From assembly GCA_937927915.1 (NCBI GenBank), contig CALGKB010000002.1:62001-126000 (forward strand): a stretch of DNA of 64,000 bases. Direction: 5' to 3'. The notes below the pieces were generated by a model. It did not search any database, was not told the origin of the DNA, and saw only the letters and a list, made by a program, of their open reading frames with translations. The translations under genes and the position numbers were made by a program. This DNA is from an uncultured Pseudanabaenaceae cyanobacterium. GTDB taxonomy: Bacteria; Cyanobacteriota; Cyanobacteriia; Pseudanabaenales; Pseudanabaenaceae. Each line of letters begins with the position of its first letter. Positions within the stretch are counted from its first letter, which is position 1. Of the stretch, positions 1-64,000 are shown in pieces.

Positions 1-2
1 TG

Positions 3-575
3 GTGGCGACTGTAAGTGTGACGGTAAAAGACTATCAGCGACGGCGGTTATTGATGTTTTTAGACCCCTGGAAGGATGCTGCAGGGGATGGTTTTCAGTT
101 GACCCAGAGTTTGATTGCCATTGGGTCTGGGGGGGTATTTGGTAAGGGGTTTGGCTTATCGGAACAAAAGTCTTTTTTGCCCATTCAGGACACAGATTTC
201 ATTTTTGCGGTGTTTGCGGAAGAGTTTGGCTTGGTGGGCTGCATCTTCTTGCTGCTTTTACTGGCAGTATTTGCTACTTTGGGGTTGCGAGTGGCGATGC
301 GCAGTCAGACCATGACCGTGCGCTTGGTGGCAACGGGGGCAACGCTTTTGTTGGTGGGGCAAGCTTTTCTCAATATTGGTGTGGCAACGGGGGCACTACC
401 GACGACGGGGTTACCCTTTCCCATGCTTAGCTACGGCGGCAATGCCATGTTAGCCAGTTTGACGGTGGCGGGATTACTAGTGCGATCGGCACGGGAAATG
501 ATTGTGTCAGAGGTCACCCCCCTGGAACGAGTACGCCAGTGGCGGCAGAAAAGAAATTCATTCCCGCGTCCCTAG
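3..575 (+). CDS. ftsW: FtsW cell-division protein, C-terminal part (cut by window edge)
   Basis: This is the C-terminal part of an FtsW/RodA/SpoVE-family (SEDS) membrane protein, the septal peptidoglycan glycosyltransferase that works with a cognate class B PBP. The reading frame is open to the left edge, so the GTG at position 3 is very probably internal and about half of the gene lies outside. Visible family features are the periplasmic-loop region 'FLDPWKDAAGDGFQLTQS', the loop with 'FGLSEQKSFLPIQDTDFIFA' (compare the family pattern K..LPE.HTDFIFA), three hydrophobic helices, and the closing 'TTGLPFPMLSYGG' motif. FtsW is preferred over RodA because of the QDTDFIFAV loop and the free-standing context, but the N-terminus would settle it. 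The 3' end overlaps the convergent hemW by 18 bp. Confidence 0.88.
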   Translation: MATVSVTVKDYQRRRLLMFLDPWKDAAGDGFQLTQSLIAIGSGGVFGKGFGLSEQKSFLPIQDTDFIFAVFAEEFGLVGCIFLLLLLAVFATLGLRVAMRSQTMTVRLVATGATLLLVGQAFLNIGVATGALPTTGLPFPMLSYGGNAMLASLTVAGLLVRSAREMIVSEVTPLERVRQWRQKRNSFPRP

Positions 576-1709
576 CAATTCCAGCAGGGAGAGATTGACC
601 AGGTCGGAAAACAGCCAGCCCTCCAGGGGGAGAAGCCGTAACCGATGGTCAATTTGCACCCAACCCCTATCGACAAATTTTTGTAACTGCTGGCATACCT
701 GGGCAATTTTTTCTTCCCCAAATTCCTGGTGCAGCACCGCCAACTCTATGCCTTCTGCCAGGCGTAATCCCTGCATCAAAGTATCAAATAAGCGATCGTT
801 TATTTTTTCAGGGACAGGAGGGGGGTATTGTTTATGCCTGACCAGGTTTATGTATTCCCTTATTTTGCGGGGACGTTCCCACCGCCAGTGGTGGACATAG
901 CTAGCGGCACTCATACCAAAGCCATAGAAGGGCTGATTGCGCCAGTAGGTGATGTTGTGACGACATTCATAGCCGGGCTTAGCGTAGTTAGAAATTTCGT
1001 AGTGTCTGTAGCCTGCTTCTGTCAGTACCCTGTGCGCCAATTTGTACATCTCTACCGTCAATTCCTCCGAGGGCAAAGGGGCACATCCCGGTTGATAGCG
1101 TTTGGCAAAAGCCGTGCCTGCCTCGATCGTCAAGTCATACACCGACACATGGGTAGGGGCAAGGGCGATCGTTTGGTGCAAAGACTCTTCCCAATCCGGC
1201 AGGGTTTGGTGGGGCAAGCCAGAGATTAAATCCAGATTGAAATTCGCAAAGCCCGCCTGGCGGATGAGAGCCACTGCCTCGTAGATATCAGCCACCGAGT
1301 GACCGCGCCCACAACGATCGAGTAAATGGTCCTGAAATGCCTGGGCACCCAAGCTAATGCGATTTATCCCCCTAGCCCGATAGGACTGTAACGACTCCAG
1401 AGAGACTGTACCTGGATTAGCCTCCAGGGAAATTTCTGCCCCTGGCACTAAGTCCCAGCCCTCCCCAAGGGTCTGCAAAATAGCTGCTATCTCTTCCCCC
1501 CCCAACAGAGAGGGTGTGCCACCCCCCAAAAATACCGTTTCTAAACTGCCCCGCCCTGGCAAGTTAGCGATCGTGTCCCTGATCTCCTCACACAAAACCT
1601 GGACGTATTCCGCCATTAACCCCCTGCCCCCCGTAGTGATGGCAAAGTCACAATAAAAACACTTGCGACGGCAAAAGGGAATATGCAAGTATAGCGATCG
1701 GGGCGTCAT
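558..1709 (-). CDS. hemW: HemW-type radical SAM heme chaperone
   Basis: Radical SAM protein of the HemW family, long annotated as 'oxygen-independent coproporphyrinogen III oxidase-like'. Characterised members bind heme and insert it into target proteins. They lack part of the HemN signature and do not act as coproporphyrinogen dehydrogenase. The N-terminus reads 'MTPRSLYLHIPFCRRKCFYCDF', giving the C-x3-C-x2-C cluster motif with the F of the HemW type. It is followed by the 'FLGGGTPSLL' SAM-binding glycine motif and 'RISLGAQAFQD'. The ORF track starts at 1808, but the first 33 residues are not family-like, so the ATG at 1709 is chosen (383 aa, normal length). It is divergent from the membrane protein at 1756. 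Confidence 0.9.
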   Translation of the reverse strand: MTPRSLYLHIPFCRRKCFYCDFAITTGGRGLMAEYVQVLCEEIRDTIANLPGRGSLETVFLGGGTPSLLGGEEIAAILQTLGEGWDLVPGAEISLEANPGTVSLESLQSYRARGINRISLGAQAFQDHLLDRCGRGHSVADIYEAVALIRQAGFANFNLDLISGLPHQTLPDWEESLHQTIALAPTHVSVYDLTIEAGTAFAKRYQPGCAPLPSEELTVEMYKLAHRVLTEAGYRHYEISNYAKPGYECRHNITYWRNQPFYGFGMSAASYVHHWRWERPRKIREYINLVRHKQYPPPVPEKINDRLFDTLMQGLRLAEGIELAVLHQEFGEEKIAQVCQQLQKFVDRGWVQIDHRLRLLPLEGWLFSDLVNLSLLELLGTRE

Positions 1710-1755
1710 AGCAACAAATAAAAACTTCAACAATTGTTTAACTGGGAGCGGGGCA

Positions 1756-2355
1756 ATGATCAATATTCCAGTGGGTTGGTTAGTGCTGGGGTCTCTAGGG
1801 GTAATCACGATCGGTTATATCGCCATTGGCGTTGATATGGACATGACCTTCAGGCGGGGGGACTTTCTGCAACTGAGTTTTTTAATTTTCACCTGCCTGG
1901 GGACAGTGCTAGCTTTAGTGCGAGGTTTAGGTGCCCTCTTTCCTGCGATCGTTGCCAATACCTTAGTGTTCCAGCGGCAGGGGTTAGGGGGACTGATTGT
2001 TTCTCTGATGATCACCGCTCTAGTCATCGCCCTTGGTTGGGGGCAGGTAGACAACGACGAGGAATCTGAGAAATTGCAAAAAAATCTTGTCGCCTACGAA
2101 ATCCTAGGTGGGCTAGCCTTTGCCCTCTTTTCCTACTTTGCCGTCAAAAGTCTGGGCAATATCCTCTCCCCTAAATTGTTTCCGATCGGGGCAGGAGTCC
2201 TGGCTGGCTTCCTGGGTATTCTGGGGGAACTATGCAAATTCCTGGAACTCAAGCAGCGGCAACTGCGCAAAGTAATCAGCTTTATTGCCATCGGGGGCGT
2301 AGTTATAGGCATAGTTATCAGTCGGTTGCTACCCCCTACCCCCACCCCCAGCTAG
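1756..2355 (+). CDS. Multi-pass membrane protein of unknown function
   Basis: I do not recognise this family. From the ATG at 1756, preceded by the purine-rich 'gggagcgggg', it encodes about 199 residues with five or six hydrophobic segments. There is one short polar loop near residues 100-115 ('QVDNDEESEKLQKN'), and the protein ends in a proline/threonine tail. The longer ORF starting at 1663 would run into the hemW start region and its first 31 residues are polar and unlike a membrane protein, so it is rejected. No catalytic motif, signal peptidase site or lipobox is visible. It lies between hemW (divergent) and the pseudopilin operon (same strand, 65 bp downstream), but nothing in the sequence ties it to pilus function. 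Confidence 0.7.
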   Translation: MINIPVGWLVLGSLGVITIGYIAIGVDMDMTFRRGDFLQLSFLIFTCLGTVLALVRGLGALFPAIVANTLVFQRQGLGGLIVSLMITALVIALGWGQVDNDEESEKLQKNLVAYEILGGLAFALFSYFAVKSLGNILSPKLFPIGAGVLAGFLGILGELCKFLELKQRQLRKVISFIAIGGVVIGIVISRLLPPTPTPS

Positions 2356-2358
2356 TCG

Positions 2359-2389
2359 TTGTTAATTTTTCTGCCGCCCTGGGTAGAAT
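2359..2389 (+). promoter_or_regulatory. Candidate promoter of the pseudopilin operon
   Basis: 'TTGTTA' (2359-2364) and 'TAGAAT' (2384-2389) are separated by 19 bp and lie just upstream of the hpsA-like start. Both match sigma-70 boxes at four or five of six positions. The spacing is slightly long, so this is a candidate only. Confidence 0.35.
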
Positions 2390-2420
2390 CCTATTGTGAT
2401 TGTTTAGGTGGCAACGGAAT

Positions 2421-5400
2421 ATGAGTAGTCGTGAGCAAAGCAGAGTACGCAAGTTCTATCTGTCCCTCCTCTCTGACCTGAGAAAGTGGTTAGTAAAGAT
2501 AGGTAGTCCCTTCCGCATCAGCCGCAAATTCATCCGCAACCTCATGCGCCGCGGAGCTACCCAAGCAGGTTTTATCTTGCCTACTGTTGTCTTTGTTACT
2601 CTGGCTACCACGCTATTAGTTTTAGGGGTAGTAGCTCGATCGGCAGACCGTGCCCAGACTGCCGCCAACGCAAGAGTGGAGCAGGTATTTGAAGTAGCAA
2701 ACTCTGCTGTAATTGACCGTGCCAGATCGAAGCTTGAATTACTACTCAACGATGACACTTTACCACGCACGACACCACCAGAAGGAATTTTGCAGCAAGT
2801 GATCAGCAGCGGTAAGTACACTTATCCTGATGAAACTAGGCTGCAGATAGTAGAAGACTTTGCCACCACAGACACAGCTACAGATTCTCTCATAACAACC
2901 TCTGCTAATGGCAGTCCCGATGGAAAGATAAGGGTCACCGATAGTGACCTTATCGACCAAGAGTTCCACAAAAATGTGTGGAAGTTTCCCATCGATACAG
3001 ATGGCAATGGTAAATTTGATAGTTACGGTATTTACAGCATCATCTTCCGCACTAGACCACCAGAGTTGGCAGATGGTAAACCAAACCCTAACGATCGGCG
3101 GGTGACTACTCTAGAGGCACCTACCTTACCCTTCGATGAGACAGGTCTATCGGGTCGCTGCCAAGGCGTAGTAGGTGTAACGGTAGCAACTAATGAGGGT
3201 TGGACGCAAAGGGGCAACAAACTCAAGAAGGCATTTTTTGTCCACGCTGTAACTGTACCGATTACTGACCCTGACACTTTTCCACCGGATGCTGGTGACA
3301 GGTTTGAAACTTTTCGGGGTATACCTTCTATAAGTGCCCTAGAGCTACAACAAGACCGTGCCCGTACTCCCACTAACAACACAGCCGCATGGTTCGAAGG
3401 AGATATGGAAGTAGCTCGCCCCGCTCGCTTCCGCTTTAACGGCAGAATCTATGCTGGCGGCAACTTGATGATTGGTGCTATCAACAACGACAATCCGATC
3501 CAGTTCTATCAAGTCAGTAGCTCTGGCACTAGCCCAGCTAGTGAAAATACCCTAGGTTCTTGTTATTACGAACGAAATAACGCGGAAATCAACGTAGCAG
3601 GTAATGTAGTCGAGGGAGATGCTCTGACTACGGATACTGCTTTAGAGGGAGCAGTAGTTGATCTTTGGCAAGGACAAGGTGTTCAATTGCAGAGCAACCT
3701 CACCCCTGCTGGAGATCCAGATCAACCACCCCTCAACGATCTTAACCGCACAGTACAAAACACAGGAGCAGAAGCAACCCTGAATGAATTTGAGTACAAC
3801 CGTCGAGTTAATGTGCTGGTGAATGAAGCTCTGAGAAGAGCAACCCTAACAGGGATTGACCGATCGACAGGTGATATTCAATTAACCTACAGCTCAGGGG
3901 TAAAAGACCCTCCTTCTGTACAGTCTGACTTGATCAAGAGGATTCGTGATGAGGGCATCTTTGGAACAGGACCACTACTGACAAAGGCAAGAAGGGAGTC
4001 TTTGGAGGTATATTTCAAAGCAAGGGTGAGAAAAGTTCCCTACAAAGAAGTACCTTTTGGTTCTACACCAAGCGATCCCACTCCCCTGCTTACGCCTGTA
4101 CCTATTCCCGCTAGCGAGGGAGGCGGAGAGGACTTAGCACCACCCTTGCAGTGGGCTATACCTACTTATCTTAACCCTGGTGTCCTTAAGACCAACTCCG
4201 CAGGTACTAGTGCTACAGACTATGATGGCAACGGGGTTCTACAGGCACCTACAGCAAATGCCTTGACTCTGACTCCTCCCACTGGTAGTACCATGGTTTT
4301 ACCTTCCCTTGCTCCCGAAACCAGAGCAGCTAACCAAGACATAGAGAAGTTTATTGGTGATCGTGTGCGGGTAGGGAATGGCTTGCCTGCTTTGTACATA
4401 AAGAACCAGGGAGGCTCTGTCGGCTTTGTGGGAACGACTAATCAGAGCATAGTTTCCAACAACAACTCCATCAAGTTCAATGACCCCTCCAACCCTCCCA
4501 CACGCTACAGGGTGACTCGCTCCTTTGTTCTGGAAAACCTAGGAGAAACCGATCGGGGTGGTTTCTGGGAGTTGTCGGCAGCTGATGACCCTAGCAATGG
4601 CAATTCCCCTCCTAATCCCGTACCTATTACTGGTGGTCTGCGGGTAGTGACCAATGCAGGTATCTATAGTCCTCGTCCTGAATACACGTTTTTGCCACGC
4701 TTCCGTACAGGGCTGCCAGACAATACTTCTACTCCCGATATCGACGAATCTGCTGCGCCCCTATGGAATGGACAACCGATCGATAACCCCATCACCATAG
4801 ATGAAGATGACCCCCTGGCTCCTGTAAACGACGAGGCTGCAATTAGGGCAACAACCACGGCCAATCGCTGGGCACTTAACGAAGCTACCTTTGCTGCTCC
4901 TGACCCCACACCCAATGACGGCTTTAATGAGTTAAACTACGTAGTTTGGCCCGATTCGATGCCTATGACTGGGCAGATGCGGTTCTTCCCTGGTACCTAC
5001 ATCAACCCCCGCACAGGCGCTACTCAGAACGTTTCTGCTCCTGGCAATGAACCAGGTTGGTATCCTTTTGAGATCGATGACAACGGCAATATTATTCCTT
5101 ACGCGATCGGAGCTAATGGGCAGAAGGTAGAAGCAGCAGCCTCAACACCTGAAGACCGGGAGAGAGCAAGAAACTGGCGTGGTCACCTACAGATGCGGGC
5201 TTCTGCTATCTATCATTACAAATATGATGACTTTGACCCGGAAAAACTAACAGCATCATCCATCAGTGCAGATGTTTTCCAAAGACCTGTTGCCTGCGTG
5301 AGCAGTTACTATGATCCCACTACACCAGAAACTGCCAGAAATGCCCCTGGTTTGCTTTGGAATACAACAGACTATAACGGCAATCAACGCGGACGATCGA

Positions 5401-8400
5401 ACAACGGTATCGTCTACCCAGTACCAACTGAAACGGCAGCTAACATTGCAGGGGTGCCTAACTTTGATTTCACCACAGATAAGTTTGTAGTAACTGCTGA
5501 TGCCTCTAAGGTAAGAGATCGGAATGTCCCTCTTGTACAGCGTTTAGCGTATCAGGCTAACCTAGTATTTCCTAATGGCAGATTTGTCAATGAACCTCTG
5601 CGTAATGTCCTGCGACGTATTCAGGCAAGTCCTGGTAACAGTGCTCTATCAGCACGTTTGACTCTGGCAGAACAGTCCACCCTTGATGCGAACATCTGTG
5701 CTCTGCGCATTCTGGATGGTACCCTTACACCCCTGAACCAGCTAGCTCCTGTAGTCAATGGTGTAACAATTCCCCAGGGTACATTCAAAGAGGCTGCCTT
5801 CTTAGATGCCAGAGAGGTGAAAGCTCTGAATAAGAATGAGTCCTTACTGGAAGGTGTGTCTGGTTATGTTGCTGCGGATGGTAGTAGGAAAGGGTTGCTG
5901 GAGGTAGCCAACAATCGTGCTGACATCTATGACCTAGAAATAGAGCAGCGTCAGCCCCTGGAAGTGCGGACAACTGACTTAGATGTTGACCGTATGCGGG
6001 GAGCAACGGTAACGGGTCCTATCAATACCGGTGTACCGACAGAATATCTCTTGCCCTTCAGTGGGGTAGTGTATGCCACCAGGGAGGATGCCCTGCCGGA
6101 TATGAGTTACTTCGACTATGACAGTGCTAACAACCGTCCCTTCCCCACCTTGACATCTAAGCGGCGCGCTCTGAGTAGTACGGACTTCCGCCTGGACCCC
6201 ACTAGGAAGGTAGCAGGGATTCGGTTGATTAACGGTTACCGTATCTTCCGTTCCAGTCTGATTAACGCTAACCTGAACGATGTCACAGGTAATGTACTTG
6301 GTAACAGACCCACCTCTACTGAAACGCAGCTCAACTATAACGAGAATACGAAGGGTGAAAAGGGGATTATTCTAGTGTCGAACACTCCAGTGTATGTCAG
6401 GGCACAGAGAGACCCCTTCAACCCAAATAATGGCAGAATTGGCTTCAACGTCCATACCCAGGAAGAGTTTAGAACTGCTCTGGCTGCGGACTGGAGTAAC
6501 TTCTACAGCAGAATCAGGGGAGACCTTAACCCCAACTTTGCTTGCCGTCCTGGTCAGACTTCTACTTGTAATGAGGGGGATCAATGGCGACCTGCTACGG
6601 TAATTGCTGATGCTGTCACTATTCTGTCTGATCAATGGCGTGATGGCTATCGCAGTGATGGTGACTTTGATTTGCGCAATAACTCCAATACTTCTACCAG
6701 TGTCAACTGGATCAACACCCTCAACACTACCTCAGAGCAGCGCAAGGATAGCATTTATGTCGTAGAGCGCCGTAAGCAGGGCTTCTTTAACAATAACTTT
6801 GTCACCAACGCCAACTGGCTAGCACCTACCAATTCTGACAATCAAACGGGTACTCTCAGTGTCAACTATCCTGAAGGGAACTTGGCTTCCTACAACGGCA
6901 ATGGGGTGACTCCAGTGCAGAGACGGGGGTGGTTCCAAGAGTACAGTATGGACATTTGCCGTAAGGTGCCAGTGGAAGACTGCGGCTTTGATGATTGGGA
7001 AAAAATGGGTGGTGGTACAACTACGTTACCTAACTTTGGGGGTACTGTTTCTGCTGCCCAACCCTACGGTAACTCAGGCACCCCTGCTGGTTCACCTCGG
7101 TTCATCGCCCCTGAAGATACTCGTTTCCCACGGCGGGTCTCCTTCCTGCGTTACGACGACATCTATAGAGACGGCAATATGTCCTTGGTGTTTACCCAGC
7201 TCTGTGATGGTACAATGGCAAACTGGCAAGACCGTCAGGGGTGGCCCATTCCCATTGGTGTAGTGAATGGTAATAGTACAAGTGGTTATACCTATCCCCT
7301 GATCATGGGTGGTGGGTTTCAGGTGCCTTTCAGCGGGGAGAGCCGCGTGTCCTATGGAGATATTCCCTGCTCCCAGGTGGCAGTTATTGACATAGACGAG
7401 TCGCAAGATAAGTTAGAAGGGCGGCGGGCAAATGTTTTATACACTTCTACCCCTAATGTGCCCAATCCTCTGCCTACACCCACATTCAACACTATTACTG
7501 AGCCTGGTGGTACCACCGTACAGGTTGCAACTAATCTCGGTAATTTCCTCAATGATGACGCCAATCCACTGCCAACGGCGGAAAGAGCATTTCGACCCTT
7601 CTACGGCAGAGTTGCAGTGAGGAACATTGCAAAGGCACCTGCCAATATTATTGGAGCGAGGCTGACTTTCAGAGCACCAGGAACTAACACTAATCCAGGG
7701 AACTTTGGTAGCAACGCCCCTGAAGGTAATGGCTTGGGTACTGACCCAGTTAACATTGCTGGTACTGACTATATCCAGAAGTTCTATGTAGCTGACTCGC
7801 CCACAGGTGGAAACAGATGTTATATCTCTCAGGCTGCTGCTACTACAGGCACAGCTGCCAGTGCACTACCGCAGTATGCTGAAATTCCGAATGGGTCAAC
7901 AATTTATTTCAACAAGAATAGTTATGCACCTTGCCGATTCATGGTGCTGGTGACCAGGGACAATGCTAATGAAAATCCAGAGTATGTCAATATTAGGCTG
8001 GACAATGGCGTACCAACGGGAGTGAGTATAGGGAGTCCTGGGGGTATTGAGGATAATGAGAGCTTTGAAATTCAAATTGATTGGAATTGGACAAATGATA
8101 CAAACGAACCATTGCCAGGTACAGGCGCGATGACATTTGACCCGAATGTGTGTATGACTCCAGCCGAAAGGCCAGGACCTGTAATCATTAGGTATGAAAG
8201 GACTGGTACTATACTTTCAACGACGACTACAAATGAGATTAGAGATGACCGTGTAGTTACCATAACTAACCGTGTGTTTCAGATGCGTCCTGTACGAAAG
8301 GCAGACTGCAGCAGTGGTACCCCCAGTGCTCTCAAGCAACCCACGTTTGGGACATTGAAAACTCCTACCTACTCTATGGGGCAGAACTTAATGCCTGTGT

Positions 8401-10940
8401 CAGCTCTGTTGCCTACAGCAGCCGTGTATCCTTCTCCTTCTGCTACCTACCCCAATGTATGTAATGATCCTTCTACTAACCAACCTGTAGACACAGGAGG
8501 ATACAAATGCAATAACCTCGCAGATGGGCGACCTATTTTCCCGCAGTTAGTAGCGCCAAGAGCAAATGCTCTCAACTCTATCCTGCCTATGTTGCCTGGT
8601 ATGCGGACTAGCTTGCCTTCCCAATCGGATCGGACGCTGTGGTTCCGTACTATCAACAACAGTGATACGGTGATTGGGGCAGATGACAACATTGACTACC
8701 GCCAGGGTAGGCATTTGCTGATCTACAACCACTCTTGGCCCTTCTTGCGTGGTAGGGACGATGGCTCATATAGAGCTAATCTGAGTCATGGCAAGCGTCT
8801 ACAGTTACCAGAAACTGTATGCATTAGAACTGACGGTTTAGTAGATGAAAGATGCTTGGATCAGGGACGACCTGCCAATACATCAGACCCTGTGCAGGGA
8901 ACTGCCGCCGCTCCCAGTTACTTGGCTAATCTCAACTTGCCTTACAACCCGCACTTCCCAGCCGATCAGAGTATGCCGGGTAACAACCGCAACACAACCA
9001 ATACTCTTGCTTCTCGTCGGCGGGGGGTAGCTGACAACGTGGTGCAACCTGCTTCTTCCTTTGCTGTCTGTGGTATTACAGGTAACTCTCGTGCACTGCA
9101 GCTAGATGAGGGTGAGACCTCTGACTTTACTTCTGCAGGGGCGGGTGAAGTTTGCCCCAACTCAGTAAGGAATGTAATTGTGGACTTCTACAACAAGCTG
9201 ATGAACTTGACACCTGCTCCCGCTGGTACACCTGGTCATCCTAGGATTGAGGTTGAAAGAGGTGGTAAGCTAACTGACTTTACTGATGTGGTAAAGATCA
9301 CTGCTACCAATACCTTTGCCAACAATCGTGTCCATGTGATTGAGCTGCAAAATCTAGGTACTACTGCTGGGTCTGTTGTCAAACTAAGGGGGACACTGAG
9401 ATTGAGCGCTAACCGCGACAATATAGGAAGAAAGCGCGGTCCCAGTCCTGTGTTTATCTTCAGGGGTCCCAGGGATCGGGATGTAAGTATGGAGGGGCTA
9501 AAGGTCCAACTAGACGGTGTTGACCCCAATAACATCTTCTGGGTGTTCCCTCGCACGGGCAGGAAGGCTTTAACGATCGCGGGCGCATTGCCTAAGCCCA
9601 ATATTACTAACGATCCTGATAAAACTTCTATCTTGGTGGGGAACTTCATCGGCAATATGCCCAACAGCAGTACTGCTGCCAATGAGAGTAACACTTCCTA
9701 CCTCAACATTGGGTTGCTCCAAAATACGTCTCCCTTTAACCCCGTGGCTAATGGCAACTCTAACGGAGGCAGAGACTTGAGCAACAGTGACTACTTTGGT
9801 GTGACCTTCCGTGGGGTGAGGTTCTTGGGCTTCCGTGCTGACAAGAATGATAGCAATGCCAACGGTAGAGACCCCAGTAACTCTGACCACGGTATCGGTA
9901 TCAATCCCAACACGGTGGCAGCTGCTATGACTTCCGTGGATCAACCAGTACTACTCCCAGTCCTACAGCTTCATGCTCCTGCTAACACCAATACAAGTGT
10001 TTCCAGCCGAATGCCGGAATTTTCGCCAGGTTCCTATAACCCAAATGCTGCTAACATCCAGGTCTGCAGTATGAATGGTAGCCTAACCGATTGTCCCTCT
10101 AGCGTGCTTTCAGGTGGGTCTGGCTCTGGTGGGCAGTGGACAATGCGGGCAACGGCAACAACTAAGGCACCAGGTAGGATGAGTGATGCCAGTGCTAACC
10201 CAAGCCCTGTGGAAGTAAATATCTACTTTGTGGCTGGTAACTCCCCATCTCGATCGACTGTGCGATACAGGACATCGATTACCGCAAGGGTACCTGGCTT
10301 CGGTGTAACTCGAAACACAGAAGTATCAACAGCGGAGGTTACGGGGGGTCTGCCGAACTTTGTCCGCCTTTTGGAGAACTGGACAGGTGTAACCCTCAAG
10401 ATTACAGGTGGGTTCCTGCAAAACACTAGAAGCAAGATTGCCACAGGTCCTTTCTCCCAAACAGCACCCTACGCTACGACACAAACGGCAGCCCTCAATT
10501 ACGCCAGTGATATGCAGACTCTGTGGATTAACCGGTTCGATAACACCCGCGCAGATCAGGGGTTGAGTTCTTTCCGTCCCTTCCCTGCTTCGGTTACCTC
10601 TGAATCAATTCCTTACTACGCTCCCCCTGTACGGTTGTTTGGCTTCGATGTCGGGATTTTGACTCAGTCGGCTGACCTGTTCTCCTCCCGCTTTAGTCTT
10701 CCTATTGACAAACCTGATGAGTTCTTCCGCGAGACAGACCTGGATGATCCCTACATCAAGCAGTTAATGTGTGCCCTAGAGACTGATGACCCTGTAACCG
10801 ATCGGACTGGAGTGGGGGTACCTCCTAACAGATATAGACGTACTGTACTGCGTGGTAAAGACCAGCCGAAGGGTTGTGATAAGGTTACAGGTGTAGCTGG
10901 CTATACTCCCAGCGGGGCAGTGACTATCAACTACGAGTAG
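2421..10940 (+). CDS. hpsA: Giant HpsA-like pseudopilin (hormogonium polysaccharide secretion type)
   Basis: Very large pseudopilin-like protein (about 2,839 aa from the ATG at 2421; the ORF could start 7 codons earlier at a TTG). A basic leader of about 50 residues ends in 'QAGFILPTVVFV', a type III signal-peptide site (G/F cleavage) followed by one hydrophobic helix. The whole remainder is extracellular in prediction: Asn/Thr/Pro/Gly-rich, low in Lys, with dispersed cysteines. Position +5 after the cleavage site is Thr, not the conserved Glu. This is also true of GspK-type tip pseudopilins. The leader/helix pattern, followed by 'VIDRARSKLE', matches cyanobacterial HpsA, first defined in Nostoc punctiforme as a pseudopilin-like protein needed for hormogonium polysaccharide and motility. 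Three more prepilin-like genes follow in the same operon. Family membership is well supported. The assignment of a tip role is inference. Confidence 0.85.
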   Translation: MSSREQSRVRKFYLSLLSDLRKWLVKIGSPFRISRKFIRNLMRRGATQAGFILPTVVFVTLATTLLVLGVVARSADRAQTAANARVEQVFEVANSAVIDRARSKLELLLNDDTLPRTTPPEGILQQVISSGKYTYPDETRLQIVEDFATTDTATDSLITTSANGSPDGKIRVTDSDLIDQEFHKNVWKFPIDTDGNGKFDSYGIYSIIFRTRPPELADGKPNPNDRRVTTLEAPTLPFDETGLSGRCQGVVGVTVATNEGWTQRGNKLKKAFFVHAVTVPITDPDTFPPDAGDRFETFRGIPSISALELQQDRARTPTNNTAAWFEGDMEVARPARFRFNGRIYAGGNLMIGAINNDNPIQFYQVSSSGTSPASENTLGSCYYERNNAEINVAGNVVEGDALTTDTALEGAVVDLWQGQGVQLQSNLTPAGDPDQPPLNDLNRTVQNTGAEATLNEFEYNRRVNVLVNEALRRATLTGIDRSTGDIQLTYSSGVKDPPSVQSDLIKRIRDEGIFGTGPLLTKARRESLEVYFKARVRKVPYKEVPFGSTPSDPTPLLTPVPIPASEGGGEDLAPPLQWAIPTYLNPGVLKTNSAGTSATDYDGNGVLQAPTANALTLTPPTGSTMVLPSLAPETRAANQDIEKFIGDRVRVGNGLPALYIKNQGGSVGFVGTTNQSIVSNNNSIKFNDPSNPPTRYRVTRSFVLENLGETDRGGFWELSAADDPSNGNSPPNPVPITGGLRVVTNAGIYSPRPEYTFLPRFRTGLPDNTSTPDIDESAAPLWNGQPIDNPITIDEDDPLAPVNDEAAIRATTTANRWALNEATFAAPDPTPNDGFNELNYVVWPDSMPMTGQMRFFPGTYINPRTGATQNVSAPGNEPGWYPFEIDDNGNIIPYAIGANGQKVEAAASTPEDRERARNWRGHLQMRASAIYHYKYDDFDPEKLTASSISADVFQRPVACVSSYYDPTTPETARNAPGLLWNTTDYNGNQRGRSNNGIVYPVPTETAANIAGVPNFDFTTDKFVVTADASKVRDRNVPLVQRLAYQANLVFPNGRFVNEPLRNVLRRIQASPGNSALSARLTLAEQSTLDANICALRILDGTLTPLNQLAPVVNGVTIPQGTFKEAAFLDAREVKALNKNESLLEGVSGYVAADGSRKGLLEVANNRADIYDLEIEQRQPLEVRTTDLDVDRMRGATVTGPINTGVPTEYLLPFSGVVYATREDALPDMSYFDYDSANNRPFPTLTSKRRALSSTDFRLDPTRKVAGIRLINGYRIFRSSLINANLNDVTGNVLGNRPTSTETQLNYNENTKGEKGIILVSNTPVYVRAQRDPFNPNNGRIGFNVHTQEEFRTALAADWSNFYSRIRGDLNPNFACRPGQTSTCNEGDQWRPATVIADAVTILSDQWRDGYRSDGDFDLRNNSNTSTSVNWINTLNTTSEQRKDSIYVVERRKQGFFNNNFVTNANWLAPTNSDNQTGTLSVNYPEGNLASYNGNGVTPVQRRGWFQEYSMDICRKVPVEDCGFDDWEKMGGGTTTLPNFGGTVSAAQPYGNSGTPAGSPRFIAPEDTRFPRRVSFLRYDDIYRDGNMSLVFTQLCDGTMANWQDRQGWPIPIGVVNGNSTSGYTYPLIMGGGFQVPFSGESRVSYGDIPCSQVAVIDIDESQDKLEGRRANVLYTSTPNVPNPLPTPTFNTITEPGGTTVQVATNLGNFLNDDANPLPTAERAFRPFYGRVAVRNIAKAPANIIGARLTFRAPGTNTNPGNFGSNAPEGNGLGTDPVNIAGTDYIQKFYVADSPTGGNRCYISQAAATTGTAASALPQYAEIPNGSTIYFNKNSYAPCRFMVLVTRDNANENPEYVNIRLDNGVPTGVSIGSPGGIEDNESFEIQIDWNWTNDTNEPLPGTGAMTFDPNVCMTPAERPGPVIIRYERTGTILSTTTTNEIRDDRVVTITNRVFQMRPVRKADCSSGTPSALKQPTFGTLKTPTYSMGQNLMPVSALLPTAAVYPSPSATYPNVCNDPSTNQPVDTGGYKCNNLADGRPIFPQLVAPRANALNSILPMLPGMRTSLPSQSDRTLWFRTINNSDTVIGADDNIDYRQGRHLLIYNHSWPFLRGRDDGSYRANLSHGKRLQLPETVCIRTDGLVDERCLDQGRPANTSDPVQGTAAAPSYLANLNLPYNPHFPADQSMPGNNRNTTNTLASRRRGVADNVVQPASSFAVCGITGNSRALQLDEGETSDFTSAGAGEVCPNSVRNVIVDFYNKLMNLTPAPAGTPGHPRIEVERGGKLTDFTDVVKITATNTFANNRVHVIELQNLGTTAGSVVKLRGTLRLSANRDNIGRKRGPSPVFIFRGPRDRDVSMEGLKVQLDGVDPNNIFWVFPRTGRKALTIAGALPKPNITNDPDKTSILVGNFIGNMPNSSTAANESNTSYLNIGLLQNTSPFNPVANGNSNGGRDLSNSDYFGVTFRGVRFLGFRADKNDSNANGRDPSNSDHGIGINPNTVAAAMTSVDQPVLLPVLQLHAPANTNTSVSSRMPEFSPGSYNPNAANIQVCSMNGSLTDCPSSVLSGGSGSGGQWTMRATATTKAPGRMSDASANPSPVEVNIYFVAGNSPSRSTVRYRTSITARVPGFGVTRNTEVSTAEVTGGLPNFVRLLENWTGVTLKITGGFLQNTRSKIATGPFSQTAPYATTQTAALNYASDMQTLWINRFDNTRADQGLSSFRPFPASVTSESIPYYAPPVRLFGFDVGILTQSADLFSSRFSLPIDKPDEFFRETDLDDPYIKQLMCALETDDPVTDRTGVGVPPNRYRRTVLRGKDQPKGCDKVTGVAGYTPSGAVTINYE

Positions 10941-10951
10941 GGAGGTAACGT

Positions 10952-11659
10952 ATGTGGCAGTATAAATTTTTGCTCAGTAGGTCCAGTCCAGAAGGTGGTT
11001 TCAACCTAGTGGAAGCTTTGGTAGCAGTAATTGTGGTGGGTATCCTGGCAACAGCTACTCTTCCCCTATTCCTAATGTCGATCGGGTCAAGGGCGCAAGC
11101 ACGGCGGGTTGATCTGGCGAGTCAGGCGGGGCGATCTTACATCGACGCAGTACGATCGGGAGCTTTGACCGTAGCTGATCTTCCTAATAGTGGTCCCAAC
11201 AGACTGGTAACTCTCTACAGCAGCCCAGGTGTACCCATCAAAGATTTCGATACAATTCCTGCTCCAGACCCTGCAAACTATCTGGCTAGCACGAGCGGTC
11301 TGCGGGGAATCAGGATAGATGGCAATACGAACGGCTTTTCTGAGGGAGATTCCTATGATTTTGTCATCCAGCCTATGCGCACTAGGATTGTGCCCATACC
11401 TCCTGCCACGGACGAGCCAGCAAGCTTGGCTGACAGGGAAACAGCTTTGAGAAAGCAAGGGTTTACTATAGGAATACGGGTCTACCGTGCTGATGCCTTT
11501 AGCTTGCCTAGGCTTTACAGGGGTTCAGAACCTGCTTGCCAAAGAGGAAGGACTGTCTTTGGGCGTGGTTTGGGTAACCGTGCTTGTCCTGTAGTGACAA
11601 TGTGGGCACATATAGTTTCTGATGTTAACTCTGCAACAGTTCCCGAAAGTTTCAGATAG
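10952..11659 (+). CDS. hpsB: HpsB-like minor pseudopilin
   Basis: Prepilin-type protein of 235 aa. It starts at an ATG with a strong GGAGG Shine-Dalgarno sequence, 11 bp after hpsA. The N-terminal class III signal reads 'GGFNLVEALVAVIVVGILA': a short leader, Gly at -1, Phe at +1 and Glu at +5, then a hydrophobic helix and a soluble C-terminal domain with two cysteines near the end ('ACQRGRTVFG', 'NRACPVV'). The prepilin peptidase PilD is expected to cut and methylate it. Its place directly after the HpsA-like gene corresponds to hpsB of the Nostoc hps locus. Sequence alone supports 'GspI/PilV-like pseudopilin'. The HpsB name rests on synteny. Confidence 0.75.
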   Translation: MWQYKFLLSRSSPEGGFNLVEALVAVIVVGILATATLPLFLMSIGSRAQARRVDLASQAGRSYIDAVRSGALTVADLPNSGPNRLVTLYSSPGVPIKDFDTIPAPDPANYLASTSGLRGIRIDGNTNGFSEGDSYDFVIQPMRTRIVPIPPATDEPASLADRETALRKQGFTIGIRVYRADAFSLPRLYRGSEPACQRGRTVFGRGLGNRACPVVTMWAHIVSDVNSATVPESFR

Positions 11660-11672
11660 TGGAGGTGCTTCT

Positions 11673-12977
11673 GTGAAAAGACACATACAGCGGTTAATAG
11701 AATGGCGGCTTAAGCTCTCTAAACTTTCTCAGGTCAAGGGTTTCACCCTTATAGAGCTGCTGGTCGCCTCAATTATGGCAGGTATTATCGTCGCTGTTTT
11801 ACTTGCCTTCGTGGTAGAGATTCTGCAAAGCGATCGTCGGGAACAGGCAAAGTCAGATATGCAGATGGAATTGCAAGCTGCTCTTGATTTCATAGCCGAC
11901 GACCTCAAGCAAGCTGTCTACATCTATGATGCCGATGGCATAGAGAGAGATAGTAGCCAAAACCCCCCTGGTATCAGAGATCAGCTACCTGGTGTAACTG
12001 CAGAGCGTGTACCTGTGCTGGTATTTTGGAAACGGCATTACTACAATCCTAATGATGAGGTGGGCGTGGGTCCAGACGGTAGGGGAGCAGAGCCTAAGGA
12101 GCAGGTCAGGAAGATAGTCCTAGGAGTGGCAAATACGGAAAACACTCCCAATGGTCCCCAGAACGTCAATGAGCCAATTGGAGAGCCTAGGTATGTTTAT
12201 GCCTTGGTGGCGTATTATTTGCGTTCAAACAGAGGCGGTCAGGGACTAGTACGCGCAAATACAATGCAGATTGAGCGCATTGAGATTCGAGATGGCATCC
12301 GATCGGATTGTCAAAATGCTGAACCCGCTACCTGTCCGCTAACGCCTGCTCCAATAAAGAGAGTAAATGACATCAACTACTGGGTTGTTCCTGACCGAAA
12401 TTTCAGACGGTTTGACTTAACAGGAGTTGGTACTTTACGCGATCGGATGAACCGCTGGAGAAATGCGGGTCTTGGTTATGACTTAGGAGGGGTTAATCAA
12501 CCACAAGTCATCTTAGATTTTGTAGACGATACGATCTATACTCCTGCCCATGATGACTCTGACCCTAAGAATAGTCTGATTCATGTGCCAATTCGCCCGA
12601 ACAATGATCTAGGTGGCAATGTTAACAATTTCTTTAGCGATAACCCTGACTGCGCTGACCCTGTGATCGGAGTAGGCAGAAATCCACCCAATGGAGACAC
12701 AAATGGCGACAATAAAATAGATATAGCCACCCAAAGAATACCAGGGAGATTCGATACAAGTACGACTTTGTCCAGGGCTGATAACGCCAGTAGTTTCTTT
12801 GTCTGTGTTAACTCCATGCAGAATGTTGCTAGAGTCTATATAAGAGCTAATGCTCTAGCGCGTCTATCCCGCAACTATGCTGATCGTCGATTTGCTACTG
12901 GTCGTACCAATGAATCTAGTTTTTTGACGACATCCAGCATTAGGGCTTTTGCTCGTAGTTCTATCACACTGCCATAG
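11673..12977 (+). CDS. hpsC: HpsC-like minor pseudopilin
   Basis: Prepilin-type protein. The chosen start is GTG 11673, because a clear GGAGG box lies 7 nt upstream and it falls just after the previous stop. The ORF-track start at 11622 would overlap hpsB and has no such box. The class III signal is 'KGFTLIELLVASIMAGIIV' with Gly-1, Phe+1 and Glu+5, after a basic leader of about 25 residues. The following 'QAALDFIADDLKQAVYIYD' is typical of GspJ/PilW-type pseudopilins. The product is about 434 aa, long for a GspJ but similar in design to HpsC. It is the third gene of the pseudopilin operon. Confidence 0.75.
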   Translation: MKRHIQRLIEWRLKLSKLSQVKGFTLIELLVASIMAGIIVAVLLAFVVEILQSDRREQAKSDMQMELQAALDFIADDLKQAVYIYDADGIERDSSQNPPGIRDQLPGVTAERVPVLVFWKRHYYNPNDEVGVGPDGRGAEPKEQVRKIVLGVANTENTPNGPQNVNEPIGEPRYVYALVAYYLRSNRGGQGLVRANTMQIERIEIRDGIRSDCQNAEPATCPLTPAPIKRVNDINYWVVPDRNFRRFDLTGVGTLRDRMNRWRNAGLGYDLGGVNQPQVILDFVDDTIYTPAHDDSDPKNSLIHVPIRPNNDLGGNVNNFFSDNPDCADPVIGVGRNPPNGDTNGDNKIDIATQRIPGRFDTSTTLSRADNASSFFVCVNSMQNVARVYIRANALARLSRNYADRRFATGRTNESSFLTTSSIRAFARSSITLP

Positions 12978-12985
12978 GGGGGAGT

Positions 12986-13627
12986 ATGCTGAAATTTTTA
13001 TTGCCAAGGAGAGAGGGAACTGGTACCGCTACCAGCAAGGGATTTAGCTTAATTGAGTTGATTACGGTGGTGGTGATTGTTGGTATTCTTGCTGCTATTG
13101 TTTCGCCTAGCTACATATCTTTTCTCAATACAATGAGGATGAATAATGCCCAGAGCAGGGTTTTTTCTTCTATTAAGAAGGCGCAGAGTGAAGCTAGAAA
13201 GCTAAAAAGACCACATAGAATGTACATCAGAGTTAGCCCCACCACAAATAGAATTCAAACAGCTATCTTACCTATGTCTGACGCTGGCACATTTAGAACT
13301 GATATTGACAATGGGAATATTGACAATTTGAGTTGGGAAGATATTCCAGATAGCAGTGACTTATGGGTGGGTACAACTCAAGCCTCAGATATTCATTCTA
13401 AAGGTTCACAAAGGTACATTTGCATCGGGTTCAACGGTGATGGCACAATACACTTAGGAGTTGGGTGTATTAATCTCCACAACCGATTCATCATCATCAA
13501 ACCCCAAAGGAGTGGCAGTAAAAAAGTTCGCTGCATTAGAATTTCCACTATTCTAGGTTCAATCTCTATGTTCAGAGAGGGAGAAGCAGATGGATGTAAA
13601 GATCCCGGAGAAGCAAATACCTTGTAG
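12986..13627 (+). CDS. hpsD: HpsD-like / GspH-type pseudopilin
   Basis: Fourth pseudopilin of the operon, 213 aa, starting at ATG 12986 behind a GGGGGGAG box 8 bp after hpsC. The class III signal 'KGFSLIELITVVVIVGILAA' has Gly-1, Phe+1 and Glu+5. The helix continues into 'ARKLKR', and the soluble part has the GspH/FimT look (about 180 residues, cysteines 'CIGF', 'GCIN', 'CIRI', 'GCKD'). It corresponds by position to hpsD. The 3' end touches the remains of an epimerase gene on the other strand. No glycosyltransferase genes of the hpsE-G type follow. Confidence 0.72.
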   Translation: MLKFLLPRREGTGTATSKGFSLIELITVVVIVGILAAIVSPSYISFLNTMRMNNAQSRVFSSIKKAQSEARKLKRPHRMYIRVSPTTNRIQTAILPMSDAGTFRTDIDNGNIDNLSWEDIPDSSDLWVGTTQASDIHSKGSQRYICIGFNGDGTIHLGVGCINLHNRFIIIKPQRSGSKKVRCIRISTILGSISMFREGEADGCKDPGEANTL

Positions 13628-14162
13628 ATAACCTTCAATGCATCCTCGAGAAGAGAATGATTATCCTAACTCTAGGGCGCGTTGGGGTATTACCCTCTGA
13701 CCTTCGAGTAGGACGGTAGACCCCTCTCCAAAGGCAAGCTTCAAGGCTAAGGCAGGCAGCAGGGCGTTTGAGTTGACTAGCTAGTACCTCCGTGAACTCC
13801 CTGGTAGTAACTGGTTGGGGGGCTGTTCCATTCAATACAGGATTAACCTCACCAAGGAAAACCACTGGTCAGCACTTCGATCACTTCCCCCAATCCCAAC
13901 TGGAAGATGGGCAAGATGCGCCGCAGTGCCCCACCCCCCCGATGATGGAGCGCCCTGCTGAGTTAACTACGGAATCACAAGTGGCAAGGGCAGTAGACAC
14001 CAATCGATCGTTTCCCCAGTCCAGCACCGCCGCCGTAGGAAACAGAGTTTGCCCTTTGGGGACATTACGGGTCAGGACAAATAGCTGGTCACCCCGATCG
14101 AGAATAGCCTGCCCCAGACGAGAGCCAATAAAACCAGTTGCACCGAGTAACTCGATTCACAT
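13621..14162 (-). pseudogene. Decayed TIGR01777-family NAD-dependent epimerase
   Basis: The region between hpsD and the ChuX-like gene has no intact ORF. The minus strand, read across several frames, gives consecutive pieces of a TIGR01777/YfcH-type epimerase. The N-terminal NAD-binding motif is 'GATGFIGSRLGQAILDRGDQ', followed by 'VVNSAGRSIIGG' (family: VVNLAG). After an internal gap in another frame come 'ALRRILPIFQLGLG' and 'SADQWFSLV', then '[19 protein letters not shown]' (family: N..AP.PV.N.EFT..L). After a further shift come '[20 protein letters not shown]' and 'LLEDALKVIYK'. About 540 bp remain of an expected 900 or so, with at least three frameshifts and deletions after the N-terminal third and before the C-terminal domain. 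The likely start is ATG 14162, followed by a stop codon. This is clearly a degraded gene, not a set of small ORFs. Confidence 0.85.
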
Positions 14163-14256
14163 AGTGTTTGCTTTTTAGTTTACTACCTGGGATGGGCAGG
14201 ATAGTACGTACTCATAGTCCTTCCGATCGGGCCAAAACTGCAGGAGAGAGAAGAGT

Positions 14257-14661
14257 CTAAAGGGTGGCGAGGGGTTCGGGTTGCCATACTTCGCCGTAGG
14301 TTGCTCTTAGTTGCTGCCAATGCTCGATCTGCCCTGGGGCATATTCCCCTGGCTTACCCCACTGCAAAAAGATACTGAGGTCGGGTTCTCCCTGCTCATT
14401 TAATAGGCGAATGGCGTAGGTAGGAAAATTGCCCCGCTTTGCCTGCCCCTGCTCAAACTTGACGGTTTTGATACGATCGATATTGAGATGAAATTCAAAA
14501 TCCTCTGTGTGCATATTAGCGTATTTGCCCTGGGGGAGTTCCGCATAGTATAATTTCTGGATCACTGTGCGCACCTCTAGGACTGCCCCCCCGTTGGTAC
14601 AAATCAAGCGCACCAAACCCAAGTCTGTACAGGATTCCAGAAACGATTTGAGGTTAGCCAT
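14257..14661 (-). CDS. ChuX/HutX-like small cyanobacterial protein
   Basis: 134-residue soluble protein beginning 'MANLKSFLESCTDLGLVRLI' and containing 'EDFEFHLNIDRIKTVKFEQG' and 'LSIFLQWGKPGEYAPGQIEHW'. This matches my memory of a conserved cyanobacterial family usually annotated as ChuX/HutX heme-like substrate-binding protein, in which the W-G-K-P-G-E segment is well kept. No heme-binding residue can be assigned with certainty and no heme-uptake genes are adjacent, so the function is open. It is divergent from recA with 72 bp between the starts. Confidence 0.6.
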   Translation of the reverse strand: MANLKSFLESCTDLGLVRLICTNGGAVLEVRTVIQKLYYAELPQGKYANMHTEDFEFHLNIDRIKTVKFEQGQAKRGNFPTYAIRLLNEQGEPDLSIFLQWGKPGEYAPGQIEHWQQLRATYGEVWQPEPLATL

Positions 14662-14733
14662 AACATTGCCAGAGTGGGTAGGAGAATTTTAACCCAATAT
14701 GCGACAATTTAGAGGCGATTTCTCTTATAGCCT

Positions 14734-15840
14734 ATGGCACGCCCTGTCTCCAAAAATTCTACTCCCCCTAAGGAACCAGAGCATAACGATCGGCAAAAAG
14801 CCCTCAACCAAGTCCTAGAAAAAATTGAGAAGGAGTTTGGCAAGGGGGCTATCATGCGCCTTGGTGACGCCAAGCAGTTGGTGGTAGAAACGGTGTCCAG
14901 CGGTGCCCTGACCCTAGACTTAGCCCTAGGGGGGGGGTATCCCAAGGGGCGCATTGTAGAAATCTACGGACCCGAAAGTTCCGGTAAAACTACCCTAGTC
15001 CTGCACGCCATCGCGGAAGTCCAGCGCCAGGGGGGCACAGCAGCCTTTGTAGATGCGGAACACGCCCTCGACCCCCTCTATGCCGAACGTCTGGGAGTGG
15101 ATGTGGCAAATCTCATCGTCTCCCAACCGGACAACGGCGAAATGGCACTAGAAATTGTCGACCAACTGGTGCGATCGATGGCGGTGGACATAATTGCGGT
15201 GGATTCCGTAGCGGCGTTGGTGCCCAGGGCAGAAATTGAGGGGGAGATGGGGGATTCCCATGTAGGCTTGCAGGCGCGCTTGATGAGCCAGGCATTGCGC
15301 AAAATTACGGGGAATATCGCCCAATCTAACTGTATTGTTGTGTTTTTGAACCAGCTCAGGCAAAAGATCGGTGCTATGGGCTACGGTCCCAATGAAACAA
15401 CGACGGGGGGCACTGCCCTCAAGTTCTATGCCTCCGTACGCCTGGACATCCGCCGCAAAGAGACCCTGAAAAAAGGCAACGAAGAATACGGCATCAGGGT
15501 GAGGGTGAAGGTGGCGAAAAACAAAGTTGCTCCTCCCTTCCGCATCGCTGAATTTGACATCATTTTTGGCAAGGGGATTTCCACCAAGGGCTGCATCTTG
15601 GACTTGGCAGAGGAGTTGAAGATCGTCACCCGCAAAGGGGCTTGGTATAGTTACAAGGGGGAAAATATCGCCCAGGGCAGAGACAATACCATAAAATTTC
15701 TGGAAACTAACCCTGAAGTATGTCAAGAGATTGAAAACCTCCTGCGGGAACAAATTAGCGCCGGGGCGACTATCTCTGTCACCAAAACCAGTACGGAAGA
15801 CGAAGAAGCAGAAAATGAGGAACTACCAGAGGAGTTCTAA
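14734..15840 (+). CDS. recA: RecA recombinase
   Basis: RecA, the ATP-dependent strand-exchange protein of homologous recombination, 368 aa, near the usual cyanobacterial length. Visible motifs are Walker A 'GPESSGKTT', Walker B '[10 protein letters not shown]', loop L1 '[12 protein letters not shown]', the Q-containing '[10 protein letters not shown]' and loop L2 '[19 protein letters not shown]', followed by the conserved 'RLDIRR'. The C-terminal tail is acidic ('[16 protein letters not shown]'), as in other RecA proteins. No clear LexA-type palindrome is visible in the 72 bp upstream. The stop overlaps the downstream HAD gene by 26 bp. Confidence 0.97.
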
Positions 15841-16546
15841 ACGCCTGTTTACGGATTTTGACGGTCCCTTGATGGATGTGTCGGAGCGTTACTACCAGGT
15901 CTACCTCTACTGTCTGCACCAAGTCCGCCTGCCCCAACAACCGATCGTGCAGATGAGCAAGGAGGAGTTCTGGTCGGCAAAACGGGCACAGGTGCCGGAG
16001 TGGAAAATTGGCTGGGAGTCTGGGTTGACCCTACCGGGACAGGCAGAGGACTTTGCCCGCCTACGCAGTGAAACTGTCCATTCTCCCCTCTTCTTTCAGT
16101 ACGATCGCTTGCATGACTTTGCCATTCCCGCCCTGGAAAAGTTACAAGAGCATGGTTTTGATCTGGCAGTGATGACAATGCGCCGCCAGAAAGAACTCTA
16201 CCCCGTCCTCAACCATTTTAATTTGGGCAGATTCTTTGCCACCGATCGGATTTTCTGCCTGCGGGATGACTACAAAAAGAGGGGAGATACCAAGGACAAA
16301 CCCCAGTTGATGGAAAAGGCAATTGCCACCCTGCCCCCCGTAGAGGAACAGTGGATTGTGGGGGATACAGAAGCAGACATCATCGCCGGCAAACGCTTCA
16401 GGGTGAAAACGATCGGTATCCTCTCCGGCATTCGCAATGAGTACCAACTGAGACTCCATCAACCCGATCGCATCAAGGCAGACCTGCGGGAAGTGGTAGC
16501 AGAACTGACAGGGGACGCCATCTATAATAAAATTGGAGCACTTTGA
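15815..16546 (+). CDS. HAD-superfamily hydrolase (phosphatase-like)
   Basis: Haloacid dehalogenase-fold hydrolase, about 243 aa from the ATG at 15815 inside the end of recA. The ORF-track start 28 codons upstream lies deeper in recA and encodes a basic tail unlike the family. Motif I is '[12 protein letters not shown]' (nucleophile Asp in DxD), motif II is the Thr in 'LAVMTMR', and motif IV is '[13 protein letters not shown]'. The cap region is helical ('[18 protein letters not shown]'), as in subfamily I (phosphoglycolate phosphatase-like) enzymes. The substrate cannot be told from sequence. Overlap with recA implies cotranscription but not functional linkage. Confidence 0.8.
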
Positions 16547-16569
16547 CCACCATTCATAACTAATTATCT

Positions 16570-17550
16570 ATGGCACCATACTCTGAGGGACAAATTCTGC
16601 ATCATGCCACCCTCCATCAGTTGCAAGTTTTTGAAGTGGCAGCGAGGCATCGCAGTTTTACCAGGGCGGCGGAGGAGTTATTTTTGACCCAGCCCACAGT
16701 TTCCATGCAGATCAAGCAACTGAGCAAGGCGGTGGGGTTACCTTTATTTGAGCAGGTGGGGAAGCGGTTATTTTTGACGGACGCGGGGGAGGACCTCTAC
16801 GCCACGTGCAATCGCATCTTCGAGGAGTTGGCGGAATTTGAGATGAAGGTAGCCGACATGAAGGGCATGAAGCAGGGGCGGTTGAAGTTAGGGGTTGTCA
16901 CTACCGCTAACTACGTCATTCCCCGTCTTTTGGGTCCCTTTTGCCATCGCTATCCAGGGATTCAGGTGTCCTTGAATGTCACTAACCATGACCGCCTCGT
17001 GGACCGCATCCAGGAGAACCGCGACGACCTCTATATTATGAGTCATATCCCGCCCCAGTTGGAGTTGCAGTCCTATCATTTTATTGAGAATCCCCTAGTG
17101 GTGCTTGCCCATCGCGACCACCCCCTGGTGCAGGAAAAAAATATCTCCCTAGAGCGCTTAGCAAAGGAATCTTTTATCATGCGGGAGGCGGGTTCCTACA
17201 CCAGACGCAGTGTGCAGAAGTTATTTGACCAGCATGGTCTCACGATCAATATCAAGATGGAATTTGACAGCAATGAGGCAATCAAACAGGCAATTGCCGG
17301 CGGTATGGGGATTTCCGTATTGTCTCTACACACCCTGGCTTTGGAGGGAGCGTCAGGACAATTAGCAATTTTAGATGTGGAGCATTTCCCCATTACCAAT
17401 CAGTGGTATATCTGTCATATTGCGGGGAAACAAATTTCTGTTATTGCCCAAACATTTCTGCAATTCCTGCAAACAGAAGGACGCAAAATCGCCCAACAAA
17501 CCCTGGCGGCAACTAGGGGAGAAGAGGTAGTGACCGCTAATGCTAGCTAG
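16570..17550 (+). CDS. LysR-family regulator, CmpR/NdhR-like
   Basis: LysR-type transcriptional regulator of 326 aa. The N-terminal winged helix-turn-helix 'TLHQLQVFEVAARHRSFTRA' continues into 'TQPTVSMQIKQLSKAVGLPL', followed by the linker helix and a periplasmic-binding-protein-like effector domain. The first 100 residues closely resemble cyanobacterial CmpR/NdhR (CbbR-like) regulators of inorganic carbon uptake and NDH-1 genes, whose effectors include 2-phosphoglycolate and 2-oxoglutarate. Which paralogue this is cannot be decided here. The start of the next gene, a cation/proton antiporter, overlaps its end by 11 bp, so the two are translationally coupled. Regulation of carbon/ion homeostasis is a reasonable inference. 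Confidence 0.85.
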   Translation: MAPYSEGQILHHATLHQLQVFEVAARHRSFTRAAEELFLTQPTVSMQIKQLSKAVGLPLFEQVGKRLFLTDAGEDLYATCNRIFEELAEFEMKVADMKGMKQGRLKLGVVTTANYVIPRLLGPFCHRYPGIQVSLNVTNHDRLVDRIQENRDDLYIMSHIPPQLELQSYHFIENPLVVLAHRDHPLVQEKNISLERLAKESFIMREAGSYTRRSVQKLFDQHGLTINIKMEFDSNEAIKQAIAGGMGISVLSLHTLALEGASGQLAILDVEHFPITNQWYICHIAGKQISVIAQTFLQFLQTEGRKIAQQTLAATRGEEVVTANAS

Positions 17551-19159
17551 TATTTTGCTCATTTTAGCTGTGGGGTTTCTGGGGGGGCAAATTGCCAGAC
17601 GATCGGGACTTCCCCCCCTCTTTGCCATGATTATTGTGGGTATATTTCTACAACCCTGGCTCAGCCCTGAGGTAATCGGGTTGGCACAGGATTTGCGCAT
17701 GGTAGCGGTCTGTATAATTCTGATGAAGGCAGGTTTGGGTTTGGATGCGGAAAAATTAGCCCAACAGGGAACAGTTGCCCTCCGCCTTGGTTTTTTGCCT
17801 GCCACCCTAGAAGCAATTGTGGTGGGTTTGATAGCAATTCCCCTGTTTCAATTTAACTGGCTCCATGGTTTATTGTTGGGGTGCATTTTGGGGGCGGAAT
17901 CCCCCGCCGTCATTGTGCCTGGGATGTTGCGTTTGAAGAGCCTGGGTTGGGGAGTAGAGAAGGGCATCCCCGATGCTATTTTGACGGGCAGCGCCCTCTC
18001 CGATGTCCTGTTGCTGTTAGTTTTTAACTTACTCCTAGGCATTTTAACCCGATCGGATAGTCCCAATTTTAGATTGGGGGGTATTAGTTTAACGAGCTGG
18101 CAGTTATTACCAATTCAAGTAGTCCTACAAATTGGCTTGGGCATAGCTTTGGGCTATATTGCTGCCCGTCTTGTGGTACTTTTACTTACTCGCCAGCGCT
18201 GGGCAGAAAATGTCGTGCAGGAAACGATCGTTGCCTTTTGTTTTGCCCTGGGTCTGGTGATTGGGGCGGAGAAATTGCCCCTTTACTCCGGCTATCTGGC
18301 GGTGATGGCAATGGGATTTTTTTTAATTGAACTGGATAGACCCCTAGCACGCACCCTCCGATCGGGCTTTGACAGTCTGTGGACAGTAGCAGAAATATTT
18401 TTGTTTGTGTTCCTGGGGACAGCCATCGATCTCACTATTTTGGGCAATGTTTTACTGCCTGGTTTGGGTCTGTTGCTGGTCAGTACCCTGGTGGGGCGGG
18501 GTTTAGGCTGGTGGCTCTCCACCCAGGGGAGTAATTGGCACTGGCGAGAACGGCTGTTTTTGTTGCCCGCCAATTCGGCTAAAGCGACTGTACAAGCGGC
18601 GTTAGGTGCCATTCCCCTCAATTACGGTATCAGTGGGGGGGATGTGATGCTTGCCCTGGCTGCTCTCTCGATTTTGGTGACTGCCCCCCTCGGCGCCTGG
18701 GCGATCCCCACCTTTGCCCCCCGCCTGTTGCAGAAAGGAGAAGTTGACCCCACCAAAGTTGCTCTCCATCGCAAGGTTACCTTCCTGTGCCCCGTCGACC
18801 TATCCGAGGTGACCCCGATCGTGTTGGCGAAGGCTGCCGAATTAGCTCGCCGTGCCGATGGCAGGGTGATTGTCCTCCATGTGCCCCAGGGGGAAACTGA
18901 CTATGCAGCAATCCTCAAGCCCTGGCTGGAGAGCAATTTAGGGGACATTCGCTATCAACTGGTGACTCCCTACGGTGCCGTACCGGAGGTGATTCTGCGC
19001 ATTGCCCAGGAATATGGAGTGGATGAAATTATCATGGGGAAAGGGCAACACAGTGCCCTTGTGGGTTCCGTGTCCCAGGCAGTGCTGGAAGGGAGTCCCA
19101 TCCCCGTTATTGTCGTTACTCCGCCAGACCCAACGCCCGCAGCATCCCCCGCAACTTGA
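17540..19159 (+). CDS. CPA1-type cation/proton antiporter with C-terminal UspA domain
   Basis: Membrane antiporter of 539 aa. Residues 1 to about 400 form 11-13 hydrophobic segments of the Na+/H+ exchanger (CPA) fold, including 'GAESPAVIVPGML' and 'GSALSDVLLL', the broken-helix region with the conserved acidic residue, and 'VAEIFLFVFLGTAIDL'. Residues of about 415-530 form a universal-stress-protein domain ('VTFLCPVDLSEVTPIVLAKA', 'EIIMGKGQHSALVGSVSQAV'). This last piece matches the G-2x-G-9x-G(S/T) ATP-binding pattern only loosely. The N-terminus overlaps the LysR regulator. The C-terminus overlaps menF tail-to-tail by 44 bp. The transported ion (Na+ or K+) is unknown. Confidence 0.85.
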   Translation: MLASILLILAVGFLGGQIARRSGLPPLFAMIIVGIFLQPWLSPEVIGLAQDLRMVAVCIILMKAGLGLDAEKLAQQGTVALRLGFLPATLEAIVVGLIAIPLFQFNWLHGLLLGCILGAESPAVIVPGMLRLKSLGWGVEKGIPDAILTGSALSDVLLLLVFNLLLGILTRSDSPNFRLGGISLTSWQLLPIQVVLQIGLGIALGYIAARLVVLLLTRQRWAENVVQETIVAFCFALGLVIGAEKLPLYSGYLAVMAMGFFLIELDRPLARTLRSGFDSLWTVAEIFLFVFLGTAIDLTILGNVLLPGLGLLLVSTLVGRGLGWWLSTQGSNWHWRERLFLLPANSAKATVQAALGAIPLNYGISGGDVMLALAALSILVTAPLGAWAIPTFAPRLLQKGEVDPTKVALHRKVTFLCPVDLSEVTPIVLAKAAELARRADGRVIVLHVPQGETDYAAILKPWLESNLGDIRYQLVTPYGAVPEVILRIAQEYGVDEIIMGKGQHSALVGSVSQAVLEGSPIPVIVVTPPDPTPAASPAT

Positions 19160-20420
19160 GGTTAGTTTCTTCCCATTCTCGCTCCACCTGGGAGTCCTGC
19201 ACGATCCCTGCCCCTGCAAACAACTTTACCCGATTGCCGCTGACATAGCCCGATCGGATAGCCACCGCAAACTCTCCCTCCCCCTGTCCATTCACCCAGC
19301 CAATGGGAGCAGCATAACCCTCCCTGTCCCCTGGCTCCCAGGCAGCAATAAATTCCAGTGCCCTGTCCCGTGGTTTTCCCCCCATCGCTGCTGTGGGGTG
19401 TAGAGCATCTAAGAGGTGAAAAACATCCAGCCAGGAGGAAGTCCGCCATTGCCCTTGGATGGGGGTGTAGAGATGTTGCAAATCCTTCAACTCCCTCACT
19501 CTGGGGGGGGAAACCTCCCCCACCTCTGCCCCTACCGATCGGTAGGCTGCCAGGATGGAATCGACAACAATTTGGTGTTCCCGCCTATCTTTGCTACTGT
19601 CTAGGAGAGACTCCCCCCGCCGACTCGACCCCGCTAGGGCATCACTGCGCAAATGGAGGCAATCCCCCTGCCAGGCAAATTGCAACAACATCTCCGGCGT
19701 TGCTCCCACAAACGTCCGCCCACCCTTCCCCTCCAACAAAAACAGAGTACAGTCCTCGCTGGCTGCCCCCAGCTGCTGCAACAAGCCAAAGGGACAAAAG
19801 GGCGCACTGCCCACTACCTCCACCGATCGGGATAACACCACTTTCACTAGCTCCCCCCGCCCGATCGCTGTCAAGGCCTGCTTGACACTCTCACACCAGG
19901 GTAAAAAATCATTGTTCAGCACCAAGGCAGTCCCTCCCCCCACCGCCAAACTCCTAGCCTCCCCCCGACAGAGCTGCTCCAACCGCCCCTGCAGCCGCGC
20001 CACCACTCCCCGCCAATCCTCCTGGGGTAGCACCCACTCCCACAGCAGCAACTGCCCTTCCCGCAACAACCACTGGGGTAGCCACAGACAGGACTCCCCC
20101 CCAGGGCTAAAGGACATCCCCCCTAGCCAATAGGGCGGACAGACCCCTCGCCACCTGCTGTCAAAGGCAGCAATTGCCCCTCCCCAATCCCGCAGGTTGC
20201 CCCCCGCCAGGGACCACAAATGCCCACCCCCCGCCAAATAGTGATCCCCCCGTTGCCAAATAAACCGCCTTGCTCCCCTCTGGGCAGCTGTAAAACTAAT
20301 CACATCCGGTGGCACATATTTTTGCGTATAATTTACTAAAATCTTACACTTTTGTCTTTGCGCCTCCTCCCACGCCCAACGCACCACCTCTACCAAATCA
20401 CTAGTCATGGCAAGGTTCAT
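19116..20420 (-). CDS. menF: Isochorismate synthase MenF
   Basis: Chorismate-binding enzyme of 434 aa, taken as isochorismate synthase, the first committed step to phylloquinone/menaquinone. C-terminal motifs include 'GRGELVKVVLSRSVEV' (catalytic Lys in the VKVVLSR segment), 'FVGATPEMLLQF', 'LHPTAAMGGKPRDRAL' (general acid and Mg-binding region), 'GWVNGQGEGEFAVAIRS' and 'LFAGAGIVQDSQVEREWEET'. The A-G-A-G-I-V segment is shared by all chorismate-utilising enzymes. MenF is preferred over TrpE because the tryptophan-binding N-terminal motif is absent. The start may be ATG 20420 or ATG 20408. Both overlap the end of the 94-aa gene upstream. Confidence 0.88.
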   Translation of the reverse strand: MNLAMTSDLVEVVRWAWEEAQRQKCKILVNYTQKYVPPDVISFTAAQRGARRFIWQRGDHYLAGGGHLWSLAGGNLRDWGGAIAAFDSRWRGVCPPYWLGGMSFSPGGESCLWLPQWLLREGQLLLWEWVLPQEDWRGVVARLQGRLEQLCRGEARSLAVGGGTALVLNNDFLPWCESVKQALTAIGRGELVKVVLSRSVEVVGSAPFCPFGLLQQLGAASEDCTLFLLEGKGGRTFVGATPEMLLQFAWQGDCLHLRSDALAGSSRRGESLLDSSKDRREHQIVVDSILAAYRSVGAEVGEVSPPRVRELKDLQHLYTPIQGQWRTSSWLDVFHLLDALHPTAAMGGKPRDRALEFIAAWEPGDREGYAAPIGWVNGQGEGEFAVAIRSGYVSGNRVKLFAGAGIVQDSQVEREWEETNLKLRGMLRALGLAE

Positions 20421-20685
20421 TTGTTACAGCGGTCAACTCAAACAGCACCCCACAGGTATCTGGCGTTTTGCCTTGGTGGTAAAAAGTCAGCTTGTACTGC
20501 GAGAAGTGCCCCGATCGGTGCAAAATACTAGCTGCCAGCCAGAGGGCATCGTGGTCCCTACTGGGCAAATGAAACCAACCCCTTTCTATGCCTTGGTTTA
20601 AGCCCGTTTGGAGGGCAGCGGCTAATTGTCCAAGGACACGTTCTAAATCTTGCCGTTGCACTGGTGGGGGAGAAGAATGCGCCAT
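20401..20685 (-). CDS. Small hypothetical protein cotranscribed with menF
   Basis: 94-residue soluble protein that I do not recognise. It has an N-terminal amphipathic stretch ('RQDLERVLGQLAAALQTGL') and a C-terminal part with alternating beta-like pattern ('HFSQYKLTFYHQGKTPDTCG'). Its stop codon lies inside the menF start region (7-20 bp overlap, depending on the menF start), so it is the first gene of a two-gene operon. Coding is supported by this coupling and by the absence of any better frame. It is divergent from the chemotaxis operon at 20737. Confidence 0.6.
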   Translation of the reverse strand: MAHSSPPPVQRQDLERVLGQLAAALQTGLNQGIERGWFHLPSRDHDALWLAASILHRSGHFSQYKLTFYHQGKTPDTCGVLFELTAVTNEPCHD

Positions 20686-20736
20686 AATATTAGGGGGGGG
20701 TATATCCTACAGATTAAGCATAGGTGAGGAAACACA

Positions 20737-21900
20737 GTGACAGCAAATATTCCCGTCGGCAAAGTGATTAAAGAAGTGCCCCTGGAAGACCTGCTGGTGG
20801 CATTGAATATCATAACCAAAACCCAGGGTATTCTGCTGTTGGAGACCCCCCACCATCGCTGGCGCTTGATTATCAGTGGCGGTAGCGTTGCCCTGGCGGA
20901 GGAGGAAGACCACTTTATTCCTACTTTTTCGCGGAAACTGCGTGCCCACAAGGTCAAAATTCCCCAGGCGGAATGGGAACAACGGAAATTGACGGGCTTT
21001 GCCCTCTGTGACTACATCAGCGGGATATATAACACAGAACCGGAGGCAGTGCGGGCAGTGCTGCGGGAAATACAGTTTGAAAATTTGCTTGCCATTAGCT
21101 TAGAGAGGCGCTTTTCCCTCCTGTGGCAGCCCACCACGGGCAATGCCAATATCACCTTCCCCATCTGGTCGTTGAATTCCCTGCTGGAGACGGTCAAAAA
21201 TGCGGAACTGCAGTGGAAGGAGTTTAGCCATGTCCGTCACCCCTTTCAAAAGGTACAACTAATTGACGATGAGACCACCCTTGTCCATGTCCCCCTCTTT
21301 GCCAAGGTGACAACGGGGCAGCACCGCCTGACAGAAATCGCCGATGAATTCAAGCAAAGCCTGACCAAGACCGCCCTACGCTTTGACAAACTGGCAGAGA
21401 GAAGGTTAGTCGCCATTTTACCCCTCCCCCTCCGCAGTTGGGAAAGTGAACTGGACAGCGATCGGCGCAGCTACGAACTCTCCCTCACCCAAATACCCCG
21501 TGTCCACGTGGTGGATGACTCCCCTGTCCTCCTCAAGCAGTTTGGCGACCTCCTGCAGCACTGGGGCTATCAAGTTGATTTGACGGAAAACGCCAGCAGC
21601 GCCATTGAGAAAATGCTCCTGCAGCCCCCCGAACTGATTTTCCTGGATATAAATATGCCGGGTTTGAATGGGTTTGAATTGATTGCCCAAATTCGCCGCC
21701 AGCCTACTCTCTCCACCATACCCATCGTCCTAGTCACTGCCGAAAGTAATTTCGCCAATTCCATGCGCGCCAAGTGGGCAAAGTGCCGCTTTTTACCTAA
21801 ACCCCGCAGCCAAAAGGAAACTGCCGAATTTCGCAGCCAACTTAAGAAAATTTTACAAGAACTGGCACCCCTCCCCGGCGCAGAACCCTCTCTAGAATAA
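20737..21900 (+). CDS. PATAN-domain response regulator (PilG/PatA-like), copy 1
   Basis: 387-aa response regulator with an N-terminal PATAN (DUF4388-like) domain (about residues 1-235) and a C-terminal receiver domain (about 250-375). Receiver residues are 'VHVVDDSPVLLKQF' (acidic pocket), 'IFLDINMPGLNGFEL' (phosphoacceptor Asp), the Thr in 'IVLVTAES' and the Lys in 'FLPKPRS'. The start is GTG 20737 with 'aggtgagga' 7 bp upstream. This arrangement is that of PilG/PixG/PatA proteins, which connect cyanobacterial chemotaxis systems to the type IV pilus motor. It heads an operon with a second copy, then cheY, cheW, two MCPs, cheA and a CheW-like gene. It shares long segments with copy 2 ('MPGLNGFELI.QIRRQP'). 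Confidence 0.9.
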   Translation: MTANIPVGKVIKEVPLEDLLVALNIITKTQGILLLETPHHRWRLIISGGSVALAEEEDHFIPTFSRKLRAHKVKIPQAEWEQRKLTGFALCDYISGIYNTEPEAVRAVLREIQFENLLAISLERRFSLLWQPTTGNANITFPIWSLNSLLETVKNAELQWKEFSHVRHPFQKVQLIDDETTLVHVPLFAKVTTGQHRLTEIADEFKQSLTKTALRFDKLAERRLVAILPLPLRSWESELDSDRRSYELSLTQIPRVHVVDDSPVLLKQFGDLLQHWGYQVDLTENASSAIEKMLLQPPELIFLDINMPGLNGFELIAQIRRQPTLSTIPIVLVTAESNFANSMRAKWAKCRFLPKPRSQKETAEFRSQLKKILQELAPLPGAEPSLE

Positions 21901-21963
21901 TTTTTGTTCGCGGTGCTGCATATGGTAAAAAATTAGTAAAGGAGACCCGATCGAGCACTGTTT

Positions 21964-23163
21964 ATGAACACCTCCCTTCCCAGCAATCGCGGGCAACTGC
22001 GACCAGGCGAGCCAGTCCGGGATGCCTCCCTCCTCATCCTCTTAGCAGCTACGCGCGTGATGGTGCGTTCCAGCGGGGTACTACACGTAGAAAGTCCTCA
22101 CTTTCGCTGGAAATTGCTACTGCAGAGGGGCGGCATTGTTCTTATGGAAGAAGAGGAGCAGGCAATTGCTACTCTCAACAATAAATTACGCAACTATGGT
22201 ATCCGCGCCGCCTCCGATCGGTTGACCATGGAGCAGCACCCCACCAAGATGGTATCCCTGAGTCTGGTGTTGCAACTATACAAGCGCTGTCCAGAGGAAA
22301 CCAAGCAGTCAGTCAGAGATATCATCATGGATGACCTCCTGGCTCTCTTTTTGGAGGATAAGTATACATTTCTCTGGCAGCCCTACCCCAATATCCCAGC
22401 GGATTTGCCAGTATGGCAGTTTAACACCCTAGAGGCGGAAATTAACAAAGAAATCAAACGCTGGCAGGAATTTGAGTATGTGCGTCACCCTTACCAAAAA
22501 GTCCAGCTCCTGGATGCGGGGGGATTGCTAGCGCGGGTAGGCAATGACAACTTCCCCCTCTTTGCCAAGGTGACGACGGGGCAGCATCGCATTACGGAGA
22601 TTGCCAGCCAGTTCAAACAACCAATTCTGCGCACAGCTGTCCTCCTGGATAAGTTAGCCACCAATCGCATTGTGGAAATTCTCCCCCTCAAACGCCTCAC
22701 TAGCAGCGCGATCGAGCAGGCAAAGGGAGGAGAGGCGGCGGCAGCAGAGCCGCAGGCAACGGGACCACGGGTGTTTGTGGTGGATGACTCCCCTGTGTTG
22801 TTACGGCAGTTCCGTGACCTCTTGACCAGTTGGGGCTACCAGGTGCGGTTGACGGAAAATGCCCTCGATGCCACGCAGCAGATGCTTGCTTTCAACCCGG
22901 CGGTGGTGTTTTTGGATATAAATATGCCGGGTTTGAATGGGTTTGAGCTGATCAAGCAAATTCGCCGCCAGCCCAGTCTTGCTAATACTCCCTTGGTGTT
23001 GGTGACAGCGGAGAACAATGTGGCAAATAATGTGAGGGCAAAGTGGGCAAATTGTAAATTTATCGGTAAGCCCCGCTCGCCTGAAGATGCGGAGAATTTC
23101 CGCACCCAACTGCGGGATGTGCTGCGGGAGGTGGCTCCCCTGCCAACGGATATTTTGATCTAG
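21964..23163 (+). CDS. PATAN-domain response regulator (PilG/PatA-like), copy 2
   Basis: 399-aa paralogue of the preceding gene with the same PATAN plus receiver design. The PATAN part has 'VRHPYQKVQLLDAGG', 'FPLFAKVTTGQHRITEIASQ' and 'ILRTAVLLDKLATNRIVEI', all near matches to copy 1. The receiver part has 'VFVVDDSPVLLRQF', 'VVFLDINMPGLNGFEL', 'LVLVTAEN' and 'FIGKPRS'. All catalytic residues are present, so neither copy looks dead. A GGAG box lies about 17-20 nt before the ATG, farther than usual, and no nearer box is clear. In Synechocystis the comparable operons carry a single such gene, so the pair looks like a tandem duplication that has since diverged in the N-terminal 100 residues. Confidence 0.9.
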   Translation: MNTSLPSNRGQLRPGEPVRDASLLILLAATRVMVRSSGVLHVESPHFRWKLLLQRGGIVLMEEEEQAIATLNNKLRNYGIRAASDRLTMEQHPTKMVSLSLVLQLYKRCPEETKQSVRDIIMDDLLALFLEDKYTFLWQPYPNIPADLPVWQFNTLEAEINKEIKRWQEFEYVRHPYQKVQLLDAGGLLARVGNDNFPLFAKVTTGQHRITEIASQFKQPILRTAVLLDKLATNRIVEILPLKRLTSSAIEQAKGGEAAAAEPQATGPRVFVVDDSPVLLRQFRDLLTSWGYQVRLTENALDATQQMLAFNPAVVFLDINMPGLNGFELIKQIRRQPSLANTPLVLVTAENNVANNVRAKWANCKFIGKPRSPEDAENFRTQLRDVLREVAPLPTDILI

Positions 23164-23214
23164 GGTAAAACAATCTATGCTTTTATGTTGGAATGGTAGA
23201 AGATAGGAACAAGT

Positions 23215-23577
23215 ATGGGTCACTTTTTAATCATTGATGACAGTGCCACAGAACGGCAACTGCTGAGCAAGCTCCTGCAAGAGATGGGGTATCAAGTAGA
23301 TACTGCCGAGACAACGGAGGGAGCAATTCCCAAGATTGCCAAAGGGAACTATACAGCAGTATTTTTGGATATTGTAATGCCGGATGAAGATGGCTACAAG
23401 TTCCTTCGCAACCTGCGGGCAAATGCGGAAACTGCCAAGCAGTATGTGATTCTCTGTTCCACCAAAAAGACGAAACTGGAGATTGAATATGGTCTTAAAC
23501 GGGGAGCGGATGACTACCTGCCCAAACCGGTGAGTAAGGAGTCCCTGCAGGGGGCGCTGCAGAAGTTAGGGATGTAG
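23215..23577 (+). CDS. CheY-like response regulator (PilH/PixH type)
   Basis: Single-domain receiver protein of 120 aa. It has 'FLIIDDSATERQLL', 'AVFLDIVMPDEDGYKF' with the phosphoacceptor Asp, 'VILCSTKKTKLEIEYG' (Ser/Thr switch) and 'YLPKPVSKESLQGAL' (Lys). By position, after the PATAN regulators and before CheW, it corresponds to PilH/PixH/TaxY. Its stop codon is followed directly by the start of cheW, so they are coupled. It probably competes with the PATAN regulators for phosphate from the CheA, as in other pil-chp systems (inference). Confidence 0.92.
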   Translation: MGHFLIIDDSATERQLLSKLLQEMGYQVDTAETTEGAIPKIAKGNYTAVFLDIVMPDEDGYKFLRNLRANAETAKQYVILCSTKKTKLEIEYGLKRGADDYLPKPVSKESLQGALQKLGM

Positions 23578-24009
23578 ATGATGGCTGCTTCCCCCAAAGC
23601 CGATCGGTATGTCTTGGCGGGGCTAGGACAAAAGGTACTGCTGTGTCCTGACTACTACGTCCTGGATGTGCTGTTACTCGATCGTAACTATGTTCTGCGG
23701 TTACCCTTCTATGCCCCCTGTGTGGTGGGGGTGACGCAGCACCAAGGCAAGATTGTGCCCCTCCTATCTTTGCGTCATCTCTGTTTGCAGGAGCAGAATG
23801 TGTTGTTGCCGGGGCAGCTAGCGGTGATCCGTCTGGCCAAGACATTGCCAGAGCTATTTGGGGTGGGACTGATTGTCGATCGGATTATAGGTAGTATCTC
23901 CCAACAGCAGTATCAGGAGACGAAGTATGACTATCTCCCCTTAGAAGTAATATTAGAGCAACTCCAAGGGAGCCACTGGCTACCCCAGCGCTGGCGAGCG
24001 GGAGCCTGA
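23578..24009 (+). CDS. CheW-like coupling protein (PilI/PixI type)
   Basis: 143-aa CheW-domain protein. CheW-family segments are 'NYVLRLPFYAPCVVGVTQHQ' (strand before the conserved G-h-x-x-x-G region), 'GKIVPLLSLRHL' (the IPV.DL-like motif) and 'LPELFGVGLIVDRIIGSI' (the LGL.VD.V motif). It begins immediately after the cheY stop (ATG 23578, with ATG 23581 as an alternative). It would link the MCPs to CheA in this operon. The divergent N-terminus makes a PilI/TaxW label reasonable, but this is by context. Confidence 0.85.
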   Translation: MMAASPKADRYVLAGLGQKVLLCPDYYVLDVLLLDRNYVLRLPFYAPCVVGVTQHQGKIVPLLSLRHLCLQEQNVLLPGQLAVIRLAKTLPELFGVGLIVDRIIGSISQQQYQETKYDYLPLEVILEQLQGSHWLPQRWRAGA

Positions 24010-24046
24010 GTAACAGATATGTCCTCAACTAGTAACGGATGATGCC

Positions 24047-25951
24047 ATGACAATCACGGAAGTAACCAAGACTTACAAACGCGCTATTCCTGCCCCCAGT
24101 TTGGCAAAAGTGCCTGCTAGCCGCTCCCTGGGGGTAAAAGTGTTTGGCTATTTGCTCATTCCTGCCCTTGTTACCTCCACAGTGTTGGGGTTTGCCCTGT
24201 TTAACAGCCGCCGCGAGAGCAATATTAAAAAGCTGCTGCATTTAGCACAACAGGGAGCAATACAGGTTGCCCTAGAAGGGAAAAAGGTAGAGGCAGAGGC
24301 AGTACGGAAGGCTTACGAGGAAGCTGCAGACATACAGGATTTGTCCGATTTGTCTGCTACCGTGGCACTGGTGGACATAAAAAAAAGTGAAAGGCAGTTC
24401 CTCTATGCCCGCTCCGATGGTGCTAACGCTCTAGCCAGTTTTAAGGAAGACAGTAAATTGGCGGCAGCGATCGAGGAATTGTCTAAAAAAAATGTCACCC
24501 AAACCCTCAGTAGAGGAGGTTCCCAGTGGGTCTATGTGCCCTTGGGGGACACAGGCTGGGCAGTGGTGGCAGAGGCACCAGAGAGCGCGATCGGGGGGGG
24601 GGCAAGACAGACCATCCTCCTAGCCCTGGGGTTGTTGGTAGGAGCAGCAGGCTTGACGGCAGCGGTATTTACCTTGGATTTCCGCAGTCGCCTGCAGGTG
24701 TTGCTAGATGCCTGTAGCAAGTTGGAAAAGGGGGTGACAGTACCCTTAAGCAGTGGAGATGAGGACGAACTGGGGCAACTGCAGTTGGCAGTGGCAAGGG
24801 CATTACAATCCATCAGCCTGCGGGAGGAGGAACTAAAGGAACAGATTGCGGATGTTATTCGCCAGGAGGAGCGGCAAAAACTACGGGAAGACCAGGAGCG
24901 GGAGGCAGAGTATCTGGAGTCGGAAATTGGCGGCTTGCTAGATGTGGTGTCTGCCCTGGAAGATGGGGATTTAACAGTGCAAGCGGAGGTGAGTGACCGC
25001 GCAACGGGCTTGGTGGCAGATACTCTCAACCGTCTACGGGAGCGGTTAGCAGAAGTTATTGCGGGGGTATTGGCAGTAGCCCAGAAGGTGGCGGACGGGG
25101 CAAATGAATTGCAGCAGGTAGCCCGCACAGTATCAGAGAATGTGGAAAACCAAGCGCAGTCCGTTGTGCAGGGGCGGGCACTGACAGAGCAGGTGGCAGA
25201 ATTGGCAAAGAATGCAGCGGAAATGGTACGGGAGTCGAGCCAAGCCCTAGCCACAATTCAGGCAACGGTGGAACAGGGACAGGGGGCAATTCAATCCCTC
25301 ACGGAAGCGATCGGTGTCCTGCAGGAGGGGACAGTGAAAATCATCCAGCGGATGAAGACCCTAGGGGAATTTGTGGGGCTAGCGGAGCAGTTTGTGCACG
25401 ACCAGGGGCAGATTGCTTCCTTGACTCAGGTGCTAGCAATCAATGCCACCCTCGTAGCGGCGCGGGCAGCGGAACAGAGAGACCCCAAACAGTTTATCGG
25501 GGTAGCACGGGAATTTGAAGCCATCGCGGGGCAGGTAAACACCCTGGCAACACAGACGAACGACGGTCTGGGGGTATTGCAACAGCGGACTGCCCAAATT
25601 CAATCGGTGGTATCAGCGATCGATGCGGAGGTGCAGGGGCTAGGTCGCCTGGTGGAAGGTTTCACCAAGGGGGTAGACAAGTCCCAGAAAGCATTTAATG
25701 ATGTACAGACGGTCACACTGGAGGTAGTAGCCACAGGGCACAAAGTCAGCCAGTCCAGTAATGAAATTGTAGCGGCGGCGGAATCCACAGCCCGTTATAT
25801 CTCGGAGATTGCTACCCTAGCGGAACAAACGGCACAGCTGACCGCCGATGCCCGCGTCCAAGCAGAGAATATGGGCGAACTGGCACAGAAACTCCTAGAG
25901 GGAATTCGCTACTTCCGTCTGCCTGTAGGGCTATTGCCGGAGGGGAACTAG
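24047..25951 (+). CDS. Methyl-accepting chemotaxis protein (PilJ-like), copy 1
   Basis: Chemoreceptor of 634 aa. A cytoplasmic N-terminal tail of about 30 residues leads to TM1 ('VFGYLLIPALVTSTVLGFAL'). A periplasmic domain of about 140 residues follows, then TM2 ('ILLALGLLVGAAGLTAAVF'). HAMP-like segments include one with 'LEDGDLTVQAEVSDRATGLV'. A long coiled-coil signalling domain ends the protein. The hairpin tip is 'LTQVLAINATLVAARAAEQ', followed by 'FIGVAREFEAIAGQVNTLA', a cyanobacterial variant of the E-I-x-x-I-t-x-I-A-x-Q-T-N tip. No GAF or bilin-binding domain is present, so it is PilJ-like rather than PixJ-like. It ends in 'LLEGIRYFRLP', which copy 2 also has. Confidence 0.9.
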   Translation: MTITEVTKTYKRAIPAPSLAKVPASRSLGVKVFGYLLIPALVTSTVLGFALFNSRRESNIKKLLHLAQQGAIQVALEGKKVEAEAVRKAYEEAADIQDLSDLSATVALVDIKKSERQFLYARSDGANALASFKEDSKLAAAIEELSKKNVTQTLSRGGSQWVYVPLGDTGWAVVAEAPESAIGGGARQTILLALGLLVGAAGLTAAVFTLDFRSRLQVLLDACSKLEKGVTVPLSSGDEDELGQLQLAVARALQSISLREEELKEQIADVIRQEERQKLREDQEREAEYLESEIGGLLDVVSALEDGDLTVQAEVSDRATGLVADTLNRLRERLAEVIAGVLAVAQKVADGANELQQVARTVSENVENQAQSVVQGRALTEQVAELAKNAAEMVRESSQALATIQATVEQGQGAIQSLTEAIGVLQEGTVKIIQRMKTLGEFVGLAEQFVHDQGQIASLTQVLAINATLVAARAAEQRDPKQFIGVAREFEAIAGQVNTLATQTNDGLGVLQQRTAQIQSVVSAIDAEVQGLGRLVEGFTKGVDKSQKAFNDVQTVTLEVVATGHKVSQSSNEIVAAAESTARYISEIATLAEQTAQLTADARVQAENMGELAQKLLEGIRYFRLPVGLLPEGN

Positions 25952-25952
25952 G

Positions 25953-28154
25953 ATGAAAAATCTGCCCATTATCTACAGGTTGGGGATTGCCTTGGGGGGC
26001 ACGATCGTTTTGTCAGTGGTGGGATTTAGCATCACGATCGGGCTAATTCGCAGCAATTTACAGCGGCAGTTGACTAACCAAGTGGTCACAGAGTTACAGA
26101 CTTTAGAGCTGACACTAAGGGAGGTGACAGACCAGAAGGCAGAGCTGAAGCAGGAGGCAGAAATACTGGATAACTTGTCGCCCAAGGGGGTCAATCGTCT
26201 CAAGCTGATCTTAAAAGAAATTTGCGATCGGCGCAATCTGGACTATGCCGTTTTAGTGGATGCCCAGGGGCAAGTAATACAGTCAACAGTGTCTCTGGCA
26301 AAAGGGAGCAAATATGACCCCAATGGCATTATCAGTCGCACCATCAACCAGGAGAAACAGCAGACTTCTTTTGCGATAGAAGGGGCGGAAGCAATTACTA
26401 ACCTGCTGCCCAATGTAAAAGCCTTGACACCCCGCTTCCTCCTGCGCTATGACACTAAACCCCTATTTCGCAACAACCAATTTGTGGGCACGGTACTGCT
26501 GGCAAATCTTATAGAGGGGGGAGAGAAAGAACTAGAAATAGTAGATGGCACTAATCGCCGTATTGGGGACGGTTTGAGCCTGCTGATGGTGGGCAAGGAG
26601 AACGTGGCGGTGGGGGCAATTTTGGAAGAGGGACAAAACACCACGATCGTTACTAGTTTACCGCCCGGCATTGAGCCTTTGATCAGCCGCCAAGGGGAAA
26701 GCGGCACAGGGGAAGTGGTGATCAATGGGGCACCCTACACAATTGCCTATGCTCCCATTCGGGATTTTCAGGGGGAAGTAGTGGGACTGCTGGTGCGCGG
26801 TAAACCCCAGGCGGCAGTATTGCAGCTAGTGGGAGAGACCACCAAATTAGTGATTTTCATGGCCTGTGCCTTGATTGTAGTGGGGACATTGATTGCCATT
26901 GCCCTAGGGCGTTCGGTTACTGTCCCCCTGGAACGGCTACGGCAGGTGGCGCAGAAATACATCGACGGGGACTACGAACAACGATCGGATATCGACAGCG
27001 GCGATGAGATTGGCTTGCTGGCAAAGGTCTTTAACCAGATGGCGGAGAGCATTCAACAACGGCAGGCGGATCAAATAGCTGCCCGCTCCCAGATTGAAGC
27101 CCAGACCATGATCCTAGAAGAGGAGGTGGGTAAACTCCTGGCAGTGGTGTCGGAACTGGAGGCAGGGGATTTGACGGTCGAAGCAGAGGTTAGCGACCAA
27201 GCAACGGGTCTGGTGGCAGATACCCTGAACCGTCTGATCGAGCAGTTGTGCCGCACCGTAGCCTCGGTAGTGCAGACAGCCTTGCAAGTAAATCACAGTG
27301 CAGAAGCTCTAGAGGAGTTGGCAGTGACGGTAGCCCAGAATGCCCAAGAGCAATTGCATCTAGTGGAGCGGGCAAGCCAGGGGATGATCAACATCAACGA
27401 GTTGGCCCAGGGGGCAGCGCAGCAGGCAGTGACAACGGAAAGTGCACTAGCGTCGGCAAAAGCAGCAGTAGCCCAGGGACAAGCGCAGGTGGTGGAATTA
27501 AACGCTTCCATTCAAACTCTGCAGACGGGCACCGAAGAGATGGTGAAGAGGATTAAATCTTTAGGAGAATTTGTCGACCTGGCAAAACAATTCGTGCAAG
27601 ATCAAAAGCGGCTAGCTTCTTTGACCCAGGTGTTGGCGATGAATGCTTCCATGGTGGCGGCACGGGCAGTGGAACAGCGGGAACCCGACCAGTTTGCCAG
27701 TGTGGCGCGGGAGTTTGAAGCGATCGCGGGGCAGGTAAACAAGCTGGCGAGTCAGACCAGTCAGGGGCTTGCCCTCCTGCAACAACGCACAGGGTTCATT
27801 GAAATTGTGGTGTCAGGGATCAACAAGGACGTCAGCGACGTGAGCAGTCTGGTATCTGCCTTTACCGCTAGTGTAGAAGAGACCAACCAAGCCTTTGTCA
27901 ACATCAAAACAGTGACGGAGGAGTTGGCAAAACTAGGGGAGGCGGTGACGGAATCCAGCCAGTCCATTGCCCAAGCCATTGCCGTCAGCTTTGAGTCGAT
28001 CAAGGAGATTGAAGCAGCTGCCCAACGATCGGCGGAACAATCGGACATCACCAGGGCACAAGCTAGCCAGATGCGGGAAATCGCCCAGAAGCTCCTAGAG
28101 AGTATGCGGTTCTTCCGCCTGCCGCCGGACAAGCAACCTTTACTGACAGGTTAG
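25953..28154 (+). CDS. Methyl-accepting chemotaxis protein, copy 2 (larger sensor domain)
   Basis: Second chemoreceptor, 733 aa, starting one base after copy 1 stops. TM1 is 'LGGTIVLSVVGFSITIGLI'. The extracellular part is larger (about 260 residues) and of Cache-like build ('DAQGQVIQSTVSLAKGS', 'AYAPIRDFQGEVVGLLVRG'). TM2 is 'VIFMACALIVVGTLIAIAL', followed by a canonical HAMP ('LERLRQVAQKYIDGDYEQRS'). A second HAMP-like segment follows ('LEAGDLTVEAEVSDQATGLV'). The signalling domain parallels copy 1, with tip 'LTQVLAMNASMVAARAVEQ'. The two receptors share the cytoplasmic half but not the sensor half. That pattern fits domain shuffling after duplication and two different input signals feeding one CheA. 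Confidence 0.9.
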   Translation: MKNLPIIYRLGIALGGTIVLSVVGFSITIGLIRSNLQRQLTNQVVTELQTLELTLREVTDQKAELKQEAEILDNLSPKGVNRLKLILKEICDRRNLDYAVLVDAQGQVIQSTVSLAKGSKYDPNGIISRTINQEKQQTSFAIEGAEAITNLLPNVKALTPRFLLRYDTKPLFRNNQFVGTVLLANLIEGGEKELEIVDGTNRRIGDGLSLLMVGKENVAVGAILEEGQNTTIVTSLPPGIEPLISRQGESGTGEVVINGAPYTIAYAPIRDFQGEVVGLLVRGKPQAAVLQLVGETTKLVIFMACALIVVGTLIAIALGRSVTVPLERLRQVAQKYIDGDYEQRSDIDSGDEIGLLAKVFNQMAESIQQRQADQIAARSQIEAQTMILEEEVGKLLAVVSELEAGDLTVEAEVSDQATGLVADTLNRLIEQLCRTVASVVQTALQVNHSAEALEELAVTVAQNAQEQLHLVERASQGMININELAQGAAQQAVTTESALASAKAAVAQGQAQVVELNASIQTLQTGTEEMVKRIKSLGEFVDLAKQFVQDQKRLASLTQVLAMNASMVAARAVEQREPDQFASVAREFEAIAGQVNKLASQTSQGLALLQQRTGFIEIVVSGINKDVSDVSSLVSAFTASVEETNQAFVNIKTVTEELAKLGEAVTESSQSIAQAIAVSFESIKEIEAAAQRSAEQSDITRAQASQMREIAQKLLESMRFFRLPPDKQPLLTG

Positions 28155-28157
28155 CCT

Positions 28158-31100
28158 ATGTTTACCATTGACCCCGAACTGTGGACATTGTTTGTAGAGG
28201 ACAACGCCAAGTGTCTGCGTAGCTATAGCCAAACCGCCCAGAACATCGATCGTGCCAACTGGCGGGAGTCCATCCAACAGCTCTACCGCGATGCTCACAC
28301 CATCAAAGGGGGTGCCGCCACGATCGGGGCAGAGGAAATTCTAATAACGGCAAAAGCGATCGAGAGTGTGCTGGCAGAACTGCGGTATTTAGAGGAGGCT
28401 CCCCCCAACCTGGAGAGCGAGTTAAAGGGGGTATTGATAGAGCTGGGGGAGATTTTACAGCACACGGTAGAAAATCAGCGCCCGAGTGACTTTGCCCAGG
28501 AGCGCATTCAAGCACTGCACGCGTGGGTCCAGGAGAGGTGCCTAGGGGATTGGGACGAGGAAAAGCAACTGCACCAGGAATTTGCTGACCAGGGCTTTGA
28601 TCTGATGGTGCTGGAGTTAGAGATGGCACTAGAGGATTTACCCCAGGAAATTCCTGAATCGATCGTGGAGTTAGCCCTGACAACGATGGAACAGCTCCTG
28701 GATGTGGGGGAGGAGATCAAGCTAGGAGAAGGGTGGCGGATGCTGATTCAGCGAGGTATGGAACTGGCGATGTCCCGCTGCCGCCAACAGTGGCTAGAGG
28801 AGTTTCCCCGCTTACTTACCCAGATGAAAACTTCTGCTAGGGGCGGTGGACGGACAATTCCCCCCCCAGAAGAGATAACGATCGTGCCTGCAGAGGAGGA
28901 AGACCTACCCCCTGGCTTTGGCGATCTGTTTGCGGCAGAAGAAGAACAACAACAGTTAGAGAGTTTATTAGCAGCAGAAGTACCGATCGAGGCAGAGGAG
29001 GAAAGGATTGAGGCACTGTTGGCAGAAGAAGGAGCAGAAATACCAAAAGACCTTGCCAGCAGCCTAGAGGAGATTAGCCCTACCACTGCCAGCGAGCCAG
29101 AGCCAGACAGCCCCGTTGACCCCGAACTGCGGGCGCTCTTTGACATGGATACGCAAAAGTATCTACAGGTCTACTTTTCCACCGTAGAACAACTCAACCC
29201 CGCCACCTGGAAAAAAGACATCCAGCAGATATATCGCGCCATTCACACCATCAAAGGGGGAGCAGCAACCGTAGGGGCAAATCCCATCCTACAAGTGGCA
29301 AAAGTCCTGGAGGACTGGCTCTCTGACCTGCGCAGCATGGAAGACCCCCCCACGATCGATGACAACCTACGGGATTCCCTGTTGGAGTGCGGCGAGTTAT
29401 TGATTGCCACCCTGAGCATGGGGAATCGGGAGCAACCCACCGCCTCTGTAGAACAGATCAGCCGTCTGCACGCGAATTTCAAACAACAGTATGCCGATCA
29501 ACTCAGCGAAGAAGTCCTGATGCAAAAGGAATTCGCCGAACAGGGCTTTGATCTGATGGCACTGGATTTGGAGATGTGCATTGAGGGACTGACACCAGAG
29601 CAAACGATCGAGGCAGAGATGATCGCCGCCAATCAAGCAGTCCTGCAGCAGTTAGCAGACATTGGCAGGGAATTAAAGCTGAGTGGGGATTGGGACAGAC
29701 TCATCGCTGAAGGGATGGCAATTCTCGGGCGAGGGCAGGCGGCGGAATGGCGAGAGAAAATCCCCTCCCTCTTACAGTCCCTCAAGACAGCAGCTAAACA
29801 CGGCGGTCGTCTACCCCCAGCAGCCCCTGCTACTCCCCCCCGCCCCAAACCTGATCTTCCCCCTATCAGCACAGTTACGGAAGTAGACCCTGAACTGAAG
29901 GCACTGTTTGATGTTGACACCCAGAAGTACCTGCAGGAATATTTCGCCACCGTAGAAGCCATCAGCGCCGCCACCTGGAAGGCAGACATCCAAAAACTCT
30001 ACCGCGCCATTCACACCATCAAAGGGGGAGCAGCAACCGTAGGAGCAAATCCCATCCTGCAGGTGGCAAAAGTCTTGGAGGACTGGCTCTCTGACCTGCG
30101 CAACCTGGACGAGGCACCCCCCCTAGAGAATTTACGATCGGGCTTACTGGAGTCTGGGGAACTGCTGATTGGTACCCTGCAGATGGACTACAGCACCGTA
30201 CCGATGGCGGCAGTAGAGCGCATTTTTGACCTGCACCAGACCTTCAAGGAGTCCTACAAAGAGGAACTAAGCGAGACAGTCCTGCTGCACCGCGAATTTG
30301 CCGACCAGGGCTTTGACCTCATGGTGCTGGACTTGGAAATGCTGATCGAGCAACTGACTCCAGAGACAGCGATCACACCAGAAATGCAGGCGACAGCAAC
30401 CCAGTGCCTAGAGCAACTAGCAGAAATTGGCAAGGAAATCGGTCTAGCAGAGGGCTGGAGCAAGTTACTCCTAGAAGGCAAAGAGATTATCGCCAACACC
30501 AGCGGCAAAGCTTGGCAGGAACAGTTTCCCCCCTACCTGAAATCCCTCAAGGAATGTGCCCGCCGCAGTGGCAAACCCATAGAGCCGCCCAAACCTGCCG
30601 AACCTGCTCCCCCCACAGACCCCCCCAAACCCCCAGAACCCGCCGTTGCCGATATTCAGATACCTGTGCCCCTAGAGCGCCTCGATCGTTCTGCCCAGTA
30701 CCTAGTGGAGACCCTCATGGCCACCCGTGCCACCCAGGGCTTCTATCAGATTGTGCAGAGGAACCTCATACCGATCGTGACCCTTGCCCAGGAGAGCGCC
30801 CAATACATTTCCCGCTTGCGGGAAGTGCAGGATGATTTTGCTGTTCTAGATAGCGACAACGCGAGGGGGGAAAGTGGCGTGCAACTGGAACGCTACCGCC
30901 AGGGCTACACCGCCATCAACCGTCTTTTGGAGACCACCCTGCGCCTGATGGAATTGGGTTCAGAGACAGGGGAAGCGGCGCGGCGGACGAGTGAAAGCTT
31001 AATGCGCCTAGAGCAGAGTTTACGCAACCTGCAGGGCACAGTGGAAGAGAGCAGGCTAGTACCCTTTGAAAGTCTTGCCTTTCGGGCGCGGGGGATATTG

Positions 31101-32486
31101 CGGGACTTGACAACGCGGATGAACAAACCCGCCCGTCTGTATGTGGTGGGGGAAAAGCTAGAGTTAGACGCGGGTACCCTGCGCAACCTAGAACCAGTCC
31201 TCTTGCACCTTATTCGCAACTCCTTTGATCACGGCTTAGAGCCACCGGAGGAGCGGGAAAAACTAGGGAAACCCAGGCAGGGGCGCATTGATCTCTCCCT
31301 GTCCCGTCGAGGGAGTGTATTTGTCCTAGAACTGCGAGACGACGGCAGGGGCATCAACCCCGATAAAATTCGCAGTATTGCCGAGTCCAAGGGCTTACCC
31401 CTGACAGACACTTCCACCAACGAAAAACTCCTGGCGGTCATATGTCAACCCGGGTTTACTTCTGCTAAGACGGTGAGCGACATCTCCGGGCGGGGTGTGG
31501 GCATGGATGTAGTTGCCAGCCAAATTGCGGCTATGGGGGGGCAACTAAGCCTGAAGACCAAGGTGGGGGTAGGCACCACTTTTACCATGCAGATTCCTGT
31601 GCCCAACCTGTTTGTACGCTGTATGTTGCTACAGACGGGGGACCGTACCTTTGCTGTGCCGACGGCAGAAGTGTTTACCACGATGCTCCTAGACGACCTT
31701 CTGTGGCGGCGGGTGCCCCCGGAGGAAAATCGCCCTTACTCCTACGAAATTGAGGAAGACCGTGGACAGGTACCAGCGATCGACCTGTTCCAATATTGGC
31801 AGGGGGAACGCAATCCTCGCCATATCCTACCCACCGCCATCGCCGTACGGGCAAAGCGCAGTGACAGCACCGATGGCATTTGGTTGGTCGCCGACAACCT
31901 GGTGGGACAGAGCGAACTGTTGGTGAACTCTCTGCCAGCACCGATGGTCAGCCCGATCGGTATTTTGGGGGTGAGTTTGATGCCGGATGGCAAACTAATT
32001 CCGGTGATCGATGCCAACGGTTTGATGGATGCCCTCTTGGGTAGCCGGGGTGAGGAAAGCCTGCTCTTGGTCAGTGACCATGTAGAGGAGAGGGAAGTCC
32101 TAGAGGAAGAGGGGATTCAGATTTTGGTGGTAGACGATGCGGCTCTGATGCGGCGACGGATTGAAAGCAGTCTCACGCCCCAGGGCTACAAGGTGATTAC
32201 CTGCAGCGATGGTTTAGAAGCTTGGGAGTGGCTACAGTCCCATCCGCAGCCGGCTCTGCTGATTACCGATATTGAGATGCCCAACATGGATGGCTTTACT
32301 TTGATTGACCACTGTCGCCAGGCAAAAATGACCATGCCAATTCTGGTGGTATCCTCCCGCTTGGCGGAAGAATGGTCACGGGAGACACGCCGCTTGGGAG
32401 CAACGGACTTTTTAACCAAGGGCTTTGGCACGCCGGAGTTACTGGAAAAGGTGGCGAAATTGCTGGAACAAGGAGTGGGAGTGTAA
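28158..32486 (+). CDS. CheA hybrid histidine kinase with three Hpt modules and receiver (PilL-like)
   Basis: 1,442-aa CheA-type kinase. Three Hpt modules carry the phosphorylatable His in 'DAHTIKGGAATIG' (His47) and 'AIHTIKGGAATVG' (His363 and His619). Each is followed by a helical segment containing 'QGFDLM.L.LEM'. Proline-rich linkers separate the modules. Then come the dimerisation region and the ATPase: N box 'LLHLIRNSFDHGLEPPEERE', G1 'LRDDGRGINPDKI', G2 'ISGRGVGMDVV'. A CheW-like regulatory domain follows ('FVRCMLLQTGDRTFAVPTAE'), and finally a receiver ('ILVVDDAALMRRRI', 'LLITDIEMPNMDGFT'). All kinase residues are present. This is the PilL/PixL/TaxAY class that drives pilus-based motility. 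Modules 2 and 3 are nearly identical and lie exactly 256 codons apart. Confidence 0.94.
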   Translation: MFTIDPELWTLFVEDNAKCLRSYSQTAQNIDRANWRESIQQLYRDAHTIKGGAATIGAEEILITAKAIESVLAELRYLEEAPPNLESELKGVLIELGEILQHTVENQRPSDFAQERIQALHAWVQERCLGDWDEEKQLHQEFADQGFDLMVLELEMALEDLPQEIPESIVELALTTMEQLLDVGEEIKLGEGWRMLIQRGMELAMSRCRQQWLEEFPRLLTQMKTSARGGGRTIPPPEEITIVPAEEEDLPPGFGDLFAAEEEQQQLESLLAAEVPIEAEEERIEALLAEEGAEIPKDLASSLEEISPTTASEPEPDSPVDPELRALFDMDTQKYLQVYFSTVEQLNPATWKKDIQQIYRAIHTIKGGAATVGANPILQVAKVLEDWLSDLRSMEDPPTIDDNLRDSLLECGELLIATLSMGNREQPTASVEQISRLHANFKQQYADQLSEEVLMQKEFAEQGFDLMALDLEMCIEGLTPEQTIEAEMIAANQAVLQQLADIGRELKLSGDWDRLIAEGMAILGRGQAAEWREKIPSLLQSLKTAAKHGGRLPPAAPATPPRPKPDLPPISTVTEVDPELKALFDVDTQKYLQEYFATVEAISAATWKADIQKLYRAIHTIKGGAATVGANPILQVAKVLEDWLSDLRNLDEAPPLENLRSGLLESGELLIGTLQMDYSTVPMAAVERIFDLHQTFKESYKEELSETVLLHREFADQGFDLMVLDLEMLIEQLTPETAITPEMQATATQCLEQLAEIGKEIGLAEGWSKLLLEGKEIIANTSGKAWQEQFPPYLKSLKECARRSGKPIEPPKPAEPAPPTDPPKPPEPAVADIQIPVPLERLDRSAQYLVETLMATRATQGFYQIVQRNLIPIVTLAQESAQYISRLREVQDDFAVLDSDNARGESGVQLERYRQGYTAINRLLETTLRLMELGSETGEAARRTSESLMRLEQSLRNLQGTVEESRLVPFESLAFRARGILRDLTTRMNKPARLYVVGEKLELDAGTLRNLEPVLLHLIRNSFDHGLEPPEEREKLGKPRQGRIDLSLSRRGSVFVLELRDDGRGINPDKIRSIAESKGLPLTDTSTNEKLLAVICQPGFTSAKTVSDISGRGVGMDVVASQIAAMGGQLSLKTKVGVGTTFTMQIPVPNLFVRCMLLQTGDRTFAVPTAEVFTTMLLDDLLWRRVPPEENRPYSYEIEEDRGQVPAIDLFQYWQGERNPRHILPTAIAVRAKRSDSTDGIWLVADNLVGQSELLVNSLPAPMVSPIGILGVSLMPDGKLIPVIDANGLMDALLGSRGEESLLLVSDHVEEREVLEEEGIQILVVDDAALMRRRIESSLTPQGYKVITCSDGLEAWEWLQSHPQPALLITDIEMPNMDGFTLIDHCRQAKMTMPILVVSSRLAEEWSRETRRLGATDFLTKGFGTPELLEKVAKLLEQGVGV
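29235..29334 (+). repeat. Internal DNA repeat in cheA, unit A (Hpt 2)
   Basis: This 100-bp segment around the His of the second Hpt module is repeated 768 bp downstream with four mismatches by my count. Such DNA identity within two Hpt domains implies recent duplication or gene conversion. Confidence 0.85.
30003..30102 (+). repeat. Internal DNA repeat in cheA, unit B (Hpt 3)
   Basis: Second copy of the 100-bp repeat, around the His of the third Hpt module. The offset to unit A is exactly 768 bp (256 codons), so the reading frame is kept. Flanking sequence is less alike, which favours gene conversion of the core over a very recent whole-module duplication. Confidence 0.85.
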
Positions 32487-32489
32487 CTG

Positions 32490-32912
32490 ATGCCCGAACC
32501 CTTCCGCCTCTTTGCCCCTCTACCCCCCCTCAAGGAAAAGGTGGTATTAGTGCATTCCGACGACCTGCTGTTGGCACTGCCCGCCAGTTTGGTGCAGGAG
32601 GTGGTATTGGCAGCAACAATCCGCTTGGGCAAGAAGGGGGCACTCAACTTCTACAACGGTCAAGATATTCCGGTCATCTGGGGACAGCGGGCTTGTCCCA
32701 AGGAGGGGGTAATGCCGATGGCAGTGCTGAAGACACCGGAGTTAAAGACAGGTCTGCTGGGCATTGTCTGTACGGAATTGCCCCAGCTAGCAGCGATCGG
32801 GTCAGAGGAGTGGCAGGCATGTCGTCCTTTGCCCTACCCTTGGCTTTCCTCTGGCAAAGGGTTTGTAAAAGGGCATAAACTATATACCGCAGTGACAGGC
32901 ATCAAGTTCTAG
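32490..32912 (+). CDS. Second CheW-like protein of the chemotaxis operon
   Basis: 140-aa protein starting 3 bp after cheA. It has a divergent CheW look: 'KEKVVLVHSDDLLLALPASL', 'VQEVVLAATIRLGKKGALNF', 'IPVIWGQRACP' and 'GLLGIVCTELPQLAAIG' parallel the four beta segments of a CheW domain, but the glycine pattern is weak. It may be a second coupling protein or a pilus-operon accessory. The assignment rests on this weak pattern and on its place directly behind cheA. The next gene begins 3 bp after its stop. Confidence 0.6.
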   Translation: MPEPFRLFAPLPPLKEKVVLVHSDDLLLALPASLVQEVVLAATIRLGKKGALNFYNGQDIPVIWGQRACPKEGVMPMAVLKTPELKTGLLGIVCTELPQLAAIGSEEWQACRPLPYPWLSSGKGFVKGHKLYTAVTGIKF

Positions 32913-32915
32913 GCT

Positions 32916-34046
32916 ATGGGTGCAAGACAAATTGGCATTCTGACAGCCCAGGCGCGACCCCAACGATCGGTGGGGCAGATTCACGTCTATGATGGCTTGG
33001 GCAAGGGGAAGTCCCAGGCGGCTTTGGGGGTGGTATTGCGTTCCCTGGGATTGGGGATGGTAGAGCGAGAGACGCGCATTTTACTGTTGCGGTTTTTGAA
33101 GGGACCAGGGCGGGAGTACGCAGAGGATGCCGCCATTGCTGCCCTGCAGCAGGGTTTTCCCCATTTGATTGATCATGTGAGGACAGGGCGGTCGGAGTAT
33201 TTTGACGCCAGTGCCATCATTGACTTCGATCGGGAGGAGGCGCAGCGGGGGTGGGACATTGCCAAGGGGGCATTAGCCTCGGGGTTATATTCCGTGATTG
33301 TCCTGGATGAACTGAATCCCGTCTTGGATTTGGGCTTGTTGGATACCGATCGGGTAGTAGCAGACCTCAAGCGCAAGCCAGAGTTTATAGAAGTAATCGT
33401 GACAGGACGGGGGGCACCTGCCAAGTTGCTAGAGATTGCCAACCTACATTCCGAGATGCGTCCCCACGAGCACCCGACGGCAAAGGAGTACGGCATCACA
33501 GGCATTGAGATTTACACAGGGGATGGCAAGGGCAAGAGTACCTCAGCCTTGGGGCGTTCCTTGAAAGCGATCGGGACGGGCATTAGCCGGGACAAATCCC
33601 ACCGTGTGTTGATCATGCAGTGGCTGAAGGGGGGGACAGGGTACACAGAAGATGCCGCCATCAGGGCATTGCAACAGGCTTATCCCCATGTCGTTGACCA
33701 CCAGCGCTGCGGTAGAGACGCGATCGTGTGGCGGGGGCAACAGCAGGAAATTGACTACATCGAGGCACAACGGGGATGGGAGATTGCCCAGACTGCCATT
33801 CTCTCTGGTTTATACAAGACCATCATTTTAGACGAATTGAATCCCACTGTCGATTTAGAATTGTTGCCCGTAGAGCCAATTTACGAGACCCTGCTGCGCA
33901 AACCCAAAGACACAGAGATCATCATCACGGGCAGATGTTACAAACAACCAGCCTATTTTGACTTAGCAGATGTGCATTCAGAGATGGTCTGTCACAAACA
34001 CTATGCCAATGCCGGTGTGGACTTGAAACGGGGAGTGGACTTCTAA
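32916..34046 (+). CDS. Tandem-domain cob(I)yrinate adenosyltransferase (BtuR/CobO-like)
   Basis: 376-aa protein made of two BtuR/CobO/CobP-type domains in tandem. Domain 1 (about residues 20-190) has the P-loop 'GLGKGKSQAA', and domain 2 (about 195-370) has 'GDGKGKSTSALG'. Both carry the family segments 'YAEDAAIAALQQ/YTEDAAIRALQQ', 'RGWDIAKGAL/RGWEIAQTAI', 'YSVIVLDELNPVLDL/YKTIILDELNPTVDL' and 'EVIVTGRGAP/EIIITGRCYK'. Single-domain BtuR enzymes of about 190 aa transfer the adenosyl group of ATP to the corrinoid cobalt and act as dimers, so this would be an in-chain dimer. The typical CobO Walker A is GxGKGKTxA. Here Ser replaces Thr in both domains. Whether both halves, or either, are active corrinoid enzymes is not shown by sequence. 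It follows the CheW-like gene by 3 bp. Confidence 0.85.
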   Translation: MGARQIGILTAQARPQRSVGQIHVYDGLGKGKSQAALGVVLRSLGLGMVERETRILLLRFLKGPGREYAEDAAIAALQQGFPHLIDHVRTGRSEYFDASAIIDFDREEAQRGWDIAKGALASGLYSVIVLDELNPVLDLGLLDTDRVVADLKRKPEFIEVIVTGRGAPAKLLEIANLHSEMRPHEHPTAKEYGITGIEIYTGDGKGKSTSALGRSLKAIGTGISRDKSHRVLIMQWLKGGTGYTEDAAIRALQQAYPHVVDHQRCGRDAIVWRGQQQEIDYIEAQRGWEIAQTAILSGLYKTIILDELNPTVDLELLPVEPIYETLLRKPKDTEIIITGRCYKQPAYFDLADVHSEMVCHKHYANAGVDLKRGVDF

Positions 34047-35617
34047 TGCAAGAGGTATTGGAGTTTGTCCTCTCAGTTGTGCCTCTCAACGCTAAGAGGA
34101 TATTAGAGATTGGACAGACAGGGCTACGGGAAAAATATCTACCTTTTAATCCCGACTGTCAGTATGTGCAGGGGCAGGGAGACACTATCCCTCTCAGCGA
34201 CCTCGATGTCATTGTCTGTACAGATTTAACAGATGTACAAGAAAAGCTAGCTTTTTACTTGCCCCACCTCCAACCAGCAGGACAGGTCTTGCTCCCCTTT
34301 GCCAACAGTCAATACTGGCAACATATTGTGCAAACGATCGAGGGGAAAAGTGGAGGGGGAAACAGCTACTATAGTGCACAACAAATCTGTCAACTGATTA
34401 GGGACTTGGGTTTAGTAGAGCATGAAATTATACGGCAAGAATTGCCCGCCGCCCAACAACAGGCTTTTCAACAATTTCTACAGCAAATACTACCCCTCCT
34501 CCATCTGTTACAAGTTTCCCGCAGCGAATTTCAGTACCTCAGTGCTTCCCCCCATTTAATTGTGCGGGCATTAAAACAGCCCTGTAGGGAACCGAAGTTG
34601 CTCATCCAAACCTGCATTACTGCTCCCGTTGGTTGCGATCGCGTGCGGGTGTTGGACCCCGATCGATTTAGCCGTACTCTCCTCAATACCCGTGTGCACC
34701 AAGTGCGGTTAGGGCAATCTATTCCGTTGAATTTAGCTGCCCCTGATGAGTGCAAAGTGTTTATCTGGCAGCGGGCATTATTACTCTATCCCCAGGATAT
34801 TCAGAAACAAAAATTGCTCAAGGACAGGGGCTATTTAATTGTAGCGGAACATGATGACGATCCCTATTTTTGGCCCGAAAATGCCGACAATAAATTTCTG
34901 TTGTTTTGGAGTTCCCACTGCATTCAAACCAGTACAGAATCCCTGGCTAAGCATCTGCAGCAGTTTAACAATCCCTACATCAAAGTTTTTCGCAATCAGT
35001 TGACCTATTTGCCCCCTAAACGGGAATATAAAGAGGGCTATTCTGTCAATCTCTTCTTTGGTGCCCTCAATCGCCAGGCGGACTGGGAACCCATTATGCC
35101 CACCCTCAACAAAATTCTAGCCCGCCACAAACAGGTGTACGTGAAAGTCATCCACGACAGACAGTTTTTTGATGCCCTCGCCACCAATCGCAAAGAGTTT
35201 CACCCCTTCTTGCCCTACGAAAAATACCAGGAAATTTTACATACCTGTGATATTGGCATTCTCCCCCTACAAGATACACAATTCAATCGCATGAAATCGG
35301 ATTTGAAATTCCTAGAACACGCTGGTCATGGGGTAGTTGCCCTCGCCAGTCCCACCGTCTATGCCCAATCGATCGTGGAAGGCGTGACAGGGATGCTCTA
35401 TCGTTCTGCGGAAGAGTTTGGAGAAAAACTGACGGAGTTAATTCAAAATGCCAAGCTGCGCCACAAAATTGCGGATAATGCCTATCAGTGGGTGCGGGAA
35501 AATCGTCTCCTCTGTCAACACTTTCAGGAAAGAAGAGAGTGGTATTTGGAGATGTACAGTCGTCTGCCAGAGTTAAATGAGGCACTGCGCGAGAGATGCC
35601 CCCAGATGTTTAGTTAA
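34046..35617 (+). CDS. Glycosyltransferase with N-terminal methyltransferase-like region
   Basis: 523-aa protein whose ATG overlaps the previous stop (TAATG). Residues 1-170 resemble a SAM-methyltransferase fold ('AKRILEIGQTGLREKY', 'DLDVIVCTDLTDVQEKLAFY', 'LQPAGQVLLPFANSQYW'), but the glycine-rich motif I is degenerate. Residues of about 180-510 look like a GT-B glycosyltransferase. There is a segment 'VNLFFGALNRQADWEPIMPT', a late 'YQEILHTCDIGILPLQDTQF' and 'DLKFLEHAGHGVVALASPTVYA' (the E-x-x-x-x-G-x-x-V-x-A region typical of GT4-type donors), and the C-terminal helical tail. Substrates are unknown. Its coupling to the chemotaxis operon could point to glycan decoration of a surface structure, but that is inference. 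Confidence 0.65.
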   Translation: MQEVLEFVLSVVPLNAKRILEIGQTGLREKYLPFNPDCQYVQGQGDTIPLSDLDVIVCTDLTDVQEKLAFYLPHLQPAGQVLLPFANSQYWQHIVQTIEGKSGGGNSYYSAQQICQLIRDLGLVEHEIIRQELPAAQQQAFQQFLQQILPLLHLLQVSRSEFQYLSASPHLIVRALKQPCREPKLLIQTCITAPVGCDRVRVLDPDRFSRTLLNTRVHQVRLGQSIPLNLAAPDECKVFIWQRALLLYPQDIQKQKLLKDRGYLIVAEHDDDPYFWPENADNKFLLFWSSHCIQTSTESLAKHLQQFNNPYIKVFRNQLTYLPPKREYKEGYSVNLFFGALNRQADWEPIMPTLNKILARHKQVYVKVIHDRQFFDALATNRKEFHPFLPYEKYQEILHTCDIGILPLQDTQFNRMKSDLKFLEHAGHGVVALASPTVYAQSIVEGVTGMLYRSAEEFGEKLTELIQNAKLRHKIADNAYQWVRENRLLCQHFQERREWYLEMYSRLPELNEALRERCPQMFS

Positions 35618-35619
35618 AC

Positions 35620-36501
35620 ATGACCGATCGGTTTGCGGAAATTGTTGGGCATAGGCTACCCATTACGCTGCTGCGGGCTGCTCTGCAAAAAGGGAGAATT
35701 GCCCCCGCCTATCTCTTTGTGGGTATGGAAGGCATTGGTAAGAGTCTGGTAGCACAAGCCTTTGTGGCATCCTATCTGCACAAACCAATTACCAATCATC
35801 CGGACGTCCTGTGGGTAGAACCTACCTATCAAGACAAAGGCAAGTTGATTACCCTGACAGAGGCAGAGACAATGGGTGTGCATGTCAAAGGCAAAGCCCA
35901 GATCAGAATTGAACAAATACGGGCTATCACCGATTTTCTGTCCCACCCCCCCCTGTGTTCAGACCGATCGTTTGTCATTGTTACAGATGCCCACACCATG
36001 GCAGAAACCAGCGCCAATGCCCTCTTGAAGACGTTAGAAGAGCCAGGCAAAGGCACCATTCTTCTGATCTCTGCCCACACTCTTTTACCGACGATTTTAT
36101 CCCGTTGCCACATCATTCCCTTTGCCCCCCTGGCAAAACAAGAAGTAGAGACCGTCCTGCACCGCCTTGGTTACCACGATATACCAGCGCCAATCATCGA
36201 CCTAGCAGGGGGTTCACCGCAAAAAGCCATCACCGCGTGGCAACAGTTGCAGACAATTCCGCCTGCGCTATTAACGACTTTGCAAAGTCTCCCTCTCTCC
36301 CTTATTAGCGCTTTGACAATTGCCAAACAAATTAGCCAAACCTATGACCTCGATACCCAAATCTGGCTGTTGGAATACCTACAACAAATTCTGTGGCAGC
36401 GCAAAAGAGAAAAGAGCAGAATAGAAAAATTAGAACAGGCAAAACAGTGGCTGCGGGGCTTTGTCACCCCCCGTCTGGTCTGGGAAATCACCCTGGCTTA
36501 G
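35620..36501 (+). CDS. holB: DNA polymerase III delta' subunit
   Basis: 293-aa clamp-loader subunit of the AAA+ fold. It has 'MTDRFAEIVGHRLPITLLRA', an intact Walker A 'GMEGIGKSLVA', 'RIEQIRAITDFLSHPP', 'VIVTDAHTMAETSANALLKT' (Walker B/DExx region and the conserved ANALLKTLEEP sequence), and sensor 1 'ILLISAHTLLPTILSRC'. The zinc-binding cysteines found in DnaX and in E. coli delta' are absent, as is common in cyanobacterial HolB. A retained P-loop is a feature of cyanobacterial delta' proteins as well. It is the last gene of the same-strand run, 2 bp after the glycosyltransferase. It may have acquired this position by chance. Confidence 0.88.
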   Translation: MTDRFAEIVGHRLPITLLRAALQKGRIAPAYLFVGMEGIGKSLVAQAFVASYLHKPITNHPDVLWVEPTYQDKGKLITLTEAETMGVHVKGKAQIRIEQIRAITDFLSHPPLCSDRSFVIVTDAHTMAETSANALLKTLEEPGKGTILLISAHTLLPTILSRCHIIPFAPLAKQEVETVLHRLGYHDIPAPIIDLAGGSPQKAITAWQQLQTIPPALLTTLQSLPLSLISALTIAKQISQTYDLDTQIWLLEYLQQILWQRKREKSRIEKLEQAKQWLRGFVTPRLVWEITLA

Positions 36502-36535
36502 CCCTAGGAGGGAGGGGCGGCGGCAGACAGCGGGC

Positions 36536-36541
36536 TATAAT
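36536..36541 (+). promoter_or_regulatory. -10 box of msrB promoter
   Basis: A perfect 'TATAAT' lies 22 bp before the msrB ATG in the 62-bp gap after holB. No good -35 hexamer is found 16-18 bp upstream. Confidence 0.45.
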
Positions 36542-36563
36542 GAAGAAAAGTTAAGCAGCAACT

Positions 36564-36971
36564 ATGGAACAGAAGACCTATCCCGTCACTAAGACAGAAG
36601 AGGAGTGGAAGCAAATTCTTTCCCCAGAAGCCTATCAAGTCCTGAGAAAGCATGGTACGGAGCGACCAGGTACTAGCCCCCTCGATAAACACTACGCCAA
36701 AGGTATCTACAAATGTGCTGGGTGTGGGGCGCCTCTGTTTACCTCTGAGACTAAGTTCAACAGTGGAACAGGCTGGCCCAGTTTCTTTGCCCCCATTCCC
36801 GGTGCCATTGAGACCAGCATCGATCGTTCTCTGTTCATGGTGCGCATAGAAGTCCACTGCGCCAACTGTGGCGGTCACCTAGGGCACGTCTTTGACGATG
36901 GACCCCTGCCCACGGGCAAACGCTACTGCATCAATGGTGTGGCTTTAGTGTTTGAACCCGCTCAGGACTAG
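36564..36971 (+). CDS. msrB: Peptide-methionine (R)-S-oxide reductase MsrB
   Basis: 135-aa methionine sulfoxide reductase B, which repairs the R epimer of oxidised methionine in proteins. Two zinc CxxC pairs are visible ('CAGCGAPLF' and '[12 protein letters not shown]'). The family core '[10 protein letters not shown]' is followed by the catalytic-Cys region '[11 protein letters not shown]'. In most members the last segment is RYC(M/V)N(S/G), so the catalytic Cys is retained. Only one potential resolving Cys besides the zinc ligands is not obvious, so it probably needs thioredoxin. Its 3' end overlaps the convergent hrcA by 4 bp. Confidence 0.95.
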
Positions 36972-37975
36972 TTTGTCGAGAGAATTGTCGCTGCTACCTC
37001 TACGGCAGCAATTCCCTTTTCATAGGGCAAGCGGGTCGGTCCTAGGATGCCAACCCAACCCCCAGGGCAGTAGGCACTGGAAACAAGGGAACACTTCTGC
37101 ACCGGCGGTAACCCCAGCTCCTTGCCAATCTTGACTGTCGGCTCTGACCCTTTTTGTTGCAGCATAGGCACGATCGCTTCCTTTTCCTCCTCTAGGAGTT
37201 CTACGATCGGTTGGATTTGTTCTGCCTGGGAGAACTCCGGCTGTTTGAGTAATTCCTTTAAGCCGCTGACCTTGACCGCACTGGGCTGGTGAAAGGACCT
37301 TTCTAGTAGTTCTAAGGAGCTTTCCAGACTGCGGATGTGCTCCTCCACCTGGTAACGGATGTCCTCCCAATTGATGGGGAGCAGGGCATCACAGTAACGG
37401 TTCTGCAACTGGGCGTTGAGGAAGTTATTCAGCACCTCCAGCAAGTCCCCTACCTCCGTATTGAACTCTACAGGCACAGAGTCCGTCTGCAGCGTTTTGG
37501 TCACCAAAATCAACAACGCCCGCTGTTCGTCTAGGGAAACCAATTGCACCTGGCGCACTCGATCGGGACTACGGGCAGGGGTAGTGACAATGGCAATACA
37601 GCCACAGATTTTTGCCAACAGCTGGACGACCTGGTCTAGTAAGTGTTCATTGTGGGGAGTAGCAAGCAATTGGGATAGCATAAATTTCTCCAGGTCCGCC
37701 TTGAGTCCCTCCAGGGGGGGCAACAAACTGTCCACATAGACCCGATACCCCCACTCCGATGGCACGCGCCCCGCCGATGTGTGGGGTTGGTAGAGCAAGC
37801 CCCAGCGATCGAGGTTGTGCATGACACTGCGGATAGTGGCAGGACTGGCATTGAGGGTGTAGATTTCCGACAGCACCTTTGACCCTACCGGTTCCGCCGT
37901 CTCCACGTAGCGCTGCACGATAGCAGACAGCACCTGTTGTTCCCTAGGAGTGAGTTGGCGCTCAGTGAAATGCAT
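36968..37975 (-). CDS. hrcA: Heat-inducible transcription repressor HrcA
   Basis: HrcA repressor, which in cyanobacteria represses groESL and other chaperone genes through CIRCE elements. The N-terminal winged helix reads '[20 protein letters not shown]', then '[20 protein letters not shown]' and '[20 protein letters not shown]'. Further on come '[15 protein letters not shown]' and the C-terminal '[20 protein letters not shown]'. ATG 37975 is used. The ORF track begins four codons earlier at a TTG, and a GGGAGG lies between the two, too close to the ATG to be a normal Shine-Dalgarno sequence, so the start is uncertain. No CIRCE repeat (TTAGCACTC-N9-GAGTGCTAA) is visible around the gene. Confidence 0.94.
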
Positions 37976-38069
37976 GCCTCCCTGCAATCAACCCTAAAGT
38001 CATCCTAGCATGGGTAACCAGCTTGTTATAAACTAGGGTAATAGCCATGTCCGGCCAGTGCAGGCATTT

Positions 38070-41173
<3,104 letters not shown>

Positions 41174-41332
41174 TTAACCCATAGGCTACTTCAATTCAGC
41201 GCCGCCAGGATTAACAGAACAGCTCATACTTTGCTTCACAGTAGGCTGCCCTCACTACAGGGGCGGGAAAGATTATAGTTATTGTTGTAGTGGTTCTGCT
41301 AAATTAGCAATTTAATCTCATCCCCAAACACT

Positions 41333-42100
41333 ATGGCACCTGAATTTACGCCTTTACCTACTTACAAGAAGTTTGCCACCCTACCCCCCAATCTTGACCC
41401 CGCTAAACTCCCCCGCCATGTAGCAGTGATTATGGATGGCAATGGTAGATGGGCAAGACAAAGGGGTTTACCCAGGGTGATGGGACATAGGCAGGGGACA
41501 GAAACTCTCAAGGACTTATTGCGTTGTTGTAAAGACTGGGGAATTCCCGCCCTCACGGTCTATGCTTTTTCCACGGAGAATTGGCAACGCCCTAAGGAAG
41601 AAGTGAATTTTTTGCTGCTCCTGTTTGAAAACGTTTTAGGCCAGGAACTGGCGGAATTGATGCGGCAAGATGTGCGGCTGCAGTTCATTGGTAACTTGGT
41701 GGATTTACCTGCCTCTCTAGCGGAACAAATCCAACGATCGATGACCCTGACCCAAAACAATAGGGGGGTTACTTTCACGGTGGCGACGAATTACGGTGGC
41801 AGGCAGGAGATTGTACAGGCTTGTCAGCGGATTGCGATGGAAGTACAGTGTGGGCATTTTAGCGTCGATGAAATTACGGCAGAATTATTAGAAAGGTATC
41901 TCTATACCAGGGGGTTACCTGACCCCGATTTACTGATTCGCACCAGTGGGGAAATGCGGGTGAGTAATTTTCTGCTGTGGCAGTTAGCCTATACGGAAAT
42001 CTATGTCACCCCCACATTGTGGCCCGACTTCGATCGGGAGGAGTTCTATCGTGCACTCTTAGCTTATCAACAAAGGGAACGTCGCTTTGGCAAAATCTAG
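41333..42100 (+). CDS. uppS: Undecaprenyl diphosphate synthase (isoprenyl transferase)
   Basis: cis-prenyltransferase of 255 aa making the C55 lipid carrier for peptidoglycan and other glycans. The signature '[20 protein letters not shown]' contains the catalytic Asp. It is followed by '[20 protein letters not shown]', '[20 protein letters not shown]', '[14 protein letters not shown]' and the C-terminal '[20 protein letters not shown]', '[15 protein letters not shown]'. All conserved regions I-V are present. Its stop overlaps the convergent cbiT by 4 bp. The 189-bp region upstream shows 'TATAGT' (about 41274) and an AT-rich stretch near the ATG that could serve as promoter boxes. Confidence 0.96.
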
Positions 42101-42690
42101 CCCGTCTTTTCTGCACTCAAAATAAACAGGGGATTGGTAGCAGCAAACAGCTGTTGATTACCCCGCAGTTCTAGGCGATTGATGCCCGATTGTACAGCTT
42201 CCAGGTTTTTCATGGGCATTTGACTGAAGGTATGCCACGTTTGATAGAGGTCTTGTAAAGTAGTAGCCACCACCACTAAGCGCCCCTGGGGTAGCAATTT
42301 TTCCCAGGCAGTGAGAATAATGCGATCGAGGGGTTGTCCTCCTTCAATGCAAATGCGATCGGGCAGAGGTGCGAGGTCCTGCAGACAATGGGGAGCAGCG
42401 CCAGCTTTTACCACCACATTTGGCACTTGGAATTTCTGACAGTTTTTTTCCACCAGCCCCACCACTTCCTCATCCCGCTCGATCGCTACTACCTGTCCCT
42501 GGGGCATGAGTAACCCCGCCTCTACGGCAATCGTACCCGTGCCGGCTCCCACATCCCACAAAATGGAGTCTCGCCGCAGGCGAAGTTGGGAGAGAATTAA
42601 CACCCGTACTTCCACGGGGCTAAGGGGAATGCCCGGGAGACGATCGAATTGGTGGTCGGGGATACCGGGGGTAACGTAGTGCCAAGTCAT
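42097..42690 (-). CDS. cbiT: Precorrin-6B C15-methyltransferase/decarboxylase subunit CbiT
   Basis: 197-aa SAM-dependent methyltransferase of the cobalamin pathway. It starts '[20 protein letters not shown]', then '[17 protein letters not shown]' (family: P.TK.EVR). SAM motif I is '[19 protein letters not shown]', with '[17 protein letters not shown]' as the acidic loop and '[20 protein letters not shown]' as motif IV. The CbiT identity rests on the start motif and the short length. CbiE would be a separate protein outside the window. It and the BtuR-like gene are the only corrinoid genes seen here. It is divergent from the SpoIIM-like gene. Confidence 0.86.
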
Positions 42691-42767
42691 CGCAGTAGGG
42701 GGCGTAACCCCTTAATACTACCACGACAAATGTGTTATGCTGCTTTCGGGGGGGGGGAGGGTTGACC

Positions 42768-43739
42768 ATGAATATACGGCGGTGGGTAGCAAGACGGGAG
42801 ACAAGTTGGCAGACCCTAGAACGACTGCTGCAGAAGTGGGAACGCCAGGGGTTACAGTCCCTCACAGCCAAGGAAATTAGCACTTTAGCCAGTCTCTACC
42901 GCTCTGTATCTGCCGATTTAGCCCGTGCCCGTACCCAAGGGATGGGAGATATACTCATTCAGGAACTGCAGCTTTTGACCAGCCGTAGTTACACCCAAAT
43001 TTACCAGGGGTCGCAGCGCCAGGAGAGGGAAGGATGGCGGCAGTTCTACCTGTGGGGATTTCCCGCTGTGTTGCGCCAAAGCAGCCTCTATATCGGCATA
43101 GCTACTGCTATTTTCACGGCAGCGGCGGCAGTGGGCTGGTGGTTTGCCTGGTCTGACCCCAGTTTTATGCGCTTAGTTTTGCCCGACTCCATGATTGCTA
43201 TGGCGGCAAGAGGGGAGTTATGGATGGGCAGAATTTTGACGGACCAGCCCGGTTCCAGTGCTGACATTATGGTTAACAATATCCGTGTTTCTTTAATTGC
43301 CGTGGGAGGGGGAATCAGTGCTGGTCTCTACACGGTTTACATCCTCGCTTTGAATGGTCTCTTGCTCGGTGTAGTGGGCGCGCTGGTGGCACAAAATAAC
43401 TTAGCTTTTCCCTTTTGGGCGTTTGTCTTTCCCCATGGCGCACTGGAAATTCCCGAAATTATGATTGCGGGGGGAGCAGGTCTGTTACTTGCCCGCGCTC
43501 TCTTGTTTCCCGGCCGTTACTGCCGCGCCGACGCCTATAAAATTTACGGTGAACAAGTTGCCCAATTAGTGTTAGGTTGTATCCCCATGCTAGTCATGGC
43601 GGGAGTGATGGAAGGGTTTATTTCCCCTAGCCCGATCGTGCCTGCTCTGGTCAAGTATGCTATCGGTATTACCCTCTTTACTGCCTTTCTACAATATGCG
43701 CAAAGGCGCCCACCCAAAACTTACGAAATTTATCGCTAA
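42768..43739 (+). CDS. SpoIIM-family (stage II sporulation protein M-like) membrane protein
   Basis: 323-aa integral membrane protein starting at ATG 42768 behind 'ggggaggg'. The ORF track starts 12 codons upstream in a poly-G run. A cytoplasmic N-terminal region of about 100 residues has 'WQTLERLLQKWERQGLQSLT' and 'SRSYTQIYQG', typical of the SpoIIM/DUF95 family. Five or six transmembrane helices follow, including 'FWAFVFPHGALEIPEIMIAG', in which the PHG.lE motif is the family signature. In non-sporulating bacteria this family is often beside MoxR/DUF58 genes. None is seen here. Function is not known. Confidence 0.82.
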   Translation: MNIRRWVARRETSWQTLERLLQKWERQGLQSLTAKEISTLASLYRSVSADLARARTQGMGDILIQELQLLTSRSYTQIYQGSQRQEREGWRQFYLWGFPAVLRQSSLYIGIATAIFTAAAAVGWWFAWSDPSFMRLVLPDSMIAMAARGELWMGRILTDQPGSSADIMVNNIRVSLIAVGGGISAGLYTVYILALNGLLLGVVGALVAQNNLAFPFWAFVFPHGALEIPEIMIAGGAGLLLARALLFPGRYCRADAYKIYGEQVAQLVLGCIPMLVMAGVMEGFISPSPIVPALVKYAIGITLFTAFLQYAQRRPPKTYEIYR

Positions 43740-43818
43740 AACTGGGAAAACTGCATATCTCCCTAGCAGGGGGACAATATTTAGTTATAGTAGTGGATAA
43801 CTGCCCTGCACAAATGCC

Positions 43819-45099
43819 ATGTCAGAAGCCAAAGTCTACATTAAAAATGCCCTAGAAATTGTGGTGGTAGAGGAGGCAAAAAATCAACTAGCACAACTCG
43901 ATCGGGCAAAACGGGAGGAGATAAACTTGAGTGAAGTGATTGCCTTTGTCCTCAATCGCCTGCCCTGTCTCTATGCCAGTTCCGATCGGGGGTGGTTACA
44001 ACAAAAAAAGCGAGCAAACAATGAATTTCGCAAACAAGTAATTGGGCTATTACATCAGGCATTTTTACGGGTGGGTAACAATCCTTTAGTGCGGGTATCG
44101 CCATTACCTCTGTATGAGATTGAGCGCCCGGACTATTGCCTGCAACAGTTGCGGGAAATTTTGCGCCGTCCCAATCTTACTTGGAAAGAGGTGCCTGCCA
44201 TTGTGCAGGAAAGTATTACACGGGGCACTGCTGCTGCCCTGGAACATCTGAGTCTGTACGACAGAAGAAGAATATTGGAGACCAAAAATTTCATTCGCAA
44301 ATCAAAAGAACAAATGAAAAAAGCAATTGAAGCAGAGAAAGTAGACCCGATCGAGTTACAGGAATTCAACTCCTACATGATGACAGCGGAATATCAGTTT
44401 GTCAACGTCTTGGAAAGACCTGTAATTCAAATTGTGGAACATCAACTGGAACAGATGAAAGCAAATTTGTCCCGTTCCCTGGAGGTAGCAGATGTGGCAG
44501 TGTATGTTTTGAATCGTTTTCCTGCTATGTATGCAACCAATGCCAAGGGTTTTCAGCAACAGCGGGAAAGAGTACGGCGGGAGCTGATCAATGACTTACA
44601 AGCCCTTACCATTCAAGCCATCCTAGAGTTAAGCAAGACTCCCCGCCGTTTAGTTGGTCCCTTGCCCTTTGTCAAATTTGAACGGGAACATGAACAGGCT
44701 CTAGAAAATCTGAAAGAAATCTTTCAGGTGGAAGAACTCACCTGTGGCAAAGCGGTGGAATTGGTCTCCAAAGCTGTGCTGGGCAAGAATCTCTCCAATC
44801 GCATCAAGACTATCCGCTCCAACCTCCTGCAGGAATTGATTGTCAGTTTATCCCTCCACCCTAACCGCCACGACTTACAGATTGAAATTGGGGAAGATGA
44901 TAGTCAAATTGTCTTTCGTACTAACAATCAAGATACCTTCTGGGCAATTGTCGATCGTCCCCAGGTGATCTGCCGCATTGTCCTGGAAACTTTCCCCGAA
45001 ACTAGCGGTATGCAATTACAATATCAACGTTTGCCCTTCCCCCTGGTGTTGACTAAACACGAGATGGAAGAAGAAGTAATTAATGACCTCAGGAATTAA
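43819..45099 (+). CDS. Protein with two ComFB-like domains (possible cyclic-dinucleotide receptor)
   Basis: 426-aa soluble protein with two copies of the late-competence ComFB domain. Copy 1 (about residues 8-90) has 'NALEIVVVEEAKNQLAQLD' and 'SEVIAFVLNRLPCLYASSDR'. Copy 2 (about 195-270) has 'NVLERPVIQIVEHQLEQMKA' and 'DVAVYVLNRFPAMYATNAKG'. The repeated pattern [DE]V-x-[AV]-[FY]-V-L-N-R-[LF]-P-x-[LM]-Y-A is the family core. A single-domain cyanobacterial ComFB-type protein has been reported to bind cyclic dinucleotides, so a sensor role is plausible. Binding here is inference. The last 100 residues ('SNRIKTIRSNLLQELIVSLS') are unique. The downstream glycosyltransferase start lies 1 bp after the stop. 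Confidence 0.8.
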   Translation: MSEAKVYIKNALEIVVVEEAKNQLAQLDRAKREEINLSEVIAFVLNRLPCLYASSDRGWLQQKKRANNEFRKQVIGLLHQAFLRVGNNPLVRVSPLPLYEIERPDYCLQQLREILRRPNLTWKEVPAIVQESITRGTAAALEHLSLYDRRRILETKNFIRKSKEQMKKAIEAEKVDPIELQEFNSYMMTAEYQFVNVLERPVIQIVEHQLEQMKANLSRSLEVADVAVYVLNRFPAMYATNAKGFQQQRERVRRELINDLQALTIQAILELSKTPRRLVGPLPFVKFEREHEQALENLKEIFQVEELTCGKAVELVSKAVLGKNLSNRIKTIRSNLLQELIVSLSLHPNRHDLQIEIGEDDSQIVFRTNNQDTFWAIVDRPQVICRIVLETFPETSGMQLQYQRLPFPLVLTKHEMEEEVINDLRN

Positions 45100-45100
45100 C

Positions 45101-46243
45101 ATGCTGTCTTTTTTACTGTTGTTATACCAAACTCCCTTTACCTTTGTCCTCCTATCCCGTTTGGTGTCTGCTCCCCGCCGTATCCCGCCCCTAGAGCCAA
45201 AGCTAGACAAAGAAAAACGATCGGTCTCTGTTGTCATTCCCACCCTCAATGAAAGAGAGAGATTGCCCCACTGTTTAGCAGGCTTACAGGAGCAACCGAT
45301 CGGGGAAGTAATCATTGTGGACAGTCGTTCTACAGACGGCACTAGGGAATATGTGGAAATGCTGCAGGGGCAATATCCCCTTCCCCTAAAGCTAGTCACT
45401 GACCCCCCCTTACCCCCCGACTGGGTAGGCAGACCCTGGGCATTAAACTATGGCTGGCAACAGTCTGACCCTAGCTACAAGTGGCTGCTGGGACTAGACG
45501 CAGATACCATTCCCCAACCCGGTTTGGTGGCGGCGGTGGTGGATACAGGGGAAACAGAGGACTGGGACATTCTCACCCTGGCACCGCAATTTATCGTGGT
45601 ACACCCAGGGGAACAGTGGTTACAGCCTTCCCTGTTGTTGACCTTGGTCTATCGCTTTGGGGCATCGGGGGACAGGAGGCAATTTTCCGAGCAGCGGGTG
45701 ATGGCAAATGGTCAGTGTTTTCTGGCTAAGAAGGCAGTCCTGCAGGCTTTGGGGGGCTACAGTCTAGCCAAAAGTTCCTTTTGTGATGATGTCACCCTAG
45801 TTAGGGCGGCGGCACAGCGGGGCTATAAAGTCGGCTTTTTGGATGGGGCAAAAGTGTTGCAGGTGCGGATGTATACCAGCATGGCGGAAACTTGGCGGGA
45901 GTGGGGAAGGTCCTTAGATTTGAAGGATGCGGCAACTCCCCTGAGCACCTGGGGGGACTGTCTCTACCTCTTGGCGGTGCAGGGTCTACCCCTTTTTGTC
46001 CTGGGGGGGATAGGGGCAGCAGGCGCGCAATCGATCGTGGACTTCTCCCTCTTGGCTTTGAACCTAGGCTTGCTTTTAATTCGCTTCCTCCTCCTGTTTG
46101 CCATTCGTCCTAGCTATAGGGCAGTGGGGCTGTGGTATTGGCTCTCTCCCCTGTCTGACCCCCTGGCGGTGCTGCGGATTTGGCTCTCAGCTTTACAAAA
46201 ACCTAAGATTTGGCGTGGTAGATTATACAGCAACCTGGGGTAA
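45101..46243 (+). CDS. Family 2 glycosyltransferase, CruG-like
   Basis: GT-A fold glycosyltransferase of about 380 aa with an N-terminal membrane helix ('LSFLLLLYQTPFTFVLLSRL') and C-terminal membrane helices. Catalytic parts are 'SVSVVIPTLNERERLPHCLA', 'EVIIVDSRSTDGT', 'YKWLLGLDADTIPQPGLVAA' (DxD) and 'SFCDDVTLVRAAAQRGYKVG' (ED/DD and the R-x-x-RW-like area). The overall sequence resembles CruG, the myxol 2'-O-glycosyltransferase of cyanobacteria, and more distantly HpnB. I regard CruG as likely but not proven, because carotenoid genes are not adjacent. ATG 45101 has AGGA 6 nt upstream and follows the ComFB stop. ATG 45083 is the alternative. Confidence 0.72.
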   Translation: MLSFLLLLYQTPFTFVLLSRLVSAPRRIPPLEPKLDKEKRSVSVVIPTLNERERLPHCLAGLQEQPIGEVIIVDSRSTDGTREYVEMLQGQYPLPLKLVTDPPLPPDWVGRPWALNYGWQQSDPSYKWLLGLDADTIPQPGLVAAVVDTGETEDWDILTLAPQFIVVHPGEQWLQPSLLLTLVYRFGASGDRRQFSEQRVMANGQCFLAKKAVLQALGGYSLAKSSFCDDVTLVRAAAQRGYKVGFLDGAKVLQVRMYTSMAETWREWGRSLDLKDAATPLSTWGDCLYLLAVQGLPLFVLGGIGAAGAQSIVDFSLLALNLGLLLIRFLLLFAIRPSYRAVGLWYWLSPLSDPLAVLRIWLSALQKPKIWRGRLYSNLG

Positions 46244-46287
46244 AATAGGTGTAGGAATTAGTAATTGTCGCTATTGGGAAAACCTAT

Positions 46288-46422
46288 ATGTCTGAATTTA
46301 ATCGTGGCATTATGAAGTTTGACAATGCCGATAGCCCCCTGGCTATTACTCTTTCCGCTATTTTCGTCCTGGGCACGATCGGTGTCCTGTTGTGGTGGGG
46401 TTACACAGTTGCCTATCTGTAA
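46288..46422 (+). CDS. 44-residue single-pass membrane protein, Psb35-like
   Basis: Short ORF absent from the ORF track: 'MSEFNRGIMKFDNADSPLAI' continuing with 'TLSAIFVLGTIGVLLWWGYT' and ending VAYL. A hydrophilic 18-residue N-terminus is followed by one membrane helix, the design of small thylakoid proteins. I recognise the 'FNRG..KFD.ADSP' start as a conserved cyanobacterial family annotated as photosystem II protein Psb35-related, a factor linked to the CP47 module and high-light-inducible proteins. The identification is from memory of the family and moderately sure. It sits alone between the CruG-like gene and tRNA-His. 'TAAAAT' at 46241 could be its -10 box. Confidence 0.65.
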   Translation: MSEFNRGIMKFDNADSPLAITLSAIFVLGTIGVLLWWGYTVAYL

Positions 46423-46452
46423 TCTGAAAGGTATGCTAAGATAGACAACTAC

Positions 46453-46526
46453 GGCGGTCGTAGCCAAGTGGTTAAGGCAGAGGATTGTGGCTCCTCGATT
46501 CGTGGGTTCGAATCCCATCGATCGCC
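46453..46526 (+). tRNA. tRNA-His (anticodon GTG)
   Basis: A full cloverleaf can be drawn. The acceptor 'GCGGTCG' (46454-46460) pairs with 'CGATCGC' with one G-U. The D arm is 'GCCAAGTGGTTAAGGC'. The anticodon stem 'GAGGA' with loop 'TTGTGGC' gives GTG, and the T arm is 'GTGGGTTCGAATCCCAT'. The extra G at 46453 pairs with C at 46526, the G-1:C73 pair that identifies tRNA-His. CCA is not encoded. The gene ends 1 bp before the stop of the convergent solute-binding protein gene, leaving no room for a separate terminator. Confidence 0.97.
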
Positions 46527-46527
46527 C

Positions 46528-48276
46528 TTATTCTGCTAAGCGTAGTTCATCTAGGTTCCAGAGAACACCGCCGGCGGGGGAGGGGTCAATGCCCTGCAAA
46601 CGGTTGTTGACGGCACTCATAGCCAGGGGGCTGACCATAAAAATCATAGGTACCTGCTCCTGCACCAGTTTTTGGAACTGCCCATAGATTTGGCGGCGCT
46701 TTTCCTCATTGATCTCCCTTGCTCCCGCAATCAACAACCGATCGATTTCTTTTTCCCAGTCACTCACCACCCGCCCAGGGAAAGGGGGTTCCCCCGGATG
46801 CGGTCCCAGGTTAAACATATGACTAGAGCCGGCGGAGTACCAAAGGTGAAAACTGCCATGGGGTTCAATGCCGCCACCCCACCCCAGCATAGCTGTTTCC
46901 CAGTTTTTAGAACGATCGAGGCGGTCAATCAAGGCTGTAAAGTCAATAATCTGCAGATCAACGGTGATGCCTAAACGATCGAGGTCATTTTTAATCATCG
47001 GCGCCAGCGTTGCCCCTGCCCCCCCCGTAGAAGTCATAATGGTAAAGCGCACAGGGTTGCCCTTTTTATCCACCAGGCGGTTTTGAGCATTGTAGGTAAA
47101 GCCCGATCGCTGCAGCAGTTCCTTTGCCTTGGCGGGGTCATAGTCATAGAAGGGGACGCCCTCCTGGCGGGAGAGATGGTAGGGGCTAATCGGGGGAATG
47201 GGAGAATCCTGGGGCAGACCAAGACCGCGATAGTAGGTGTTGATCATCGCCTGGCGGTTGATAGCATAGGCAATGGCACGGCGGAAATTGACATCGTTGA
47301 ACCACTCTGCCTTTACAGGATCGACAAAGGGTTTACCTTCCTGATTGCGCCCGCGATTGAGATTAAACATCAAAAAACTGCGATTACTCCCTTCCCCCAG
47401 TTGGTAAATGCGAAAGCCATAGCGCTGTTCCTGGCGTTTGAGGATGGGAAAATCCTGTCCCCGCACCTGGGGAATGACATCTATATCGCGGGAGCGGAAG
47501 CGCAACACCGTGCTGTCAGGGGAGGGCATAATTTGATAGACCAGGCGGGGAATATGGGGCAAAGGTTGGCGATAGTAATGGGGATTCCGCTCATACACCA
47601 ATCTCTCCCCTGGCAAATAGCGCTTGAGGAGGTAGGGTCCATTGCCAACCAGGGTAGATAAGTCAGTATCGATCGCCCAGGTCTGAAAGAACTTTGGTTT
47701 ACCTGTAGAGTCTTTTTCTTGGACTGTTTTCTCTAGGATATGCTTAGGCAATATACTAGCACCGCCAGCAAAGCGCAAAAAAGGAGCAAAGGGTTCTGGC
47801 AAAGTGAAAGAGAGAGAACGATCGTCTAGCTTTTTTACCACAGGCAATTCTCTTTTTTCCCCCACCCGAAAGATGTCTTGGATGGAAGAGGGAATAGCGG
47901 GATTGAAATAAATATCACGGAAGGTAAACAAAACATCATCTACAGTCAGGGGCGTGCCGTCTGACCATCGGAGATTTGGTTTGAGGGTAAAAATCAACTC
48001 CAAGCCATTGTTACGGAATTGCCATTTTTCTGCTAATTCGGGGATGAGATTGCCATTTTTGTCTGTGGTGAGCAACCCACTAAACACCAACCCCACCGCC
48101 GCCGCACTGTAGGCATCAGAGACCAAGACAGGGTTGAAAGTCTTAATATCTGCATCCAGGGGTAAGGACAGACGCTCCTTGACAGCCCCCGGGACTGCCG
48201 TACAGCCAATCAAAGTCAATGTGAGAACAAACAGAGAGAGATAAGCCAGAAAGGGCTTTACTCTGATGGACAACAT
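46528..48276 (-). CDS. ABC transporter substrate-binding lipoprotein, peptide type (SBP family 5)
   Basis: 582-aa extracytoplasmic solute-binding protein of family 5 (DppA/OppA type). The N-terminal signal ends in a lipobox ('LTLTLIGC'), so the protein is a lipoprotein of the plasma membrane. Family segments include '[20 protein letters not shown]', '[20 protein letters not shown]', '[20 protein letters not shown]', '[20 protein letters not shown]' and '[20 protein letters not shown]'. No permease or ATPase genes adjoin it, so this is an orphan binding protein locus and the rest of the transporter is probably elsewhere. The start overlaps the end of ispF by 19 bp, making a two-gene transcription unit in the minus direction. 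Confidence 0.9.
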
Positions 48277-48749
48277 AGCAACACCACAGCATGAACAGCG
48301 ATAGCTTCCCCCTGCCCAATGGCATCCAATCCCTCATTCGTCCTCGCTTTCACACTCACCCGATCGGGGGCAATCTGCAACGCCTTTGCCAGATTCTCGC
48401 GGATAGAGAGGATAAAATGTTTGAGCTTTGGTCTTTCTGCCACGATCGATGTATCGATATTATTGATCTGCCAACCCCGTGCCTGAATCATGCTCTGTAC
48501 TTCCTGTAGCAGAGATACACTATGGGCATCCCGCCATTTTGGTTCCCCCGGTGGGAAATAATGCCCAATATCCCCCAAAGCTAGCGCCCCCAGCATAGCA
48601 TCCATAATGGCGTGGGTCAGGACATCCGCATCACTATGCCCCAATAACCCCTTTTCGTAGGGAATTTCCACCCCTCCCAACACCAACCGCCGATCGGGAA
48701 CCAGACGGTGAATATCATAACCCGTACCCACACGGAACTGCCAGCCCAT
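48258..48749 (-). CDS. ispF: 2-C-methyl-D-erythritol 2,4-cyclodiphosphate synthase
   Basis: IspF of the MEP isoprenoid pathway, 163 aa, converting CDP-ME 2-phosphate to the cyclodiphosphate. The start is ATG 48749 ('[16 protein letters not shown]'). The 34 codons upstream in the ORF track are not family-like. Zinc and substrate residues are seen in '[11 protein letters not shown]', '[20 protein letters not shown]', '[10 protein letters not shown]' and the end region '[20 protein letters not shown]'. The DxH pair and the downstream His are all retained. It is divergent from ndhS with a shared 46-bp intergenic region. Confidence 0.96.
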
Positions 48750-48759
48750 AGACCTCGTG

Positions 48760-48765
48760 TATAAT
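48760..48765 (+). promoter_or_regulatory. -10 box of ndhS promoter
   Basis: A perfect 'TATAAT' lies in the 46-bp ispF/ndhS gap, 30 bp before the ndhS ATG. A clear -35 box is not seen. Confidence 0.5.
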
Positions 48766-48795
48766 TGCCGTAGCCCTATCTTAAACAAAAAACCG

Positions 48796-49008
48796 ATGAG
48801 CAACATGATTTTTCCCGGCTCCGCTGTGCGGGTCATCAATCCTGGCGACATTTACTATGGCTTTGAAGGCTTCGTGCAACGGATCACCGATGGTAGAGTA
48901 GCAGTCCTCTTTGAAGGCGGCAATTGGGATAAGTTAGTCAGTTTTCGCCCTGAGGAATTGGAACTGGTCGATGCCAAAGCTAGCCCCAGCAAAGGCAAGA
49001 AAAAATAA
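48796..49008 (+). CDS. ndhS: NDH-1 complex subunit NdhS
   Basis: Small SH3-like subunit of the photosynthetic NDH-1 complex, about 70 aa. It contributes to the ferredoxin-docking site used in cyclic electron flow. Family sequence '[20 protein letters not shown]' continues through '[20 protein letters not shown]', and the tail is lysine-rich ('SKGKKK'). The start could be ATG 48796 or ATG 48805. Neither has a clear Shine-Dalgarno sequence. The ORF-track start at 48757 lies before the likely -10 box and is rejected. It is divergent from ispF. Confidence 0.88.
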
Positions 49009-49110
49009 AAACCTGCACAGATGTACAGATTCACAAATCAGTAGGAGCAAATACCAAACTAGATAGTGTAGGTTAACATAATAATCAGGGTAGGCTAATA
49101 AAATCCCCCT

Positions 49111-50133
49111 ATGAGCTACTGTATCAATCCCGATTGCTCTCAGCCCCAGAATAAACCAACGGATGAAATTTGCCGCAACTGTGGCTCGAAGTTACTCCTG
49201 AAGGAACGCTACCGCGCTATCAAAGTATTGGGGCAAGGGGGATTTGGCAGAACTTACCTCGCTATTGACCAGGACCGCCTCAATGCCAGCTGTGTAATTA
49301 AACAATTTTTACCCCAGGTACAGGGGACAGGTGCCCTGGAAAAAGCAACGGAGTTATTCTACCAAGAAGCCATTCGCCTCAACGACCTTGGTGTCCATCC
49401 CCAGATTCCCGACCTGTTGGCTTTTTTTACCCAGGATAAGCGGCAGTACCTAGTGCAGGAATTTGTCCCTGGCATGAATCTGCAAAAGCTCCTGGAGCGG
49501 TATGGCAAGTTTACGGAGGCAGAAATTTGGGCAATTCTGCGGGATATTCTCCCTATCCTGGAATTTGTGCATGAACGCCAGGTGATTCACCGCGACATCA
49601 AACCGGAAAATATCATTCGCCGCCAGGGGGACAACAAGTTATTTCTGATTGACTTTGGGGTGGCAAAATTGCTGACGGACCCACAGCGGGTAATTACAGG
49701 TACTTCCATTGGCACTTCTGGCTATGTGCCCATTGAACAAATGAGCGAAGGAAAGGCTTATCCCGCCAGTGATATCTATAGTTTGGGGGTCACCTGTTTT
49801 CATCTCTTGACGGGGGTTAGTCCCTACAGTCTTTTTATCAAACGGGGTTACAGTTGGTTGCAAACTTGGCAGGACTATGTTCCCCCAGAGGTCAGCCCTC
49901 GGCTCAATGATACAGGAAAGACGGGAAGACCGCTATACTACGGCAACGGAAGCCCTGCGGGAGGTAGAGCGTCTGGGGGCAAAGAACACTGGCATTCGCA
50001 CAGAAACAAAGGAAGACAGAGAATATGTGGAGACAATTCTGCGGGAAATCATCACAACGGAACCGAAACCGAAACCAGAGGTAGAGGCGGTGGAAGACAG
50101 TGTGGAAGACTTTCTGCGCGAGGTAACCACTAG
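49111..50133 (+). CDS. Ser/Thr protein kinase, N-terminal part of a frameshifted kinase-WD40 gene
   Basis: The N-terminus is a four-Cys zinc ribbon ('CINPDCSQPQNKPTDEICRNCG'-type spacing C-x4-C and C-x2-C), followed by a Hanks-type kinase. There is a glycine loop 'VLGQGGFGRTYLA', the Lys in 'CVIKQFLP', catalytic loop 'VIHRDIKPENIIRRQ', 'LIDFGVAKLL', the activation-end motif 'GTSGYVPIEQ' and 'SDIYSLGVTCFHLLTGVSPY'. At about 49905 ('VSPRL'), just before the last kinase helix, the frame loses family likeness and turns low-complexity Gly/Arg/His. The proper continuation ('MIQERREDRYTTATEALREV') is in the +1 frame. Real coding in this frame therefore ends near 49905, not at 50133. It is preceded by a 102-bp gap with repeated 'GTAGG[T/C]TAA'. 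Confidence 0.85.
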   Translation: MSYCINPDCSQPQNKPTDEICRNCGSKLLLKERYRAIKVLGQGGFGRTYLAIDQDRLNASCVIKQFLPQVQGTGALEKATELFYQEAIRLNDLGVHPQIPDLLAFFTQDKRQYLVQEFVPGMNLQKLLERYGKFTEAEIWAILRDILPILEFVHERQVIHRDIKPENIIRRQGDNKLFLIDFGVAKLLTDPQRVITGTSIGTSGYVPIEQMSEGKAYPASDIYSLGVTCFHLLTGVSPYSLFIKRGYSWLQTWQDYVPPEVSPRLNDTGKTGRPLYYGNGSPAGGRASGGKEHWHSHRNKGRQRICGDNSAGNHHNGTETETRGRGGGRQCGRLSARGNH

Positions 50134-51373
50134 CAAAACGGAAGTGATACCGGCTGTCAGTGATGATCTGTTTGAAAAATTGCTCCAAGACCTGGACACC
50201 CCCACCCCCGTGCAGAGTACCCCCAGTCAGTTAAAGACAGAGGACGATGAATTTATCACCGCCTTTGTGGAAGATGTGAAACGGACTGCCATTGTCAACT
50301 CTGACCTACCGGTTGCCCCTGTGGTGGATTCTAGCCCTGTGGTGTCTGCTGACGAAACGATTTCCCAACTGTGGCGCTGCGCCCGCACAATCCATGCCCA
50401 CGACCAAGGCTGTGCCTACGTGGGGATTACACCTAGGGAAGTCCTCCTCACGACAGGACAACGGAAGGTGGCTAAACTCTGGGATATAGAGACGGGGGCG
50501 AGTAAGGGCATGGTGATCAAAGAAGACACCTGTTCTACCTGCGGCGGCTTGGGCAAAGTCTACAAGGAAGGTTCTCTGTTGTTTGTGAAGACGAAGCAGG
50601 CGACTATCTGTCCTGATTGTGAGGGTTTTGGCACTAATTCGGAGAAGGGGGAGCGCTTTCTGGCGGCAAAGCTGAGCGGCGATGGCAATACTTTAATCAC
50701 ATCTAGTTTGGATAAGCAAATCAAAGTCTGGAATGTGCGGACCTGTAAGTTTACCACCGCCATTGTCACAGAACCGGCGGTCGCTTCTATGCTGGCTATC
50801 AGTGGCAACGGTAAGGTTATCAGCTATGTAATGCAAAACCGCACGATCGTGGTCTACAATTTGGAGCAGCAGCAGGAGACGGCTAAACTAAAACGCAACG
50901 GCATTATCACCTGTATTGACATTAGCTATGACGGCAACATCTTGCTCCTAGGTACGGAGGAGGGGAATATCAATGTCTGTGATGTGACGACGGCGGTACC
51001 GCCCATGAATGTGCGGGGACACCAGAACGGTATTATGGCAGTGGCATTGAGTCAGGATGGGATGTTGGCAGTGAGTGGCTGTCGCGATGGACAGGTAAGG
51101 GTATGGAGTTTGAGTACGGGCAATCTTATCCATACTTTCTCCCACCATTTAGCTCCCATCTCGGCATTGGCGATCGCTCCTGACAATTTGACTTTGGCAA
51201 GCGGGAGCATTGATGGTATGCTGTGTATTTGGCATTTGGGGCGGGGACAACTTCTGGATTCTTTTACTCATGCCCACACGGACCGCATTACGGCAATTGC
51301 CGCAGGGGCGGATGGACAGACTTTTGCCACTGCTAGTTTGGATAGTACGGTGAAGGTGTGGAGGTCGTTTTAA
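49877..51373 (+). CDS. WD40-repeat C-terminal part of the frameshifted kinase gene
   Basis: Continuation in the +1 frame. From about 49906 it gives the end of the kinase domain ('ERREDRYTTATEALREVERL'), then an acidic linker of about 110 residues, then at least six WD40-like blades ('VWNVRTCKFTTAI', 'VCDVTTAVPPMNVRGHQNGI', 'GQVRVWSLSTGNLIHTFSHH', 'GMLCIWHLGRGQLLDSF', 'DSTVKVWRSF'). An unusual insert between the first blades carries a DnaJ-like zinc motif ('CSTCGGLGKVYKEG...CPDCEGFG'). The ATG at 49877 is only where this frame opens, and independent translation is not suggested. The next gene starts directly after the stop. Confidence 0.82.
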   Translation: MFPQRSALGSMIQERREDRYTTATEALREVERLGAKNTGIRTETKEDREYVETILREIITTEPKPKPEVEAVEDSVEDFLREVTTSKTEVIPAVSDDLFEKLLQDLDTPTPVQSTPSQLKTEDDEFITAFVEDVKRTAIVNSDLPVAPVVDSSPVVSADETISQLWRCARTIHAHDQGCAYVGITPREVLLTTGQRKVAKLWDIETGASKGMVIKEDTCSTCGGLGKVYKEGSLLFVKTKQATICPDCEGFGTNSEKGERFLAAKLSGDGNTLITSSLDKQIKVWNVRTCKFTTAIVTEPAVASMLAISGNGKVISYVMQNRTIVVYNLEQQQETAKLKRNGIITCIDISYDGNILLLGTEEGNINVCDVTTAVPPMNVRGHQNGIMAVALSQDGMLAVSGCRDGQVRVWSLSTGNLIHTFSHHLAPISALAIAPDNLTLASGSIDGMLCIWHLGRGQLLDSFTHAHTDRITAIAAGADGQTFATASLDSTVKVWRSF

Positions 51374-52192
51374 GTGTGCCGCTTGTTGGGGTATGTGGGC
51401 AAGCCCCTGACTTTGGAAACTTTGATCAGCAATCCCCCCCATTCCCTGGTCGTGCAGAGCTATCAGCCTAGGGAGATGACGGCGGGTTTATTGAACGCCG
51501 ATGGCTTTGGTTTGGCTTGGTATGACCTGGGGAAATCTCCCTATCCCTTTACCTACCGCAGTGAGTTGCCCATCTGGAATGATGTGAATTTGCCTTCTCT
51601 GCAGCGCTATGTGGTGTCGGACTGTTTCCTAGCGGGCATTCGCAGTGCTACGCCCGGTCAGGGTTTTGGCTGGCAGAATTGTCCCCCCTACTGCTTCGAT
51701 CGGTTTAGTTTTATCCACAATGGCTTTATTGAAAATTTCCGCACTTCTCTGTTGCGCCCCCTGCGCTCTCTGTTGCAGGATGAGTTCTATTATTTGATTC
51801 ACGGTGTGACTGATTCAGAGCATATCTTTGCCCTGTTGATGCAGTTCTATCACCAGCAGCAGGACTTGGTACGGGCGCTGGGTTTGACGATTGCTACGGT
51901 GTTAGAGTTATCGCAGCGCTATGGGGTCAGGAGTGCCCTCAATATCATAGTCAGTGATGGGGTGAGTTTAGTGGCGACCCGCTGTGCCAGTGCTGCCCCG
52001 GTGCCTAGTTTATATAAGCTGCGGACGGACTACGGTGTGATTGTGGCTTCCGAACCCCTCTGGGAGGACGAACGTTGGCAGGGATTTGCTCCCCAGAGCA
52101 CGATCGTGGTGCAGTTAGGGGCGGGGGAACTGCAAATTCACTCTTACCAGGGCAATTGGCTGCCGTCCCAGGACCAGAAAGTACCTGTATGA
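51374..52192 (+). CDS. Class II glutamine amidotransferase, EgtC-like
   Basis: 272-aa Ntn-hydrolase starting at GTG 51374, the base after the kinase/WD40 stop. Its second residue is the Cys nucleophile ('MCRLLGYVGKPLTLETL'), which becomes N-terminal when fMet is removed. The family motifs 'NADGFGLAWYD', 'IRSATPGQGFGWQNCPPYCF' and 'FSFIHNGFIENF' match EgtC/YafJ-type proteins. In ergothioneine synthesis EgtC removes glutamate from a gamma-glutamyl intermediate. No egtB or egtD is in the window, so the substrate is open. It overlaps the SDR gene tail-to-tail by 49 bp. Confidence 0.82.
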   Translation: MCRLLGYVGKPLTLETLISNPPHSLVVQSYQPREMTAGLLNADGFGLAWYDLGKSPYPFTYRSELPIWNDVNLPSLQRYVVSDCFLAGIRSATPGQGFGWQNCPPYCFDRFSFIHNGFIENFRTSLLRPLRSLLQDEFYYLIHGVTDSEHIFALLMQFYHQQQDLVRALGLTIATVLELSQRYGVRSALNIIVSDGVSLVATRCASAAPVPSLYKLRTDYGVIVASEPLWEDERWQGFAPQSTIVVQLGAGELQIHSYQGNWLPSQDQKVPV

Positions 52193-52881
52193 TGGGGCTG
52201 TAGCTGCCCTAAAACCTGGATGAGATAGGCAACAGACCGATCGGGGCTAAACAGCTTGTAGGGGGGGACATTAGTTTGGAAGGGGCGAGAGAGTGAGGTA
52301 TCGGTGGTGCCGGGGTGGAGAAGGACGACAATTGCCTGGGGACAGGTGCGTTGGTATTCCAGGGCTGCTGTACGCATGAACATATTCAAAGCCGCCTTGG
52401 AGGCGCGATAGCCGTACCATCCCCCCAAATAGTTATCACCGATGCTGCCGACCTTGGCTGAGAGGGTAGCAAACACCGATCGCTCTTCATGCTTAAACAA
52501 GGGGAGGAGATGTTTTGCTAACAGGACTGCCCCAATACTGTTGACTTGAAAATAGCGCAGCAAATTCTCAGACTGTAAAGAGCGCAGATTCTTTTCCGGT
52601 TGGATGTTGTCTGTTTGCAGAAATCCAATGCAGTTGATGGCATAGTGTAACCGATCGGTCTGGGTTTTGATTTTGTCCACCACTGCTGCAATTTGTGCTT
52701 CTACAGTGATGTCTAAGGGGAGGGGAAGAAGACGATCGGGGTACTGCAGTTGCCATTCTGCCAGATGTTGGGCACGGGAACGGAAGGTGGCAAAAACAAA
52801 GGTATCGGGTTGGGTTAAAAAATGTCTGACAAAGGCTGCCCCAATGCCGCCACTGCCACCACAAACTAGGACATACTGCAT
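52144..52881 (-). CDS. Short-chain dehydrogenase/reductase, CsgA-like
   Basis: 245-aa SDR with the classical Rossmann motif 'VLVCGGSGGIGAAFVRHFL', 'LPLDITVEAQIAAVVDKI', 'NCIGFL' (NNAG position), Ser in 'FATLSAKVGSIGDN' and the catalytic pair 'YGYRASKAALNMFMRTAALE'. The C-terminal 'VVLLHPGTTDTSLSRPFQ' resembles the CsgA/YciK-type group. The substrate cannot be inferred. It starts 4 bp after the end of prmC and is the third gene of an HO1-prmC-SDR operon. Confidence 0.86.
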   Translation of the reverse strand: MQYVLVCGGSGGIGAAFVRHFLTQPDTFVFATFRSRAQHLAEWQLQYPDRLLPLPLDITVEAQIAAVVDKIKTQTDRLHYAINCIGFLQTDNIQPEKNLRSLQSENLLRYFQVNSIGAVLLAKHLLPLFKHEERSVFATLSAKVGSIGDNYLGGWYGYRASKAALNMFMRTAALEYQRTCPQAIVVLLHPGTTDTSLSRPFQTNVPPYKLFSPDRSVAYLIQVLGQLQPHHTGTFWSWDGSQLPW

Positions 52882-52885
52882 ACAA

Positions 52886-53698
52886 TCAACCTACAAAACC
52901 GCTGACAAACCGATCGATGCCTTGCCAATCCTTGTGTATGGTGACCGATCGATAATCACTTTGTTGTAGCATATCTGCCACAGTAGTTGCCTGCCCCGCC
53001 ATCACTTCCACTAGCCAAAATCCCCCCTCCTGCAGGTAGTGCTTGCCCTCCTGGACTAGGTGACGAATAGCCTGCAGACCATCTCTGCCTCCATCCAGGG
53101 CTAGGCGGGGTTCCTGCTGTACTTCCCGTGCTAACGTGGGGATCATATCGGTGGGGATGTAGGGGGGATTGCTCACCATGCCCGCTAAACCAGGGGAAAG
53201 GGGACTAAACCAGCTGCCCTGCACGCATTTGACCCGATCTCCCACGCCATAACGATCGATGTTCCCCTGCGCTACCTGTAACGCCTCAGCACTGACATCG
53301 ACAGCGAAAATTTGCAGGGCAGGGAAAGCTCGCGCTAGGGCAATAGCGATCGCACCGCAGCCCGTCCCTAAATCACACCAGACCCCCTGGGGTTTTGTCC
53401 TCGCAGCAACAATCTCAATAATTAGCTCTGTCTCTGGACGGGGAATCAAGACTGCCTTGTTGACCTGCAGGAGTAAATCCCGCCACAGGGTTTGCCCCGC
53501 CAAATACTGCACTGGTATACCTTCCTGTACATGCCGCTGCCAGAGCTGGTCTAAATAGTGCCAATCGTAGTCAGCAAAGCGGGGCGATCGCAGGCGCAAA
53601 TCCACCTTGGTTAGGGGGGTCAGCGCTAGGATCAACCAATCCAGTTCAGCAGTACGACCAGCACTGACCCGATCGTACCACTGCCAAAAATTGACCAC
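52886..53698 (-). CDS. prmC: Peptide chain release factor N5-glutamine methyltransferase
   Basis: PrmC/HemK, 270 aa, which methylates the Gln of the GGQ motif in release factors. An N-terminal helical release-factor-binding part includes 'GIPVQYLAGQTLWRDLLLQV' and 'IPRPETELIIEIVAA'. SAM motif I is 'CDLGTGCGAIAIALA'. The catalytic 'VSNPPYIPTD' (NPPY) and 'EPRLALDGGRDGLQAIRHLV' follow. It starts at GTG 53698, the base after the HO1 stop, so it is translationally coupled. Its likely substrate RF1 (prfA) lies 5.7 kb away at 59407. Confidence 0.93.
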   Translation of the reverse strand: MVNFWQWYDRVSAGRTAELDWLILALTPLTKVDLRLRSPRFADYDWHYLDQLWQRHVQEGIPVQYLAGQTLWRDLLLQVNKAVLIPRPETELIIEIVAARTKPQGVWCDLGTGCGAIAIALARAFPALQIFAVDVSAEALQVAQGNIDRYGVGDRVKCVQGSWFSPLSPGLAGMVSNPPYIPTDMIPTLAREVQQEPRLALDGGRDGLQAIRHLVQEGKHYLQEGGFWLVEVMAGQATTVADMLQQSDYRSVTIHKDWQGIDRFVSGFVG

Positions 53699-54397
53699 CT
53701 AGGCTTCCGAAGCAACAGGGCGACGATTGAACAGACTATTCCAACCCAACTGCGCCAGCGCCAATAGCCAGTTCCCCTCTAGCTCGCGGAACATATCCAT
53801 GTTGAGATGGAAGGCGTGGTTAGCTTCTGCCACAATCCGATCGCAGTCTGCTTCTGTGAGGGGCAAATTGTTCATCGCCAAACGGTATTGCTTCTTGAAC
53901 TCACCATGATTGTGAATTGCCTCAAACTCGTAGAAAGCAGTGCCCCGATCGCCCAAGCCCATCGCCTTTTTGGCAATTTTCTTCAGCACTTGCCCCCCTG
54001 ACAGGTCACCCATGTAGCGGGTATAGGCATGCCCCACTAGTAACACCGGGTCTTGCTGGGAAACTTCCCTTATCCGCTGTAAATACTTGGCACAGGCAGG
54101 GGAAGGGGCTACCTGGGAGCGCCAATCGGGACCGTAGTAGAACTCCAAATCCTTCTCCAGACTGGCTTTGCGCCACAACTGCGGGAAAAATAATTTCCCC
54201 ACCACAGGATGCTCGCGGTGCTTGGTCAGTTCCTCCTCCAGAGTGCTGTAGACAAAATAGAGATTGCTAGCCAACTTGCGATAGGATTGGGGATTGACCA
54301 CCCCCCCCAAAAAACAGCGAATAAATGTCGTATTTTCCGCCATGGTGTGCGCTTTCTGCGTCCCTACCCGCAGTTTGGTCGCTAATTCGTGACTCAC
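53699..54397 (-). CDS. ho1: Heme oxygenase HO1
   Basis: Ferredoxin-dependent heme oxygenase of 232 aa, which opens heme to biliverdin IX-alpha, the first step to phycobilins. It starts at GTG 54397 with GGGAGG 6-7 nt upstream. The proximal heme ligand His lies in 'RVGTQKAHTMAENTTFIR'. The distal helix has 'RYMGDLSGGQVLKKIAKKAM'. 'YFVYSTLEEEL' and 'EANHAFHLNMDMF' are also typical. It heads the minus-strand operon with prmC and the SDR gene. The 96 bp between it and the small membrane-protein gene is AT-rich and may carry the promoter. Confidence 0.96.
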   Translation of the reverse strand: MSHELATKLRVGTQKAHTMAENTTFIRCFLGGVVNPQSYRKLASNLYFVYSTLEEELTKHREHPVVGKLFFPQLWRKASLEKDLEFYYGPDWRSQVAPSPACAKYLQRIREVSQQDPVLLVGHAYTRYMGDLSGGQVLKKIAKKAMGLGDRGTAFYEFEAIHNHGEFKKQYRLAMNNLPLTEADCDRIVAEANHAFHLNMDMFRELEGNWLLALAQLGWNSLFNRRPVASEA

Positions 54398-54493
54398 GTT
54401 TTTCCCTCCCGATTATTAAACGAAGATTAAAAAAACAAACTTAAAACTGAATATACTATTGCCCCACCCTGGATTGGCAAAGGTTAACAATTG

Positions 54494-54739
54494 TTAAAGT
54501 CTGCCCCCTCCTTTGCGATGACGGAGAATGCCACTGCCGATGGCACCCAGCATGACTAGACCAATGGCAGGTTGGATAAGGGGTTGCCAGAGGGACTGCC
54601 AGAGGTGCCAGCCTAGATGCCAGTGGACTGCCTCCCCCCCTGCCGCCACCAGGAACCAGGCAAAAAAGAAGATGACAACGAAAAAGTTAGCAGTCAAGAG
54701 ACGGTTTAGCCACAGAGACAGGGAGTCTAAGTTCTTCAT
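54494..54739 (-). CDS. Small two-helix membrane protein after psbQ
   Basis: 81-aa protein from ATG 54739, which lies one base after the psbQ stop. The longer ORF of the track starts inside psbQ. It has two hydrophobic segments ('LLTANFFVVIFFFAWFLVAA' and 'PLIQPAIGLVMLGAIGSGIL') separated by a Trp/His-rich stretch ('WHLGWHLWQSLWQ'), and a basic end 'RHRKGGGRL'. I do not recognise the family. Coupling to psbQ hints at a thylakoid role, but no conserved motif proves it. Confidence 0.62.
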   Translation of the reverse strand: MKNLDSLSLWLNRLLTANFFVVIFFFAWFLVAAGGEAVHWHLGWHLWQSLWQPLIQPAIGLVMLGAIGSGILRHRKGGGRL

Positions 54740-54740
54740 C

Positions 54741-55124
54741 TCAGTCGACAGTTTGGCGGAGGTTGTCCAGGTCTGCCTGCAGGGACTGAAAGGCTGTTTC
54801 CGTGCGCTCACTATCCTGTTGCAGGGCGGCAAAGTCCAGGTTGATCAGGTCATCCAGGAAGCGGGAGGCAGCAGTTTTGAAAGTCGATCGTTGATTTTTA
54901 GGCAGTTCCCGTTCGATCGTTGCCAATTTTCTTCTTGTTTCCCCCATGGGACCCCGAATATAGGCACGGATTTCCTGCCAGTTATTTTCCTCCACATAGG
55001 TCTGCAGGCGTTGTATTTGGCTTGCCAGGGCTTCCAACTTGGGATTTGCCGCCAGGCTAGGGGTAGGCAACCACAGCCCTACTGCCCAGACCAGGGCAAT
55101 CAACAATAAAAATATTTTTTGCAT
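54741..55124 (-). CDS. psbQ: Photosystem II extrinsic protein PsbQ (CyanoQ)
   Basis: 127-aa lumenal protein of photosystem II. ATG 55124 with GAGGG upstream is preferred to GTG 55130. A signal peptide ('IFLLLIALVWAVGLWLPTPS-LAAN') is followed by a four-helix-bundle sequence including 'EENNWQEIRAYIRGPMGETR' and 'FLDDLINLDFAALQ', similar to the W..-..Y.-GP-G.-R pattern of CyanoQ proteins. Well-known CyanoQ proteins are lipoproteins with a lipobox Cys. Here the cleavage region is 'PSLAANPK' without Cys, so it should be a plain Sec or Tat substrate. Identity is supported mainly by the GP.G..R segment. Confidence 0.78.
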   Translation of the reverse strand: MQKIFLLLIALVWAVGLWLPTPSLAANPKLEALASQIQRLQTYVEENNWQEIRAYIRGPMGETRRKLATIERELPKNQRSTFKTAASRFLDDLINLDFAALQQDSERTETAFQSLQADLDNLRQTVD

Positions 55125-55193
55125 AACCACCCTCAGTAACTAACTAGGAGTAGTATAAAACCTGCGGTTACCCCCCGATCGGGCAGTTCTTAT

Positions 55194-56153
55194 CTAGGGA
55201 TCGAGCAGCAGACGACCGTCGTTAGTCTCCTTCAGGCGCACCTTCAAACTGCTGAACTCATCAAAGATGTTTTCAATGCGCTTAGCAGTGGGAGGGCTGG
55301 GGATTTGGGCAAGGCGCTCTGGTTCGGCTGGGATATATTCGGGGGGGACAAACAAACTGGCGTACTTTTGTAGACTTTTTGCCCGCTGTAGTAAAACATC
55401 GGTGGAGATACCGCGATTAAAACAGTTTTTGGTATCCAGGCAGTCTTTGTCTGGTTCCCCATATTCGGGCAGGTTTTTCCCGCCCCCTCTGCCGTGAATG
55501 GCAATCAGTTCCCCCCGCTGATTGAACACTGGTCCGCCACTCATGCCCCGTCGGGTGGGAGCGTTGTATTGGGTGTTGTAGTCACCGTCTTCCCACCCCT
55601 CCTTGAGAATAGCGCTCAAAATCCCAGAGGTCATGCGAAAGGTGCGTTCCGGAAATTTTGGTCCCGGATCGGGCCAGCCCGCCACAAACACAGGTTCTCT
55701 CTCCTGTTTGTTGAGGTTAATTTTGGCGACGGGGTAGTTTTGTTTTGCTTGGAATTGCACGATCGCTAGGTCTGAGCCTTCAACGCGGTTTTGTAAGTAC
55801 CTGCCAAAGGCATCGATGTTGGTGTTAGTTTTTTCATCGTCGACAAAGTGGACAATGCCATCTGGGGTACGCACACCGTAATCTGTTCCCCTGGCGCTGA
55901 CCACGTGGTAATTGGTTGCCACGTAGTAGGTGTTGCCCCGTCTGCCCACAATTACCCCTGACCCAGGGCGGAAAGCTTCCCGCAATGCCACGTTATCCCC
56001 TGACTTCAAATCCTGGGCAATGACAACGGTGGTTTTTAATGCCACCTCTAAAACCTGCTCCGGCGCTAAATTCTTTGCCGGCAGGGGTTGACTCACCATA
56101 ATTGCCCCTAGGAGGGACAGGAAAAAGTAAGCTAGCCAACGCAGCCTTTTCAT
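55194..56153 (-). CDS. Secreted trypsin-like serine protease
   Basis: S1-type protease of about 319 aa with an N-terminal signal anchor ('WLAYFFLSLLGAIMVSQPLP'). The catalytic triad is visible: His in 'VATNYHVVSARG', Asp in 'VEGSDLAIVQF' and Ser in 'TRRGMSGGPVFNQRGELIAI'. There is no PDZ domain, unlike Deg/HtrA proteins. The C-terminal 120 residues are specific to a cyanobacterial group ('CLDTKNCFNRGISTDVLL'). ATG 56153 is used. ATG 56177 eight codons upstream is an alternative. Action in the periplasm or lumen is expected. A role next to psbQ is only positional. Confidence 0.86.
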   Translation of the reverse strand: MKRLRWLAYFFLSLLGAIMVSQPLPAKNLAPEQVLEVALKTTVVIAQDLKSGDNVALREAFRPGSGVIVGRRGNTYYVATNYHVVSARGTDYGVRTPDGIVHFVDDEKTNTNIDAFGRYLQNRVEGSDLAIVQFQAKQNYPVAKINLNKQEREPVFVAGWPDPGPKFPERTFRMTSGILSAILKEGWEDGDYNTQYNAPTRRGMSGGPVFNQRGELIAIHGRGGGKNLPEYGEPDKDCLDTKNCFNRGISTDVLLQRAKSLQKYASLFVPPEYIPAEPERLAQIPSPPTAKRIENIFDEFSSLKVRLKETNDGRLLLDP

Positions 56154-56212
56154 AGTTGCAATTCCCACCCTGGTCATTCTATGATAGGTTATTTTCCTAG
56201 CTAGGGTGTGAT

Positions 56213-56665
56213 CTAAATCCTGCCCTCGGGCAAGGAGAGATGTTTTTCCATGCGCTGGTGGAGAATACCCACCTCGTAAAACAACGCCCCGATCGGTTGG
56301 TAGCCATTCCTACGATAGAACTCAAGGCTATGATGGCGGGCGTGGAGAAAAAAAGCGGTCCTACCCCTGTCCTTAAATAAGCCCTCGATCGTTTGCAGTA
56401 ACTGGCTGCCAATGCCCCGTCGTTGCCATTCTCTCTCGACTACCATCTGGCGAATTTTAATCCATCCCTCTTTTTCCACCCCCAAGACACAACCAATGAC
56501 CCGATCGTTGACCTTTGCCACCACATGACAGGCACACTGGTCTTCTGCTTCTTCCTCTGGCGTGAAAGATAACCCCAAAGGCTGCCGCAGATAGAGATGA
56601 CGTAATGCCAATGCCTGGTAATAGTCAGGGCTGCCGTAGGGCACAGCGATAATTGCTACCGCCAT
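56213..56665 (-). CDS. GNAT-family N-acetyltransferase
   Basis: 150-aa acyl-CoA-dependent acetyltransferase. The acetyl-CoA loop is seen as 'QMVVEREWQRRGIGSQLLQT' (motif A: V.-.-R-G-I-G-..-L), followed by 'FFLHARHHSLEFYRRNGYQP' (motif B with the conserved Tyr). The N-terminal part 'RHLYLRQPLGLSFTPEEEAE' resembles the ElaA-type group. The acceptor is unknown. The start codon overlaps the stop of the TPS exoprotein gene by one base, so the two are cotranscribed. Confidence 0.85.
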   Translation of the reverse strand: MAVAIIAVPYGSPDYYQALALRHLYLRQPLGLSFTPEEEAEDQCACHVVAKVNDRVIGCVLGVEKEGWIKIRQMVVEREWQRRGIGSQLLQTIEGLFKDRGRTAFFLHARHHSLEFYRRNGYQPIGALFYEVGILHQRMEKHLSLPEGRI

Positions 56666-57984
56666 TACTGGGAGAGACGGGGGGAAGGTTGCAATAGCCG
56701 GGGCAGGGGGGGAGCAGGGGCAAATATATCGATCGTTTCTGAGGGGGAAGCCTCCACCAGCACCCGCCCACCGACAGCAAAGACACTATCTGCCCAAATA
56801 TCCCGCCGCGAGAGGAAGAGGAGATTGCCCCCCACCTTGATCACACTCTGGGGATGGTTAACCGCCAGAAAGTCAATTCTGCCATCTCCCCGTAACACCA
56901 GGTTGCCATTAGTCGCCAGGTTGGAGGCAAAGGCAAGACTGTCGCGAAAAGTAATCGTACTACCAGCATTGAAGACCACATTGTTGCCCGCACTGATCTG
57001 GGGCACCAGCAACACAATGTCACTGGGGGCATCCACCTGGATATTAGCTGCTGTCACTCCCTTGAGGGCGACATCCCCATTTAGCAGGGTAAAAGCACCC
57101 GTAGTGTCCACTCTGCCATCCGCCAATACCTTGTCCACTAGCCCCTGATTTTCCACTAGGAGTGTGACCTTGCCATCCGGACGCACCACGATCGTTTTTG
57201 CCTCTGGGGGCAATTCAGGAAAGGCAGGGCGCAGGACATCAATAGCTTCCGGCACTCCTTCCTTCACAGGCTCAATCACATCCTTGATGACAGTGAGACC
57301 AAAGTTAGTTTCCGTCGCCCGCACTTCCACCCGACTGCCACCCGTCGTGGCCATGACCGCCACATTGCCATTGGGAGCCATGAGGTTACCGTCGCTAAAG
57401 ACCGCCCCTCCTACTAACGCCAGATTCCGCCCTGGGGCTACCCCCAGTTCCCCCTGGTTGAGAATAGGCGCTGCCCGATCGTAGGCAAATTCCAAATTGC
57501 TGACCTCTGTACTGGGGAAAACCGTAGTTTTGGGAGTGACCACTTGGCGGTCAGCAAAACCGATCCCCGTCGCCGTTGTCCCTAGGACTGACCCTCCCAC
57601 TTCCAGCTTGGCATCCTCCTGAAACACCAGCCCCTGGGCATTGACCAAATAGAGGTTAGCGTTGGGAAAACCCTTCTTAGTATTGAGAACATTTTGCACA
57701 TAGCTGGGGGCTTGCCCTGTTACCCGAATAAAGATATTGTTAATACGCACCCCTGGAATACCGTTGGGGACAAACTCTACCCCCTCTGCCCCCACATTGA
57801 AGGTAGTAAAGCTGTGGAATAAATTGCTGCCACTGACGGTGCCACCACTGACCTTGTTCTGCTGCACGATCGTGTTAGTCGTCCCATCAGGGATGACCTG
57901 GGCAGCCAGAGGTAAAGCCAAGGCAGATAGTATCCCGATCGCTACTACCTTAGGGGCAAACATAAGACTAATGCCAGATTTCAT
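56665..57984 (-). CDS. Short secreted TPS-domain (filamentous hemagglutinin N-terminal) protein
   Basis: About 439 aa from ATG 57984. A signal peptide ('[20 protein letters not shown]') leads into a haemagglutination-activity (TPS) domain: '[20 protein letters not shown]', '[20 protein letters not shown]', '[20 protein letters not shown]' and '[20 protein letters not shown]'. The N-P-N-G/N-x-x-G pattern typical of two-partner secretion exoproteins is here '[12 protein letters not shown]'. The rest is short beta-helical repeats. Unlike most cyanobacterial members with TPS domains (often over 800 aa) it stops early and has no adhesive C-terminus. No TpsB/Omp85 transporter gene is in the window. 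The ORF's first 77 residues are out of family and not used. Confidence 0.82.
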
Positions 57985-58093
57985 CACCTTTATTCTAGCG
58001 ACGGGCCAGGGGGCAACCGAGGGGCAGAGGAGTAGAATAGGCTGCACAAAAGCGCACATTCTAGCTACAATTGCCCCAGGTAGAGGAAGGCAT

Positions 58094-59032
58094 ATGGAGC
58101 TAAACAACAAGCGTATCCTTGTGACGGGGGGAGCAGGATTTCTGGGACGGCAGGTGGTGGCAGAACTGGTAAAAGCAGGGGCTAATCCCGATTGCATCAC
58201 CATTCCCCGCTCCAAAACCCATGACCTTAGGGTGTGGGAAAACTGTCAGCGATCGGTAGAGAAGCAGGACATAGTTATCCACCTGGCTGCCCATGTGGGA
58301 GGTATTGGCTTAAACCAGGCAAAACCCGCCGAACTCTTCTACGACAACCTTATTATGGGGGCACAACTCATCCATGCCGCCTATCTAGCAGGGGTAGAAA
58401 AATTTGTCTGTGTGGGGACAATCTGCGCCTATCCCAAATTTACGCCCGTACCCTTTCGGGAAGACGACCTCTGGAACGGCTATCCAGAAGAAACCAACGC
58501 CCCCTACGGCATTGCCAAAAAAGCCCTGCTGGTGCAGCTGCAGTCCTATCGCGCCCAGTACGGCTGGAACGGCATCTATCTCCTGCCCGTCAACCTCTAC
58601 GGACCGGGGGACAATTTTGACCCCCACAGCTCCCACGTCATCCCCGCCCTCATCCACAAAATCCATGTTGCCCAAACCCAAGGGTATAACAGCATTGAAG
58701 TCTGGGGGGATGGCAGCCCCACCCGCGAATTCCTCTATGTCACCGATGCCGCCAGGGGCATTGTTATGGCAACCCAGCACTACAACGACCCCGACCCCGT
58801 CAACCTGGGCACTAACAGCGAAATCACCATCAAAGACCTGGTACATCTGATCGCCGAACTGATGCACTTCCAGGGGGAAATTGTCTGGCGCACCGACAAG
58901 CCCAACGGACAACCCCGCCGTTGCCTAGACACCACCCGCGCCCGCACCAGATTTGGTTTTACTGCCCAAGTCCCCCTGCGGGAAGGGCTAAAGACAACGA
59001 TCGAGTGGTACAGAAGCAACGCCCCCCAGTGA
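58094..59032 (+). CDS. fcl: NAD-dependent epimerase, GDP-L-fucose synthase-like
   Basis: 312-aa extended SDR starting at ATG 58094 behind 'gaggaagg'. The track ORF runs 119 codons too far upstream, antisense to the TPS gene. It has the NAD(P) motif '[20 protein letters not shown]', '[20 protein letters not shown]', catalytic Ser/Thr region '[20 protein letters not shown]' and Y-x3-K in '[20 protein letters not shown]'. The 'HVGGI' and 'C.YPK....P..E..L..G..E..N..YG.AK' pattern is that of GDP-L-fucose synthase (GMER). The partner GDP-mannose dehydratase is not in the window. Hence fcl is likely but might be another hexose epimerase. Confidence 0.85.
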
Positions 59033-59088
59033 TTGCAGATTTTGGCAGAATAATTTATGATGATTCACTGCACATTTTAGCTACAGCT

Positions 59089-59403
59089 ATGCCCAAGCCC
59101 AACATACATCCCACCTGGTACCCCGAAGCTAAGGTTTACTGCGAAGGTGAACTAGTAGCTACTGTTGGCTCCACCAAACCCGAACTCCATGTCGACGTGT
59201 GGGCAGGTAATCACCCCTTCTTTACTGGTACCCAAAAAATCATTGACACAGAAGGGCGCGTCGATCGCTTTATGCGCAAGTACGGCATGGGGGGCGAAGG
59301 GGAAAAATTACAGCGCCGCGGTGTGCGCACGAAGAAGACCGAAGAGGCAAAAGAGACTCCCAAGTCCAAAGCCACTGCCAAAAACACCAAGAAGCGCAAG
59401 TAA
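59089..59403 (+). CDS. rpmE: 50S ribosomal protein L31
   Basis: L31, 104 aa from ATG 59089. It has 'MPKPNIHPTWYPEAKVYCEG', 'ELHVDVWAGNHPFFTGTQKI' and 'DTEGRVDRFMRKYGM', the standard core. The zinc Cys quartet of the C+ form is absent (only one Cys), so it is the zinc-independent form. A lysine/threonine-rich tail of about 25 residues follows, as in other cyanobacteria. The ORF track starts earlier inside fcl and is rejected. It precedes prfA by 3 bp, a conserved cyanobacterial order. Confidence 0.95.
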   Translation: MPKPNIHPTWYPEAKVYCEGELVATVGSTKPELHVDVWAGNHPFFTGTQKIIDTEGRVDRFMRKYGMGGEGEKLQRRGVRTKKTEEAKETPKSKATAKNTKKRK

Positions 59404-59406
59404 CCT

Positions 59407-60911
<1,505 letters not shown>

Positions 60912-60915
60912 TGCT

Positions 60916-61845
60916 ATGGAAGTTACCTTCAGGATTCGCCGCCAAAGCGATCGTGCTGCTCCTCCCTACTGCCAGACTTACCAGGTTGACCTCGACCCTC
61001 GCCTCACTGTCCTCGATGGGCTGCACTATCTACAGTGGTATGTGGATGGCACCTTAGCTTTTCGGCGTAACTGCCGCAATGTCATCTGTGGTTCCTGTGG
61101 AATGCGCATCAATCACAAGGCGGGTTTAGCGTGTCAAGTTTCCCTGGAGAAGGTAGCGCGGCAGGGAGTGGTGGAGATCGCCCCCCTGGGTAACTTCCCC
61201 GTCATTAAGGATTTGATTGTCGACCTCACCCCCTTCTGGCAGGACCTACGCCGTGTCGATCCCTGTCTTGCCCCCCTAGCTCAGCCATCTCTGCAAACCC
61301 CCGCCCAACGTGCCCAGGTGGCGACCGCTGCTAACTGTATCCTCTGCGGTGCCTGTTATTCTGCCTGTAATGTCAAAGAAGTAAATTCCCACTTCGTCGG
61401 TCCCCACGCCCTTGCCCGCGCCCAAAGAGTCCTGCAGGACAATAGAGATAGCAAGACTACCGCTCGTTTACAGCAATATCATCACCAGGATTTTGTCTGG
61501 GGCTGTACCCGCTGCTGGCAGTGTAACGAAGTCTGTCCTGTGGGGGTGCAACCCCTCGATCGCATTACAGAAATTAAACAAACTTTACTGCAGGATAGAA
61601 ATACCAAAGTCACTACTGCGGTCAGACACCGGCGGCTGCTGCTGGCACTGGTGAAACGATCGGGATGGTTAGATGAAGCGCGGTTTGCCCTGGCGTTAGT
61701 CAACTGGTGGAGTGTCTTGCCCCTGGGCCTGCGCCTCCTGGCGGTTGGTAAATTCCCCTTCCCCTGGCACTTTCAGCCCTCCCGTGGTCGTACTCAAGTC
61801 GAGGAATTAGTAGAACTACTTAGCCGTAGACAGCAAACTCCTTAA
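60916..61845 (+). CDS. sdhB: Succinate dehydrogenase/fumarate reductase iron-sulfur subunit
   Basis: SdhB/FrdB-type protein, 309 aa. The plant-type 2Fe-2S site is 'CRNVICGSCGMRINHKAGLAC'. The 4Fe-4S and 3Fe-4S sites are 'CILCGACYSACNVKEV' and 'CTRCWQCNEVCPVGVQPLDR'. The first cluster site has RNCRN instead of the more usual R.-CR-EGICGSC. This is seen in cyanobacterial members. C-terminal 80 residues extend beyond E. coli SdhB. It is directly behind glnB, so its transcription would follow NtcA. No sdhA or sdhC is in the window. Confidence 0.9.
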   Translation: MEVTFRIRRQSDRAAPPYCQTYQVDLDPRLTVLDGLHYLQWYVDGTLAFRRNCRNVICGSCGMRINHKAGLACQVSLEKVARQGVVEIAPLGNFPVIKDLIVDLTPFWQDLRRVDPCLAPLAQPSLQTPAQRAQVATAANCILCGACYSACNVKEVNSHFVGPHALARAQRVLQDNRDSKTTARLQQYHHQDFVWGCTRCWQCNEVCPVGVQPLDRITEIKQTLLQDRNTKVTTAVRHRRLLLALVKRSGWLDEARFALALVNWWSVLPLGLRLLAVGKFPFPWHFQPSRGRTQVEELVELLSRRQQTP

Positions 61846-61852
61846 ATTTTCT

Positions 61853-61866
61853 GTAACAATTGTTAC
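61853..61866 (+). promoter_or_regulatory. NtcA-binding box upstream of the 52-residue gene
   Basis: 'GTAACAATTGTTAC' is a full palindrome that fits GTA-N8-TAC exactly. It starts 8 bp after the sdhB stop and 72 bp before the ATG of the small gene. 22 bp downstream lies 'AATTGT', a poor -10, and 'TCTATGT' about 5 bp later. Confidence 0.8.
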
Positions 61867-61924
61867 CACAGCCTAGGAGATTTGGCAAAATTGTCTATGT
61901 CGATACCTAGTAGGAGATAACGCT

Positions 61925-62083
61925 ATGCTTTCGGCAGAAAAGAGGAACAGTGTAAAGATTGCTCACCAAGCTAATTTGGCAGATTCCCTGCGTCGTCGGA
62001 TGGAAGCCGCCCGTGCCCAAAACAACACTGAGCTGCTGGGTCTGTTGGAAAAAGAAATGCGCGAACTGGGATTAAATCTCTAG
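61925..62083 (+). CDS. 52-residue charged small protein under a likely NtcA promoter
   Basis: Not in the ORF track. 'MLSAEKRNSVKIAHQANLAD' continues with 'SLRRRMEAARAQNNTELLGL' and ends in LEKEMRELGLNL. It is highly charged, without Cys or membrane helix, and predicted to be one or two amphipathic helices. A good Shine-Dalgarno sequence ('taggagata') stands 9 nt before the ATG. I have the impression of similar short proteins across cyanobacteria. The size, the NtcA box and the nearness to glnB recall PII-interacting or NtcA-regulated small regulators such as PirA, but I cannot confirm that from sequence. Confidence 0.75.
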   Translation: MLSAEKRNSVKIAHQANLADSLRRRMEAARAQNNTELLGLLEKEMRELGLNL

Positions 62084-62090
62084 GAGTGGT

Positions 62091-62106
62091 GGGGGGCTAG
62101 CCCCCC
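62091..62106 (+). terminator. GC-rich inverted repeat, possible terminator
   Basis: 'GGGGGGCTAGCCCCCC' is a perfect 6-bp stem with a CTAG loop, 7 bp after the stop of the 52-residue gene. It is followed by 'aaaaagg', not by T residues, so it is not a standard intrinsic terminator. It may still stabilise or end the short transcript. Confidence 0.5.
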
Positions 62107-62195
62107 AAAAAGGTTAAAAAATGTTGAGAATTTGGCTACCTTTACGGGTTTCATTTACATAATGAAATAATAAGCAGTAGTTTGGAAAAGAACCT

Positions 62196-62978
62196 GTGGT
62201 GCCCTTGACGAGTAAGACCGACACTTACAAAGAGAAAATCCTGGTCGTTGATGACGAGGCAAGTATCCGTCGTATCTTGGAAACTCGTCTATCCATGATT
62301 GGCTATCAAGTGGTGACAGCGGAGGACGGGGAGAGGGCATTAGAGGTATTTCATGCGGAAGACCCGGACTTGGTGGTTTTGGATGTAATGATGCCCAAGT
62401 TGGATGGCTACGGGGTCTGTCAGGAGTTACGCAAGGAATCGGATGTGCCGATCATCATGCTCACTGCCCTCAGTGATGTGGCAGATAAGATTACAGGGCT
62501 GGAGTTAGGGGCGGACGACTACATTGTCAAGCCTTTTTCCCCCAAGGAATTGGAGGCAAGAATCCGATCGGTGCTACGGCGGTTTGAGCGCAACGGCAGT
62601 TCGGGCATTCCCAGTTCGGGGGTGATTCAGGTGGGCAATATCCGCATTGATACCAACAAGCGCCAGGTGTACAAGGGGGATGAACGGGTGCGCCTGACGG
62701 GGATGGAGTTTAGTTTATTGGAGTTGCTGGTGAGCCGATCGGGGGAACCTTCTTCCAGGGCAGAGATTTTGCAGGAGGTGTGGGGTTACACCCCCGAACG
62801 CCATGTGGATACGCGGGTGGTGGATGTCCATATTTCCCGTCTGCGGGCAAAGTTGGAGGAAGACCCTAGCAATCCAGAGTTAATTCTCACGGCGCGGGGG
62901 ACGGGCTATATGTTCCAGCGCATTGTTGACCCCCATGACAAAGAAGAGGAAAAGCATCCCAAAGAGGGGAAACACTAG
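62196..62978 (+). CDS. rpaB: OmpR-type response regulator RpaB
   Basis: RpaB (Ycf27), 260 aa, the essential high-light and redox response regulator that binds HLR1 sites at photosystem and hli genes. The receiver has 'ILVVDDEASIRRILETRLSM', phospho-Asp in 'LVVLDVMMPKLDGYGV', 'IIMLTALSD' and 'YIVKPFSPKE'. The winged-helix DNA-binding part has 'RLTGMEFSLLELLVSRSGEP', 'EVWGYTPERHVDTRVVDVHI' and 'ILTARGTGYMFQRI'. The sequence is close to known RpaB over its length. The start is GTG 62196. No Shine-Dalgarno sequence is seen. The upstream 'TTTACATA' matches one HLR1 half-site, but a second one at the right spacing is missing. The stop overlaps the convergent GH3 gene. Confidence 0.94.
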   Translation: MVPLTSKTDTYKEKILVVDDEASIRRILETRLSMIGYQVVTAEDGERALEVFHAEDPDLVVLDVMMPKLDGYGVCQELRKESDVPIIMLTALSDVADKITGLELGADDYIVKPFSPKELEARIRSVLRRFERNGSSGIPSSGVIQVGNIRIDTNKRQVYKGDERVRLTGMEFSLLELLVSRSGEPSSRAEILQEVWGYTPERHVDTRVVDVHISRLRAKLEEDPSNPELILTARGTGYMFQRIVDPHDKEEEKHPKEGKH

Positions 62979-64000
62979 ATAAATTCCCCCTTGTCTGGTG
63001 GGGAAGAGGGAGGGACAAGCAGGCGATCAAGGCAGAATTTTTGACATTCGCGGTAGTGACCGTAGCTGAATAGCCAAGGCTGGCTGAAATTTTCTTGCAG
63101 GGTAGGGATGAGGTAGGGATTGCCGTAGAGAATACCCCCTAGTACTTGTTTGTTCTGTAAAAATTCTATGAGAGTTTGTAGGTTAGATACATGACCTTGG
63201 AAGGGGTTACCCCTGGTATAAATCTGCACAAATATCCCCCGATCGGTGGGCAAGTTGTAGTAGGGTAGTTGTGCTAATTCGGCATAGATGGTGGTGGCTC
63301 CCCAATGGGTGGGTAGGGCGTGGGCAGGGGCAGTGGGAGTGAGAAATTCTGGTGCTTTGCATAGACGATCGGTGACGATCAAATTCAACCATTGGGCGGG
63401 TAGGTTGATCTTGCCTTCCCTAATCCATTTGATACTATCTTGGGCAACCCGATCGGCTACATAGCCGTAGTGCAATTGGTCAAAATCAGGCAATTGCTGG
63501 GGCAGTTTTAACTTGCTTTTGGCTTGACAGATGCGGTTTACAGATTGATAAATCCGATCGAGGGAAATTTCCCCCTGTTTGACAGCTTGGGAAATAATAT
63601 CAATGGTGGCAAAGGGATCGGGGGGCATCAACAAAATATCATTGCCCGCTTTTAGTGCCTCCATCACCATTTCCCGCAGAGTATAGAGATTGTTGACCCC
63701 CGCCATCACCAAAGCATCGGTTACAATTAAGCCGTTAAATCCCCACTCCTGGCGCAAAATTTTTGTCAACAATAGCTCTGACAGGGTGGCAATCTGGTTG
63801 TCAATTTCCGGCAGTAACAGGTGGGCAGTCATTATGGCATCTACCCCCGCCCCGATGGCGCCTTGGAAAGGAATAAATTCTAACTGTCGCAACTGGTCTA
63901 AGTTCTTGCGCAAAACTGGTGTCGTGAGGTGGGAATCGAGGTCAGGATCGCCATGCCCAGGGAAATGCTTTGCCGTCGTTAAAACGGGATGTTGGCGAGC
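62975..64000 (-). CDS. Glycoside hydrolase family 3, NagZ-like (cut by window edge)
   Basis: C-terminal 341 codons of a GH3 beta-N-acetylhexosaminidase-like protein. The ORF track starts at 63913, but the frame is open to the edge and reads 'TTAKHFPGHGDPDLDSHLTT', the family KHFPGHGD motif with its catalytic His. The nucleophile Asp is in 'GLIVTDALVMAGV', and 'GVDAIMTAHLLLPEID' is also typical. After about residue 190 of this part a second, non-catalytic domain follows ('GIFVQIYTRGNPFQGHVSNL'). NagZ cleaves GlcNAc from muropeptides in wall recycling. This longer form is found in cyanobacteria. The start lies beyond the window. Confidence 0.85.
   Translation of the reverse strand, partial: ARQHPVLTTAKHFPGHGDPDLDSHLTTPVLRKNLDQLRQLEFIPFQGAIGAGVDAIMTAHLLLPEIDNQIATLSELLLTKILRQEWGFNGLIVTDALVMAGVNNLYTLREMVMEALKAGNDILLMPPDPFATIDIISQAVKQGEISLDRIYQSVNRICQAKSKLKLPQQLPDFDQLHYGYVADRVAQDSIKWIREGKINLPAQWLNLIVTDRLCKAPEFLTPTAPAHALPTHWGATTIYAELAQLPYYNLPTDRGIFVQIYTRGNPFQGHVSNLQTLIEFLQNKQVLGGILYGNPYLIPTLQENFSQPWLFSYGHYRECQKFCLDRLLVPPSSPPDKGEFI

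What the first reader, a model, noticed from the sequence alone, without database searches (positions are those of the whole stretch)
2421..13627. Four-gene pseudopilin operon led by a ~2,839-residue HpsA without Glu5
Four consecutive genes carry class III (prepilin peptidase) signals. HpsA has 'GFILPT' with Thr at +5, while the other three have Glu at +5. In type II secretion the one pseudopilin lacking Glu5 (GspK) caps the tip and is the largest. By analogy HpsA may be a giant tip protein of a polysaccharide-associated pilus. The product is very large, and the glycosyltransferase genes found next to hpsA-D in Nostoc are absent.
Basis: partly seen in the sequence, partly recalled or inferred. 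Interest (0 to 1): 0.7.

Follow-up and report, generated by a model that had tools for sequence, protein, structure and literature searches.

The report
Giant tip-type pilin HpsA, pilus operon
This small-genome cyanobacterium carries one set of four minor pilins, one of them a 2,800-residue giant; the giant belongs to a family spread through cyanobacteria that resembles the protein at the tip of type IV pili, which makes the unknown pilus tip of cyanobacteria testable.

Summary
Four adjacent + strand genes (2421-13627) encode class III-signal proteins: HpsA (NCBIfam NF038301, 1133 bits, cut-off 400), HpsB, HpsC and an HpsD-like protein. HpsA has Pro4-Thr5; the others have Glu5.

The 'anomalies' are ordinary. 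In 127 distinct HpsA proteins residue 5 is Thr in 122, otherwise Val/Met/Leu, never Glu. Complete Pseudanabaenaceae HpsAs are 2,467-3,216 mature residues; this one is 2,790. The excess is a ~950-residue insert of that lineage. hpsEFG are absent beside hpsA in 17 other Pseudanabaenaceae loci.

Stronger than claimed: HpsA, described in papers as of unknown function, is homologous (collinear blocks; reversed control negative) to the ~800-residue PilA12/Slr2018-type protein of other cyanobacteria and to a Deinococcus PilX_N-type pilin. Both sit in minor-pilin clusters; the PilA12-type lacks Glu5. In this 98.9%-complete genome the only other GFxxxE-signal proteins found are one PilA and HpsB-D, with one PilD and one pilMNOQ set. 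HpsA-D are therefore most likely the tip/priming complex (K/PilX, I, J, H types) of the ordinary type IV pilus, not of a separate polysaccharide pilus. Tip position and complex formation remain unproven; the fold search was inconclusive.

The parts
2421..10940 (+). hpsA: K/PilX-type minor pilin without Glu5, 2,839 aa from ATG (2,846 from TTG at 2400)
   Evidence: NF038301 1133 bits; motif and length
2568..2747 (+). class III cleavage site G^FILPT and the ~57-residue N-terminal helix (type IV pilin alpha1)
   Evidence: motif in 127 orthologues; helix 3-59 in the AF2 model of a short orthologue
2748..7246 (+). core ectodomain shared by all HpsA (mature residues 61-1560), including two blocks shared with PilA12-type and Deinococcus PilX-type proteins
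7247..10246 (+). lineage-specific ~950-1000 aa insert (Pseudanabaenaceae), N/T/S/P/G-rich, fold unresolved apart from one beta-rich stretch
10247..10937 (+). conserved C-terminal block (GGLPNFVRLLENW..GGFLQ..YYAPPVRLFGFDVG), shared with PilA12-type and Deinococcus proteins
10952..11659 (+). hpsB: minor pilin with Glu5, PilV/GspI-type N-terminus
   Evidence: NF038303 E 1.4e-32; best non-Hps hit PilV TIGR02523 E 5.5e-5
11622..12977 (+). hpsC: minor pilin with Glu5, weak J-type (GspJ, ComGF) matches
   Evidence: NF038304 242 bits; TIGR01711 gspJ E 6.2e-5
12986..13627 (+). hpsD-like minor pilin with Glu5, GspG/GspH-type N-terminus
   Evidence: TIGR01710 E 2.4e-8, TIGR01708 E 9.3e-7; 29% to a Nostocales HpsD

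Best explanation
hpsA-D encode the core minor-pilin (priming/tip) complex of this cyanobacterium's single type IV pilus: HpsD = H/FimU-type, HpsB = I/PilV-type, HpsC = J/PilW-type, HpsA = K/PilX-type. PilD cuts all four after Gly. HpsA lacks the Glu5 through which a pilin pairs with the subunit above it, so it goes in first and caps the pilus. Its very large ectodomain, closed by a conserved C-terminal block, is carried out through PilQ at the tip, where it would act as the adhesin that grips surface or polysaccharide. Shown here: signals, Glu5 pattern, operon, homology to PilA12-type proteins and to a Deinococcus PilX-type pilin, no other minor pilins detected in the genome. Inferred: PilD processing, tip position, complex formation, adhesive role.
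For: Residue 5 is never Glu in 127 HpsA (122 Thr), as PilX and GspK lack Glu5 (PMC7541494). The gene order A-B-C-D with Glu5 in B-D is conserved. Outside the Hps families HpsB scores best with PilV, HpsC has GspJ and ComGF matches, HpsD has GspG/GspH matches. PilX_N is the Pfam family matched by most HpsA N-termini (9 of 39, best E 6.6e-4). An HpsA-only profile matches PilA12-type proteins in collinear blocks (E 1.7e-17, 1e-9 and a weak third), reversed control nothing; NCBIfam's own HpsA model hits 10 of 10 PilA12-type proteins (best E 5.6e-21). The HpsA profile also matches a Deinococcus PilX_N protein and the ORF after it in a three-pilin cluster. Strong PilA12-type matches (13 genomes) and HpsA over cut-off do not overlap. 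The Synechocystis pilA9-pilA11-slr2018 operon is needed for motility and flocculation (PMC5924778; PMC7690835). In this genome one PilA plus HpsB-D are the only proteins found with GFxxxE signals, with one PilD, pilB-pilT-pilC and pilMNOQ. The AF2 model of a full-length short orthologue is confident (pLDDT 86, pTM 0.87) with a 57-residue pilin-like N-terminal helix.
Against: Foldseek of that model against PDB found nothing significant; ComZ came sixth but at E 1.6 and TM at most 0.06, so no evidence. Profile searches found no PDB relative. PilX_N does not hit the window's own HpsA. The H/I/J assignments rest on short N-terminal matches. The Nostoc literature ties hpsA-D to polysaccharide secretion. 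Signal-motif models can miss divergent pilins, as they miss HpsA itself. No complex was modelled.
Confidence: 0.72

Rival explanations
1. HpsA-D form a dedicated pseudopilus that pushes hormogonium-type polysaccharide out, as first proposed for Nostoc, separate from the motility pilus.
For: [quoted passage not shown] glycosyltransferases follow hpsA-D in a Nostocales locus. A second secretin-domain protein exists in this genome.
Against: No hpsEFG next to hpsA in 17 other Pseudanabaenaceae loci and in 50 of 66 other long loci; the best HpsE match in this genome is 31% over part of the protein. No second major pseudopilin or PilD detected. The PilA12-type relatives' operon serves motility and flocculation.
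Confidence: 0.15
2. HpsA is a surface adhesin anchored in the inner membrane or carried along the pilus shaft, not a tip cap; the pilin-type N-terminus only tethers it.
For: No solved GspK-like fold match; most of the insert is predicted with low confidence and is N/T/S/P/G-rich, as in stalks.
Against: Consistent loss of Glu5, conserved operon with Glu5 partners, homology to PilX_N-type proteins; a ~300-kDa subunit would hardly fit within the shaft (steric argument used for ComZ, PMC6561018).
Confidence: 0.1

Closest known systems
HpsA-D of filamentous cyanobacteria (NCBIfam NF038301, NF038303, NF038304)
   Same: Same genes, order, signals and Pro4-Thr5 in HpsA
   Different: HpsA is ~1.7 times the median length because of an insert typical of Pseudanabaenaceae; hpsEFG not linked; HpsB below its model cut-off
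PilA9-PilA10-PilA11-PilA12/Slr2018 operon of Synechocystis and relatives
   Same: Three pilins plus one large protein without Glu5; the large protein shares collinear blocks with HpsA
   Different: Large protein is last in the operon and ~800-940 aa; classical FYxAEAxLN motif kept
[quoted passage not shown]
   Same: Four class III pilins, one (K/PilX) without Glu5
   Different: HpsA is far larger than PilX or GspK; no PilY1 found in 386 cyanobacterial genomes, though no control genome rang either
Thermus ComZ (PDB 6QVI)
   Same: A large domain carried by a GspK-like pilin proposed to sit at the tip, encoded beside minor pilins (PMC6561018)
   Different: No detectable sequence relation and no significant fold match here; ComZ binds DNA

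Membership tests
HpsA (NF038301) | Score above the curated cut-off of 400 bits | tested here: met
   1133.4 bits
HpsA (NF038301) | Followed by hpsB, hpsC, hpsD | tested here: met
   HpsB below cut-off but E 1.4e-32
Nostoc-type hps polysaccharide locus | Glycosyltransferases hpsE-G adjacent | tested here: not met
   none in the window; no clear HpsE orthologue in the genome
Core minor pilins (H-I-J-K / FimU-PilV-PilW-PilX) | Four co-directional genes with class III signals | tested here: met
Core minor pilins (H-I-J-K / FimU-PilV-PilW-PilX) | Only the K/PilX-type member lacks Glu5 | tested here: met
Core minor pilins (H-I-J-K / FimU-PilV-PilW-PilX) | PilX_N (PF14341) or GspK domain in the K-type member | tested here: inconclusive
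   9 of 39 HpsA N-termini match PilX_N, best E 6.6e-4; the window copy does not
Core minor pilins (H-I-J-K / FimU-PilV-PilW-PilX) | GspK-like fold | tested here: inconclusive
   confident model but no significant PDB match
Core minor pilins (H-I-J-K / FimU-PilV-PilW-PilX) | Forms a K-I-J tip complex | not testable with these tools
   no multimer prediction available
ComZ | Beta-solenoid inserted in a pilin domain | tested here: inconclusive
   many short strands between long ones in the model's DSSP, no significant match to 6QVI

The most novel reading that the evidence does not exclude
HpsA and PilA12 are one cyanobacteria-wide family of pilus-tip pilins that merge the PilX cap and a PilY1-like adhesin into one giant subunit, so these bacteria dispense with PilY1, and lineage-specific inserts tune what the gliding filament grips.
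Probability: 0.35. Interest if true: 0.75.

Novelty: new variant of a known kind. Interest (0 to 1): 0.5.

Why it matters
A 2025 review says it is hard to tell which cyanobacterial minor pilins are generally conserved and which may form a tip complex (PMC12288463), and other papers call HpsA a hypothetical membrane protein (PMC6495340) or of unknown function (PMC4284469). Linking HpsA with PilA12-type and PilX-type pilins, in a genome where HpsA-D are the only minor pilins detected, gives a concrete four-protein candidate. It would also explain simply why the hps pseudopilins and polysaccharide export are connected: without a tip complex there may be no pili.

Tried and rejected
Fold search of the short-orthologue model: nothing significant. 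Structure of insert plus C-terminus: low confidence, pLDDT 41.8, so no fold search was run on it. PDB profile searches: nothing. First HpsA-PilA12 profile comparison is discarded because alignment A5 contained a PilA12-type sequence; repeated cleanly. HpsA size and missing glycosyltransferases as anomalies: rejected. Tandem repeats in the hps genes: none; internal duplication in HpsA: none. Promoter and terminator scan: not above shuffles. PilY1 absence: no positive control rang, so weak.

Full report
Observation. HpsA starts at TTG 2400 or ATG 2421; mature numbering of lengths here begins with the Gly of G^FILPT (window 2568). NCBIfam names HpsA and HpsC above their cut-offs and HpsB below its cut-off at E 1.4e-32; the fourth protein has only a GspG/GspH-type N-terminus and 29% identity to a Nostocales HpsD. 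HpsA has Pro4-Thr5, the other three Glu5.

Is the missing Glu5 peculiar? No. A survey of 386 cyanobacterial genomes found HpsA in 110 (86 over the curated cut-off). With loci from these and from a scan of named genomes, 127 distinct HpsA N-termini were collected with a motif search that fixes Pro4 but leaves residue 5 free: Thr 122, Val 3, Met 1, Leu 1, Glu 0. Pro4 is therefore partly by construction; the loci that the pattern missed were inspected in part: they are cut-off contigs, a frameshifted copy that still reads GFVLPT, copies reading GFVFPT and GFLLPT, and one real exception, Planktothrix rubescens, whose HpsA frame has no recognisable class III N-terminus. None has Glu5.

Is the size peculiar? 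No. The median mature length of complete HpsAs is ~1,634 residues; complete Pseudanabaenaceae copies run from 2,467 to 3,216, and the window's is 2,790. Two members of another family (L034, L035) reach 2,416-2,474 independently. The alignment shows a core (1-1560) and a C-terminal block (2560-2760) shared by all, with ~950 residues between them that the family shares at ~37% identity. The nearest named relatives are Pseudanabaenaceae strains and MAGs.

Are the missing glycosyltransferases peculiar? No. hpsEFG-like genes are absent from all 17 other Pseudanabaenaceae loci and from 50 of 66 other long loci (some flanks are short, so these counts overstate absence).

What HpsA is. A profile of 62 HpsA proteins was run on two plasmid loci found with an HpsA C-terminal block. 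It matches three separated, collinear stretches of an 812-aa protein in a Picosynechococcus minor-pilin cluster, and a Deinococcus PilX_N-domain protein plus the following ORF in a three-pilin cluster; reversed and shuffled controls gave nothing. The 812-aa protein has full-length relatives of ~800-940 aa in 13 of 386 genomes, none of which has HpsA over the cut-off. I identify them with Slr2018/PilA12 from gene order and size; the Synechocystis sequence itself was not fetched. They too lack Glu5 (GYVLVxA) and carry the FYxAEAxLN motif known from PilX and GspK (the motif's meaning is from my own knowledge). HpsA-only against PilA12-only profiles give E 1.7e-17 and 1e-9 plus a weak third block, reversed control nothing. 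NCBIfam's independent HpsA model hits 10 of 10.

Genome context. Models of the GFxxxE signal find just four proteins in this genome above threshold: one PilA and HpsB, HpsC, HpsD. There is one PilD beside pilMNOQ, pilB-pilT-pilC elsewhere, and further PilB/PilT-type ATPases and a second secretin-domain protein. Four minor pilins for one pilus is the number of the core set FimU-PilV-PilW-PilX, whose PilX lacks Glu5 and is placed at the tip (PMC7541494).

Structure. The shortest complete HpsA (L078, 1,167 residues) gave a confident model, with a 57-residue N-terminal helix, long strands, a body of many short strands and two long C-terminal strands. This resembles the ComZ plan, in which a solenoid is inserted into the pilin sheet (PMC6561018), but strand pairing could not be checked and Foldseek gave nothing significant. 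The insert of the window's HpsA is not resolved.

Conclusion. The best reading is the core minor-pilin tip complex of the type IV pilus, with HpsA as a giant PilX/GspK-type cap (0.72). That it works like GspK or ComZ is inference; membership in the GspK fold family was not shown.

Noticed in passing
window 1663-2355 (+): Multi-span membrane protein of up to 230 aa, 45 bases upstream of hpsA on the same strand, with no Pfam or NCBIfam match.
   Followed up: no
window 14257-14661 (-): ChuX/HutX-type haem-utilisation protein (PF06228, E 1.8e-10) beside recA (14734-15840).
   Followed up: no
L031, L033, L037, L060: An additional GFxxxE pseudopilin follows hpsD in several relatives, including other Pseudanabaenaceae; it is missing in the window.
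   Followed up: partly
G385 (L049): hpsA is broken in one genome (many in-frame stops), while GFxxxE pilin genes remain nearby.
   Followed up: no
   Followed up: no
L111, L071: Planktothrix rubescens HpsA has lost the recognisable class III N-terminus while the rest of the frame is open.
   Followed up: no
G000:C9:51260-51772 (L168 7258-9300): A second secretin-domain protein (680 aa) stands apart from pilMNOQ.
   Followed up: partly
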